This document shows positions 1-64,000 of a stretch of DNA of 64,000 bases, piece after piece. The number at the start of each line of letters is the position of its first letter. Positions within the stretch are counted from its first letter, which is position 1. The notes beneath the pieces are model-generated. The model ran no database searches and had not been told where the DNA came from. It worked only from the letters and a program-made list of their open reading frames with translations. Made by a program: the position numbers and the translations under genes. Origin of the DNA: Carex sylvatica (Eukaryota; Streptophyta; Magnoliopsida; Poales; Cyperaceae); assembly GCA_964058845.1 (NCBI GenBank), contig CAXKVR010000048.1, positions 496,001 to 560,000 on the forward strand, in the 5' to 3' direction.

Positions 1-93
1 CATTGAACAAACTGAAAGAAATCTAAGCTTTCTGTATATTTTTGTCTCATTAAGACAAGTGTTTTACTATTTGATTGAGGTTTTCTTTCTTAG

Positions 94-1986
94 GGAGATA
101 TTGATGTAGATGCTTCTTTAATTTTGATGCTTCACGAGACATCCATAAAAGCTGACAACTTGGAAAAGATGGTTGAAGAATTTTTTGGGGCCCACAAGAA
201 AATGGCTCACCTAGTAGTAATGAGTTTAAGACTTTTTCTCCTTATATTGCTTTTAAAATAATAATAATTTCTTACAATAAATACATTTTTGCTGTAATTG
301 TATATTAGTGCTTAATTTATGACTTAAAATTGCAGAACAAGCTAGCAAAGAATTCACAGCAAAAAGAGCAAGAAATTAGAGATCTCAAGGAAAATTTAGA
401 GAGGGAAAAGCAAGAAAAGGATCAATTAAGACGAGAAATTGAAGAGAACGAGCATAAGAAAATAGAAGAAATTGAACAAATCACGAAAGAGATTGACCTC
501 CTCAGAATCCAAAGAGATGAAGATTTCAACCAGATTCAAGTGGCACATGAGAGGAGGCTTGCCTTGGAAGAACAAGTTTCTGATTTGGAATTCCTTGTTA
601 ATGAGCTATGCATGCAAAAAGAAAAGATGCATTATGGCTCCTCTACAGCATTGAACTCAGAGTTTTCCTTGCAAGAACTGCAGCAAGCAACTGAGAATTT
701 TAGTGAATCACTGAAGATTGGAGAAGGTGCATTTGGACCCGTTTACAAAGGTTCTCTTCGTCGAACCACAGTAGCAATTAAGTTGTTGCGTTCCCAGAGT
801 ATACAGGGATTGTCACAATTCCAACAAGAGGTAGTTAATTTTATGCATGAAAATATAATTAAGGTTCAGCGAGAACCAGAGTATGGCTGAATTAAGCTAT
901 CCACTTTAAGGGATGCAATTCTAGATTAGCATCTACAGTGGTGATCTTTGATATACCCTAATTTTTTTACACCTTATATTTATAATTATATATAACATTG
1001 TTAAATTTTTGTTTAAATATTTTTAAGATATTTTCCTTCCTTAATTACAGATTACCATTCTCACTAAAGTGAGGCACCAAAATCTAGTAAACCTCATAGG
1101 AGCTTGCTCAGAAGTATCAGCACTTGTATATGAGTACTTATCTAATGGCAGCCTTGAGGATCGTTTGACCTGTGCCAACAACACCCCACCTCTGACATGG
1201 CATGTGCGGACCCGTATCATCGGTGAGATCTGCCTCGCTCTCATTTTCCTCCACTCAAACAAGCCCCAACTAGTAGTCCATGGAGATCTCAAGCCTGGAA
1301 ACATTCTCCTTGACACCAATTTGGTGAGTAAACTCAGTGACTTTGGCATTTCTCGCCTCCTGAAACAAACAGACACCAACTCAACTGCTTTCCACAAAAC
1401 AAGTCGTCCAGCAGGAACATTATCATACAATGACCCTGAGTATTATTCAACTGGGATTCTGACACCAAAATCAGACATCTACTCCTTGGGCATCATTATC
1501 CTTCGTCTCTTAACAGGAAAGCCTCCAATGAACATAGCAAGACAAGTGGAAGATGCAATGAGTAACAATATGTTGTCGTCAGTGATTGATGAGTCAGCTG
1601 GGGCATGGCCCTTTGAGCAAGCTAAGGAGCTAGCAAAGATAGCACTAAGATGTGCCGAGATATCTAGAAGCCAACGGCCTGATCTTGTTAATGAGGTGTG
1701 GGTAGTGGTTGAACCCTTGATGAAGGCTGCTTGTACTTACGTGGAACTGGCGGAAGAGAGCATACCATCACACTTCATCTGTCCAATATATCAGGAAGTG
1801 ATGAAGGATCCTTGTATTGCAGCAGATGGGTTCACATATGATGCAGAGGCAATAAAACAGTGGCTCAGTACAGGTCATAACACATCTCCAATGACCAACT
1901 TGTCACTTCCACATCACGATCTGATTCCAAATCGCGTGCTTCGTTCTGCTATTCATGAATGGCTTCAGAGCCACCCACAATCTTAA
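94..1986 (+). CDS. U-box domain-containing protein kinase, PUB33-like (3' part)
   Basis: This is the C-terminal part of a plant U-box E3 ligase fused to a receptor-like cytoplasmic kinase; its ubiquitin-ligase and kinase roles are known from the family. I read exons 94-213 (or 216), 336-830 and 1051-1986, all GT-AG and in phase 0. The order is a Glu/Lys-rich coiled coil (about 336-640), then a kinase starting at FSLQELQQATENFSES with glycine loop IGEGAFGPVYKG, VAIK lysine, HGDLKPGNILLD catalytic loop (HGD instead of HRD, as I recall is usual in this clade) and SDFG. The U-box follows: HFICPIYQEVMKDPCIAADG to the C-terminus. Intron 831-1050 splits the kinase between FQQE and ITILTKVRHQNL; reading through it gives a false stop. 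The N-terminal exons, expected to hold a USP-like domain, lie left of the window. Confidence 0.9.
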
Positions 1987-3075
1987 TCCAAGTTTGTTTG
2001 TTATATATTGTATTATGTCTTTCCTTTTCTCTTGCCAAGTTTGAGAGGTCTCCCAGCGTCGACTGTGTGATGTTTTGGTGAATATGTGGATTTCCATGCA
2101 ATGGGTTTAATTTTTATTTAATTCTCTCATCTTATGGTACATGCTATTTGTTTTATATTAACAATAATTATTTTCTAACAGATCATAAGATCAAGAATTT
2201 GATTAATTAAGAATATACCCGACAGATAATACATATACTTGCGTGTTAAAATATTACAATTTTGTACTTTAAAGTAAACGGAATCAACATTAAATAAAAT
2301 ATTTCAAAAAAGAAAAATTGAACTTTGTAAGCAAAACTTTATCCAAAAGAAGATAGAATAATAATTATTGTTTGGCGATTGCCCCAAATTAAAAAAAAAC
2401 TGGGGCCCAAATGCAGATGAATACATTCTGGGCCTACACGTACCAATGAATCATGTTGAATGAGAATGTCTCGATAACAAAACCATAATGAAAAAATAAA
2501 TAACGATACAACCATAATCTAATGAAAATTGAAAAGTGAAGCTAATGGAATAAAAGATAAAATAGGAATATTAAGTTGCATGGCATAACTAATTCATTAC
2601 ATCCCAATCCCAGGCAACATGAAATATATCTCGCCCAAATATCCGAAATAATTAAAATAGTAGTGCAATTTTGTAAATTGAAGCACAAATAAATTGACCC
2701 TACTGCACCTTCTTAACCCCCCCCTCCCCACAAGTAGCTCAGTGTGAAGTTGGATTGGTAAGTTCAATTCATAGGACCCACAATAGCAATTCCAACCTAT
2801 ATATATTTTCTGATATTATGGAAAATGTCTCATTTTCATCTTGACATGTCCAAATCAGAGTTCCCAATAGCACAATCCCTAATTCTCTTTTACTAAGGAA
2901 ATATATATTCATTTGCAATTCAAGTGGGAGGACTGGTATCTATAGTAATTACCAATTGACAGCTGACAAAATGGTCCCATTTCCAAACTTTATTCAAAAA
3001 CGAAAACAAAAACAAAACAAAAAGAAATAGAAAATCACAAAGGAAATAAAACCATAAGCTTTACTCAAAAGTATA

Positions 3076-3096
<21 letters not shown>
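1987..3096. other. AT-rich intergenic DNA
   Basis: This holds the 3' flank of the U-box kinase and AT-rich sequence. I see no ORF, RNA gene or clear terminal repeat. A short (TA)n(GA)n tract at about 3078-3110 leads into the next MITE. Confidence 0.6.
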
Positions 3097-3110
<14 letters not shown>

Positions 3111-3508
3111 TGGGCTATGGTACATTGCAATGCATAAGTATTTTTGTGCATTAGATTATAAATCACCGATTCAAACCGTTCATCTTGTTCTCCATATTAA
3201 TATGTGCTTGGAGACCAAATTTTATATTTTTTGGAATTGTTTTACTATTTATTAAGCCACTTTGAAAATTGCTGATCCAACGGTAACAGTCAAATCAAAA
3301 GGCATTATTGGATCGACGATTTTCAAAGTGGTTTAATAAATAGTAAAAAAAATTTAAAAAAATATAAAATTTAGTCTCCAAGCACATATTAATATGGAAA
3401 ACAAGATGAACAGTTTGGATCGGTCATTTGGACTTTAAATCCGATGATTTATGGTCCAATGCACAAAAATGTCTATGCATTGTAATGTACATAGCCCATC
3501 TCTCTCTC
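3097..3508. mobile_element. Hairpin MITE A (GAG-end Mutator-like family)
   Basis: A long inverted repeat: the left arm begins at GAGAGATGGGCTATGG and the right arm ends at CATAGCCCATCTC. The arms pair over most of about 200 bp each, through a shared core with GTGCTTGGAGACCAAATT and TTACTATTTATTAAG. It is flanked on both sides by (TA)n, so the target duplication cannot be read exactly. It shares its core with the elements at 30265, 30816 and 32031. It has no coding capacity. Confidence 0.8.
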
Positions 3509-3926
3509 TATATATATTTTTTTTTTTAAGATTGTCGGCAACAAAAGTATGATATTGAGAACAACTCATAAGATAAGGCCTCCGTGATGAATATCATGAC
3601 ATGAAGTTATCTACCCCTTGTCCCAATTAATTCCTAGTTGCTACAAATACCAAAAATTTATTTATTTATTTTTTAAAAGGAAAATAAAAATAAAAATGGG
3701 TTGCATGCATTATACTTCAGGATATGGCCTAGACTCAGATCTAGTCTAAGGTTCTTAGAACAAAAGGAGCATTTATGCACCTTATGATGGAACATGGTGA
3801 CCACATCTTCAAAGTGAACTCATCAAAACATATGTGCACATCTAGGTGCTTCACATTTGGAAAAATTGGCACCTTTTTGCCTGGTTTCACCACAGCAGGA
3901 AATGGATAGTCTTCCATATGTAGAAA

Positions 3927-4298
3927 GAGGAGAGCTCAAATGTCTTCATTTTTGGTGCTCCATCATGCCTCTATTTTTAAAAAACGTTGGATATGAACTA
4001 CATCATTTTATCTATGTACGTGTAAGAAATTATAACATTTCAACTTTGTTTTGGTTGTCATTTTGAGCTTGTAAAAATGTGTACTAATATGGATAATTTC
4101 TAAATGTTGATTTTTTAACTTATTGATTCACATAAAATCAAAATTAAAATATAATAATTTTTTATGGGCACAGAAAAAATAACATAGATCACATCTAACG
4201 GTTTTATTTTGACGTTTCAGTTTTAATTTTTGAGTTACTAAAGTTTTTAGAAATAAAAGCATGATGGGAACACAAAAAATGAAGGCATTTGAACCCTC
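3927..4298. mobile_element. Hairpin MITE E with imperfect 9-bp target duplication
   Basis: Inverted-repeat element with ends GAGGAGAGCTCAAATG and CATTTGAACCCTC. It is flanked by ATGTAGAAA (3918-3926) and ACGTAGAAA (4299-4307), 8 of 9 identical, which fits a Mutator-type 9-bp duplication. The short ORF inside it is not a gene. A diverged copy lies at about 18358-18746. Confidence 0.75.
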
Positions 4299-4914
4299 AC
4301 GTAGAAATCAGAAAAAAAGTAAAAATGAAATCCAACCATATATACCCAAAATAACATTACGTAAGGCAAAAAGTTAAAAAGGAATCCAACCATGGCAAAA
4401 CCCTACAATTCAACCATATATACCCAAAATAACATTATGTAGCTGCCGTACCTATATGCTTGATAACAACTAGAGAGGTAAACCTCGCTTTGTTTCAGCC
4501 GACTATTGTCGAGGGAGGAAAAAATAGGTAAAAAGTTTGTATGAGAAGATTGTATATAAGAAGTTAATGAACACATAACACACTACACATGTAGATGTTA
4601 CATGACTAACTACAGAAATTTGTATTGTTGATAAACATACATGACAAAAACTGTAAGTATTATACCACTTGATAAGTGTTATGTGATAGCATGTTATCCC
4701 TTTGTTAAGCTACTACAAAGCACACCTTTTGAAGTACATCATTTTGTCTAAATAGAACTAAGTGTTCTCTGACACCAACAAAATATTGTTTACACAATCA
4801 ACAAAATGCATCGAAGTTTTTGTGTAAAGAGAAGTATTTACTTTTTGTTGTCTTTTGCGTTGCTATCTTCACCACTGCAAAATTAAGAAAATATGTTATT
4901 ATGTTTTATAACAA

Positions 4915-5258
4915 GAGTAGAACTAGGGTGTTCTTAAGCTCATCAACCTGCCTATCTTACGTGTGATGCATCTACATGTGAAATTTTTAAACATTTGAAT
5001 TAGTTTAGTATAAAGTCAATCGGTCAAAATTAAAATGTTAATAAATTAATTTTAGTGCATTCATTTTTTGAATTTTTTTTACCGCTTGACTTTATACTAA
5101 ATTAATTCGAATGTTTAAAATTTTCACATGTAGACTCATCACTCGAAAGGTAGGTGAATTTTAACAGTTCGGATTCGTCATTTGAAATAAATTTGATGAG
5201 TTTTGAAGTTAAGCTCACCAAACACTTTGGTGAGCTTAAGAACACCCTAGTCCTACTC
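4915..5258. mobile_element. Hairpin MITE G with perfect 9-bp target duplication
   Basis: The ends are GAGTAGAACTAGGGTG and CACCCTAGTCCTACTC, with arms that pair inward past ATTTTCACATGTAGA. The flanks are identical 9-mers, TTATAACAA at 4906-4914 and 5259-5267. That supports a Mutator-type, non-autonomous element. A fragment related to its interior occurs near 32840-33060. Confidence 0.85.
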
Positions 5259-7698
5259 TTATAACAATATATAAAAATGTGCATGTGCAAGAAATAAATA
5301 GTTTGAGATATATTTTTTTTCATGTTAGGTTTGGAACAAATTCAAATTTAATTTAAGTAGCATTGTAGATATAGTGGACTGTGATGTAAGTGTCTAGGGT
5401 TTGGTAATGGATTTGCTATTTGAGCTCGTGGACAGTAAATAGAGTGCATGGCTGTCAAGCATTGATTCCATTGGTCTAAGCATATGTAATTGATCATTAG
5501 CAAGATCTGGTCTATAACCAATCCCGTCGATCATTGTCACAAATGTAATACTGTACGGATCATGTCCACACATTCAAATGCATCTTCCCATTACATATGA
5601 AGACCTTTGTCGCAATCTCTTCGCTCTCCTAATTTCTATCACCCTTAATTAACACTGATCGTTTTCGCTCATAACCTAAATCAATACCATCTAAAACTGA
5701 TGATGAACATTGAAGCAGTGACTAATAATTGTAATACTATACTGCAAAAGCACAGTCAAGGAACTATCCAATGTATCTACTTAGATGAAAAATCACTACA
5801 AAGTTATTTAATAGAAAAAATATAGCAGCTAAACTAATCATTCATTCATTCATTCGTGCACTGCAAGCGGTAACAGACAACTCTCTTGCAGCAGATTACT
5901 TCATATTTATTAGTAGACCACCTTGAAAATATATCTGCAAACATAACAAATTATATTATTTGACACATTGCGGGATATATTCGTAACGACAGTAATGAAA
6001 GTCAATGATACCCACAATTCGAAAAGAGGAAAAGTGAAAAGTTTTAACTTTGTTTTATCTTTACTGTGAAAATATATGATTTACTCCAAAAGTGTACTAT
6101 AGATTTACGATAAATGAACATAAATGAACTGTCTTAGGTATGATTTACTATAAAAGTGTACTTCATTTTTATGATAAATGAAATGTCCAAAATATGTTTC
6201 GAAATTGAAAAAACCACCAGAAAGTTATTAATTGAACCAGTGCAGGAATGGACCTAAGTGTTGATCACCAACAGACACTCTACGTCCCATCTGATGTGTA
6301 CTTTTACCACACATATTGGTACTAATTGCATAATATAATCGTTGAATGCAAGATATTTTCTTCTTCTTGTTTCGGTATTTATGCAATGGATATATCTCGC
6401 CTACATGCTATTATAAACTGAGACCAATCACAAATATATTTTTAGAGATTTTTTTTTTCTAGAATAGTTTCTGAACAAACTTGAACATTATTTCTTTTTT
6501 ATGTGTTAAATAAATTCTACACTAAATCTATTTATATCTCACATGCTATGAACATCAATTACTAACCTTATATGCGACTTTCTGAGCAACTGTCTAACCA
6601 GGAACTGGTACCTTCTACTATCCTGTTCTTTTTTGGTCTTATTATGTTTCAGAACTGTAAGAAAAAGTGAAACAAAACATAAGTCAGAATTATTAAAATT
6701 TTATTGAACATATTTGAGACAATGTATCACAATTTAAGTTAGCGCATGTTAAAACAACACACACAAACACATCTCTCATGTCTTATTATATTGTTCTAAA
6801 GAAAATGACACATGTACATGTACCTTTTTTTATTTTTTATTTCTGTTTCTTCTTATTTATAATATTTTCTTCTATTACATCCATGTAGCAATCCAGAACA
6901 ACATAATGATGTAAAGAACTTCAAATCGATTCAGTTTTGGATACCATTTTTAAAGCTAAAATGAAAATTAATTATTTCAAAATACTAACAACATCCAACC
7001 GCACGTATTCCTTTAATATTGAAAAGCCTGTTTAAATAACTGTTTCCTAATATATAAAGCGGCTATAAGCATTTACTATGAAGAATCAGAGGAAGTCGAT
7101 AATTTTTTAGTGACATTAACCACAAAGAAGGATAAGGGAGACCGCAATTTTGATTGACCTAGCCTGCATCAATTCTATAGTTTATATTACCCCCGGAGAA
7201 TCATCCCAATACATTATTTGGTGGTACAGCTGGACCAATCTGAAAAAAAAATGTGAAGAGAAGGTAATTAAAAAAACATCGATATGGCACTGTATACAAA
7301 ACACAACTAACCTGATCCTCAATAACTAAGCAACAGACGAATTATTACACAATAACGAAATTGGGTATAATCTCAAATCCACACGAAGCCCAACTAAATT
7401 CCCAATCATATCAAGCAAAATCAATTGCAAACCAGGAGACCAGAAGCCTAATTATAACACACTAAAATCTAAAAGATAATTCAACCCTCCCACCCAAAAT
7501 AAAATCAACAATAAACCCCAATCAAAGTTATAAGGACAGAAAATATAGATTCACCTAAATAAAAACCCGACAGATCCAGCTCGAAACCAAATTGACAAAA
7601 TCAGCATACCAGATCCAGATAGCCTAGGGCTAAAATTGACCAAGCCTAAAATGACCTAAGAAAAGCAGACGCTATTGGTACCTCTTGTTGAGGCTAAC
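5259..7698. other. AT-rich intergenic DNA before the Copia insertion
   Basis: No gene can be supported. One minus-strand stretch at about 7201-7242 could be read as a short terminal exon (IGPAVPPNNVLG then stop, preceded by a pyrimidine-rich acceptor), but nothing joins to it convincingly. Confidence 0.5.
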
Positions 7699-7852
7699 TG
7701 TTGAGATTTATGTTATGTTTATGCATTTATAGAAACTATAGACATCTTTCGGTAAGAAAATATTATAGAGATTTGATACTATATGTAAAATGTAACGCTT
7801 ATAAAGGCACAAAGAGAGCAATGGAAAAATCACAATTCATTTTTGAACCACA
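7699..7852 (+). repeat. Candidate 5' LTR of the Copia element
   Basis: Starts with TGTTGAG and ends near a CA just upstream of the primer site. There is no second LTR to align with, so the right boundary is approximate. Confidence 0.5.
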
Positions 7853-7860
7853 ATTCTATA

Positions 7861-7872
7861 TGGTATCAGAGC
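7861..7872 (+). other. Primer binding site (initiator Met-tRNA type)
   Basis: TGGTATCAGAGC, the usual primer site of plant Copia elements. The same 12-mer recurs at 44777 and 47827. Confidence 0.85.
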
Positions 7873-8328
7873 CAAATCCTAGCCATTTTTCTCTCTTCTC
7901 CTTTCTGCTACAGTGGCCGCTACAGTGTTGTGCGCTACAGTACTGCTTCAGCCATCTGATCTGATCTAGCTCGGACCAGCAGCCTCCTCTTCTCTTTTCA
8001 GCCAAACTCTACTCGTTTTTCTTCTTTCTCTCTTCTAGGTCAGCCGGCCTCAAGGTAAGGTTGATTCTTGTTGCTTGATTTGGCTGGCATGGGGGGCCTA
8101 CACCCCACAATACCCGAGAGGCAGGTTTGGATCGAGTTCTCGATCAGGGTTTGATCGGGTTTGAGCTCGAGTCTTGATGCGCTAAATCAAGATCGGGTCA
8201 AGAGAAAGAGAAAGAAAGGGATAGATGATGTGGATCTCGATCTTGAGAGTGTGAGATCGAGTTTAAGAGAGTAGTAGGAGGGATTCAGACTAAGATTGAT
8301 ACGTGAGGCGTAGATCTGAGTCGGATCA

Positions 8329-8676
8329 ATGTCAGAGGAGGAGACTGGAAATGCGTTGGCGAAGGCTTGCGCAAAGCTGACCTCTGATGAGATGGCTGTC
8401 ATGGTGCGACGAGCGTTGGCCGTGTACCAAGCTTCTGTTGAGAGCAAATCGAAAGTGCAGAAGATTGAGCTACCACCTATCGACATGAGACTCGAAGGGC
8501 CAGCTACGTACTTGACTGAGGAGGAGAGCCGGATTAGGCTACAGGCTAAGGTAGCAGGACTTCCAGGGGTGAAGTCAACACTAGCGATCTCCAACTCAGA
8601 TCACACAGGTAACATAGGGTTCAGAGGTAAGCCTCGACGGTGTTACATATGCAGTGAGGTAGGTCACCTGAAATAG
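8329..8676 (+). pseudogene. Copia gag fragment with interrupted zinc knuckle
   Basis: A 115-codon frame starting MSEEETGNAL and ending in CYICSEVGHLK. The CCHC knuckle should run CX2CX4HX4C, but a TAG falls between HLK and the last TC, so the final Cys lies after a stop. The protease-integrase frame begins in a different reading frame about 30 bp further on. Gag would coat the retrotransposon RNA; this copy looks inactive. Confidence 0.75.
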
Positions 8677-8704
8677 ACTTGTCCTAAGTCACATAAGAAG
8701 CGAG

Positions 8705-10252
8705 ATGCAGGTGAGAAAGGGGCAGTCTGGAGGCCGTGGTTGTGGCTGGGGTGGTAGGAGAGGTGAAAGAGGAGACTACCGGGCAGCAGGTAATGAGAAG
8801 AGTGTGGTAGATAAGACATCTACCCCCTCTTCACTCAGGGGTAACTTTGCTTGTTTTACTCAATCAAACACAGGTGTTTGTGATACACTTGCTCTTGCCT
8901 CCATACTCACTACTAGATCACCAGATTGGATAGTTGACTCTGGTGCAACTCGCCATGTGACTGGTGCTGCTAGGGAGTTTTCTTCCTATACTCACCTAGC
9001 AGTCTCAGATAGCGTTCAGATAGCCGATGGTACGGCCCAGCCCGTGGTTGGTAAGGACACTGTGAGATGTACTGATTCAGTGACTCTGACCAATGTGTTG
9101 CATGCTCATTCCTTTCCCGTAAACCTGGTGTCCATTAGTGCTATTATTCGTGAGCAGAAATACATCGTAACCTTTGATATTCCGAAGATGGTCTTTCAGG
9201 AGAAGGGGACGGGTCGGATACTTGGGACTGGCACATGGCGTGATAGGTTGTGGTACATGGATAGAAAAAGAATGGACACAGCGCTGACATCTGTGGTCGA
9301 TAGAGTGAGGACAGGAGGATCTGAGGTGAGTGTGGAGGATGAGTTGCTCCTGATTCATCGGCGGATGGGGCACTCTTCCTTCGGCCTACTGGAACGTTTG
9401 TATCCATCAAAGTATGAGAAAGCTGACAAACAAAAACTTGTGTGTGACGGATGTAAGTTTGGGAAGCATACAAGGAGTTCGTATGTAAGCTCAGGAAATA
9501 GGAGTTCTTATGCCTTTGATCTGGTATACTCAGATGTATGGGGGCCTTGCTCAACAACTTCGATGAATGGGTATAGATTTTTTGTGACTTTCATCGATTG
9601 TTATTCTCGTGTCACATGGTTGTACTTGATGAAGAACAAGAGTGATGTACTTGCTTACTTCAAGAATTTTCATAAGGCGGTTCAAACTCAGTTTGGTGCT
9701 ATGGTGAAGGCATTGAGATCTAATAATGGGACTGAATATACAAACAAGGCATTCGAGGAGTATTTGTCAGTTCATGGGATACATCATCAGACCACATGCC
9801 CTTACACACCAGCACAAAATAGAGTGGCAGAGAGGAAGAATAGACACTTGTTGGAGGTAGCCCGGTGCATGATGATCTCCATGAATGTTCTGAAATATTT
9901 GTGGGGAAAAGCAATCCAGACAGCCACACAATTGATCAACAGAATGCCATCTAGAGTGTTGGACTGGCAGACTCCGTGTGTGATGTTGAAAGGAGATAAT
10001 GGGGGTGTTCTTCCTCCTAAGGTATTTGGCTGTGTGTGTTTTGTGAAAGACAACAGACAAACAGTGGGAAAGTTGGATCCCAGAGCGGTGAAATGCATCT
10101 TTGTGGGTTACTCTGGTACTCAAAAGGGTTATGTGTGCTGGAGTCCGGTAGAGAGAAGATTGTTTATGAATATGGATGTTACATTTCGCGAGCTCCAACC
10201 TTACTACTCTTCAGAGACTACATCACCCTTTGGAGACTCGCTCGATACATGA
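8705..10252 (+). pseudogene. Copia pol: protease and integrase
   Basis: A 515-residue open frame. In order: a Gly/Arg-rich start, the aspartic protease motif VDSGATRHVTG (about 77-87), the zinc-binding pre-integrase HHCC (H218, H223, C247, C250), and the integrase core with D277 in YSDVWGP and E376 in NRVAERKNRHLLE. The middle catalytic Asp of the usual RSDNGTEY is Asn here (RSNNGTEY, residue 340), so integrase should be dead even though the frame is long and open. Downstream pol continues in other frames. Confidence 0.85.
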
Positions 10253-10294
10253 GGTATGAGGTGAGAGGAGGAGATTAGTAGTGATGGTGAGAGG

Positions 10295-10882
10295 ATGGTG
10301 AGTGTGGGTGGTATTCCTTGCCCATTAATGGATTTGGCTAGGGTTGAGCCGAAAAAAGAGGATTCAGCTAGGATTGAGCCCGAAAAGGAGGATTCGATTA
10401 GGATTGATCCGGAAAAGGAGGATTCGACCAGGGTTGAGCCACAAAGGGAGGATTCGGCTGTGGGTGAGCTAGAAGTTGAGATGAATAGGCCCGAAGGTGG
10501 TAGAACTCAGGCTCAGGGGGAGTCGAGATACCGTGAGGTGTATGTGAGAAGAAATAAGCAGAGTGAGGGAGTTGTGCCTACAGTGCCAACTGTGCCAAGT
10601 CCCTTGTCCCTACCTACTCCGACTCCTGAGACACTTACACCATCCACCTCAGACTCAGAATACACAAGTGCTATGATTCCTCTCTCTACTCCTTCCACGC
10701 CCCTATCAGTAAGAAGGACTCCTCACGAGAATGCGGGCATTTCTCCTGACCGATATGGTTTTCCGCAAGAGATTGCTCAGTTTGTTTCTTACTCACAGAT
10801 ATCACCAGTACATAGAGCGTTTATTGCATCACTAGACACTGTCTCTATCCCTAAGTGTTGGCAGGTTGTTAAGGAGATCTGA
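10295..10882 (+). pseudogene. Copia linker region with 10-residue repeats
   Basis: An open frame between integrase and reverse transcriptase, normally part of the same polyprotein. Near its start are four tandem 30-bp units coding variants of ARIEPEKEDS (about 10334-10453). The rest is Pro/Ser/Thr-rich. The end (HRAFIASLDTVSIPKCWQ) matches the usual lead-in to Copia reverse transcriptase but breaks off at a stop. Confidence 0.6.
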
Positions 10883-10976
10883 AGTGGAAAACAACCATGC
10901 TATAAGAGCTCAGTGCCCTTTGCAAGAATAAAACCTGGAAACTTGTGTCACTACCACCAGGTAAGAAGGCCGTTGG

Positions 10977-11281
10977 ATGCAAGTAGGTCTTCACAGTAAA
11001 GAAGAATCCATAGGGTTAGTTGAGCGCTACAAGGCTCGGCTGGTAGCGAAGGGGTACAGTCAGACCTATGGTATTGACTATGATGAGACCTTTGCACCCG
11101 TGGCTAAAATGAGCACAGTGAGGACACTAGTTTCCATGGCAGTGAATGAGGGATGGCAGTTACACCAACTCGATGTGAAGAATGCATTTCTTCATGGTGA
11201 TTTATTGGAGGAGGTGTATATGGAGATTCCACTAGGGTTTGGCACAAACCAGACAGTGGGTAAGGTGTGCAGGCTGATGTT
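10977..11281 (+). pseudogene. Copia reverse transcriptase, N-terminal fragment
   Basis: The frame contains [34 protein letters not shown] and [20 protein letters not shown], which is the N-terminal half of Copia reverse transcriptase. It ends after GKVCRL, where ordinary elements continue toward YGLKQ and YVDD. The RNase H and 3' LTR are missing. Confidence 0.85.
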
Positions 11282-11736
11282 ATGATCTATAGCAATCTTA
11301 TAGATAGGCTGTGAAAGAAAGAGAAGGCAGTGAATTTTTTGCATGATATGGTTTCTGAAGGACATTGGTCTGAGGTGTTTCACTTGATAACTGGATACGA
11401 TATGGCAAGCAAATAAAGGGATATAGATGAGGGCGGTAATAGAAACCTGAGACCTGCCTTTTACCCTCCAGTTTTGTTTTATGTTTGGTTTATGCTTATA
11501 AAGGGATTTGTGAAAATTGTTAAAGATACTCTTGTTATACTATCAAGGCGAGAAAGGATTATCATGTACCAATATGTTAGTCTACCATAGCAATATATTA
11601 TCATATGTTTGTGTTGATCTTTATGTACCAGAAAATTAAAAGGTAGGACATCAGACTATTGTCAGAAATAAAAAAAAAAAAATATTTGTATCAGTTTAAT
11701 CCAAGGATATCAAGGAAGGTGATCCTATAACTATTA
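11282..11736. other. Non-coding flank of the truncated Copia
   Basis: AT-rich sequence without terminal repeats or a supported gene. It may be the 3' UTR of the minus-strand candidate at 11737-12990. Confidence 0.4.
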
Positions 11737-12990
11737 TCACAACATGTGGTTGCAAAGCCGTGAAACATCAGTCAGCTGGACATGCTTCAGCAAGAAATCC
11801 TCAGCTCTCTCCTCCAAGCACCTGAATCAAATTTCAGCACTACAAATTATTTCAACTTATACCAAAAGGAAAAAAAATCCATACAAATGGCTTAACTTTA
11901 TCTGATTAATTGTTGCAATAGGTTCATAGACACCTATTGATCATTGTGCGAACATTCTCAGAAGACATGATCACAACAGAAATTTGATGCAACTCGGATG
12001 ACTTCTCCATAATTAATTATGATGCATTTTAGAAACAAATTACATAAGTACAAAATCAGAAGGTGAATGTAACCAGTGTATATAAAGGTAGGTTATATGA
12101 ACATTTTGTTAATATTATTATCTTCGTTTTCTTGAGTTTATACCATGTAATCTCAGGCACTGAGCAATATGTTATTATCATACTTGTATTTGGCTAGTAG
12201 AAGCAAAAGAGAGAAAAAAGGAAGACATCATGAAAACTTAGTATATATAAACATAGCTAAGTTAAAATGCAAATAAATAAATAAATAAATTGTGTAACTT
12301 GAATTGCATACCGAGTCCAGTAATTCCAAAGCTCCCTGCCACTGTCAATAGATATTACTGCACATCAAAAAAATTAAAGTAAAATAGGACAAAACTTTTA
12401 AGAAAATTACACGGTATATCTTCATGAATGAAGTTTTCTTCTTCTTTTTTTTACAAAGATCAAGATTATCTAGCTTTTAAGCGATACATATTGCTAAAAT
12501 CACAGCTAAGGTTTAATCAATAACTTCAGCGATCAAAATTTCAATTTCACTTACGCGAAGGCTTGAGCAGCGACACCATTAACTTTATGATTTTCAATTT
12601 CACTTATGCTAAAGCTTCAGTGCTAGCTCCATCAGCCTCATGATTTCCAATTTCACTTATGCAAAGCTTCATCGGCAATGCCAACAGCCGCTTCGATGTT
12701 GGCCCGGTCGAGAGGGGAGAGAGAGATGGGGTTAGGGTTTTTCGAAAGAGACGCAGGAGAGAAAAAGGGAGGTGAGGTGGGACAAGCAAGAACAGGAATC
12801 AGAATCGAGAGGCGGTGAAGCGGAATCGGCCAAGAGAGAAGAGAAAAGCAGAAAAAATGGAGAAGAACTGAGGAAGGATTTAGAATGGGCAAGAGAGGCG
12901 AGGCTGGAGAAGAATAGGTGTCGACGACGCGAACTTCGCGCTACGCACGTGTCAACTAAGCGAAGAGCGACGAAGATCAACCGTCAAATT
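11737..12990 (-). CDS. Possible small minus-strand gene, unrecognised
   Basis: Weak candidate. A last exon at 11737-11821 reads CLEERAEDFLLKHVQLTDVS then RLCNHML and stop. An upstream exon ending at 12312 reads DSGRELWNYWTR with donor CG|GTATGC, and the two join in phase across 12311-11822. The first exon would lie in the GC-richer block about 12653-12990. Two frames are open there, ending at a donor-like CATAA|GTGAAA, and I could not decide between them. I do not recognise the protein. It could equally be a non-coding transcript or a decayed gene. Confidence 0.25.
12527..12697. repeat. Three tandem units of about 50-60 bp carrying a donor-like site
   Basis: Three diverged units share ATTTYCAATTTCACTTAYGC, starting at about 12536, 12590 and 12641. 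On the minus strand each carries GCRTAAGTGAAATTG, a plausible 5' splice site, preceded by similar Ala/Glu-rich coding (for example DGASTEALA and VGIADEALHK). Confidence 0.5.
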
Positions 12991-13071
12991 TGGATCGTAC
13001 GGAATAGAGGAAGCCAACGCACAATAAACAGTGCAAATCCCGTCCAAAATTATATATATAATATAATTTAG

Positions 13072-14790
13072 GGATCGATTTCTCTAATTCAGTCCCCTAA
13101 ATATTTTTTTAATTAACTAATGCATAAAGTAGGAGCCACCAACTACCTGGAGAAAATACTAACTATTTGGGGACCACTTATATTTAAAAAAATTTACAAC
13201 TGACACGCACATGTATGAAAACTTATACGCACAATTATTACGATAAAATATATTAAGTATTGAAAAAAAGTTACACATCAACTTTCTTTTATCTTTAATC
13301 ACACCCATTTTTTATACGTTTTTAGAAGTAGGATTTTTTTTGTCTATTTAATCTCGCTAATGTTTCTAACTATCTGTGAAATTTTTTGCGAATCTAAAAC
13401 CACAAACATCTTCTATATAATTTTCTCTTTCAAATGAATTCCATGATGAAGTACTTTCGAGTTCTTCGTCGTTCAAGTATTCATACCTTGGTGTGCAAGT
13501 ATTTATATCTTGTCAAGTATTCTTCTATAAAATACCGAGTATTCATACTTACTCAGTAAAGTGTTAATATTTATGTTGTAAAGTATTTATGAGAAATCCA
13601 TAGACGTGTCTCAGGCATTAACTACCTGGGAAACTAATGCTGACCTAGGGGGTCGCAAATTTCGCTTGAAAGCGACCATGATAGGGACCACACGCAGAAA
13701 ATCAAAGGACAATCAGATTCATAATGGGCATCTCAAGTGTTAGTGCTATAATTGTTGTAAACATTAATTTTTAAAATATCAAGTATTCATACTTACACAT
13801 TAAAGTGTGAATTTTTATGTTGTAAAATATTCCTGAAAACTTCATAAATGTGCTCCGTGTATTAACTACTTGGGAGACCACCACCGCACAATTACCAACA
13901 CTTTTAGTTTTAGTAAAAATATTAATTTCTAAAATTTTAAGTATTCATACTTACACATTGAAGTGTGAATTGTTATAGTATAAAATAACTTAAATCAGTT
14001 AAACAATTTGGTGCTTGAATGTATAGATAGGTATTGAAGAAAGTATTCATAGTTATAACTGAATTATGAATTCTTATGTTGTAAAGTGTCTTAATTTAAC
14101 ATTTTTTTACAAAGGACTTTGGTTGGCGCTTGATTGTATTAATATATAATATGAACTACCTAGGGGGACTACTATCTACTTGGGAGACCACTTATATTTG
14201 AAAAAATTTACAACTGGTCCGCGCATGTATATATTTATACGCACAAGTATTACTATATAATATATAAGTATTCATATCTAAGGCAACAAGTATTTAAAAA
14301 AAATAGACATCAACTTTCTTTTCTCTCTAATCACACACTCATCTTTTACACGTTTTTAGAAGTGAGTTTTTTTCCTCTGTTTAATCTCGTCAATATTTCT
14401 GACGATCTGTAAGTAATTTTATGATTCTAAAATTACGAATGTGTTCTACGTAATTTTCTCTTTCAAATGAGATCTATGATGAAGTACTTTCGAGTTTTTT
14501 GTTATTCAAGTATTCATACCTCGGTGTGCAAGTATTCATACCTCAGGTAATCATCTATAAAATATTAAGTATTATTTTCTAAAATATCGTGCATTCATAC
14601 TTACTCAGTGAAGTGTGAATATTTATATTGTAAAGTATTTATGAGAAACCTACAGATATGTCTTGGGCATTAACTATTTGGGGGACCACTATAGACCTAG
14701 AGGAACTGCAAACGTCGTTTGAAAGCGACCACGATAGAAACACATCGCAAGTGTTAGCGTTGTAATTGTTGCACAATCGTTGTGCAATCT
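13072..14790. repeat. Diverged repeats rich in AAGTATTCATAC
   Basis: A block of about 550 bp (about 13140-13665) recurs, diverged, at about 14155-14725. It includes GACCACTTATATTT, ACATCAACTTTCTTTT and the GTTTTTAGAAGT and AATCTCG motifs. Shorter partial copies lie between them (about 13750-14090). AAGTATTCATAC or close variants occur many times. No coding capacity is seen. Confidence 0.6.
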
Positions 14791-14872
14791 AGGCGACCCG
14801 ACCGGCTCATGTGGATCAACCCGTTTCCAAATTCTCACCATTGACGGCCCTCAGATCGACTCCATTACTGTA

Positions 14873-15965
14873 GCAAGGGTTTCAGTAACACGCTGTGACT
14901 TGGTCTCTTGCCGTGTCGTGACCAAGTGAACAACGACCCATGCCGTGACTAAAATGTCAATGGGTGGTCACGACACACGAGTCACGCTGTGACTCGTGTA
15001 CCGTGTCCAAACGTAATTGATCACGTTTCTCACGTTTAACTGGTTAAATATTATTATTATTTTATAAAATAGTTTACAATATAAAATATTCATACATTAA
15101 CATATATGTATGAATACTTTATGTATTACATATTTATACCATTAATTTTCAAAAAGAGATTTGTAACAAAATACATTTCTCTAACAATATATTGATTAAA
15201 AAAATATTTACAACGTAAATAATCGCACATCAATGCACAAGTGTCAATAATTTTTATATTACATATTAATACAATCAAGCGCCACTAGAGTCATTTGTAA
15301 AAAAATATTAAATTAACAACTGTACAATATAACAATTCATACTTCAATTATAAGTATGGATATTTTGTTCAGTACTTATCAATACATTCAATGCAAATGC
15401 ATGTCATATATACGTGACCCAATTGAAAACGATATGCTGTCATTATTCCATTCCTTCTCCGAATCTCTCTTCTCCAAATCTCTCTTGGTACAGAGATTAA
15501 TTTGGAAAATGAGAACGATATGACCTCCTCTCTAACGACATCTCCTGATCTCTGACGGCTGCGACAATCCCAGTTTTACTCACTATTATCTGATAGTGCG
15601 ATTTCTTTTGGATCGATTCAATTTTCTCGTGCTTTTTCCTACTCACTGCAATTTTATGTGTCTAATCGTGGAATAGCTCAAATGAGGTAATTTTACACAA
15701 ATTGCACCGATCAGTAAACAATAAAACTTATAGAAATCTTCCAAAAATAAAAAAAGTGGATCTATGATAGAGAATAAATTCAGCCCGTTAGAGGAGTTGG
15801 AGGTAGAGTGGAAAAAATGGCACAGCGGAGCCAGCTTCGTCACGGAACGGCACGACACGTGTTACTATTTCGTACTATGACTCGCGTGTCGCATGTCGTG
15901 ACCATCCCTTGACATTTTGGTCACGGCACGACACATAATCACGCGAGTCACGTGTAATTATGACC
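14873..15965. repeat. Inverted-repeat element of the CACGACACG family
   Basis: The left end (about 14930-15010) and the right end (about 15835-15960) are imperfect inverted copies: each has a GCCGTGACYAAAATGTCAA block and a TGGTCACGACA block. The middle, about 800 bp, is AT-rich. A related copy of the right part, including the lead-in GAGTGGAAAAAATGGCAC, lies at 43135-43600. It may be a non-autonomous DNA transposon; its exact ends are unclear. Confidence 0.55.
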
Positions 15966-16095
15966 GTTAGGTCTTAATCAAATGGTGAATCTTAAATAAA
16001 CTAACTTAAATTATGAAAAAAATAGTTAAACGTGAGTAAAAATTACATGTTTTAAGAAAAATGGGTTAACTCCCTTACACTTGGAGGTAGATGTA

Positions 16096-17013
16096 GGCCA
16101 TGTTCATTTGCCACGGAATTATACGGGATGAGATTTGGCGGGGATGAGAATCCACTTTTAAAAAAGTAGAAACCCACAGATACAGGTACACATGGGAATA
16201 ATTATGAGAATTTGTTAAAATAAGTGTTCGGTTATACTATGGATTAATCGTGAAAAATCTTGATTTATTTAAAAACATATGTATATCTATTTAAAAATTA
16301 TCATCTATTTAATTAGTCTAATATTGTGTTGTAAATTTAATATTTGAATGGATTGTAAAAAAGTTGTTGTTAATATAAATTTAAATATAATATTTATAAA
16401 TTTAAAGGTTCAAGTTACAAAAATTCAAAGTAAAAAATAAATAAATATAATATTTATAAATTTAAAAGTTCAAGTTACAAAAATAATAAATTTAATATTT
16501 ATAAATTTAAAGGTTCCTGTTACAAAAGTTCAAACTAAAAAAATAACAGAGAGGCCAACGTAGTGTGCTTGAAGGCCTCATTCTCTATCACGTGAAATGA
16601 AGAGAAAAAATAAAGTAAATAAAATCGCAAAAGAAAAGGGAGAAGTGCAATCCGGATTTTGAAGCATAATTAGTCCACAAGAGAAATTTAAAACTGATGG
16701 AGGTATTTATACATAACTCTTTAGAGGGAGTTGATGTACCTTATAAGTTCTGTATGGGCTTAATTCGGATTTAATCATATAAATATAGAGGAGATAGAGA
16801 GTGATAATTAAGCTGCTTGGAAAAAAAAAAATTGATCTGAGTTCGTGAAATTTTTTCTACAACTTTACACTGTTTTGGGAATTATTTCAGAACATTAATA
16901 GATAAGCATGGAGAAAATACGTACGGAACATCGAAACGGGTTTAGAAAAAAAAGATGGGAATTAATCCAAAATTCCATCCATTTCTACTAAAACCTTGAC
17001 AACCGAACAGGCC
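16096..17013. mobile_element. hAT-like non-autonomous element
   Basis: The ends GGCCATGTTCATTTG and the complement of CAACCGAACAGGCC form imperfect terminal inverted repeats of a type common in plant hAT-like elements. The inside is AT-rich, with repeats of a GTTCAAGTTACAAAA-containing unit at about 16380-16540. No transposase is present. A similar terminal sequence occurs near 31625. Confidence 0.5.
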
Positions 17014-17309
17014 GGTAGAGATGGAAGGGTGTTGGGTCGGGAGTATAGGCCGTGAGGGAAAGGAGACAATCTAGAAGGAGGGGAAATATATTGTTGTAAA
17101 CAATTCTTGATATTTTATTTGAATAATTTACAAAACTTAAAAATTTGAATTTTACAATTTTTTTTATTGAGATATGTGCAGGTTCATAAGAGTCATTGCA
17201 ATATAAACTGATGAACAAAAGTAAATCGATCAAGAGAATTTATTAACCAAGCAAAGAGTAATTAAAAAATGGTACAGTAAATTTGAGGTTGAAAAGTCAA
17301 TAAACAACT

Positions 17310-18000
17310 GTTAACAATGGTTGACAAACGTTACAATAATTTAAATAAAATTCAAAATTAAAATTCAACTTCCTCAAGTGTTTTGTCAAAAGATAATCAT
17401 TGGCAACTATTAACAACAGGTCAACTATTGAACAACCAGTTCACAACTATTCTACCATCAACTTCCTCAACCATTTTATGAGGACAATCATTCAAGAAAC
17501 CTAATTTTGTTTCCTTCAATATAAATAGAAGGTTTTAATTTGACTATTCTTTGAGCAGCAGTCGCTAAACACTTCAAAAACATGTTTTTCTTTACTAAAA
17601 CAGAGTCATCATTATTGGATGTGCTTAAACCATTAAAACCCTTGATTCAACCTCAACTCCACTTCACTAATCTCTATTTAGATTAGATTAGATTAAAGTG
17701 CTTATTTTTAAGTGTTCTTTTGTGAGAGCCTTTTGTGCTTGTTTTTACAAGGGACTTCCTATTCGTGTAAGGCATCACCAGTTCGCAAGTTAGCCATGTA
17801 ACTTTCCGTTTATTATGTAAGGAATCATTGGTTCACAAATAGTAATATTTTTCTCATTGGGTATAGAAAGACGCATCGAAAATCAGTTGCAGTCCTCTGA
17901 AGGCGTAGGTTTTTTTGTCAAACTCTTGTAACATTCTGCATGTCAATTTCTCTCTCTCTCTTTATTATTTTATATTACTTTTTTTAACGACAAATGACAA
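17310..18000 (+). repeat. Possible solo LTR
   Basis: It starts TGTTAACAATGG and contains GTGAGAGCCTTTTGTGCTTG, AGGCATCACCAGTTCGCAAG and a GGCGTAGG segment. These resemble the R-U5 part of plant LTRs. There is no primer site, coding region or clear duplication, so the call and the ends are tentative. Confidence 0.3.
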
Positions 18001-18357
18001 GTAGCCGGTTGACAATATATTGATTAAAAAGGAGTGATTTATATTACTTGCAATTAAATTTTTAGTTTTTTTATTTTAAAGTTTAAACCAAAGACGATTA
18101 AAATTTTTTAAGGTGTCATATTCTCTCTTCTAAATGTCGTTAGATACAACAATACAAAGAGGAGTTCGTTGAAGAGAGAAAGGTCGACATGTGAAGGAAC
18201 AAAGAAAGAACAATTATCGATTGACGGAAAAGCAAAAAGAGAATGATAGTGAAGAAGTATTTTTATCCATAAGATATGAATCAAACGGAAAAGAAAAGAT
18301 GTTACTGTAAATGAATAGTATAAAATCTTTCCAATATTATATATATAGAGGAGCGTT
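18001..18357. other. AT-rich intergenic DNA
   Basis: No gene or repeat that I can define; it ends in a short (TA)n run at the next MITE. Confidence 0.4.
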
Positions 18358-18746
18358 CAAATGTCTCTATTTTTTGTGTTTTCATTATGCCTTCATTATT
18401 TAAAATTTTTAAAAGTTAAAATAAAACCGTTGGATATGATTTGCATCATTTTATCTATGCAAGTGTAAAAAATCATGACATTTTCACTTTATTTTGATTA
18501 TCATCAAGATGTTGCAAAAATATATTAATATAGATAATTTTTAGACATTGATTTTTCAACTTATTGACTCACATAAAAAAAAAAAATCGAAATGTGATAT
18601 TTTTTTATGAACACAAAGAGAAAATAACATAGATCACATCTAACGATTTATTTTGACGTTTATAATTTAAATTTTGAATTATTAACATTTTTTAAAATGA
18701 AAACACAATAAAAGCACATAAAATTGAAGATATTTAAATTTGTATC
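18358..18746. mobile_element. Hairpin MITE F, diverged copy of E
   Basis: The left end GAGGAGCGTTCAAATGTC and the interior (CGTTGGATATGATTTGCATC, ACATAGATCACATCTAAC) match the element at 3927-4298. The right end is eroded, so no target duplication is visible. It has no coding capacity. Confidence 0.6.
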
Positions 18747-19050
18747 GATATCCAGATAAAAACAATGATTGATAAACATATCTTCCATGATAAATAGGTC
18801 TAGTTTGATTGTCACATGTTTTTGGCAGTTGGCACTCGGCAATCACCGTACAGAAAGATTTAAAGAAAATTAAATATTCATATAAAAAATAGTAACAAGT
18901 TGGGCTGGAAAAAAAAATAATGATCCGATCCAATTCACTTTATAAACTGATCAAAAAAAAAATAGATTCATACCCGATTCATTCATTCCATTTGTAGAAT
19001 CGGATCTGACACTCTACACGTCACTAGTTAAATTCTTAGTTCCACGGTTT

Positions 19051-19269
19051 GAATTCATATCCTCTGCATTAATTTAAAAAGGAATCTTTTGAGTTAATAC
19101 ATCTTCACCGTCCGATAAGATTTAAGATTCGTGCGAATTAAATCCGCACTAATATTAAATGCCCCCTATATCATAAGCAGGGGCCAGATTGACTCCGTCT
19201 AAAATCAGACGGTCAATATAGATTAACTGAAAAGATGCTCTTTTGAGTTAATGCAGACGATGCGGACTC
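19051..19269. mobile_element. Small MITE, CTGCATTAACTC family, copy 1
   Basis: Its ends, GAATTCATATCCTCTGCATT and the complement of GTTAATGCAGACGATGCGGA, match those of 43608-43819. It lies directly upstream of the leader exon of the At3g52170-like gene and may form part of its promoter region. The flanking 9-mers do not match well. Confidence 0.65.
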
Positions 19270-19279
19270 CAGGGTTTTG

Positions 19280-19484
19280 GGCTTTTGCCTCCCGACCATC
19301 TCCCATTGGCCATTGCTCTATCTCGCTAGGGTTTTGGCTCTACTCCATTTTTTGAACTCAGCTAACATTTCTCTTCTCCATTCTATTTCACGGCGCTTTA
19401 GATGCGATTGAACTAGCGGCGGGGTTCTTTACTTCCGACAACTGTAATTGCAGTAACCAGAGGCACTTCCATTTCTACGGCGAG
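19280..19484 (+). other. Likely 5' UTR exon of the At3g52170-like gene
   Basis: GC-richer leader-like sequence ending in the strong donor ACGGCGAG|GTAAGC. Its acceptor would lie shortly before the ATG at 19748, probably at GTGAAAG. The start is not visible. Confidence 0.5.
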
Positions 19485-19747
19485 GTAAGCACCAACCCAT
19501 TTCTTTCTTTCTCAGATCTTCTCTAAGGCGCTACCTGTCAAGCCCACAGACTAACTGTACTGGTACAGTCTCAAATTTTGTGCTGAATTTGTGGTCTACT
19601 TTTCCTTTTTTTTACATTTCTTCTACTAGAAGTGCATAATTGAGATTCGGTTGAGCCTCTGTTGGAAAGAATACAAAATAAGGCCTTCTTTAAATTGGTA
19701 ACTGTAAGGGAACTGATCTTTTTACTTTTGTTTAAATTTGTGAAAGA

Positions 19748-22700
19748 ATGCAAGTGGGAGGTATAACTTGTACCAGTCAAAGATTTGCACTGACAAGATG
19801 TCGTTGTTCGTCACAAGAGAAGAAGCCCCGTCAAAGAAAGTCAAAGGAAGAGAGACGTGGTATGGTCGAGAATTTCATAATCAAGTAAGAACCTATCCTG
19901 CCACCTTTACTTTTTTTGGTTGCTGTGCAACCCCAGTATTATTTGCAAATAATGTTCCATAGTCCATACTCAATTGCAATTCCAAAGAAGTGAAATATCT
20001 CGTATAAACTTGCAAAACGGGAAATAAAAAAAGTTCTATATTTTAACTATAAAATGATCATCTCCTGACTGTTTCTAGAACTGCATTGACCCCTTGAGAT
20101 CAAGTTCCAAATGAAAGGGAGTATCAAGGGCTACGGTGAATGTTTTCCATGTTTTGCAGGTATTTAGATTGGTTTTCCCAGATTTTACAGGGATACAAAC
20201 TATATTTGTCATTATTATCATCTTTTTTGAACAATACAGTGGAAGTGTGTCAAGTCAAGAATAGATAGTAAACGCTAAATTATGGTCATTCCATTTTATT
20301 CCCCCTTAAGAAAGGTCAGACTGATACCATAAGTATTGGCATGGAAAGAATTCGATAAATAAAAGGAGCATCATAGCACATGCAAAATTTGAGAAGGTGA
20401 AGGTATCTTATGAATATAGTCTGATAGTAGGTATTGAAGAACCAGTATATGACATGTTAGTAAATTTCAGAAAAAAAATGTATTGAGAAATGAGAGGTTT
20501 TACCAATCGAGATATCAAAGCATTGACTAATTGTTTCCACTTTTTTTAATTGCATGTGTGACTTATTGCTAGGACGATAGCATGTGTTCATTAAATTATT
20601 ACAATCTAATTTGCTTACTAATGTTAAATATGATTTTGTTGTGTTACCAGTAAGAGGTGATATACCTCGAGTTAATTTATATTCTTATTAATGCTAATTT
20701 GTATGGTTATTTCATAATATTATTGTTACAGCAATTGCACCAAGACTAAGTAATAGAAATAATTGAAACAATTGCCAACTCTTTTTATGACTTTACCAAA
20801 ATTTTCTAGTAACATTTTTTTCTAGACATGGAACATGTCTTTTGTACCCCTTGACTTGATCCTAGTACTTGTTGGGCCTAAAGAAAAATATAGTTATGAG
20901 AGTTATGGGTAACACAATAAAAATGTACATTTCTGCTTGTCATCATACTAATTTATCTGTTGGGCATTACTGACAAATGTCTGTAATTGTTAGGTGTTAA
21001 TTGAAATGTCATAGGTATGGAATGTTTACTGAAAAATAGTATAAAATTTGACGCTTACCGTCATAGGTATAGGAATGGGTACTTCAAAATAGTATTTAAT
21101 TTAATTTATCTGTGATTACTACTTCTCAGTTACCGAAATACAAATAAGGGCAGCTTTCCTTCTCTCAAACTCACTCACAAGGAAGTCGGTGGCTCGTATT
21201 ACATAGTTCGAGATATTGTGCGAGACATAATCCAAGAAAATAGGGTTCTAGGCCCTGGTGACTTGGATATGCAATCTCTTACCTTAGAAGATGTACCAGT
21301 GCAGCCTGAAATATGTGAGAATGCTAATACCAATACTGGTGCAGAGCTGCACTACGAAGCTGGCAGTGAAGAGGTCTACATAGATGTGGAATCTGTAAAT
21401 CAAGGTTCAAATGTATCTTTAGAATCTTCGGAGGAGAATGAAGGCCAAAATTTGGATTTATCGAATGATAGAAGTATTGAGCAAATGGAGGTATTGGATT
21501 CCAAAAAATATGATAGAAATCTAATAGCTGAGGAAAATTGTACTGGTAATGTAGGGAAACAACCAATTGTTGATGTTTTGGAAAGTGATTTTGATAGAAA
21601 TGGAGATGTTCAGGGGTCTATAATGAGCATGAGAACAGTAAAGGTTGACATCAAAACGGGAGAGGTAGGTGAAGTTTCAGAGACTGATGGTCCTTTACCT
21701 TGTAATGAAGCAATAAAGGTTGACTTGTTTGCGGAGCACCCAGAAACTAGTGATTCAAATGGAGGTATTGGAGGGCCAATGGTTGTTGAAAATGAAGCTA
21801 TCCAGGAGTCAGTAATGGAAGTGAGTAAGAAAACTGTCACGGAGTCTAAATCTGACAGTGAGGAAGTGAAAGGTGAAGTTTTAGAAGGTGACAATATATT
21901 GAATTTAGGTCTTGAAATGCCTGGGGCTATTACAATAGGAGATCTCCAGGAGGAGTCAGCAGGGGAGATGACCACAGAAACCATTGAAAAGTCATATTCT
22001 GAAATTAAGATAGATGGGAGAGATCAAAGTTTGGAGAGTAATGGTAAAATGTCATTTAATGAGAACAAGAAGTCCACTTCATTCATGGAGTCCGTGGATA
22101 CTTCAATTCCCAATGGAGGCTTTGAATCCTTGAGGACTGTTGTTGAGGTAGAGCAATTCCCATTGCCACGAGCCAACAGTTCCTTGAATAGGGACACTTC
22201 TGATGGTGTTTCTGCTTCTGCTGTTGTGGAAGAGAGAGAAATGGTAAATTTTGAAAAACTTTCCTGATAAAAGCAGAAAAATATGATTGTGTGACTTGGG
22301 GTCTGAAGTTATACATGTTTGAAATTCTTTCTTTTTCTTAATTTTCTGATTTCTTTCAGGAATTGGTCGAGGTAAAAGCTCCTGCCACTGTAATTACAGA
22401 GACAGAGACTAAACCTGAGTTGGAAGACCAAAGTTCTGGAAAAAGCCTTGACGCAGTGCCGAAGACTGAGGATGGAGCTACAGTGAACAATGCCACCAAA
22501 ACTAAAGGGTAATCTTTTATTTCCTTTAAATTGATAGTCAGATCATTCAGAACAGAAAGCTGGTTTGCATATAGTTGCTTTTGTTCTCAGTTAGTGCTTT
22601 GTTGAAAATTCCAAGTAGGAAAATCATTTTTGCTTATTGTTTGAGGAGCTTGGTCGCATAGTGATCTAGTGAGTTTGGGTTGTATTTGTGTAATTTTATT

Positions 22701-22936
22701 TTTGTTGTTTTGTGTGCTCTAGGTGGGAATTGAACCCTAAAACTCCTATCAATGAGTACCTTCTACATAGGCACGAATCTTATCTTAAATTAGATTTTCT
22801 GACTCGTGAGCTTTCAATGGATACCTCCAGTAACAGGGAAGGTGCCAAAAAGACCAGAGCACAGGCTGAAAACAACCCTCTGTGGAATACCCTTCGAGCA
22901 TTCGTCACGGCCATCATCAAATTTTGGTCTGAGTGA
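19748..22936 (+). CDS. Putative DNA-binding protein, At3g52170-like
   Basis: I join four coding exons: 19748-19884, 21130-22243, 22360-22508 and 22723-22936, which give 537 residues with consistent phases. The conserved core is near the start: KSKEERRGMVENFI across the first junction to YRNTNKGSFPSLKLTHKEVG and VRDIIQENRVLGPGDL (about residues 30-90). This resembles plant proteins annotated as putative DNA-binding, like Arabidopsis At3g52170, but I assign that from memory. The middle is long and acidic; the C-terminus ends in a hydrophobic helix LWNTLRAFVTAIIKFW. The ATG at 19748 has an in-frame stop just upstream. A 5' UTR exon probably ends at 19484 (donor GAG|GTAAGC). The gene ends 670 bp from the convergent synergin-like gene. 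DNA binding is an inference. Confidence 0.8.
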
Positions 22937-23608
22937 AGCAAAACTTCACAAATAATTGGGGATTATTGATAATTTTACTTTTTAAGGTAGAAATGGGTGC
23001 TTGTGTAATAGATGTGGTAGAAGTCATTTTTTAATCTGAATCGCTATTTCTGGCAGTTTTGACGAGTATTTTTTGTAATTTTTAATATTGAGGAGATTTT
23101 GATGTTTATACTTGTATGTAAGATAATTTTCTGTATCTGAGCAACTAAATTATTTCTAAAACCGTTCCTTTGTTTTCTTTCTTCTTAAACTATGGATTGG
23201 TTTTTGATTCTTTTTTGGTTGCAGACAGCAAAGATTATTGGCGACAACTATTTCAAACAGATACTACGCCCATTAAAAGTGAACAAATTTCCATCAAATT
23301 TTGGCCATCAGAAGTGAACAAATTTCCAACATTATTAACATACATTTTAAGTTCACTGTTATTGTTAATCACAAAAGAAGGCATTTTATTGCATGGGCTT
23401 GCAGTATATTATCTACATGCATCGCACATTTGCTTGAAGCATTACATTATTTTGTAGATGGTACAACAATAAAGAATTGTGAGTTACAGACGCTAGATAC
23501 ATAATGGGGATGAATGAACTGAATCTACTTAATTTGAATCACTTGGTGCAAAATTTGTTTATGTTTCTATTTTTTTGCTCCCTATTTTGAAGAAGCATGA
23601 ACTTGAAT
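22937..23608. other. Shared 3' region of two convergent genes
   Basis: AT-rich sequence between two stop codons facing each other. It should hold both 3' UTRs. The short ORFs here are not genes. Confidence 0.6.
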
Positions 23609-26600
23609 CTACTTCATTTGAATGGAAGGCAATCTGGGAGGCTCGGAAGATATCTTATTGGCCCATAAATTCACCAGCTTCACAATGTATCGATCTCCGT
23701 GCCACGTAATGGATTTCATCTCTGCTTCAAAGCACAAAAAGTAGCAAGTGCAAGAATTGTTTACCATCTCGGAACAATAGCAGTTTTGTTCAGTGTGTGT
23801 ACACATTACATTTAGTTTCAAAGACATGCCACTATAAGTTATATAAACTAAACATCATTCCTATCAGGGACACTTTTGGAAATATTTAAAAGATATTGCC
23901 TTTTCATATTTCAGACTAAACAAAAACCTTTCTGTTTGGAAATAAATACCATCACACAATAAGCAGTTAGAATAAAACTTGACAAAATTTGAAAACAAGA
24001 AACCCAGACTCCGAAAATACGGCCATTGATTTAAAATTCTGGCTGGACTTTCGAAGTCCGGCATAGATTCTCGAGTCCAAAGTAAATCCAGTGTTAGTAG
24101 ACGGCCCAAAAAATCATGACCAGACTTTGAAAATCCTGCTTTTCTTCTTTTCAAATTATTCAAATTTTGATTCTTCATTGCTAATTTCGGGAATGTTTTT
24201 GTTGGGACATAAATATCTTCATAGTTTAAGTCTATTTGTTTACCTGGTAAAAGAGCCAAAGGAAGAAGACACAGTTTACAATATGCTCTCTCCTTATAGA
24301 GGACATCATTTTGAATATCAACTTCTCTTATCCTTTTGATCGATTCAACAAGTGACTTCACATTTAGTGCAGTTGCTGAATTACCATCAGAGATTGTCTC
24401 TAGGGCAACATTCAAGCCAGAGTTCCATGCTTCGGTGCAAATATCCAAACACATATTAACTTCATTCAGTCTGTTTTGATTTGATAAGTGTAACAATGAG
24501 CTGAACCGTTTTAGGGTGAGTTTTAGAATTTCTACAACACGGTATATCTCCCCAAGGGCAATGAAGTAATTTTCCCCTGCAAGCCGCAAAAAAAAGCTTC
24601 TGAAATTTTCATTCCATTTCCAATATTATCATAATTTAGTACCCTCCCCGCCCAAAAAAGGTTGCAACCACCACAAAAAAAATTCTAACAATTTTAACAA
24701 TATCAACAGCAAAAAAGTATTCATGAGGAAACTAAGCATAATATAATTGCAAGGTAATATACAATAATCAGAACAAAATTTGAAAAAGTCCAGCTTCCAA
24801 TATGTTCCATTAAGGTATCATACAGATACTGGAGGGACTCCAATTAATGGCAATTAGTGACCCAATTGTTCTCAGTTTTAATAACATTCTTCGCATGCTT
24901 ATAAATGGGTTGGCCTGGAACCAAATTGTAACAGATTGGATGGTTGCAATATGTATAGGTATTAAAAGATTAAACTACAGATGCATACCTGAAGAAATTA
25001 GCTTGTCAGAGAGATTAGCATTGAAAGATTGAACCCAAATAGAAGCACCATTTTTCAACTCTTGAGAACAGACTGATATAAGACTATACCATGTGGAAAT
25101 GTATGAACTTATTCCCTCCATAGATGCCATTTCTAATGCATTTATAATAGAATGACTATGCTTCAGTAAGTCTAGTGCAGCACCCAAGTTCTCCACTGCC
25201 TATGCAACAGAAAAAAATTAAAATAAATTCGGAATTTATTTGTTAGAGTAAAATTTAAATTGCAAGAAATTACTTGAAAAAAGTAAAAGGATTATAAACA
25301 GGGGAGTAAATCATTTTCCTTTAAATAAGATTACACAGAATGCTTACAATCTTGCATAAGAGTCCCAACATTTTCTCATGTTTGCAACAAAAGCCGATCT
25401 TAGAGCATTTTTTTGTTATAAAAAGATTGTATATACTAAAATGACAGAGTGCATGGAAAATTGGATACATTACTTGATTAATGTTTGAACTCCAAGAACT
25501 TTGTCTATCAGTTGCAAAGCGGGAAAATCTGGGTGTTTCTTGCAAAGTTGACAAAAATTAAGGTTTTTAGGAACAATTTGTATAGCATTTTTGCCATGAC
25601 AGATCTATGCTTAAAAAAGGCACATACCAACAATATTTTTGTAGAGAGTTGGTACTCTCTCTCAAAAAATTTCAGATATTCTTCTTCAGTGCTATTTAGC
25701 AATCCATTAATGCATGCATCCCTCGAACTGTTTCCAGAGTTCAAAACTTCACTGACATTTAAGTTCTTCAGTACTGTATAAGCTTCCTGTGCGTAAAATA
25801 CACAAGTACATCAGATAAGTACTAAATATCCAACAATTGAGAAAAGTAAGAGGTTGAACATAACATAATCACAGTCCCATGTAGTTGTACAGGCACTTTA
25901 ATGAACTTAGTTAGAAAGGGAAGTTACTACTTAAACTACAGAACCTGAATCTCCTCCTCAAGCTTTTCCTCTTCAACCTTTTGTCCTACAAAAGTAATTA
26001 CTTTTGATGCCTCCTACAATTCCAAGAATTTCATCATATCATCATGATGCAATTTAAAACAAAAGTAAAAGGAACGTAGTACCATTATGGTCATGACTTG
26101 TATTCCATATATATAGTTTTAAAGTTTTAGAAGAATTCAGGCAGGTCTTGAGAGCAATTAGCATTTACCAACCTTATGGCCCTTGAAATGATGTGAAATT
26201 AGTAACACAGAGCCCTCTTGCAGTTTTCTGTAGAATTTCAATACAGTCTCTTTTGATGATTCGCTTGAATAGCTTTGATCTGTTTCATGCACAGCCTAAG
26301 AACTGGTCGTTAGTTCTAAAAGTTACTTTAGTATTCCATATAAAATATATGAAATATTTATGTTCCATTACCATTTTGCTGTGGGAGAGAAGACCCAGTG
26401 AACTCGTTTGCTTCTCAGAATGGTTTGGTTCGGTGTAAAGGCCCAATGTACCATTTTTATGCTCAGTAGCTGAAGAGCTAACTGCTTGTTTGTTTGATTG
26501 AGAAAATGGAGCCCAACTGTTTGTTGAATCCTGTTCAAGAGTTGCAAATGTTAATTCAGTCAATGGCACAGTTCTCCTCCAGAACTCTTTTTCATTTATT

Positions 26601-28474
26601 GGATTGCACAGTCCCTTTTTTCTGATATAAATCTGCTTAAAATTAAGATAATCTAAAAGAAAAGCACCTCTTTTTGAGGGGAGGCTGTTAAACTACTGGT
26701 TATATCTGATGAGGCATCCTTAAACTCCCACACCTCATTGCCAGCTGCATTTTCTCCATCGGCAAAAGGATCCCATCTGCTGGCACTATGCTCAGCTTTT
26801 TTACCAGTGCTTCCTAAATTTGAGGTGGTACTCTTGGAGCCATTTAAGGAACTTGTTGTGGTAGCCTCTTGATTAAAGTCATGTCCATTTATCTTCAAAA
26901 AATATTTCAATTGGAGTTGAGAACATTAAATGAAGACCAACCAATTTCACAATCCAACCAAATTCACAATCCAGTCTGCTTTGTTTTAATTCATCTTATC
27001 TAACTTTGTGTTGTAAACTGTTGCTTAATACAGGTTAACATAAACAAACAACAACACAAGTAAACAATGGTAAAGACGTTCTTGAAACCATTTGAAGAAC
27101 TTGTGAGAGTAGTTTATCCATCAAAGTTTTCATTTACTTAAAAAAACATTCTACATTTAAAATGAAAAAATTCAACACATTTAAAGCTTAAGTACATACA
27201 GTTATTTTTTACATTCTCTTTTTGTTGCTAAAATGCTGAATTGAGGATTAATTATTTATATGATATTAATATAACCAAATAATACTAGAATAACCATAAC
27301 TGGCACCTTTGGTACAGTATCAGCATGCCTGGGCTGCAATCTCAATCCTTGAGAAAAATAATAGCATAAAAGCCAAGATAACAAAACGAACCTTGGGAGA
27401 TGGAGCTTTATTTAATTCCAAGTTTTCAAGAACACCATAATGGTTCAAAACAATCTCTTTAAGAACACCAGAAGAGTTAGAAGGTGAAGCAACAGAAAAT
27501 GAATCAGAATGTGAAACAGAAACTGGCCTCAAATTTGGCAAAGTTTCAATCTTTATCTCTTCTTCTACCAATTCTTCCTGCTCCCCACCAAAGAAAGAAA
27601 GTGGTATTGGGCCCTTCGGTTTCTCCCATTTCACACTAGGACATGCACTGCTACTGTTACTAACACCAGATTTCGTACCAGATGCAACTGGACTTGAGAC
27701 AAACTCTCCCCATTCTTCTTCATAATCAACTGGTCTCACATGCAAATTAACACTACCAAGTTTTCTTTGAGATATGTTATTGAAAACGGAGATTCTTGTA
27801 CCATTAGAATCATTGTCGAGTGCCTGAGATGCAACTGGAGTTGAAACAAAGGTGCCCCACTCTTCTTCTTCTTCTTCTTCTTCTTCAATGAGAATTTTTA
27901 CCTGACTAGGATTCGCTTGTAAGTCGTCTATTCTATCTTTTTGATCTGATGTTTGATGAGTGGGAATGAGGTTTGTTGTTCTACCAGTATATGAGCCGAA
28001 AAGGTCCCAATCTTCATTCTGATTTAGACCCGCTTGCAATCCACCACCGTTTGTTTGGGTTGAAATTTCAGAAGCAATTGAATTGATGTTAGAGGATACA
28101 GGATTACTGCCATTAACCTTTGGTTGAGATTCAACAGGGCTTGAGATGAACAAACCCCAATCTTCTCCATTCTGAGCGGGGCCCACTTGTAAGACTCCCC
28201 ATTCGTCGACGTTCTCTTCTGGTTTGTGAGTGGGACCAGCTTGTAAGTTACCACTTCCGATCTTCTCACGAGTTGCAACACGGCTTGAGGCGTACACCGC
28301 CCATTCGTCTTCTTTTTCTCCTCCTCCTCCGTTTGGATCGTGCAATTGGAGCTGAAATTTAGTCGGCTTGGAATATGAAAATTGAATCTGAGGTGAATTG
28401 AGATGAGAAATGGAATGAGAATGGGAATTGAAAGATAGATCGCCGAATCCGGCGAGGTGGCTTGCCGGAAGCAT
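23609..28474 (-). CDS. Synergin-gamma-like protein
   Basis: I join nine exons, all GT-AG: 28474-27392, 26892-26668, 26530-26372, 26295-26173, 26013-25945, 25786-25628, 25199-24989, 24576-24244 and 23721-23609. They total 2475 bp and 824 residues in phase throughout. The C-terminal half reads like the synergin C-terminal region (about ETVLKFYRKLQEGSVLLISH through RAYCKLCLLPL to WHGDRYIVKLVNLWANKIS). The N-terminal third is low-complexity, with six acidic-Trp motifs (W58, W92, W106, W156, W206, W255) such as EEEWGEF, a poly-Glu run and PIPLSFFGGEQEE. Animal gamma-synergin binds the AP-1 gamma-ear through short acidic aromatic motifs, so a role in trans-Golgi/endosome traffic is likely but inferred. 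The gene looks intact and single-copy. Confidence 0.85.
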
Positions 28475-29193
28475 AGAGGGAAAGGGAAAGGGAAAAGTTG
28501 ACGTCTTTTGCTCGTCCTTTCGTTTGTTTCTTCTTTTGGAATTTTAAAGCAATACAAATTAGAAAAGTTGGTTTCGTTCGATTTGTTTTTTTGTTTTTTG
28601 CATAGGAATCATCAGAAAACGACGGCCCAGGAGAGGAAGAGTTTTTGTGGACCTGGTGTTTTATGTATGGTCAGCCCCGTTTATCATCGCTACGTATATC
28701 AGACCGGTCTTTCATGGAACTTCTCCAGCCCATATGTCAGAGGGAAATACCAGTTCAGGATTGCGTGCGTGTCCTCTGAGATATCTCAACTTTTGCGTGA
28801 CCGACGTGTCCGGTTCCTATTCGGTGATAGAGCAGGGCAGTATTACTTGTGCATTGAGATCCGTGCATAACGTATTTAAACGGTTGACATATTCCATAAA
28901 GTCACGCAAAGTTTGAGATATCTCAGAGAACACGAATTCTCCACGATTCCGGATCGAAGAGGGCCGTCTATAGTCTACTCCTACAGAATTTTTATTTATA
29001 GAAATATTATTAAAATAACTGCGAAGCTTAAAATATATATATAATATTATTAAAGTAAATATTATAGGTTTTAAAGGAAGTGGGTGATAGATATTGACGC
29101 GGTGAAAAGAACCGAAAATTAAATTCAGTGTATTATTAAGAGGTCAAATTTTAAATTCGAATTATTTGGCAAAATCCAAGCGCCATAGGCTAC
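28475..29193. other. Upstream region of the synergin-like gene
   Basis: Promoter and 5' UTR of the minus-strand gene are expected here. It includes a foldback at 28774-28928. Overlapping short plus-strand ORFs at 28508-28916 have no recognisable family. Confidence 0.5.
28774..28928. repeat. Foldback with 28-bp arms
   Basis: The left arm 28774-28801 begins CTCTGAGATATCTCAA and ends TTTGCGTGAC. The right arm 28901-28928 is its reverse complement with about two mismatches, and pairing extends a few bases outward (CGTGT). The loop is about 99 bp. Confidence 0.75.
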
Positions 29194-30160
29194 GGCCATT
29201 TTTATTAATATTTAAAAAAAAAAAAATTAAAAATGCTCCGCATTAGATTTTTTGTCAAAATTGTCTCGACCACCAGGTCCACAGACGACCCAATCCCCAT
29301 AGCAGACCGCCCCTGGTCCGGGCGGTCCTATTTTTTATTTTATTTTTTTATTTTTTAGAGATCTTAATATTTTTTTTATTTAAATAATTTCGTGAAGAAA
29401 AAATTTTCTTGTTTAGAGTGTATGCCTAAAAATAAGACATTTGATATATTTATGAAGTGATGTCGTAACTCTTTATAACTTTGATTGATTTGATTTGTCA
29501 GTTGGATATCACAAGTCTAAAGGTAACACTAATTAAGAACTTGACATTAATTCTTAATAATTTATTTTATTCAAATATATACAAGAAAATATAGTTAGAT
29601 TGCCTCAATGATGTCAACTTCTTTTTTTTTTTTAGAGAATAATTGGATTATTTGATTATTATCGACATATATTATTTACTCGGAGATAGGCAAACGGACA
29701 CAATAAATAGTAAATGTATTTTAAAATAATTATATGAATAGTTCTTGAATAATCACATCTCTTAGGCTTATGACTAAACAAAATACCGATCGTTGTACGT
29801 CTACCGTTGTACTGAGTTTTTGAGGCACTAAATGATATTTTTTTGAAATTCTAATACTTCAGATACCCGGGGATAATCTCTGGGGTGATATTCGGATCCA
29901 TCTCGTCCCCCCCTTTCCGAAAAGTGGTTCTACGCGCAAATCCGACTTTTCTAACCAAAGTTATGAATGTTTAAAGTTTTTTCGAAAGCTGAACTTTGAA
30001 AATTCATAACTAACTGTAGAAAAATTCAAATAAATTGAAATTTGTGTCAATTATGTGTATTTTTGAATGCTCTACATTCTGGTGTAATCACTTTTACATT
30101 TTGGTCCTTATATCAGTCCAGACTTACTCATTTACCAACAAAAGTCAAAGTCGCGCATGC

Positions 30161-30191
30161 GCCGCATTTGCGACCGCGTTGCAAATGCGGC
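30161..30191. repeat. GC-rich perfect hairpin
   Basis: The 11-bp arms GCCGCATTTGC and GCAAATGCGGC are separated by 9 bp, a GC-rich patch in AT-rich DNA inside the 2.4-kb MULE. Confidence 0.75.
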
Positions 30192-30264
30192 CGCATGGAC
30201 TATGTATATATTATACATATGTATAATATATGTATATGTATATACATACATATATATACATATA

Positions 30265-30679
30265 GAGTAAGTCTACCATACATTGCAATGCATAGGCACC
30301 TCTATGCATTGAACTATAAATCACGGATTCAAAGTCCAAATGACCGATCCAAACCGTTCATCTTGTTCTCCATATTAATATGTGCTTGGAGACCAAATTT
30401 TATATTTTTTGGAATTTTTTTACTATTTATTAAGTCACTTTGAAAATTACTGATCCAACGGTGCCTTTTGATTTTACTGTAACCGTTGGATCAGCGATTT
30501 TCAATGTGGCTTAATAAATAGTAAAAAATTCCAAAAAATGTAAAATTTGGTCTCAAAGCACATATTAATATGGAGAACAAGATGAACGGTTTGGATCGAT
30601 CATTTGGACTTTGAATATGGTGATTTATAGTTCAATGCATAGAGGTGCCTATGCATTGCAATGTATGGTAGACTTACTC
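30265..30679. mobile_element. Hairpin MITE B
   Basis: The ends GAGTAAGTCTACCATACATT and the complement of GGTAGACTTACTC pair almost throughout. It is flanked on both sides by the 10-mer TATACATATA, which contains a 9-bp duplication but is low in complexity. It shares core sequence with elements A, C and D, and its outer arm (ACATTGCAATGCATA) with A. Confidence 0.8.
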
Positions 30680-30684
30680 TATAC

Positions 30685-30689
<5 letters not shown>

Positions 30690-30715
<26 letters not shown>

Positions 30716-30815
30716 TATATATACACACACACACACACATATATATACACACACACACACACATATATATATACACACACACACATATATATATACACAC
30801 ACACATATATATATA
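30690..30815. repeat. (TA)n(CA)n compound microsatellite
   Basis: Alternating ATATATAT and ACACACAC blocks between two MITEs. Long ORFs on both strands here are artefacts of the dinucleotide repeat. Confidence 0.95.
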
Positions 30816-31168
30816 GAGGAGGGATCAAGTTACAACATTTTTTTAGTTACAACAAGCATTTTCTACATTTTCAAAGTCCAAATCGTCGATCCAAACCGTT
30901 AGATGTGATCTCTACAATAAAATGTGCTTGGAGATCAAATTTTATATTTTTTGGAATTTGTTTACTATTTATTAAGATGGGTACAAAAACTAGTCAAATT
31001 CAGACCATTGAATTTTATACCCATCTTAATAAATAGTAAAAAAATTCCAAAAAATATAAAATTTGATCTCCAAGCACATTTTATTGTGGAGATCACATCT
31101 AACGGTTGGGATCAACGATTTGGACTTTGAAAATGTAGAAAATGCTTGTTGTAACTTGATCCCTCCTC
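30816..31168. mobile_element. Hairpin MITE C
   Basis: The ends GAGGAGGGATCAAGTTACAA and the complement of GTTGTAACTTGATCCCTCCTC pair almost throughout. It is flanked by ATATATATA on both sides, uninformative because of the TA-rich site. The core TGTGCTTGGAGATCAAATT is shared with A, B and D; the outer arms are different. Confidence 0.8.
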
Positions 31169-31591
31169 ATATATATATATATGTCATTGAGGTAATCTAA
31201 CTATATTTTCTTGTGTATATTTGAATAAAATAAATTATTAAGAATTAATATCAAGTCCTTAATTAGTGTTACCTTTAGACATGTGATATCCAACTGACAA
31301 ATCAAATCAATCAAAGTTATAAAGAGTTACGACATCACTTCATAAATATATCAAATGCCTTATTTTTAGGCATACACTCTAAACAAGAAAAAAAAAATTT
31401 CACAAAATTATTTAAATAAAAAATATTAAGATCTCTAAAAAATAAAAAATGGGACCGCCCGGATCAGGGGCGGTCTGCTATGGGGATTGGGCCGTCCGTG
31501 GGCCTGGCGGTCGGGGCAATTTTGACAAAAAATCTAATGCGGGGCATTTTTAAAATTATCTTTTTTTTAGGATATTAATAAAAATGACCGC

Positions 31592-32030
31592 ACAGGCTAC
31601 GTAAATGGCTACACAAGAATTAGTCTTTTAGGAATTGTTCGTTTGTCACAAGATTATACGGAATGAGATTTAATGGAGACGGAAATTTACTTTTGAAAAA
31701 AATGGAAACTCATAAGTATAATTATGTGTAAGAAAAAATCAGTTGGATTCAAAAATGGAAACTCATAAGTATAATTATGTGTAAGAAAAAATCAGTTGGA
31801 CAAATTGTGTTGCTTACTTGTACTCTCTCTTGTACACTATTGGACAGGAAAAGTGAAGCAGCAAGTTGCTGACTCAAGTTGATGGCTGGCTGCCCGTGGA
31901 CCTTGATGTACTTAAAAACGGTCATAGTTTCCTAGTTGCGGATTCCAGTAAATCTTGGGTCGGGTTGGTTCAATTTTTTTTTTTTTTTTTTAGGGTTTGT
32001 TCAATTGAGTATATATAAGGGAGTAGGATT
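31592..32030. other. Intergenic DNA with a small tandem duplication
   Basis: No gene. AAATGGAAACTCATAAGT and the following 40 bp or so occur twice (about 31700-31750 and 31750-31801). The GTTCGTTTGTCACAAGATTA stretch near 31630 resembles the left end of the element at 16096. Confidence 0.5.
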
Positions 32031-32416
32031 AAAATGCACCATTGGTTTTGTGCTCCAACCATAATCTATACCTCTATTTCCGTTTACAAAATTCAAACAG
32101 TCGATCGTAACCGCTCAACATGATATATATATTAAAATGTGCTTAGAGACCAAGTTTTATATTTTTTAGAATTTTTTTGTATTTTTTTAGAAAGGTACAA
32201 AATCACTGTTTTTGGATGGTCCAGATGCAGTGATTTTGTACCTATCTAAAAAAATAGTAAAAAAATTCTATAAAATATAAAATATGGCCTCTAAACACAT
32301 TTTAATATGTATATCATATTGATCGGTTCGAATCTACTATTTAAACTTTATAAACGGAGATAGAGACGTGAGATATAATTGGGACACAAAACCAATGGTG
32401 CATTTTAACCCTACTC
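32031..32416. mobile_element. Hairpin MITE D with near-perfect 9-bp duplication
   Basis: The ends are GAGTAGGATTAAAATGCACC and the complement of GGTGCATTTTAACCCTACTC. Flanks TATATAAGG (32022-32030) and TATATAAGC (32417-32425) match at 8 of 9. The core GTGCTTAGAGACCAAGTTTT is a diverged version of that in A-C. Confidence 0.8.
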
Positions 32417-33092
32417 TATATAAGCTGATTAAGTTGTTAACGGGTTAAGCGCTGTTAACTTGGATTTTTAACCAATCAGCCTGTTTAAGCCCGTATCTCG
32501 TCGTGCATTTTCAGCCCAAGCCCAAATTGTTAAACATTTTATTGGGCCGGGCTGCTGTTTATCTTTAATTAGATTGGTGGAAGAATGAAAAAGTTCTAAA
32601 AGTTTAATGACAGAAAATGCGATGAAAAGACAAAGACGATTACTTTACTTAAATAGCATGTGAGGGTGAGGCTATGGACAACTAGAAACTGGAAAATGTT
32701 GAATAACTATTGTTATGTAGTGCAGATTTAATCTCTATTGTTATGTGCTTGTGTGCATGGCAACACGTCTTGGAAACATCCGGTTTAATAAAAAATATGC
32801 ATTTCACGAGTAAAATTATGCTGTTTTTAAAGTTACCAAGTTTTTTAGTTTTCTTAAGCTCATCAACTATGACTCAAAAATTTATTGGTTTGATTTCAAG
32901 TAATGAATTCAAATTGTTAAAACTTATCTGCTTTACGAGCAATGCTTAATTTATATTAAATTATTTTAAAAATTTATAAAATTTGCATGTAAGCTCATAA
33001 CTTGTAAATTAAATCGGTTTTAACCGTTTGAATTCATTATTTAAAGTTAATTCGGAATTTTCGTCGGCGGAAGTATTTATTTGCTGGATAGA
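32417..33092. other. Intergenic DNA left of the complete MULE
   Basis: No gene. Part (about 32840-33060) resembles the inner sequence of MITE G, including TCTTAAGCTCATCAAC. Confidence 0.45.
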
Positions 33093-33101
33093 TAATTTTT
33101 C
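33093..33101. other. Left 9-bp target-site duplication of the MULE
   Basis: TAATTTTTC, repeated exactly at 42723-42731. Confidence 0.9.
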
Positions 33102-33209
33102 CCGACATTTTTAAAAATACCCAAAAAAAAAAACAAATTGTTAAAAATAACAGGGTTCCAGCCAAATTTTTAAAAATGCCCTGACCGCCTAAAAATGGGG
33201 CGGTCCGGG
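33102..33209 (+). repeat. Left TIR of the MULE
   Basis: Starts CCGACATTTTTAAAAATA and ends GGGGCGGTCCGGG. It contains the dyad GACCGCC-N9-GGCGGTC at 33183-33205. Confidence 0.93.
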
Positions 33210-33240
33210 TTTTTTTTTTTTTTTTTTTTCCCTGGTTTTT

Positions 33241-33697
33241 CCTTATAAGGAGAATGTGCCTTCAGCCAGAGGAAAGAGAGAAGGGGAAAGAGAAAGAGAG
33301 AGAAAGAGAGGGAGAGAGAAAGAGAAAGAGAGAGAAAGAGAGAAGGAGAAGGAGCTACTACAGGTACGTACTGTTTATTTTTTAAATATTTTATTTACTG
33401 TTCACGTACTGTTAATGTACGTATTTACTGTTCACGTACTGTTCACTTACGTATGTACTGTTCACGTACTGTTCATGTACGTATTTACTGTTCACTTACG
33501 TATTTAATGTTGACAAACTATTCACTTACGTATTTGTTGTTCGCATACTATTCATTTATGTATGTACTGTTGACCCAAATTGATAAGTACATATTAACTG
33601 TTCACATACCATTAATTTAGGACTGTTTAATACTGATGGCAGCTGTATACAATTGGAACTGGTAAACTGACAAAATATTTACCATTCATTAATGTAG
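33241..33697 (+). promoter_or_regulatory. Leader exon and repeat-bearing leader intron of the transposase
   Basis: Just inside the left TIR is CCTTATAAGG (33241-33250), then a GAGA-rich leader exon ending CTACTACAG at 33363. A donor GTACGT starts intron 33364-33697, which ends AATGTAG. The intron is packed with variants of TACTGTTCACGTACTGTTCA and TACGTATTTACTGTTC. The ATG follows 11 nt after the acceptor. Confidence 0.65.
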
Positions 33698-33707
33698 TTT
33701 ATTGGCC

Positions 33708-36700
33708 ATGTCTGTTGGAATTTTCGTACATTTTGGAGGAAAGTTCACAACTGACCAGTATGGTGTACGTTACTCCAAACCTCCAGTAAATACGCGTTGG
33801 GTTGATGAAAATTTCTCATTTGAGGAGTTGCAAACGCTTATTTACGATTTGAGCGGCTACAATAGGAACCGCTATGAATTACAAATAATGGCCCGAGTGC
33901 TCCAAGGAGGAAGGTATCTCAGAATTGCACTGGGAGATGACGTGGCATTGAGAGGCCTGATCAACAGGACTGTGAGGTCCGGTGATAGTGGATTCGAAGT
34001 TTTTGCGTGCAGGATTCACAGAGGATCAGGGTCTGGAAGTTCAGGCCAAAATTATATTGCAGAAAATTATCAACAAAATGCAGAACCACACACTCCTATA
34101 TTCGTACCCGAACCAACGCCAGAACCAGAAATATATAGTAATTCACATCAACCTCCACATTTGATCCCACCCGGACTACAATCTCCACCTTTTATCCCAC
34201 CTATATATGTGTCGGGAGGTCCTTCATTCTTACCTGGGCCTGAACCAAATCCTCACCCCAGACCGCCACCAGTACAGGAGGATTCACACGAGTCAGAATT
34301 TGAATTTATGAACGAAGTACCGGAGGAGAATCTACAAACTGGGGATGAATTGGGAGAAGAACACTGGGACGATAATGATGAGGGAGATGATACCGATGAA
34401 GGAGAATACACACAGCCTACTGTGAGGCAGAATAGAAATATGTCATTAAGTGGCCGTTCTGAGACTCACCCGTTCGTAAACTTCAATGACACATCTGCTT
34501 TTCGAGAAGCAGATGTTTCTTACTACGGTCATCGGGTTGAATACAAGAGTGAGCTCGCACAAGGTCAGTACTTCGAAAATAAAAAACAGCTGACGAAAAA
34601 GATCAGAGAGCACCATGTTGACAAGAATCAGGAGATATATACTCACAAAAGTGACAAATCCCGGTTGGAAATTAGATGCAACACTCAGAATTGTCATTTT
34701 ATCCTGAAGGCAAGAGCAACAAATTATGAAGATACATGGGTAATAACTGAGCAAGACACGCCTCACACATGCACGTCAGAGTACACCAGGACTGACCATG
34801 CACAACTCACGGCATCAATCATCGCAGATATCATCGAGGATAGCATTAAGAAAGACCCCTGTATGAGCATTCGGAGTGTGGAAAACTGCGTGAGGGTTAG
34901 ATTTCGAACTATAACCCCAAAGTACAACCGACTTTGGAGAGGTCGTGATATTGCAGTATCCCGACAATTCGGGAGTTGGGAGGAATCGTACAATTTTATG
35001 AAACTATTGCTTATCGGGATATGTGACAAGAATCCCGGCTCGAGGCACCAATTTCTGACTAGTCCGAGCATCGATAAAAATACAGGACTGGTCAAGCAAG
35101 ATGTGCAGCAATTTAGGGCCGTCGCATGGGCTTATGGACCATGCATCACCGCAGTTGATTACTTGAGACCGGTGATCAGTATAGATGCAGCCTTCCTCTC
35201 TGGACGGTATGAGGGACGGCTTTTGATGGCCTGCGGCTATGATGCCGAGAATCAATTGTTGCCTCTAGCATTTGGAATTGTACAGAAGGAGAATGAAGAG
35301 AATTGGGGTTTTTTCTTACAGTGGTTTAGAATTCATGTGCTTGGTGTTAATAGATTCGTATGCGTTATATCAGACCAACACAAGGCGATCAAAGCTTCTT
35401 TGAAACCCGAATACGGATGGGATGGAAATAATTTTGTGCACAGGTTTTGTATGCAGCATGTTGCTGATAACCTGGTGCAGGCGTGCGGAAAGGACAAATG
35501 GTACGGAACCAGGTTCAAACAAGGAGCCAGGAAGAAGAAGCCAAGAAGGCTGAAAGAGATGTTCGAAGAATTTGCCATGGTATGTCTAATATTGTCTAAG
35601 TTATATCATTTTTGTTTCCTTGACATGCATATTTCATCTAATTTTACTTTGTTCTATTGCAGCAAAATCCGAAGTGTAATGTTTTTTTAAAGAGAGTGGG
35701 CAAAGTACGTCCTAATGATGTCATGGAGCCGTCAAATTATGAGAAAATCTTTCAAACCTGTGATGGAGGATATCGATTTGGTATCATGACAACAAATGGC
35801 TCTGAGTCCCTGAACGCTGTCTTTAAGGAGGCCCGAATGTTGCCCGTAGCTGCACTTGTTGAGGAGACATTCTACAAGTGCAACAGGTGGTTTGTTCAGC
35901 GGCGGCAGGCAGCAATGGAGCACAGCACTGCTTGTAAGCCTTTTTCCAAACGGGTACAAGATAAGCTTGCCAAACGGTGGGAGAAAGCTGTGGGTATGGA
36001 TGTCATCTCATACTCGCACGGCGAAGGTAAGTACGAAGTCACGGGCCCAGATGAATATGTCCCAGTAGTCCAAACACAGGATGGAACTATGTCCATTATA
36101 CATAGAAAGTTCAAGTATATTGCGACATTCGGAGCTGATAGAGCAGTGGAATGTACATGCAGAGGTATCCAACTAACTGGAATTATGTGCGCTCATGTGT
36201 TAGCGGTTTGTCGCCATAACAGCTGGTCCCCCGATCAATTTGTTGCCCACTGGTACAGAATGGAGTACCTTCTGAGTACTTGGAATGCCTTGTTTGTTCC
36301 CTACGGTAATCCTGAAGAATGGCCTACGACCACTACCCCAAAATACGAGCCGAACAAAGATTGGATACGGTATGGTAGGAGAAAACACATCCGTCAACCA
36401 ATGACCATGGATGAAATGCAAGGTAGGCAAATAGGGCACCGTCCTCGCCGTTCCATTACCGACAGGCAGATGCGAGGTATGTAATATTGAACAATGATTA
36501 TATTTTATTACATTTTTCAATAACTTACTATATCATTTATTGGGTCTGCAGATTCTCGTAACGCAGCAAATGCAGCTGAAAACGATCGAGTTATGGCAGA
36601 GGCAAGTGGATCGCAAGGGTCGAGGCGCAGCACAGCCAGAAGCCGTACCTTCCGTGAAAATGCTACTATGATGTTTAGGGAGGCAATGGGAGAAGTACTG

Positions 36701-36997
36701 ACAGGAGAAGAGGTGGTTGGGATGCAGGGGCATTCAGGTACTACCCAGCGGAGAAGGAGCACATCTCAAGCTGGAAGGAGGAGCACATCTCACGCGGGAC
36801 CATCTGGTACAGCACACGAGGAAGGAGAAGCTTTGCAACCACCTAGGAGGAGCACATCTCAACTAGGAGGGACGAGCACATATGGTGCAGGGCCATCTGG
36901 TACAGCAAACCAGCAAGAAGAAGCAGTACAACCAGCTAGAAGAAGCACATCATCATGGGGATCTCGTGTGCTGAGGGGATTGAATTTTAGACGATGA
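33708..36997 (+). CDS. MuDR-family transposase
   Basis: Three coding exons, 33708-35579, 35663-36476 and 36552-36997, join in phase to 1043 residues. Domain order: an N-terminal domain from MSVGIFVHFGGKF, a Pro-rich then acidic linker, a WRKY-GCM1-type zinc finger (C324, C329, H353, C355), and the MULE DDE catalytic core. The core has D493 in SIDAAFLSG, D556 in VISDQHKAI and E672 in NGSESLNAVF. A SWIM zinc finger follows (C788, C790, C800, H802; CxCx9CxH). The tail repeats RRSTSQ/H/S units. It should bind the TIRs and catalyse cut-and-paste in the nucleus. All catalytic residues are present and there is no frameshift. Stopping at 36484 without the second splice loses the repeat tail, so isoforms are possible. 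It was probably formerly annotated as a transposase only. Confidence 0.92.
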
Positions 36998-37180
36998 CTT
37001 AATATAATTTGTATAGTTGTATTGTATCGTTTGATTACATGTTGTATTATTTTATGTGAATGTGTTGTATTATTTTATGTAAATGGATTGTATTAGTTTA
37101 TGTTATGATTTATTTATGTTTTAATATTTTATGATATGACTTATTCACGTTATAGTATGTTTATTTTGTTGTTGAACAGG
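36998..37180. other. 3' region of the transposase gene
   Basis: AT-rich, with TGTTGTATTATTTTATGT repeated twice. It ends in a good acceptor, GTTGTTGAACAG, just before the next ATG, so a spliced join to upstream exons is possible. Confidence 0.45.
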
Positions 37181-37435
37181 ATGAACGATAGCAACCGAGG
37201 TATCGAGCAAGGAGAATGTCACTGTAAATTTTGTTTTCTTAGAAAAAGATTTGGTCCGCAACCTATTGTTCATCCTCCCCTTTCAGACGATGACTTTGTT
37301 GAAAATTCATACGGATCTGGTAAGGCGAGCACATCATCGGGAGTAACTACTCTTAAGCCAGCTGATAAGAAGCCGGCTGCTAAGAAGCCGGCTGATAAGA
37401 AGCCAGCTGCTAAGAAACCGGCTTATAAGAAATAG
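37181..37435 (+). CDS. Small Cys- and Lys-rich protein of the MULE
   Basis: An 84-residue frame from the ATG at 37181 (an upstream ATG at 37136 would add 15 residues). The first part contains ECHCKFCFLRKRFGP, a short Cys cluster, and an acidic patch LSDDDFVEN. The end is a basic repeat of KPADKKPAAKKPADKK type, coded by alternating GCTGATAAGAAGCC and GCTGCTAAGAAGCC units. I do not recognise a family. It could be a third MULE protein or an alternative 3' exon of the transposase, because an acceptor lies directly upstream. The basic tail suggests nucleic-acid or chromatin contact, which is inference. Confidence 0.45.
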   Translation: MNDSNRGIEQGECHCKFCFLRKRFGPQPIVHPPLSDDDFVENSYGSGKASTSSGVTTLKPADKKPAAKKPADKKPAAKKPAYKK

Positions 37436-37912
37436 GGTTTTAAATGCCTTTGTTTAAATTTTACATTGTAAGATATTTTTATTCCGACCCCAACTTTGCA
37501 CACTCGTTATCGGAGCAAACTATCTCCAAAAATTATGAAAATTGAGCGACATACATTGTTGACATTTCCAAACAGGACTGTAAAGTTTCATACGAAATCT
37601 CCGAACGGATCGTGAGATATAAGAGCTCAAAAATAGCCCGAACTGATGACGTTTTCATTCCGACCCCAACTTTGCACCCTCATTTTTTTTGTTTAGTGTT
37701 CTTTTGTTGTTCTTTTGTTTTTGATTTAGTGGTTCTATTAGTATGTTTTTTGTTCTTAATTATGTAGTGTTTCTCTTATTATTTTTTCTGTTGTATAAAT
37801 ACTACCATAAAACATAGCTAAACTCAGAACAAAAATCATAATAAGCTATCAGCGTACATAATACATAATAAAACATAAAACACTACAAAGAAAACAATAA
37901 AAAAACTCTCTA
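37436..37912. other. Spacer between convergent MULE genes, with 21-bp direct repeats
   Basis: ATTCCGACCCCAACTTTGCA plus C occurs at 37481-37501 and 37657-37677. No ORF of note. It should hold the 3' ends of the two convergent transcription units. Confidence 0.6.
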
Positions 37913-40849
37913 TCAACGATACCGCGAATCGGAATATCGGTCAGCTGGTCTGCCTCTGTTCTCTCTGGTGAAAACTCGATGCCAGTTATTCCACTGTACT
38001 TCTCCTTCCTGCGCCACACGAGCTGGTGTGATCTCGACCTCGGGCTCAGGCTCTCTGCTCATCGTGAGTGCTGTACCCCATGGATCCTCGGCGGCGTGTG
38101 TAGCTGGCAGAGGGGTATGAAACAAGGATAAGTCAGGATGAGTCCCGCTACCAGAGGCCTCCCAATCGTGAGCCCTCGCTGGATACGGCTGATGCGGTGC
38201 AGGAGAAGCGGCTGTATCCCACTGATCACCTGGAGCTAGCTCTGCAAGGCTGAACTCCATGCCCTGAGACTCATGCATAGACTGAATCTCCGGAGATCGA
38301 GCCTGGTGCTCAGGCTGTGTCGGAATGTAGGCAAGACCCTGCAAGGATACAAATAATTCAATAAATTTTAACTAACGTACTTTACTGAAGGAGAAAATTT
38401 TAACTAACTTGACATAAAATAAAGAAGACCGAACCTGAGGAAGCTCCGGGGATCTAGTCTGGTGCTCAGGCTGTGTCGGCATGTAGGCAGGACCCTGCAA
38501 GGAAACAAATAATTCAATAAATTTTAACTAACTTACTTTACTGAATGAGAAAATGTTAACTAACTTGACATAAAATAAATAATACCGAACCTGGGGAAGA
38601 CACGGACGTCCATACTGGTCAAAATAGGCGTGCCAACTAGACATGCCCAGAACCCAACGGTGGTAGTCCCACTCTGGCTGGTCTGCGGGCTCTGGTGGCA
38701 TATCAGCAGTCATAACAGGTGGCGCGTCGGGCTCATCCCTATGTACTCTGCGCCAATCGATGTCCTCTCCGGCGTCTCTGAGCATCGTGACTAGCTTGGC
38801 CTCGTGGCCGTGGCCCTCAATACAAGGCGCAAAGTAGTTCAACATTGTGTGTCCAAAAGCCCTGAAGCCACGCTTTCCAAGACAAACGATTGAATGTGCT
38901 CCACCTTTAACCGCTAGTAGCAACTAAAAAAATTAAAATAAGAAACATTAGAAAAAAAAGGTTAAAAAGATGGTCAAAATGAGTTGTTTTAGGTGCATTA
39001 CTTACATCACGAGCCCCTTTTCTGCCAGTGGGAGTATAACCATCATCTTCGAAGATCTTGGAGCGGAGATAATTGCCGTAATCTCCCTCAAGATACACTG
39101 ATGCCATGCCGACCCACAGGTACCAAGCCTGGTATCTCAGTAGGGGAGACCCCTGCAGCTGCGTCTCATAATCCTCCGACATATGCCACAAGTTCTCCCT
39201 CATGGTCCCTGCTCTGTCGTAGTGCTCCAGGAAAGCCGTACTCCAATCTCTATCGGCGTGATTACCGTGGTACGTCCTGTAATTAATATGTTACATGCAA
39301 ATTAGTGTTTACAACAACTAATATTAAATACAAAATTCAAGAAAAACATAACTTGTACGTACCCGTGTAGCCTCGTGATAATAGATCTCGGGATGTCTGG
39401 ATCTGCGGGGATGAGTGGAGGAAGTCCAAACTGACGGAGCACCCGGTCTGGATAGTGATGCTCCACTATCCAGAAGCAAATCAGCGGACCCCTGTAGAGC
39501 CACATCTCCTCATCATCTGATATAATCTGTGGCAGGCTCCCCTCACAGTATGACTCAGCATACGGAGTCCAGCTCACCTGCGTGTCACCCAGACTCTGCA
39601 ACTGACCACGGACCAACCTGATGCCTGCTGGCTTTCCGTGAGGCGTGTCCACGTAGCTGTGATTCCCGTACCATTTCTTGCCAAATGCCGGGTGATATGC
39701 ATCATCGGGCTCTCCCGAATGTAGTGACTCATTCTGCACGGGTACCGCCACTGGTATGCGCGACCACGACCAATGCTGCAGTAGAAGTGTCGGCCCGTAC
39801 ATCTTCTTACTTTTAGGCTGCAATTTGAAGAATATTAGACGTCGGAACAAGTTAATTTTTAAAAATAAGACAACAATAACATACTGACCTTGCAAGCATG
39901 GCACAGGTTCGAGTAAAGATGTGCCAGGACGGCTCCACCCCAGTTGTACTTTCTTGATGACCCAAGGTCTCTCAACAGCTCCAGATACATAATCGGAATG
40001 GCATCACTGCTCGAATCAGGAAACATGACAGAACCAAATAGGTCCATCACGAAAGCCCGTGTGTATCTGAAATGTCAAAATTAGGGACCAACCCATTTTT
40101 TGCAATGAAATAAAATACAAAATAAATATATATATATATATATAATGGTTTATAAAAGTACCTCTCAATGTCATGCTGTGTGGATCGCCAATGCAAACCT
40201 CGATCGGCAAACAGAGCTCGCAGCGCCGTCTTCTTCAGATGAAATCTCGATCTCCCACCATTATCACGTACATCTGGCTCTGCTCCCAACAGCTCTGTGA
40301 GGCTGGCATTAATCATGTTCTCATCAGTGGGGTCAGATATGCCACCGATGGGCACGCCCTGGATAGGCAAACCCCAAAGGACACTCACGTCCTGGAGAGT
40401 CACTGTCATCTCTCCGAACGGCAAATGGAATGTGTGTGTCTCGGGGCGCCATCGCTCCACTAGCCCCTGAATGAGGGACGCATTAATGGCCTTGCTCTCC
40501 GTCTCCAATATATCGACCAAATGGTACAACCCCAGATTGTGTAGATACGGGTCCATCAGAGAGTAGTACTGCATGCCATAAACCCGACACTTGCTTTCTA
40601 GAGACTCCTGACTCTGCGTTGAAAAAAAAACAAACAACATAAAAATCTGAAAATATGAGAACTCTAAAAAAATTTAACGTAAAAAAAGAAAAAAATAAAG
40701 TAATCACGTACCTCTCGGGATGCTAGTGAGACTCGATGCTCACTGTGAGGTATCCATAATAATGGACTGAAATGCTCCGTGCTATCCACGGGAATGGGCT
40801 CATCAATAGGGTCGGGTGGTGGTGGTCTCCTAGGACGTCCCCTAGCCAT
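37913..40849 (-). CDS. Plant mobile domain (PMD) protein, MAIN/PP7-long-form-like
   Basis: Eight exons join in phase to 770 residues: 40849-40712, 40613-40162, 40066-39889, 39817-39363, 39276-39006, 38923-38591, 38494-38435 and 38338-37913. The PMD is recognised from LVERWRPETHTFHLPFGEMT and LQDVSVLWGLPIQGVPIGG (about residues 97-136) through RKYNWGGAVLAHLYSNLC. The tail is low-complexity with repeats of QPEHQxRSPE. PMD proteins are plant-specific; Arabidopsis MAIN and MAIL1 act in the nucleus in gene expression and transposon silencing, and many PMD genes sit in transposons. Here the gene lies wholly inside MULE TIRs, reads inward from the right TIR and converges on the transposase. An anti-silencing or host-interaction role is a guess. 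The coding region looks intact. Confidence 0.87.
38344..38600 (-). repeat. Tandemly duplicated exon-intron unit in the PMD gene
   Basis: Exon 7 and its upstream intron nearly duplicate the start of exon 8 and its upstream intron. Coding GPAYMPTQPEHQTRSPE pairs with GLAYIPTQPEHQARSPE. The introns pair too, from GTTCGGT through TATGTCAAGTTAGTTAA to the CCTTGCAG acceptor. The unit is about 156 bp, and both copies keep phase 0. Confidence 0.8.
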
Positions 40850-40850
40850 C

Positions 40851-42494
40851 CTACGTTTGGAAAAAAAATTAGACATGCTACATTTGACTAAAATAAGCTC
40901 ATTCCTGTTAAAATATAATAAAATAAGCTAATTCATATCAAAAAATACAAAACTACCCTAGTAAGAAAAAAAAAAGTTAAAATAATGCGTTAGAATAAAA
41001 AAAAAATTGTTATTCGCCTAAAATATGCTAAAACAAGCGGAAATACACTAAAACAATATATTTGCGGTAAAAATAGGCTAAATTACGTTAATATGAAAAA
41101 AAAAAGGTTATTCGGACAAAATATACTAAAATATGATAAAATACAATAATTACGGTCAAATATGCTAAAATACGCTAATTATGGCAAAAATTTACTAAAT
41201 ATGCTAATTTCGGTAAAAAACAGTTAAAATAATGCGTTACAATAAAAAAAAATTGTTATTCGCCTAAAATATGGTAAAACAAGCGGAAATACACTAAAAC
41301 AATATATTTGCGGTAAAAATAGGCTAAATTACGTTAATATGAAAAAAAAAGGTTATTCGGACAAAATATACTAAAATATGATAAAAGACAATAATTACGG
41401 TCAAATATGCTAAAATACGCTAATTATGGCAAAAATTTACTAAATATGCTAATTTCGGTAAAAAACAGTTAAAATTATGCGTTAGAATAAAAAAAAAATG
41501 TTATTCGCCTAAAATATGGTAAAACAAGCGGAAATACACTAAAACAATATATTTGCGGTAAAAATAGGCTAAATTACGTTACTATGAAAAAAAAAAAGGT
41601 TATTCGGATAAAATATACTAAAATATGATAAAATACAATAATTACGGTCAAATATGCTAAAATACGCTAATTATGGCAAAAATTTACTAAATATGCTAAT
41701 TTCGGTAAAAATATGTTAAAATAATGCGTTACAATAAAAAAAAAATGTTATTCGCCTAAAATATGCTAAAACAAGCGGAAATACACTAAAATAATATATT
41801 TGCGGTAAAAATAGGCTAAATTACGTTACTATGAAAAAAAAAAAGGTTATTCGGATAAAATATACTAAAATATGATAAAATACAATAATTACGGTCAAAT
41901 ATGCTAAAATACGCTAATTATGACAAAAATTTACTAAATATGCTAATTTCGGTAAAAATATGTTAAAATAATGCGTTACAATAAAAAAAAAATGTTATTC
42001 GCCTAAAATATGCTAAAACAAGCGGAAATACACTAAAACAATATATTTGCGGTAAAATAGTCTAAATTACGTTAATTACGACAAAAAATATACTACATTT
42101 CTCAAAATATGCTAATTACGGTCAAATTATGCTAAAATACGCTAATTACGGCAAAATTTCGGAATAAATAATTCAAAATAAAATTAAAACTAACTATGGT
42201 ACCATAATTATCACTAATTTCAAATATTTTTGGTACCTAATTGACGCTAATTACCACTAAATTTGTACCGTAATAAAATAATCATAATTATAAATAAATT
42301 AAAACTAACTTTGGTACCATAATTATCACTAATTTTAAATATTTTTGGTACCTACATTAATGCTAATTACCACTAAATTGGTACCGTAATTAAATAATCA
42401 CAATTATAACTAATTAGCACTAACTAACTTAATTTGACTAATCTATAATTTTTTTACACTACAAATGAAATTTCAAATATATATAGGGACTTAC
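40851..42494 (-). promoter_or_regulatory. Leader intron of the PMD gene
   Basis: Donor TTGCAA|GTAAGT (minus strand, intron from 42494) and acceptor CGTAG at 40852-40851, one base before the ATG. The leader exon is CT-rich and lies at about 42495-42600. A TATAAATA motif on the minus strand (about 42606-42613) sits beside the right TIR. The intron is 1644 bp and mostly tandem repeat. Confidence 0.6.
40978..42130. repeat. Tandem array of about 246-bp units, about 4.6 copies
   Basis: Units start near 40984, 41231, 41477, 41722 and 41970, marked by AATGCGTTASAATAAAAAAA. Each also has GCCTAAAATATGSTAAAACA, TATTTGCGGTAAAAATAG and ATTACGGTCAAATATGCTAA. Adjacent copies are very similar. The last is partial and grades into GGTACCATAATTATCACTAA repeats (about 42197-42410). 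Confidence 0.9.
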
Positions 42495-42614
42495 TTGCAA
42501 ATTGGAAGAAGAGAGAAGAAGAGAGGAGAAATTCGGGTGGGGAGGAGAGAGAGTGAGATTTTTAGAAAATGAATTGTGAGGAGAGAGAAAGTTCTGTGGA
42601 GGGTTATTTATAGG

Positions 42615-42722
42615 CCCGGACCGCCCCATTTTTAGGCGGTCAGGGCATTTTTAAAAATTTGGCTGGAACCCTGTTATTTTTAACAATTTGTTTTTTTTTT
42701 TGGATATTTTTAAAAATGTCGG
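42615..42722 (-). repeat. Right TIR of the MULE
   Basis: Reverse complement of the left TIR with one mismatch; it contains the dyad at 42619-42641. The target duplication follows at 42723-42731. Confidence 0.93.
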
Positions 42723-42731
42723 TAATTTTTC

Positions 42732-43134
42732 CAAATGTGCGAATACTAAAATAAATATGTATGAAATAAAAAAATAAAAAGGTCCTTTCAAAATAGTGGA
42801 AGAAAAAAGAAATTATATCCCCAATATAGGGAATTTTTTTTAGTTTACATGAATCTTAAAGTTGATTGGACGGTCGAGATCTATTAATTTAAAAGATTCA
42901 TTTTTGAGTTAATGCAGAGGATACGAATTCGTCCACGTAGGCCATGCCAATTCATGACATCACATAGAGATACGCCAAATCATAAATTTTGCTTCCCGTT
43001 ACTTAGCTTTCATGGCAACCTTCCCACAATCCCACCTTACCTACCTACCTTAGCCATAATCATTCCATTTTCATCAGATATATTTAATCATACTCTGCTC
43101 CATTACTGCCCGGAAGAAAACAACTTTGGAGGCT
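42732..43134. other. Intergenic DNA with a truncated MITE end
   Basis: At about 42890-42935, TTTTTGAGTTAATGCAGAGG and GATACGAATTC match the right end of the CTGCATTAACTC MITE family; the left half is missing. No gene is supported. Confidence 0.55.
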
Positions 43135-43600
43135 CCACGCTCCTAGAGTGGGAAAAATGGCACGTCGAAGCCGGCTCCGTCACGGCACGGCACGAGTGTC
43201 AGATATGTGGTGTGTTCGCATGTTTCGTGCTGTGACCAATTGTTAGCAAAGAAGACACGGCACGACACGAAAATTACCTTCGTCACGACACGGCACGGCA
43301 CGGAACACGACACGGCACGGCACGAAACACGGCAAGGCACGGAATGAGAGACACGGAAGATACGGGATTTGCTATATATTACTATTTTTAGATAAATGTC
43401 AGTTATATTCCGGTCATCTTCTCTTTTTAGATACGGGATTGGCACGACACGACTTGGTCACGGCACGCGAGTCACGACGTGACTCGCGTGTCGTGACCAT
43501 TCGCGTGCCGTGACCAACCCTCATAATTTTGGTCACGACACGACACGTAACCAAAGTCACGGCATGTTAGTCACGACATGACACGTTTTTTCCACACTAC
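43135..43600. repeat. CACGACACG-family repeat, second copy
   Basis: Begins near GAGTGGGAAAAATGGCACGT, as at 15803. It has dense CACGGCACGACACG variants and a palindromic GCGAGTCACGACGTGACTCGC. ORFs here only reflect the simple motif. Confidence 0.65.
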
Positions 43601-43607
43601 ACGCTCC

Positions 43608-43819
43608 GAGTCCGCATCGTCTGCATTAACTCAAAAGAGAATCTTTTGAGTTAATACATCTTGACCGTCTGATTGTAAACGGAGTTCATCCGGTCCCTGT
43701 CTATAACATAGAGTTTTTAATATTAGTGCAGATCTAATTCGCACAAATTTTAAAGCTCATTAGACAATCTAGATACATTAACTGATTCCTTTTTGAGTTA
43801 ATGCAGAGGATACGAATTC
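43608..43819. mobile_element. Small MITE, CTGCATTAACTC family, copy 2, with 9-bp duplication
   Basis: The ends GAGTCCGCATCGTCTGCATT and the complement of TGCAGAGGATACGAATTC pair imperfectly. Flanks ACACGCTCC (43599-43607) and CCACGCTCC (43820-43828) match at 8 of 9, a Mutator-type duplication. It is inserted at the edge of a CACGACACG repeat. Confidence 0.75.
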
Positions 43820-43828
43820 CCACGCTCC

Positions 43829-44411
43829 GCTGCCATTCTGCATTCTGCCAGGCGATGGCATTTACGCGTTATCCGTAGTTCGCACTTCACACTTCGCACG
43901 TGGATTCTGCCAAGTCCTGTTTACTTGAATCAGACGATTTGTAAAGGATCAGAAACTTTCTTGTATTATTAAGAATATAACTTAAATCGCTTCATGTTAA
44001 TCAATGGGCTCATGAAATTTTTTTTTTTTTTTTTTTTTGTCAAAAAGCCCGTAGACACTTACCATTAATTCAACAGTACTGTTACAGCAACAGTTAACAT
44101 AGTACATGATTCAACGTATTATCCCTAATACCCTTATCCTACCGCTGCAGCCAAACCAGTAGTCTTGTACCTTGAGTCATGGCACTGGTAACAACATTCC
44201 TTCCCCTTTGTGGTCATGCATAATAAATTTTGTTGCATGCCAGTCCACTAAAAATAGAAAATGACAGAAATTGTAAACTCCACCCACACAGTAGTCCAAC
44301 CAACGCTTTGGACTACAAAGACTATCTAGAAGCAGCTGATACAAAAATACTCAAATCAGCACAGTAGCACAGCAGTTTCAGAAAAACAAATTCCCTCCCA
44401 AACAGTGTAAC
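43829..44411. other. Intergenic DNA
   Basis: Contains a poly(T) run of about 22 at 44017-44038. No gene is supported. Confidence 0.5.
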
Positions 44412-44776
44412 TGTTGAAGTTACAAGCTAATACGTACAACAAAGTTCATATCTAATCCAGAAAAAAATGAAGAAGGAAATCAAATAATAATTAAATTATA
44501 TTTTCCTTACTTTATTAGTTGATTTGTTTCCTAGTTGTTTGCATGGAAATATATATTGTTAGAATAGAAAGAATGAAAAAAGGAAGGAATGAGATTTGTA
44601 TCCAACTAGAGTCGTAGGGGCTAGCTTATATATCGGCCCTTGGTCTCTCTGTAGAAAAAAAAATATGTAAGAAAAAAATATATATATTTGATTGAAATAA
44701 ACAAAGGGAGGAAATGGAGATTCATGTGAGTGATTGTGTTCTTGTCCTTTGTTATATTATTCTAATAATTTTGACA
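44412..44776 (+). repeat. LTR 1 of the second Copia
   Basis: 365 bp, TG...CA, followed directly by the primer site at 44777-44788. Confidence 0.9.
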
Positions 44777-44832
44777 TGGTATCAGAGCGGTGATCGATCC
44801 AAAAATCTCAACATTCCAAGACCTCACCAATA

Positions 44833-45532
44833 ATGTCTCTCTTTTTTATCATGAGTGAACCTGAAGCTAGATCTTACTACTCACGAGATGAGAACACAGC
44901 AGCATTGTTAAAAAAATTAACCCAACTTGTTGCACTACAACAAACTCAAATTATGACCATTCAACTTGATGGTGTGAATTCGGCTCAACCAGAAACGAGT
45001 TTTCAGCAAGGAATTCATAGTGCAGTTCAGGCGAAAAATGTGTTTTCTTGGGATTCGATAAACATCAAAAATGATATAAATGTTATAATTCAAACACGAA
45101 ATTTTTTTTACAACTATGGATGTCACATTTTTAGAAGGTGAGTATTTTTTTAAACAAATCAAAAGTCTAATTCAGGAGGAGAATCAGATAAAATTAAATT
45201 TCTCTGATTTACATTTCTTAAATGAGAACTATGCCCACAATATGCCTCCTTCCGAAAATATAAATCATGCCGAAAATACAAATCCTGCCGAAAATCCTAT
45301 TACCGAAAATACAAACCAAGCAATAAATCCATATGCTGCTGAAGATATTCCTATTTCCGAAAATACAATTCAAGGATCAAATCCATATGCTGCCAAAAAT
45401 CTACCTATTGCCGAAAATACAAAATCAAGCCATATGCTACCAAATCTCATTCCTACCGAAAATAAAAATCAAGCAAACCAAAATCCTACCGAATTTTTTA
45501 ACACTATCGAATTTGGAAATCAGTCAAATTAG
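44833..45532 (+). pseudogene. Copia gag start fused to post-integrase linker
   Basis: The first part reads EARSYYSRDENTAALLKKLT and VNSAQPETSFQQGIHSAVQA (gag-like). After about 45060 it becomes the stretch before reverse transcriptase (MDVTFLEGEYFF), followed by an Asn/Glu/Pro-rich linker with repeated CCGAAAATACAAA units. The join marks an internal deletion of protease and integrase, and the two parts are in different frames. Confidence 0.7.
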
Positions 45533-45904
45533 AGCCATGACTCAATTCGGATCATCCAAACATATCCAATTCGGATCATCCAACATGACCCAGTTATTGC
45601 CGAAAGATCTGATCTAAACCTAATACAGCAGAGCGAACCTAATTTTTAGACAGAGCTAAATGATGCAATAATACAATCCAACCAAGTATCACATGGGCCA
45701 AGATCTCCTGAGAATATTTCGGAGGTAAGTGCTACTAACACTCTCTGTAAATTACCATCTAAAAATAACCGAGAAAAATCACCAAAACGGTACGTTATGG
45801 AAGATGGAACAAGTGAGGAAGTAAGATATCCCATTGCTAATTATACAACCACTAAAAAATTATCAAAACCTTTGAAAGCCTTTGTGAACTAGATATCTTC
45901 GATA

Positions 45905-46959
45905 AATGTACTAGAAAAAGTAGAAGAAGCGTTAAAAGACCATAATTGGGTAAAAGCAATGAAAGAAGAAATGGATGCATTAGAGAAGAATGGTACTTGA
46001 AAATTAGTAACATTACCATAATGGAAGAAAACAGTCGGGTGCAAATGGGTATATACTATAAAGTACAATGCAGAGGAAAAAATTGAGAGATACAAAACAA
46101 GATTAGTTGCAAAAGGATATACACAAACGTATGGTGTTGATTTTCAGGAAACATTCTCACCTGCTGCAAAATTAAATTATGTCCGAGTTCTTTTATCTCT
46201 TGCAGCAAATCTAGACTGGCCACTACATCAATTTGATGTTAAGAATGCATTTTTGCATGGTGATCTAAAGGAGGAGATTTACATGGATATCCCACCTGAA
46301 TATTGGTATCTGAAAACAACTACGAAAGTATGTAAGTTGGAGAGAGCACTCTATGGGTTGAAACAATCACCAAGAGTGTGGTTCGATCGATTTTGTCAGG
46401 CAATGTGTCAGGCAATGAAAGGTTATGGGTACACCCAGAGTGAATCTGACCACACGATGTTCTTTAAAAAATGTCAAGGTAAGATATATGTGTTAATAAT
46501 TTATGTTGATGATATAATTATTACAGGAGATGATCATATGGAGATAAAAGAATTAGAAGCTAGGTTGTCAAAATAATTTGAAATGAAAAATTTGGGTGGT
46601 TTGAAATATTTTCTTAGAATAAAAGTATCACGCAACAAAGAAGGTATATTTCTCTCTCAAAGAAAATACATACTTGATCTTCTAACTGAAGTTGGAATGA
46701 TAGATTGTAAACCAGTCGATACACCCATGGTTCAAAATTTGAAACTAGATATAGACCCAGATGGAAAATCTGAAAATAAGGAAAGGTATCATAAATTAGT
46801 TGGGAAATTAATTTATTTGTCTTATACTAGACCTGACATAGCTTATGAGGTAAGTGTTGTTAGTCGATTTATGCATTCTCCAAGCAGAGAGCACATGGAG
46901 GCAGTAGTAAGAATCTTGAGGTATCTGAAGGGTGCACCTGGAAGAGGAATATTTTATTG
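45905..46959 (+). pseudogene. Copia reverse transcriptase, broken by stops
   Basis: It has [56 protein letters not shown] and the YVDDIIITGD catalytic motif, then LGGLKYFLRIKVSRNKEGIF and YTRPDIAYEVSVVSRFMHSP. Single-base stops occur, for example after NGT (about 46000) and at ARLSK (46574). CQAM is a duplicated tetrapeptide (FCQAMCQAMKG). Confidence 0.85.
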
Positions 46960-46974
46960 AAAAAACCAACACAT

Positions 46975-47448
46975 GAATATAACCGATTACTGTGACGCTG
47001 ACTGGGCTAGATGTGTGGTTGATAGAAGATCTATCACTAGATATTTCACCTTTGTAGGTGGAAACTTGATAACCTGGAAGAGTAAAAAATAAAATATAGT
47101 GACACTCTCTAGTGCTGAGGCTGAATTTCGAGGAATGGTGAAAGGTATTTGTGAATTGTTGTGGTTGAGAAAACCACTAACAGAATTAGATTTTGAACCC
47201 TGTGCTGAAATGAAACTTTTTTGTGATAATAAAGCTGCGATATATCTCATAATTCAGTGCAACATGACAAAACAAAGCATATTGAAGTGGATAGGTATTT
47301 CATCAAAGAGAAATTGGACTCGAAGATTATTTCAATGCCATTCGTGAGATCACACGAACAGTTGGCAGATATGCTCACAAAGGCGATATCAAGCAGGGCA
47401 TTCGATGAATCTCTATCGAAACTTGGTATGACAGATATCTATGTATGA
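46975..47448 (+). pseudogene. Copia RNase H, frameshifted
   Basis: Pieces DYCDADWARCVVDRRSIT, TLSSAEAEFRGMVKGICELL, CDNKAAIYL and HIEVDRYFIKEKL, and VRSHEQLADMLTKAI follow the Copia RNase H order. They need at least one stop and one frame change to join. Confidence 0.8.
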
Positions 47449-47452
47449 GCTT

Positions 47453-47461
47453 GAAGGAGAG
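47453..47461 (+). other. Polypurine tract
   Basis: GAAGGAGAG directly before LTR 2, the usual plus-strand primer position. Confidence 0.75.
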
Positions 47462-47826
47462 TGTTGAAGTTACAATCTAATACGTACAACAAAGTTCACA
47501 TCTGATCCAGAAGAAAATGAAGAAGGAAATCAAGCAATAATTAAATTATATTTTCCTTACTTTATTAGTTGATTTGTTTCCTAGTTGTTTGTATGGAAAT
47601 ATATATATTGTTAGAATAGAAAGAATGAAAAAAAGGAAGGAATGAGATTTGTATCCAACTAGAGTCGCAGGGGTTAGCTTATATATCGGCCCTTGGTCTC
47701 TCTGTAGAAAAAAAAATATGTAAGAAAAAATATATATTTGATTGAAATAAACAAAGGGAGGGAATGGAGATTCATGGGAGTGATTGTGTTCTTGTTCTTT
47801 GTTATTTTATTATAATAATTTTAACA
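47462..47826 (+). repeat. LTR 2 of the second Copia
   Basis: 365 bp, closely matching LTR 1. It is followed not by host DNA but by a primer site at 47827-47838 and a second interior. Confidence 0.9.
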
Positions 47827-48668
47827 TGGTATCAGAGCGGTGATCGATCCAAAAGCCTCAACATTCCAAGACCTCACCAATAATATCTCCCTTTTTTTAT
47901 CATGAGTGAACCTGAAGCTAGATCTTACTCCTCACGAGATGAGAACACAGTAGCATTGTTGGAAAAATTAACCCAACTTGTTGCACTACAACAAACTCAA
48001 ATTATGGCCACTCAACAATTAACCCAACTTGTTGCACTACAACAAACCCAAATTACGGCCATTCAACTTGCTGGTGTGAATTCGGCTCAACCAGAAATGG
48101 GTTTTCAGCAAGGGATTCATGGTGCAGTTCAGGCCAAAACCAGCTATGGGTCAAGATCTATTGTCCTTCATGCTGCAGATAGTTCCAGCAACTCGGGTAA
48201 CAAAGAATGGGTCATTGACTCAGGAGCTTCCGAACACATGACATTTTCTGAAAAAAGATTTTATGGTGAGAAAGAAAACAAAAAAAGGATGGTATTTTTA
48301 ATGCGAATGAAATTGCGTATCCGGTAAACGGGGCAGGAATTGTACATATTTCTAAAACTCTTACTCTTGAAAACACCTTGCTAGTGCCATCTTTATCTAC
48401 AAAATTGATTTATATTGGACAATTAACAAAAGAACAAAATTGTGTAGCTCTCATGTTTCTTAATCATTGTATTTTTTAGGATATTCTCACTAAGGAGATT
48501 ATTGGCCGTGGTACTAAGTGAGATGGATTGTATTACTTGGAGGAGATGAATACTGAAACTCATTTATGTCAAAAACCGATTCAAAACAATTGAGAGAGCA
48601 AATTTTGTTATGACATAGGAGATTAGGGCATCCCTCGTTTGGATACATGAGAAAACTCTCACCTCATA
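47827..48668 (+). pseudogene. Second Copia interior downstream of LTR 2, truncated
   Basis: It starts with the primer site, then a gag-like frame (47902-48327) with the unit LTQLVALQQTQI duplicated, running directly into the protease motif VIDSGASEHMTF. After a frameshift the pre-integrase region is readable to RLGHPSFGYMRKLSPH at about 48668, with the usual Trp codon before it read as TGA. It stops abruptly at a LINE fragment. With LTR 2 it makes an LTR-internal-LTR-internal series. Confidence 0.8.
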
Positions 48669-48960
48669 GTCGACAGAGTATGCACCAGTTGCTACGAGTC
48701 AGTGAGGAATACACAGTTGTCAATGCGCATAGCAGCAGCTTGCTCCATCGCATGCCACATGGCCAGTGCCTCCATATGAAAAGCCGAAAACCCCTTACTT
48801 GCTTGACAGCCACACTGCACTAGCGCCTCCTCCTTTTTGAAAACATAAGTAATACCTCCTGTGTATCCAGATTTGGTTTCATCATATGACCCATCTACCC
48901 AGCAAATAAATTCGGACTGGTGTACCTACAGGGGCAAGTGAGAATCGGATGTTGTATCTC
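48669..48960 (-). pseudogene. RNase H-like (RVT_3) fragment of a LINE
   Basis: On the minus strand it reads FICWVDGSYDETKSGYTGGI, then CGCQASKGFSAFHMEALAMW and MRIDNCVFLTDS, a stop, and QLVHTLST. This is the RNase H-like domain often found at the end of plant LINE and reverse-transcriptase-like genes. It lacks a reverse transcriptase, so it is a remnant. Confidence 0.75.
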
Positions 48961-49775
48961 TAATAATATGATCATGCCGAATTGAGCAACTCCCTTTGCA
49001 CGACATGGCACTGATCTCCACCTGCATATCCTGCACAAAACTAAAATGGGCTCATAAAATTGTAACGGTACGGTGTCATAGAACCATACGCAGCTTAATT
49101 AGGATTTTATGTATATATAAATAAGTAGTGAATCGGGTTCAAATTTATTAATTAATCAACTACTATATAAAAAAATAATATCATAACTTATTATTTCTAA
49201 TATTCTGATTTTGAGTTTCTAATATTTTGACTTTTAATTCTAATTTTAAAAAATAATTCAAATTACATATCCATAAGTTTTGTCAAATCCAGTTGCCTGG
49301 GTCCGTTGATCCGGATTTTATGTTTATAACATTAGAAATTCAGTAAAATGTCATGATTTTTATAGAACCATACGCAACTTGGAATTTATGTTTACAATGT
49401 TAGAAATTCAATTGAGTATAGTGTTACAATTCAATTTTAATTCTTATCTGAATTAAAATTTATGTGTAAAATTAAATTTAAGATAAAATTACCACTAACA
49501 GAACAGTAAAAGTTTTGCATAACACTAGCCATAATTTTTGTTCTCTTCTCTTAGTTTAATCCATGTTTAATTTCATAAATGAAGATATTAATATCGGCTC
49601 AAATAACGTTGTATGTTGAATATTTCCAACACTTTAGTTTATATAATAATTAAATAGTAGTATTATAGTCTTTTGTAGGGGAACTTTAATATAAAATAAA
49701 TGCAAATAAAAATTAAATTTAAATTTGATTTAAATAGTATGTGTGACATGGGATATATCCAACAAACTAAAACTA
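48961..49775. other. AT-rich intergenic DNA
   Basis: No gene; a few short direct repeats (for example AGAACCATACGCA at about 49080 and 49364). Confidence 0.5.
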
Positions 49776-49996
49776 CGTTTGGATGAAACATAGAATAGTT
49801 CGGAATAGTATGCTAACTCTAAATTCGAAATAGCCGCTAACTAAATACTTCAATGGAATAGCGAAATAGCAGCTAACTCGAGCTATTTCTTGTGTTGAGA
49901 ATAGCATTTTTTTCATCCAAATGTGAAATAGTGAGAATAGCATGCTAGAAATAGCAGCTATTCTTACTAACCCTACTATTCCTTGGCACCCAAACG
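49776..49996. mobile_element. Small hAT-like MITE
   Basis: Imperfect terminal inverted repeats CGTTTGGATG...GGCACCCAAACG, with GGAATAGTA repeated inverted just inside. The interior has many AATAGC and AATAGT units. No coding capacity. Confidence 0.5.
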
Positions 49997-50077
49997 CACC
50001 CAAAATGAACTGTTTGGCGCTTTTTGAGTGGTATGGATTTTAGCAATCATTTCTCATAGTCACGGCATGTCCAAATG

Positions 50078-50459
50078 GATGCCTAGTACACTAGTGATTG
50101 GGTCTAGATCTCCTAAACTAACTCAATGTTTGGATTTTAGATTGGAATTGTCTGATTCGAATCCGTCGCTTAACATTGCTTCGCGATTCGAAATTATTTT
50201 CCAGAATGTGTGCACTCTACTTCGGATAAATTATCACGTATTTGAATCAGACGATCTCAATTTAAAATCCAAAAATTAAGTTACTTCACTAGATTTGAAT
50301 TCGTAGTAATTCAGAATTCAGGTGATGCCAGTTTTACAAGCAATATTATGTTATTAAAATAAAGTTGATTTTTGACGAACATGAATAAAGTGAGTTTTAT
50401 GGCCGATTATTTGAAATTTTACACATAATTTTGTCTCCCTCACTAGTGTACTAGGCATC
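50078..50459. mobile_element. MITE with 20-bp perfect terminal inverted repeats
   Basis: GATGCCTAGTACACTAGTGA at 50078-50097 and its exact complement at 50440-50459, 382 bp in all. No clear target duplication, and no coding capacity. Superfamily not assigned. Confidence 0.75.
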
Positions 50460-52616
50460 ACTATTGATTTTTAGGAAAAAAAATTATATTATTTGTTAAT
50501 AAAAGGATTAAAATTTTATTTTTGATATCCAGCTAAGACCAATCTATGCAATTTCAATTTACATCCTTGTTATGATATATGTCAACATCTCTTAAATGCA
50601 TACTTCCTTTCAATGTCCGCCTTAATTACTAAATAACAAATTATTGTCCGAAATGATAACATAAACTGACAGTAGTTGGTGTTCTATTAAAACTATTTTT
50701 TTTGCATGGATACAGGTACGGATATCGTATTGGATATGATATGGATACGATAATACGGCAATTTTAAAAAACATAGATACGATACGTCTATTATATATTT
50801 TTTTTATTATTTTAATTATAATATCAATTGAACAATTGTATATATAAATTAATTATTAAAAATTATGGGGAGGAGATGATACTATAACGCAACTTTAGAT
50901 TAAATAAAAAAGTAACTGGTTTCAACTCTAGGTTCGGTGCGCTGTGCATGGGTCTACGAGGGGTATGGCCGTATCCGAGTGCGTATCCAGACAGATAACG
51001 CCGTATCCGACTGTGTCAACACGTATCGGAGACTGTATCAGGTGGTAAAGGATACGTCAGCTCATCCGATACGGATACGGAGTCAATATTGAAGTATCCG
51101 AGTAACATAGACTAAAACTTTTTTTTTTTTTAAGTAAAATTGAAAATCAAGTCACCTAACTGTTTAATACTCTTGTTATTTTTTTGATAGTCTTCGTTAA
51201 CTACAATATTTATTTTTTAAACTTTGATATATACATATATATTTAAATTTTATTTAAAGAGCCTTAGAACTGATACCCCACGCTTAGAGGTGTGTTTGCT
51301 GATTAATTTGGTTCAAATAAAATTTGTCATTCTTTTGGTTTATCAAATGTAAACAAATTGAATGAATAAATCTATCAGCTGAATAAAAGTAGAACCAAAC
51401 AAACCGTTTAGATTAAACCGATTCAGTATTTAAAAAACTCATGATTATAAAAACAATAAAGCAAGTTTAATTAATAAAATAAAGCAAGTTGAACTAATCA
51501 AATAACTAAAAACAATTAAACAATCATAATCTCTGATAGTGATTGGGACAATCAATAAACCAAATAACTAAGTGTCTTGTTGGGATGTCAATAGTTCATC
51601 CGATCCTATTCGATTGGAAAATGACCTAATTTCTGTTTTATTTATTTATTTCTATAATAAAATAAAAGAGAAATGAACGTGTCCAATTCTCAACTAAAGA
51701 AAAAGAGTAGTATGAAAAATAAAATATCCGAATTTTTTATTAATATTAAAAAAATATATAAAATTTTAGAAACTATCCAAGTTTTCTTGTCTTTTCGAAA
51801 TCTACCCAAGTATTAATTTTAATATGAAAAGTAAATAAATTATAAATATTTCTATTTAGCTAAAATTATAGCGGTTTTTTTTTGAAGCAGCAAAAAAAAT
51901 TTACGGTTTAGAATTTCAAAACAGCAAAAAAATTTGCAATTCAGTCTAAAACTGCAAAAAAAAATTGCGGTATGAGTAGATTTCGAAATAACGCAAAAAC
52001 CTAGATAGTTTCTGAAATTTCATATTTTTTTTTGGATATTAATAATTTTGGGGAAAAATTACTAGTATTCAAATTTTTTTTTTTTTCAAATAGTAAAATT
52101 CATGATATTTAAAGTAACTTTTCTTTAAAATGTTGTTAGGTTGGGTTGACCCGTGACCCGATATCAGATTTGGTCGGATCACCCGTCTAACCGGTTTTTT
52201 TTTTTTAGAAAAAAATAGAGTTGTAGTCCTCAAATTTTATTAATTACACTATCAAAAGAGTCGGAAGTTATATTTTAAAAAATTTAAGAAAAGAAAAAAA
52301 GGAAAAAGTGTAGTGTCAGTTTAATCGGTCTGAAGAGTAATAATACAAAACGATTTAAAATTTGGACATTCCTAATCTCATACAATTTAAAATTTTAATA
52401 ACAAACTTAAACTATTCATTTGACTAAAATTTCTCCAACAATCAAGAATATTTCAAATCTTAACGTGTAAAGTGTCAGGTGAATTTCAGCTAATTTTTTT
52501 ATATGGATTTATTTTAAAAATATCAATATATAGATTAAAGACAAAGACCTTGGTAGAACGTGGCTACAAGTCTGGTTCATTTCTAGTTCTGCACGGTACT
52601 TTTCGGTAGGGATGCT
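50460..52616. other. AT-rich repeats, no gene
   Basis: At about 50700-51110 there is a fragment rich in GGATACGGATACG-type units. At about 51870-51980, AGCAAAAAAATTTRCGGTTT-like units repeat three times. Poly(T) runs are frequent. No ORF of note. Confidence 0.5.
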
Positions 52617-53054
52617 CAAACGGTTTGGTTTGTTTGGTTTTTAATCGGACTAGAAAATTTTAGTTTAAATGAATTAGTTCGGTTGAAATTTTGAATAATT
52701 TCGGTTAAATGGTTTGTTTCGGATTAGACATCTCAAAACTGACTAAACCGAATCGACTAGTTTATATTAGTTCGACTGTAATTTTATTTGTGTTATAATG
52801 ATTTCATTAAACTAAACAAAATCAAACTTTATGTATGACAATGTATTATTTTAATTAATTATGGTACTAATAGGTTTACTTCGATTTGAACCGAACAAAC
52901 TGAAATTTACTTCGGTTTGTTCGGTTCGGTTCGGTTCTTAATCGGTTGATAGGTTTAATCGGTTTGGTTCGGTTCTATTTTTGAAAACCAAAAAAAAGTT
53001 TGATTTGATCATTTTACTTCTATTTGAACCGAACTGACCGTTTGAATACCCCTA
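52617..53054. mobile_element. hAT-like MITE, TAGGGRTG ends
   Basis: The ends TAGGGATGCTCAAACGGT and the complement of ACCGTTTGAATACCCCTA form imperfect TIRs. Flanks CTTTTCGG and CTTTTTGT match at 6 of 8, a weak 8-bp duplication. The interior has many GGTTCGGTTCGGTT-type units. Confidence 0.6.
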
Positions 53055-53063
53055 CTTTTTGTG

Positions 53064-53245
53064 GAATTCGTATCAGCTGCATTAACTCAGAAGGGAATCT
53101 TTTGAGTTAATGTATCTCGACTATCCAATCTATTTTTAAGATTTGTGAAAACTAGATGTACACTAATATTAAAGGGTCCCTAATGTTATAGACATGAATC
53201 AGATTAGCTCCGTTTAAAATTAAACGATTGAAATTCATTAACTCA
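53064..53245. mobile_element. Small MITE, CTGCATTAACTC family, copy 3
   Basis: The left end GAATTCGTATCAGCTGCATT and the interior (TTTTGAGTTAATGTATCTCG, ACTAATATTAAAGGGTCCCT) match copies at 19051 and 43608. The right end is cut at ATTAACTCAAAATA. Confidence 0.65.
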
Positions 53246-53252
53246 AAATATA

Positions 53253-53451
53253 GGAGTAGGTCTGATGGGCATTGGACCTACTTTTAGGTTTAATTAGCTC
53301 TATCACCATACGATTAGTATTAAGATCTGTGCGCATGAAAATTGATAAAACTCATACGGATTTTAATACGGAGCGCACGATTCTTGATAAAATTGGATGG
53401 CTAGATCACCCATCGAACCAAAGTAGGTTCAATGGGCATCGGACCTACTCC
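53253..53451. mobile_element. Small palindromic element with GGAGTAGGTCYGATG ends
   Basis: The left GGAGTAGGTCTGATGGGCAT and the complement of the right end (GGAGTAGGTCCGATGCCCAT) are nearly the same. About 199 bp, no coding capacity; the family is not recognised. Confidence 0.6.
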
Positions 53452-55589
53452 GAAGTGGATCCGCATTCCTTTTCGTGAACTTGTGAAGTTGTTAGACAAA
53501 ATAATTATTGATAAGATTGTGTGAGGAGAATGTCAACCCTCGTGAGTCGTGACGCACCACACATCAGGCACTAATCACCGAATGGAGAATTGGAGGATAT
53601 TTTATTAGTTTTAGAAATTCAAAACAAAAAAAAATGAAATTATTTTTAATTGCATCCATTGATGGGACCGGTTCAGTTCTATTTAAATGCTTAAAATAAG
53701 ATTAAAACATAAAGTGGTATACTTAACAAATAACAAGGGATTAGGCCATCTCTAGCTCTAAAGGCCATGCCGACAGACCCCGTTTCAAAATAAAGAAAAC
53801 AAAAGATGGGATTTTTGTATGGAAAGAATTGGAAAAGAGGCAAGCGCACGATCTCTTTGATGTAGAGTTGTAGACTGTAGAAGCAATCACTAACCGTTGG
53901 AGAAGGGAAAAGGATGTTCACTTCTTCAGATACCTCTTCCTCTACGTTCAAATTTTGAATAAATACCTTCCCTTCCCTTCTTCATTTTTCCAATTTATTT
54001 TATAAACCATAATTAAAAATAATAATTTATGAAACCAACGTGATTATATATATATATATATTTTTTTTTTCTTACAAAAATTATAAGAACTGAAAAATAC
54101 ATCGTCGGCGTCAAATTAATTCCAATAATTTTTTTATATTTGATTTTTGTATCTTTAAATACCAAAATAATTTCTTCTGATATTTTTTACTATATCATGG
54201 TCTACGTCCACAAAAAAGTGTATACTATTATGCAGAACAAATTTTGTTCTTTTCTCTAAATATTTAAATAGCACTTGGGATGAATTTTCTTTGCAGGATG
54301 ACTATAAAATGTTCAGAAATTCATGATTGTGACACATCATTTGAAGCAATTAAAAAAAAATTCATGATTGTGATACATCACTTGGGACCAAACTTTTTTA
54401 ACTGGTCTAACACATATAATAAATTACACGCGACATAACAAAATAATAACCTTGACCAATTTGCATGATCACGTTTTTTTTAATATTTTATATGGCCTAT
54501 TTGGTAATACGTGTTGAATCAAAATCTTTTCTTCTTTCTGCATTGCCCCGAAATTAGAGTATTAGACAATCCTTAGCACTAAGAGTCTGTTCGGCTGTCA
54601 CTGTATTTGTGAAAAAAAAATTTACGTAATTTTTTTTTTTCACACACAGTGTTTCGCTTATTCAAATTGAATTCGAATTCAAGCCTATTTTCATTCTCGC
54701 CTGACAGCTGAACATGTCCTAAATTTTTTTATAATGGTGTCTGCCTTTATGTTTAGAAATAAAAGAACAATTTTTGTGAAAGTGTGTATAACATAGCAAA
54801 TTTTTGTTTAAAATATTAAAATTGCTTCCATATATTTAATTTGTACTTGGAGCTAATCCTGTTATATTGATTTATAATTTGATCTTTTTTTAGAATTGAA
54901 TTGACGAGTAGATAATCCTAATCTTATGTTCTAAATTTTATAAATCCAATTTTTTTTTGTTAGATGTTTGGTACCGAAATCAGTCCAATTACACAATTGG
55001 AACTTGATTCTACCGAATTAGAAAATAAAATAAAATAGTAGCAGTGTAATTTTACACACCTTTAGATTTCAGATTCTCTGAGACCGGATAAAAATAATCT
55101 ATAATAAAACACTCAACAAAAACGTAGGTCCGAGGAGACTGAGAGTCAGTAAAACGGGTTGAAGTTACGACTTGTTACACTGAAGATTCTTTACGGATAC
55201 ATAGCATTTATGTTTCTCCATGTTAAAAGTAAGAAAACAAAGTTATCGAATGGCATTCACCAGAGTAGCCCAACCCAACCCAACCCCACTTTAAATTCCG
55301 ACATAATTCTCTCTCTCCCACATCAATCCCCCACGCTCTCCACGCTCGCCTGAGGGAGCACCAATCGCCCACCCACTCTCTCTCTCTCTCTACTCTCTTC
55401 CCTCAGTCGTTTGTTTCTCTCGCCTCTAGAATACAACAACACCTTGTCTCTCTCTAAACGGGGAAAACAGTTTTTTTTTTTTGTGGGTTTGCGGCGCAAG
55501 AAGCCCATTTTCTCTTTATTCGCACTAAGCAAGAGTGTTTATACTATTACAAGTTACAACCAACAAAATCGCTATCATCTTTCTCTCTC
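53452..55589. other. Intergenic DNA and TBL promoter/5' UTR
   Basis: Mostly AT-rich without a gene. At about 54585-54720 a small element has ends GTCTGTTCGGCTGTCA and TGACAGCTGAACATGTCC. From about 55300 the sequence becomes CT-rich (CTCTCTCTCTCT at 55376-55392), as in a plant 5' UTR leading to the ATG at 55590. Confidence 0.5.
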
Positions 55590-58500
55590 ATGGTGCTTCC
55601 CTCGCGACGGGTTAAGCCTTTGGAACAGGTGGGTCCCATCTGGTTCTTCTTCACCGTCGCGATAATATTTTTCTTGGTTCTCTTCGGTACTCTCTACTTC
55701 GACTGGGGTTCGCTTCTATGGCGGGATGGAAAGATGCGACAGATGAGGAGCGGAGTCGAACTAAAGAAGGTTTTTGGTTTTGGGAGCGGAAACTCTAGTT
55801 TGGAGTGCGATTGGTTTGATGGAGAATGGATTTGGGACGACAAGTATCCTCTTTACGATTCCAAAAATTGCCCCTTTCTCGATTCGGGATTCAGGTGCTC
55901 TGAAAATGGTCGAACCGATAGTTTGTATTCACACTGGAGATGGCAACCCAAGCACTGTGATCTTCCCAGGTCTATTTAATTTCTTTTCTTTTCCATTTAT
56001 TCTTCTCCATGACCTCTTTTAAATGTTCTTTCCTTTCCCATTTATGTAATATTTGCTTCTTTGGTGGGGGGTTTAGATTGGATTTAAGGAAAAAAAGAGA
56101 ATGATTTTGGTAAGATAAAAGGTTTGAAAGCAGCAGTAGGAAAGTTAAGACTGCTACTAGTTTCTCGTTGTGATTTTAGTTGGATTGAATGAAAGGGATG
56201 TTTTGCCATTTACCATTTTAGGATCACAAATTGTTGTATTAAATTACATTCATCAACTATTTGGAGATCGGAGAAAATTGTTTTTTTAAAAAAAATTTTA
56301 ATCAAGGCCCAAAGGGGTTCTTTAAATAACTCGGAAGGCTCAAAGACAGCATTGAATTGATTAAACTGTGTATTTGTTCTTTCTTGGAATACTCAAAAAC
56401 AAGTTATTTAATCATTTGTACATTCTATTGTTTAATCCCTCGAGCTCACCTCGTAGCGCAATTTTTTCATTTTTTTTTTGTCTGTAAAATTTGATCCTTG
56501 GGAATAGAAATTGGAGCTTCAATATTGGGTAAGTAGTGCCATGTTAGAAAATAGTAAATTGGCTCTATTCTTTAATGCCTTGTTTGATTTCTTTATTTAC
56601 ACCCATCCAACTTTTTGTTCTTTGTTCTTTGAACCCAACCCCCCCCCCCCCCCCTCCTAAAAAAAAAATACAGTCTCTGTGGATTTTAATTTGTTATGCA
56701 TTGTGCTATTTTTTTAGGGGCAAGGCAATAATTTTTTATTGGCTTATGTGCTCATCTTGCTTTTGGTTTTTGGAACTCTTGTGATTTTATATTTCGTTTC
56801 TCTTTTCCATGTATAAGTTTGTTTTATGCCTTTGTGTAAATTGCAATGTCAACCCATTCAAATTTGACACCAAAAATATCAATCCCTTTGTTTCCTAGGA
56901 GTGGAAACTCAGTGAAGTATGTCATGTTCCTGGGAAATGCTCAACAAGTGCTTTTATTAGTTGCTATTAATCAGTGAATACATTCATTTTATTATTTATA
57001 TATTTGTTTGATTTGTGGTTTATGTCTGAATTGTGGTATGCGAATGAATTGTGGATGCTCTTCTGTTGATAAAAGTTACTAATCTGTTCTATTACATTGA
57101 TTTGTGTATTAAATTATTCATTTTTGTTGGACACTATATGATTTTATTTTAGATTCAGTGCAAAAAAGATGCTAGAAAAGCTAAGGGACAAGAGACTAGT
57201 ATTTGCTGGCGACTCAATCGGCCGTAACCAGTGGGAATCTCTTCTGTGTCTACTCTCCAGTGCTGTCTCAAATAAATCCTCCATTTACGAAATTAACGGC
57301 AACCCAATAACCAAGCACATGGGATACTTGGTGTTTAAATTTAGTGAGTATAACTGTACCGTGGAGTATTACCGGGCACCATTTCTGGTTTTGCAGAGCC
57401 GGGCCCCACCTGGTGCACACAAAAAGGTTCACACCACACTCAAGCTGGATGTAATGGACTGGTTGTCTTGGCACTGGAGAGATGCTGATGTCTTAGTCTT
57501 CAATACTGGACACTGGTGGAATTATGAGAAAACTGTCAGATCGTAAGTTTCTTTCATCATAATTGTTTATTGTTATTATTAAAATAAACTCTTCAATACC
57601 ATTATTATACCTGTCCATTTAGAAAACACCAACAAGAGGAAATTATCCTAAAGATTTACAAGAGATTAGATACCCAAATTGTGCAATACAAAACCTGCAC
57701 TGTCTGGTTATACTGTTTGCCGGGATAAATATAACTGAAAAGAAAATATAAACAAAAGAAACAGAAAAGGAAAATGGAATTATTGATGGGTATGCAAGTG
57801 AGACCAGTTGTATGATCACGAGTGAAAATGACATAGTTGCCTTTTCTGTGTTTGCTTGTTCTTTTGAAGATGACATTGCCTTGAGTTAATGACAAAAGGG
57901 ACCTCAATTCGAATGGTCAGAAATTTTGGTTTCTTTAGTTGAATTGGTTTTCACGAGTTTGGCTAGTATAACATCAGTGTCATTTCAACCTATATAACAT
58001 CAATTCTAAAACCTATCAAATCAACTTCAAATAGTAAATCCAAACCGTTCAAACCGATCTACTTCATTAGTTGTGCGTTTACATGCAAAATTTACAACTT
58101 TTTGAATTTATTTAGTATTAAGATCAAACGGTCAAATATATGAGTTTTTAAGTTAATTTTAATACATTAATTTTTCAATATTTTTACCACTTGATTTGAT
58201 ACTAAAATAACTCGAAAACATAAAAAATTTGTATGCAAACGCATCACACATAATGTAAATTGGTTTGAACGGTTTGGATTTACCGTTTGAAGTCAATTTG
58301 ATAGATTTTAGAATTGGTGTTATATAGGTTGAAATGACACTGATGTTATACTAACCAAACTCGGTTTTCACAGTTGGTGTCAAGTACCTTTCTACTTCAA
58401 ACATTTAGTTTGAAGCTGACAAAAGGTCGGGTTAGTAGCCCTTTCACCTGCTACTTTCAGATAAGAAGAATTGAGAAGAAGCTAACAGATGCCCCTGTTA

Positions 58501-59953
58501 GAACTCAAATGGCTAACTGTCACCAAGTAATAAAAATTGGCTAAACACCGCCCAGTTAGAGTTTCAGCTCATACCTAATATTAGTCTCAACCTAGGTATA
58601 GTTGAATGTCAATCGAACTGTAAAGCAGTGAAAGCCATGTGTTTATTTGTTACTATTGAAGTATTGAAGGTCAATCAACCAGTTCCTACTTGTCAACATG
58701 ATGTTTGAGCATTTTACTGGGCAGCAAAAACATTTTAAATATCATACCATTCCTGTCAAAACCAGAATATTATTTATTATTTAATATTGCTGTAACCAAA
58801 TGTGTTTTCATTTCTGTGGTTTAAGTGCACATCCAGAGTATATTAGTGTATAATAAAATTCCATGCAGGATGGATTGAGACTCAATTTAACTAAAGTAGG
58901 CTTTAGTACGATCCAATGTGTTATTAGCTACACAAACAAGGTTAACTCTGTCACTGCTTTTGCATCTTTATGATACTTTGAGGTTCCGACCTGAGTTGAT
59001 TGTCACATTTGATCATTGTAAACAGAGGATGTTACTTCCAAGAAGGCAATGAGGTGAAAATGGAGATGAATGTAGACACAGCTTACCAGAAAGCAATAGG
59101 GACATTATTTAATTGGCTTAATGGTGAGGTTAACAGAACTAAGACTCAAGTCATATTTCGCACGTATGCACCTGTTCATTTCAGGTTTGTTTTTTTTTTC
59201 TTTTTCTTCATCTGATAAGAATAATTCTTAATCAAATTGCATCATAAACTTCTTTGGCTCATCTGTTAAATTTTTTTGTCACCAGCACATTATAGGGCTA
59301 AATATTTGAACTGATGTTTACCTTACTGTGTTCCTTGCCTGTCGTCTCATACGTAAGTTGGTTTCCGGTTCTAATATCTAAGGCTTTTGTGGTATCTCTT
59401 GTATTTGATAGTTAATTTATGTTTGGATCTAACCTGAACTTAAAACATAACTCATGAAACCCCCCTTTCTAATCAATAACTGTTAAGTGCTAACCGAAGT
59501 CTGTTCAGCAAGGTCCAAATAAACTGCCATACCATACTTTTGTACCTGATACATGATCAAACTTTTCTCTTTAGAGGTGGTGACTGGAAAACTGGAGGCA
59601 GCTGCCACCAAGAAACCACTCCTGAACTTGGTCCATCGGCACTGTCTCTTAAACCATGGACCAACCTTTTGAATCCTATCAGTACATACTCCGAAAAATA
59701 CAGCATGGCCAACCTAGATATCCTAAACATAACTGAAATGACTGCTCGAAGAAAAGACGGTCACCTGTCAGTCTTCTACCTAGGCAAGAAAGGTCCTGCA
59801 CCTTTACATAGACAGGACTGTAGTCACTGGTGCTTACCTGGCGTGCCAGATGCTTGGAATGAATTATTATATGCTACTTTTATGAAACGTGAGATGAAAT
59901 TTCACCGGAAAGTTGTTGGTATGGGGAGCAAGAGGATTAAATATGGTAGATAG
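55590..59953 (+). CDS. TRICHOME BIREFRINGENCE-LIKE (TBL) polysaccharide O-acetyltransferase
   Basis: Four exons, 55590-55969, 57153-57542, 59026-59184 and 59575-59953, join in phase to 435 residues, a usual TBL length. The N-terminus is a Golgi signal anchor ([15 protein letters not shown], about residues 18-32). The TBL domain follows with [17 protein letters not shown]. The catalytic GDS motif is [16 protein letters not shown] (S148) and the DxxH motif is [14 protein letters not shown] (D391, H394). Family members acetylate xylan, pectin, mannan or xyloglucan using a Ser-His-Asp triad; I cannot tell the substrate here. The second intron (57543-59025) carries a young hairpin MITE. All key residues are present and the gene looks functional. 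It has no operon-like partners; neighbours are transposons. Confidence 0.93.
57955..58362. mobile_element. Hairpin MITE H inside the TBL second intron, perfect 9-bp duplication
   Basis: Ends GAGTTTGGCTAGTATAACAT and the complement of ATGTTATACTAACCAAACTC. Identical 9-mers GGTTTTCAC flank it at 57946-57954 and 58363-58371. Arms pair closely over about 190 bp, so it is a young insertion. Confidence 0.9.
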
Positions 59954-60376
59954 TGTTATTATTTTTGTTCACAATTCTTCTTCTCGTATTTATTTTTGGG
60001 GTACTTGGAGATTATATGGGAGGACAAGCAACAAATGAGTTGCTTGGTATAGAGGGGAAGATAGAGAGAGGATTAGGTTTTACAGGTAAAGTAATGTATA
60101 TACCATATATATATATATATACACAGCCAAAATGCATGGCGATTATTGTAATACAATGCAAATGTGTCTCTTTTAAGAAAATTGCACCTATCTTTTATTT
60201 ATTTATTTGTCGATCAAATTTGCAGTGTTGCTGAATAATTGAGACCTTTGTTGATAACCCTCTCAGCAACCTTTACGCAACTTATTGAAAGCGAGCAACT
60301 TGTTTGTATCCAAATTCAAAATAACCCGCTTGCTAGGATCTTTCGGATTAACGGCTTGGATTAATAGGATTGTAGG
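59954..60376. other. 3' flank of the TBL gene
   Basis: Likely 3' UTR followed by intergenic DNA, with a (TA)n run at about 60103-60121. Short ORFs are not supported. Confidence 0.5.
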
Positions 60377-60860
60377 TAGGGGTGTAAACGGATTGGATAT
60401 TATCCGATTTTATCCAGATCTGAATCCGGAAAATTACCTAAATTATCTGATCCGTATCCGTATCCGAGACTATCTGTATCTGTATCCAAAAAATTATAAC
60501 GGATAAGAATACAATAAGACTTTTAACTATCAGTATCCGATTGTTTACACTTTTAAACCACAACACATGTGATATATATATTCTTAAATTGATTTATTAA
60601 ATTGCATATTGTACTAATAGTTTATTAAATTACATATAGATATATATTTTGATGAACAATATAATATTATGACATAATTAGTGACTAATATTTTAATAAT
60701 ATAATAGATATTTTATAACCAACAAGCTAATTATGAAAAATATCTGTATCCGTAACATTTAATATCCGTATTCGTATCCGTATCCGTATCCAAAAAGTTA
60801 TAACGGATACGAATACGATAAGACCACTATCCAATCTGTATCCGACCGTTTACACCCCTA
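60377..60860. mobile_element. hAT-like MITE, TAGGGGTGTAAACGG ends
   Basis: Perfect 15-bp terminal inverted repeats TAGGGGTGTAAACGG at 60377-60391 and its complement ending at 60860. TAGGGGTG ends are common in plant hAT-like MITEs. The interior has many ATCCGTATCCG units in inverted orientation. Flanks ATTGTAGG and ATTTAGGT suggest an imperfect 8-bp duplication. Confidence 0.75.
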
Positions 60861-61329
60861 ATTTAGGTACTTGAAAAAAAATGTGAAATCCAACCGTACG
60901 TTTTATATAATATAATTAGGTATGTATCTCGTTTCTTTATGTAGAGAAATATAAAACAAAAGATATCAAAACAGAAATGAAAGTGGAGATTCATAAATGT
61001 CCATATTCTTTTTTCTGAAACAATGTGAAGTTGTAATAAATTACTAGTTTAATAATGGATAGATCTAAAGCCAAATTAGGAAACAGAGGTTGCTTAGTTA
61101 TCTTCATAATTTTAAATCTTGTAATCATGTTAATTATATTGAATGGGAATTTTTTATATAATTTAGTCTCTCCCGTATCAACATTGAAAAAAAAAAAAAA
61201 AAAAACCGAGTTTGAGCCAACTCGACTCGGTTCAACTCAAAACTCGGCCCAGTTCGGAAAATGCCAATTTGATCTGAATATCTGATGCTCTTCCTCCGCT
61301 CGCGGCCCGTTTTCGCTCGCTTTCTCATT

Positions 61330-61890
61330 TTTTGTTTTGGTTGAAGGCAATCGTAGAAATTATTAAATTCATACGTACGAAAACAGAAATAATATTTAAT
61401 TTTAAATACATTTAGAAAGATTTGATTTAGTGAGTTCAATCCAAATATATGAATTAGACTCAATGATTCAGATTCATCGATATATATATTTTTTTGAATT
61501 GTAAAAATGAGAAATTTGTTTGCCACATTTCATCAATTTTAAGTGGATCTGACTCATATGATCCAAAAAATTTATTTTTAAATTCGGTAGAAAAGATGAA
61601 TGATAGGTGTTACAGTTAATCAACTTAGAATTGGATATTCATCATTGAGGTCGATTTATTTCAATCTGATTTTCTGTGGCATATATATTTCAGATTTTTC
61701 CATCAATGTCTATTTTTTTAAATAAAATATATCGACGGATTTGGACCATTGAGTCCGATCCATATATTTAAATCGGACTCATTGAGCCAGATCTTTCTAG
61801 ATTTATTGAAAATCAAGTAATCTTATTGTTTTCATACGTATAAATTTAATAATTTCTATAGATAAAAAATTTCCCAATCGCTTCCTCATT
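61330..61890. repeat. Inverted-repeat element of unknown type
   Basis: GAAATTATTAAATTCATACG near 61358 pairs with CGTATAAATTTAATAATTTC near 61837. TCTCATTTTTTGTT and the complement of CTCATTTTTTATA extend the arms outward. Inner arms with GACTCAATGATTCAGAT also pair. Ends and family are unclear. Confidence 0.5.
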
Positions 61891-62189
61891 TTTTATAAAA
61901 TTGCGCTCCATCGCCAAACAGATTAATTTTTTCGCTTGCGGACCAAACTCCGGCCATTTTTATTAATACCCAAAAAACAAAACTAAATTTTAAAAATAAC
62001 CTTAACCAATTTTTTTTTTTAAAATCAACCCAACCGCCCGGGCCCGGGGCGGCCCAAAAAACAACCAACCCGCTTGGGCCTCGGGCGGGCCACAGAGGGA
62101 CCAGACCGCCCCCACTGAGGGCGGTCCATTGGTGAGCAAACCGCCCCAGGGGCGGGCGGTCCACTATGCAGCATTTACACCCCAGCAGC

Positions 62190-63797
62190 CCTCTCCCCAT
62201 TCCCTTCTCTGCCTCCCCTCCGCACCAGAACCAGGAAAAAGAAAAAAAAAACCCCAGCCCCAGCCAAGTCCGCCCCCACCCCCGCCGCCGGTGCTCCGCC
62301 CTTGTCTCCGCCGCTGCTGCGCCACTCCTCTCCTCTCCCTCGCTCGCTCACTCTCTCTCTCGCTCGTACCTCCCCGCCCACGAATCCGCAACTCTCCGCG
62401 GTCTACCTCGTTGGAATTGCTCCATTTCTCTCGGGTAAGTTTTCGATTCGATTGAATGCGATTAAGTTGTGTAATTGTTGAAGTCGAGTTGATTAGGTTA
62501 AAATCGATTCGGTTCGATTCGGTTAAAATCGATTAGGTTCGATTAGGTTAAAATCGATTCGGTTCGATTCAGTTAAAATCAATTCGGTTCGATTCGATTG
62601 TGATTAAATTATGTAATTATTGAAATCGAATTGATTCGGTTGATTCGGTTCAATTCGATTCAAATCGATTCGGTTCGACTCGATTGTGATGAAATTGTGT
62701 AATTGTTGAATTCTATTCGATTGTGTAACTTATGCAAATGTAATTAAGTTGTGTAATTGTTAAATTCGATTCGATTATGAATTGTTAGAATTGGTATAAT
62801 GTCACGAATTATGGAAATTGGGAGTTATTAATAAATGCTATTAAATTGCAGAAATTGCGGTATTAAATTTTGAAATTATCATTGCGGTAATTATGTATTT
62901 TTTTTTTGAAATTATAAATGCTATTAAATTATGTAAATGTTATTAAATTGCGGGAATTGCGGTATTAAATTTTGAAATTATAAATGCTATTAAATTATGA
63001 ATTTTTTTCTTTGAGAAAACAGTAATTCTTCCATGCAAAATTTAGTGAAACGTCAAATTTTATCAAATGGAAATATATATTGTGTGATTATATAAAATAT
63101 GTCATTTAGTATATAAGTTATGCATTTTTTATTTTTTTGAGAAAAGATCGTAGGTAGATAATTTATGTATTTGACTACATTAAAGAGTTAACTATTTGAT
63201 TACATCAATAGATAAAATTGAATATTTAGAGGGGATTGAGAATAAAATAATAAATTATTGTAATATTTAAAAAAAAATTACATAATTTTGTTTCCATATA
63301 TAATATGTTATAATATATTACAATTTTATTGTTATAATATATTATAATTTTATTGTTATAATATATTATAGTTTTGGTGATGTTGAAGGTATTTTGAAGT
63401 TGACGAAACACATGTATATATCAATATAAATTAATTTCAAGTAAAACAAATTATTTTAAAGTATATGAAAATTTGTTTAAAAATTACATTCTTTTTTGCA
63501 AGTAAATTATCAATATTTAAAAAAAAAAAATGCATACTTATGTTTTTTTCAAATTTTATTTGTTTGTCGATTTTCACAATAATTTTTATTTTAAAAAGTG
63601 AATTTCATACTATATAAAAGTTTATTGAATTTCAGGGTTTGAATTTCATACTATTTTAGGGTTTTAATTGATTGAATTTGCAGTTCAATTAGGGTTTGAA
63701 TTTGGTTGAAAATATTTATAAATTGTTTCAAATTTCGAATAAATTTTAATTTTTAAAATTTGTGGTTGATTAATATGGATTTTTTTTGTAAATGTAG
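62190..63797 (+). promoter_or_regulatory. Leader exon and repeat-bearing leader intron of the right-edge MULE gene
   Basis: A CT- and C-rich leader (about 62190-62434) ends in the donor TCTCTCGG|GTAAGT. The intron 62435-63797 ends AATGTAG, one base before the ATG. Its first part holds tandem units of GATTCGGTTCGATTCGGTTA type (62480-62720), followed by ATTAAATT-rich repeats. Confidence 0.6.
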
Positions 63798-63798
63798 T

Positions 63799-64000
63799 AT
63801 GCCCAGATCTAGACGGTGGGGAGTACGAGCTGCGCCTGCAGCAGATCCGGCTGCAGCGGGTCCAGATGCCGTGGATCCGAGTGTAGCGGGCACGTCCTCG
63901 GTGGATCCGATTGGAGAGGGTCCGTCGTCATATGAGGATCCGATTGGAGCGGGTTCTCAGGCTGGTTTTACAGATGGTGCGCATGATCCTGACACATTTA
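63799..64000 (+). CDS. Start of a MULE-borne gene, cut by the window end
   Basis: An open frame of 67 codons from the ATG at 63799, beginning MPRSRRWGVRAAPAADPAAA, with repeated DPxxAGP/DPIGxG units and no stop before the window ends. Its basic start is loosely like that of the PMD protein at 40849 (MARGRPRR), and its place just inside a TIR after a leader intron is the same. Whether it is a PMD or a transposase gene cannot be told. It is more GC-rich than its surroundings. Confidence 0.5.
   Translation, partial: MPRSRRWGVRAAPAADPAAAGPDAVDPSVAGTSSVDPIGEGPSSYEDPIGAGSQAGFTDGAHDPDTF

What the first reader, a model, noticed from the sequence alone, without database searches (positions are those of the whole stretch)
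33102..42722. A young, apparently complete two-gene MULE carrying an intact plant mobile domain gene
The TIRs match at 107 of 108 positions, the 9-bp target duplications (TAATTTTTC) are identical, and both genes splice in silico into long frames (1043 and 770 residues) with all transposase catalytic residues. That PMD genes occur in transposons is known. Here the gene lies unambiguously within one element's TIRs, facing the transposase. Since host PMD proteins (MAIN/MAIL1) act in transposon silencing, a transposon copy might interfere with or exploit that pathway; this part is a guess.
Basis: partly seen in the sequence, partly recalled or inferred. Interest (0 to 1): 0.88.

Follow-up and report, generated by a model that had tools for sequence, protein, structure and literature searches.

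The report
Jumping gene with likely anti-silencing protein
This is a young, complete plant DNA transposon whose extra gene encodes a protein of the 'plant mobile domain' family, and that domain is predicted to have the same shape as the DNA-bound part of a known transposon protein that switches off its host's silencing, which turns an old puzzle about this family into a direct test.

Summary
The element is real: 9,621 bp, TIRs 107/108, identical 9-bp TSDs, D493-D556-E672 transposase, intact 770-aa PMD gene facing it. It is one of about 27 paired copies (five of them short) in a sedge-like genome. There, 106 of 150 scored MULE transposase hits, across several families, have a convergent PMD. 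Antisense PMD genes in MULEs are already published, so the architecture is known. A conserved third ORF (84 aa) was missed.

Best reading: the PMD protein is a VANC-like, sequence-specific DNA-binding anti-silencing factor. Fold homology is well supported; binding and anti-silencing are inferred.

The parts
33093..33101 (.). Left target-site duplication TAATTTTTC
33102..42722 (.). Complete MULE, 9,621 bp
   Evidence: other copies
33102..33209 (+). Left terminal inverted repeat
33392..33594 (+). Transposase-side tandem array (about 30-bp unit, TACTGTTCACGTACTGTTCA...), candidate regulatory or binding array
   Evidence: family D4; 130 genome sites, backwards control 0
33708..35579 (+). Transposase exon 1 (DBD_Tnp_Mut, MULE domain; D493, D556)
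35663..36476 (+). Transposase exon 2 (E672, SWIM finger)
36552..36997 (+). Transposase exon 3, ends TGA
37181..37435 (+).
37476..37684 (.). Intergenic repeat (176-bp spacing; 0 to 9 marker counts among the 26 copies examined)
37913..38338 (-). PMD gene exon 8 (stop at 37913)
38435..38494 (-). PMD gene exon 7, within a tandem duplication with the start of exon 8 (156-bp unit 38284-38439 / 38440-38595, 92%)
38591..38923 (-). PMD gene exon 6
39006..39276 (-). PMD gene exon 5
39363..39817 (-). PMD gene exon 4 (PMD domain, used for codon comparisons)
39889..40066 (-). PMD gene exon 3
40162..40613 (-). PMD gene exon 2 (PMD domain)
40712..40849 (-). PMD gene exon 1 (ATG at 40849)
40911..42159 (+). 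PMD-side tandem array, 245-247-bp unit with sub-repeats AAATATGCTAAAATACGCTAATTA; candidate binding array
42615..42722 (-). Right terminal inverted repeat
42723..42731 (.). Right target-site duplication TAATTTTTC

Best explanation
A recently active, autonomous-type TIR MULE carrying its own anti-silencing gene. The transposase is expected to act on the TIRs and to move the element and shorter relatives with the same ends. The PMD protein, transcribed toward the transposase, is a DNA-binding protein of the same fold as VANC21. It most likely binds short motifs repeated in the element's non-coding arrays (best candidate the 247-bp array upstream of its own gene; second candidate the 30-bp array upstream of the transposase) and removes or blocks silent chromatin there, keeping both promoters open. 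Shown: element anatomy, family spread, convergent pairing, purifying selection between older PMD copies, fold match of two homologues, family-specific motif arrays, movement of a derivative with most of the transposase gene deleted. Inferred: which transposase moves what, that the PMD protein binds DNA, that these arrays are its targets, and that the result is anti-silencing.
Against: Identity to VANC21 is only 7-9%, and a shared fold does not prove a shared function. The models are of homologous proteins (Elaeis, Carex), not of the window's spliced protein. DNA-contact residues were not compared. For the Carex model Foldseek alone is not significant (E 0.023). The window PMD itself shows no DUF1985 match; its own weak match is DUF7745. 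Within the young family selection is weak (omega 0.67, p 0.03; PMD of six copies with deleted or damaged transposase 11 syn/23 non), and older window-family relatives give p 0.07-0.28. Window family versus the 69-71% group has omega 0.62-0.79. The arrays could be ordinary promoter repeats. The exact array 24-mer is not in the listing, which covers contigs up to C238, for PMD-only elements C31b, C34, C42, C184 or C212, nor for the short elements C3:452k and C93:595k. No methylation, binding or RNA data were available.
Confidence: 0.6

Rival explanations
1. Decoy: the PMD protein mimics host MAIN/MAIL1 and binds PP7L, poisoning the host PMD complex and releasing silencing generally, without binding the element itself.
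For: Host MAIN/MAIL1 act with PP7L in TE silencing (PMC7156037, passages). TE-encoded PMD as counter-silencing is proposed in print (PMC5418596; PMC8616336). In the tree the window PMD falls in a Poales set (98/94) that includes grass PMD-metallophosphatase fusions (domains).
Against: Does not account for the family-specific arrays or the match to a DNA-bound VANC21. Host PMD action on a subset of TEs runs through MORC1 expression (PMC9899485, abstract and section headings only).
Confidence: 0.15
2. Transposition helper, like maize MURB: PMD assists excision or integration of the transposase complex.
For: Maize MuDR also has two genes in opposite directions, and mudrB is apparently required for integration (PMC6446971; PMC9168764). 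106 of 150 transposase hits have a convergent PMD and the two diverge together (Spearman 0.81, 102 pairs).
Against: PMD copies under purifying selection in elements without a detected transposase fit a helper less easily, and the fold match is to an anti-silencing protein. Sequence similarity to MURB was not tested here.
Confidence: 0.15
3. Passive passenger: a captured host PMD gene carried along without function.
For: MULEs often capture genes. PMD-less copies exist (C335, C181, with TSDs; four short elements). Selection within the young family is weak.
Against: PMD recurs in convergent position in divergent transposase families (26 of 35, 68 of 88, 12 of 27 hits by identity band; chance about 7%), diverges with the transposase, is constrained between older copies, and is intact in 17 of 19 assessable copies of 26.
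Confidence: 0.05
4. Transcriptional autoregulator: PMD binds the arrays and activates or represses the element's promoters with no effect on silent chromatin marks.
For: Arrays lie upstream of both genes. Host PMDs are needed for expression of DOWN-motif genes.
Against: VANC21's primary effect was described as removal of silent marks rather than transcriptional activation (PMC5735166, passage).
Confidence: 0.2

Closest known systems
MULEs of the MUDR, MUDRAVI2, MDR and MULE-Monocots groups with antisense PMD genes (Dupeyron et al. 2019, PMC6446971, table and other passages)
   Same: TIR MULE, 9-bp TSD, SWIM transposase, PMD gene often antisense
   Different: No PMD function, binding array or PMD-only elements in the passages read; the exact group of this element was not assigned here
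VANDAL21/Hiun with VANC21 (Hosaka 2017 PMC5735166; Sasaki 2023 PMC10398659, passages)
   Same: MULE accessory gene; predicted fold of the DNA-bound part of VANC21; short motifs in variable tandem arrays of non-coding DNA; duplication in the variable part of the protein
   Different: VANC carries DUF1985 and VANDAL21 also has VANB; here PMD, a small ORF3 and 108-bp TIRs. Anti-silencing not demonstrated here
PMD-C/MULE captures and host MAIN, MAIL1-3 (Ikeda 2017 PMC5418596; Nicolau 2020 PMC7156037, passages)
   Same: PMD domain; MULE association; counter-silencing already suggested
   Different: Ikeda describes PMD-transposase fusion proteins in grasses and Amborella; here separate convergent genes and a structural hint of DNA binding
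Hvu_Abermu, barley three-ORF MULE (PMC9168764, passages)
   Same: Large MULE with three ORFs, one antisense to the transposase, Ka/Ks below 1
   Different: The paper's main text does not mention PMD; relation of its ORF2 to ORF3 here was not tested
Maize MuDR (mudrA/mudrB)
   Same: Two genes in opposite directions between TIRs
   Different: The second gene here is PMD; MURB similarity not tested

Membership tests
Mutator-like element (MULE) | Long TIRs and 8-11-bp TSD | tested here: met
   107/108 TIR, 9-bp TSD; in 19 of 26 copies with both ends readable: 13 exact 9-bp, 1 with one mismatch, 5 exact 8-bp
Mutator-like element (MULE) | MULE-domain DDE transposase with DNA-binding and SWIM domains | tested here: met
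   PF10551 1.7e-16, PF03108 6.6e-7, PF04434 5.6e-5; D493 D556 E672 (which residues are catalytic is recalled)
PMD family (PF10536) | Match above Pfam cut-off | tested here: met
   228.6 bits against 34.9
VANC anti-silencing proteins | DUF1985 domain by sequence | tested here: not met
   No DUF1985 match in the window PMD at E<=10; weak matches in 12 of 52 relatives at E<=1, 4 of 46 at E<=0.05
VANC anti-silencing proteins | Fold of the DNA-bound part of VANC21 | tested here: met
VANC anti-silencing proteins | Short motifs in variable tandem arrays of the element's non-coding DNA | tested here: met
   that the protein binds them is untested
VANC anti-silencing proteins | Sequence-specific DNA binding and methylation loss | not testable with these tools
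   needs binding and methylation data
VANDAL elements | Non-TIR structure (one review's description) and transposase group | tested here: inconclusive
   This element has 108-bp TIRs. A review calls VANDALs non-TIR, but a table lists TIRs of 46-174 bp in the VANDAL group. The transposase group was not assigned
Ulp1-carrying (Kaonashi-type) MULEs | ULP1-like protease domain | tested here: not met
   No such Pfam match in the three proteins at E<=0.01
MuDR | mudrB gene | not tested
   no MURB sequence was compared

The most novel reading that the evidence does not exclude
PMD and VANC (DUF1985) are branches of one ancient family of sequence-specific DNA-binding proteins that relieve silencing. 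MULE lineages across plants carry one or the other with matching, fast-evolving motif arrays. Host MAIN/MAIL proteins are members whose silencing role is indirect, through the genes they keep on. PMD-only MULEs, mobile without a transposase of their own, keep PMD under selection as self-protection.
Probability: 0.45. Interest if true: 0.9.

Novelty: new variant of a known kind. Interest (0 to 1): 0.78.

Why it matters
PMD is described as a domain of unknown function, and how MAIN/MAIL1 work is open. A fold shared with DNA-bound VANC21 says what to test: does it bind DNA, which motif, with what effect on chromatin. It would unify two sets of MULE accessory genes and offer a second sequence-directed anti-silencing system beside VANC. 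This element supplies a matched protein and candidate target arrays, plus natural deletion derivatives as controls.

Tried and rejected
Passive passenger: disfavoured by recurrence, co-divergence and constraint. Selection tests inside the young family: too few changes to be strong. One motif enriched in all non-coding parts of the element: none found. DUF1985-type VANC genes in this genome: 3 matches, all below the Pfam cut-off. Solved PMD relatives by sequence: none at E<=0.1. Viral fold library: nothing at E<=0.001. Fusion of PMD and transposase: not in the window models, which are on opposite strands. The PMD tree used 51 rows; two Carex rows (P0001, P0002) of the 52 homologues were dropped because a motif used for trimming was absent. 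The pairing count used 150 listed rows (165 matches), 31 further rows chosen by hand (143 matches; the rest were at places already counted or second pieces), and the 150 rows. The ORF3 count used 54 of 69 matches and added 35 of the 150 rows.
Full report
Observation. The element at 33102-42722 is as described: TIRs 107 of 108, inverted repeat of 111 bp including flanking letters, exact 9-bp TSD. Splicing in silico gives a 1043-aa transposase with DBD, MULE and SWIM domains and D493, D556, E672, and a 770-aa protein with a full-strength PMD match. No RNA was available, so the splice sites rest on open frames and conservation in other copies.

Family. The host genome (64.0 Mb, 950 contigs) was searched by tool. 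A TIR-internal 28-mer finds 60 ends with 0 in the backwards control; by my count 27 paired elements, of which C181 (2.7 kb) and four others (C284, C3, C93, C463; 1.7-2.1 kb) are short, plus 6 single ends. The terminal 24-mer finds 576 ends, control 0; in the cut listing I count 15 inward-facing pairs 0.6-2.0 kb apart, so short elements share the termini. I fetched 25 copies and examined 26 with the window. PMD was intact in 17 of 19 copies with all eight exons (C116 among these has one changed splice donor); C238 and C201 are broken; 7 were incomplete. Transposase: 10 of 12 complete copies intact, 14 incomplete. ORF3: 15 of 15 complete copies intact, 3 partial, 8 absent. Of 19 copies with both ends readable, 13 have exact 9-bp TSDs, 1 has one mismatch and 5 have exact 8-bp TSDs, all at different targets. 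The nearest compared copies differ from the window at 6 of 2313 PMD bases (17 copies compared) and 15 of 3132 transposase bases (11 compared). A host U-box kinase in the window is closest to Carex rostrata (81%), then Juncus effusus (69%) among named records, so the host is probably a sedge.

Is PMD always included? No. C335 keeps all but the end of the transposase but lost most of PMD. C181 lost both. C116, C336, C107 and C56a keep an intact PMD but lost most of the transposase; C942 has an intact PMD and no transposase in the 10 kb fetched; C221 has an intact PMD and a deletion in transposase exon 1. C336, C107 and C56a share one deletion junction at three target sites, so this derivative, with PMD intact and most of the transposase gene gone, has moved. 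Beyond this family, 106 of 150 scored transposase hits have a PMD within 12 kb in convergent orientation, against 2 divergent, 2 same-strand and 40 with none. By identity to the window transposase: 26 of 35 (>=79%), 68 of 88 (60-66%), 12 of 27 (<60%). About 7% would be expected by chance, and the identities of the two genes are correlated (Spearman 0.81, 102 pairs). These searches score only the best candidates, so they are lower bounds, and I did not examine why the 40 lack a PMD hit.

PMD-only elements. I fetched exon 4 of six PMD copies 69-71% identical to the query there (C34, C330, C31b, C184, C42, C212). None has a transposase hit within 12 kb with either of two queries, each listing its best 150 matches. 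Five lie on contigs covered by the cut listing of termini: C31b, C34, C42 and C184 have termini on both sides (6.1-8.5 kb elements) and C212 on one; C330 could not be judged. C31b, C34, C330, C42 and C184 have open exon-2 frames; C212 has a stop there. A similar copy, C116:12562, does have transposase exon-2 remains beside it, so I cannot exclude diverged remains in others.

Selection. Within the young family: PMD 39 synonymous and 65 non-synonymous changes, omega 0.67, p 0.03; transposase 23 and 50, omega 0.74, p 0.14. PMD in the six copies with deleted or damaged transposase: 11 and 23, no clear constraint. Between older copies (exon 4 only, 20 fetched plus the window): F2 copies (PMD 46-49% identical to the window's) omega 0.22-0.30 at dS 0.3-0.55, 0.52 for one close pair; F4 copies (44%) 0.19 at dS 1.7; window family against the 69-71% group higher, 0.62-0.79. 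Counting tests: F2 52 syn/55 non, p 7e-7 (kappa 2.5); the six PMD copies above, in two clusters, together 15 syn/5 non, p 1e-5 (expected non-synonymous fraction 0.73; 1e-4 at 0.68); older window-family relatives 14 syn/27 non, p 0.07-0.28. So PMD is conserved over the long run, apparently also where no transposase is detected, while young copies drift. The last point rests on six short sequences.

Target candidates. [quoted passage not shown] The window element has a 245-247-bp array upstream of the PMD gene, made of sub-repeats around ATGCTAA: AYGCTAA 20 times, all on one strand, in 1.87 kb, none elsewhere in the element, 9 in 54.4 kb of flanks; WAYGCTAAWW 19 against a Markov mean of 0.6, maximum 5 of 500. 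Its 24-mer occurs 291 times in the genome (<=2 mismatches), control 0; the 100 listed sites, all exact and cut at contig C238, fall in 19 loci, 16 window-family copies and 3 other places beside PMD or transposase hits (C3, C150, C156). By a marker count, unit number is 2-13 in 24 copies; two copies cut by contig ends show none. C335 and C181 keep the array. A second array upstream of the transposase has 130 sites, control 0; of the 100 listed, two loci (C24, C513) are at no transposase or PMD hit on my lists. The PMD tail has a tandem-duplicated exon. Against: the exact 24-mer is not listed for PMD-only elements C31b, C34, C42, C184 and C212 or for the short elements at C3:452k and C93:595k.

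Mechanism. I conclude that the PMD protein most likely works like VANC: it binds its element's arrays and counters silencing there. This fits host biology: genes needing MAIN/MAIL1/PP7L share a promoter 'DOWN' motif whose direct recognition was left open (PMC7156037, passages), and host PMD proteins affect a subset of TEs through MORC1 expression (PMC9899485, abstract and headings only). I do not file it as a VANC: the window protein does not match DUF1985. Whether the element belongs to the VANDAL group was not settled.

Known and new. PMD in MULEs, often antisense, is published, as is the presence of 'PMD and/or DUF' in half of the VANDAL group (PMC6446971, passages), and so are PMD-transposase fusions and the anti-silencing speculation (PMC5418596, passages). 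A search for papers holding both 'VANC' and 'plant mobile domain' found two, neither linking them structurally in the passages read. Four papers on or reviewing VANC have no occurrence of 'PMD' or 'plant mobile' in the main text. The listings of searches show no title or abstract making the link. The library lacks most subscription journals and I saw no paper for 9lnj, so the link may be reported there.

Noticed in passing
37181-37435 (+): Conserved 84-aa ORF3 between the two genes. Homologues sit between transposase and PMD in other families, on the transposase strand in some and on the PMD strand in others; five unnamed database relatives share GECHCKFCFLRK. Could be a third gene or an alternative 3' exon.
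   Followed up: partly
G000:C31:514716-523174, C34:654198-662742, C42:114194-120269, C184:12866-19141: PMD copies between MULE termini with no transposase hit, PMD exon 4 under purifying selection. Why selection should keep a trans-acting gene in a non-autonomous element is unexplained.
   Followed up: partly
G000:C48:560204-564761 (just right of the window end): Another PMD-MULE of a divergent family: PMD (+) facing transposase (-), about 47% and 65% identical to the window's in the searched parts.
   Followed up: no
Genome-wide: 576 ends carry the element's terminal 24-mer (<=3 mismatches); 15 pairs in the cut listing are only 0.6-2.0 kb apart, suggesting a large non-autonomous set possibly moved by this transposase.
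   Followed up: no
Pfam DUF7745 (PF24924): DUF7745 weakly matches 12 of 52 PMD proteins (best E 9.8e-6), hinting that it belongs to the same superfamily as PMD and DUF1985.
   Followed up: no
G000:C158:69977-92109: A 22-kb copy with 108/108 TIRs and a TSD with one mismatch, apparently interrupted by insertions in the transposase gene; PMD intact.
   Followed up: no
8705-10249 (+): Copia-type integrase and polyprotein fragment (rve, gag_pre-integrs).
   Followed up: no
1069-1983 (+) and 55590-55976 (+): Host gene exons: U-box protein kinase (81% to Carex rostrata) and a PMR5 N-terminal domain.
   Followed up: partly
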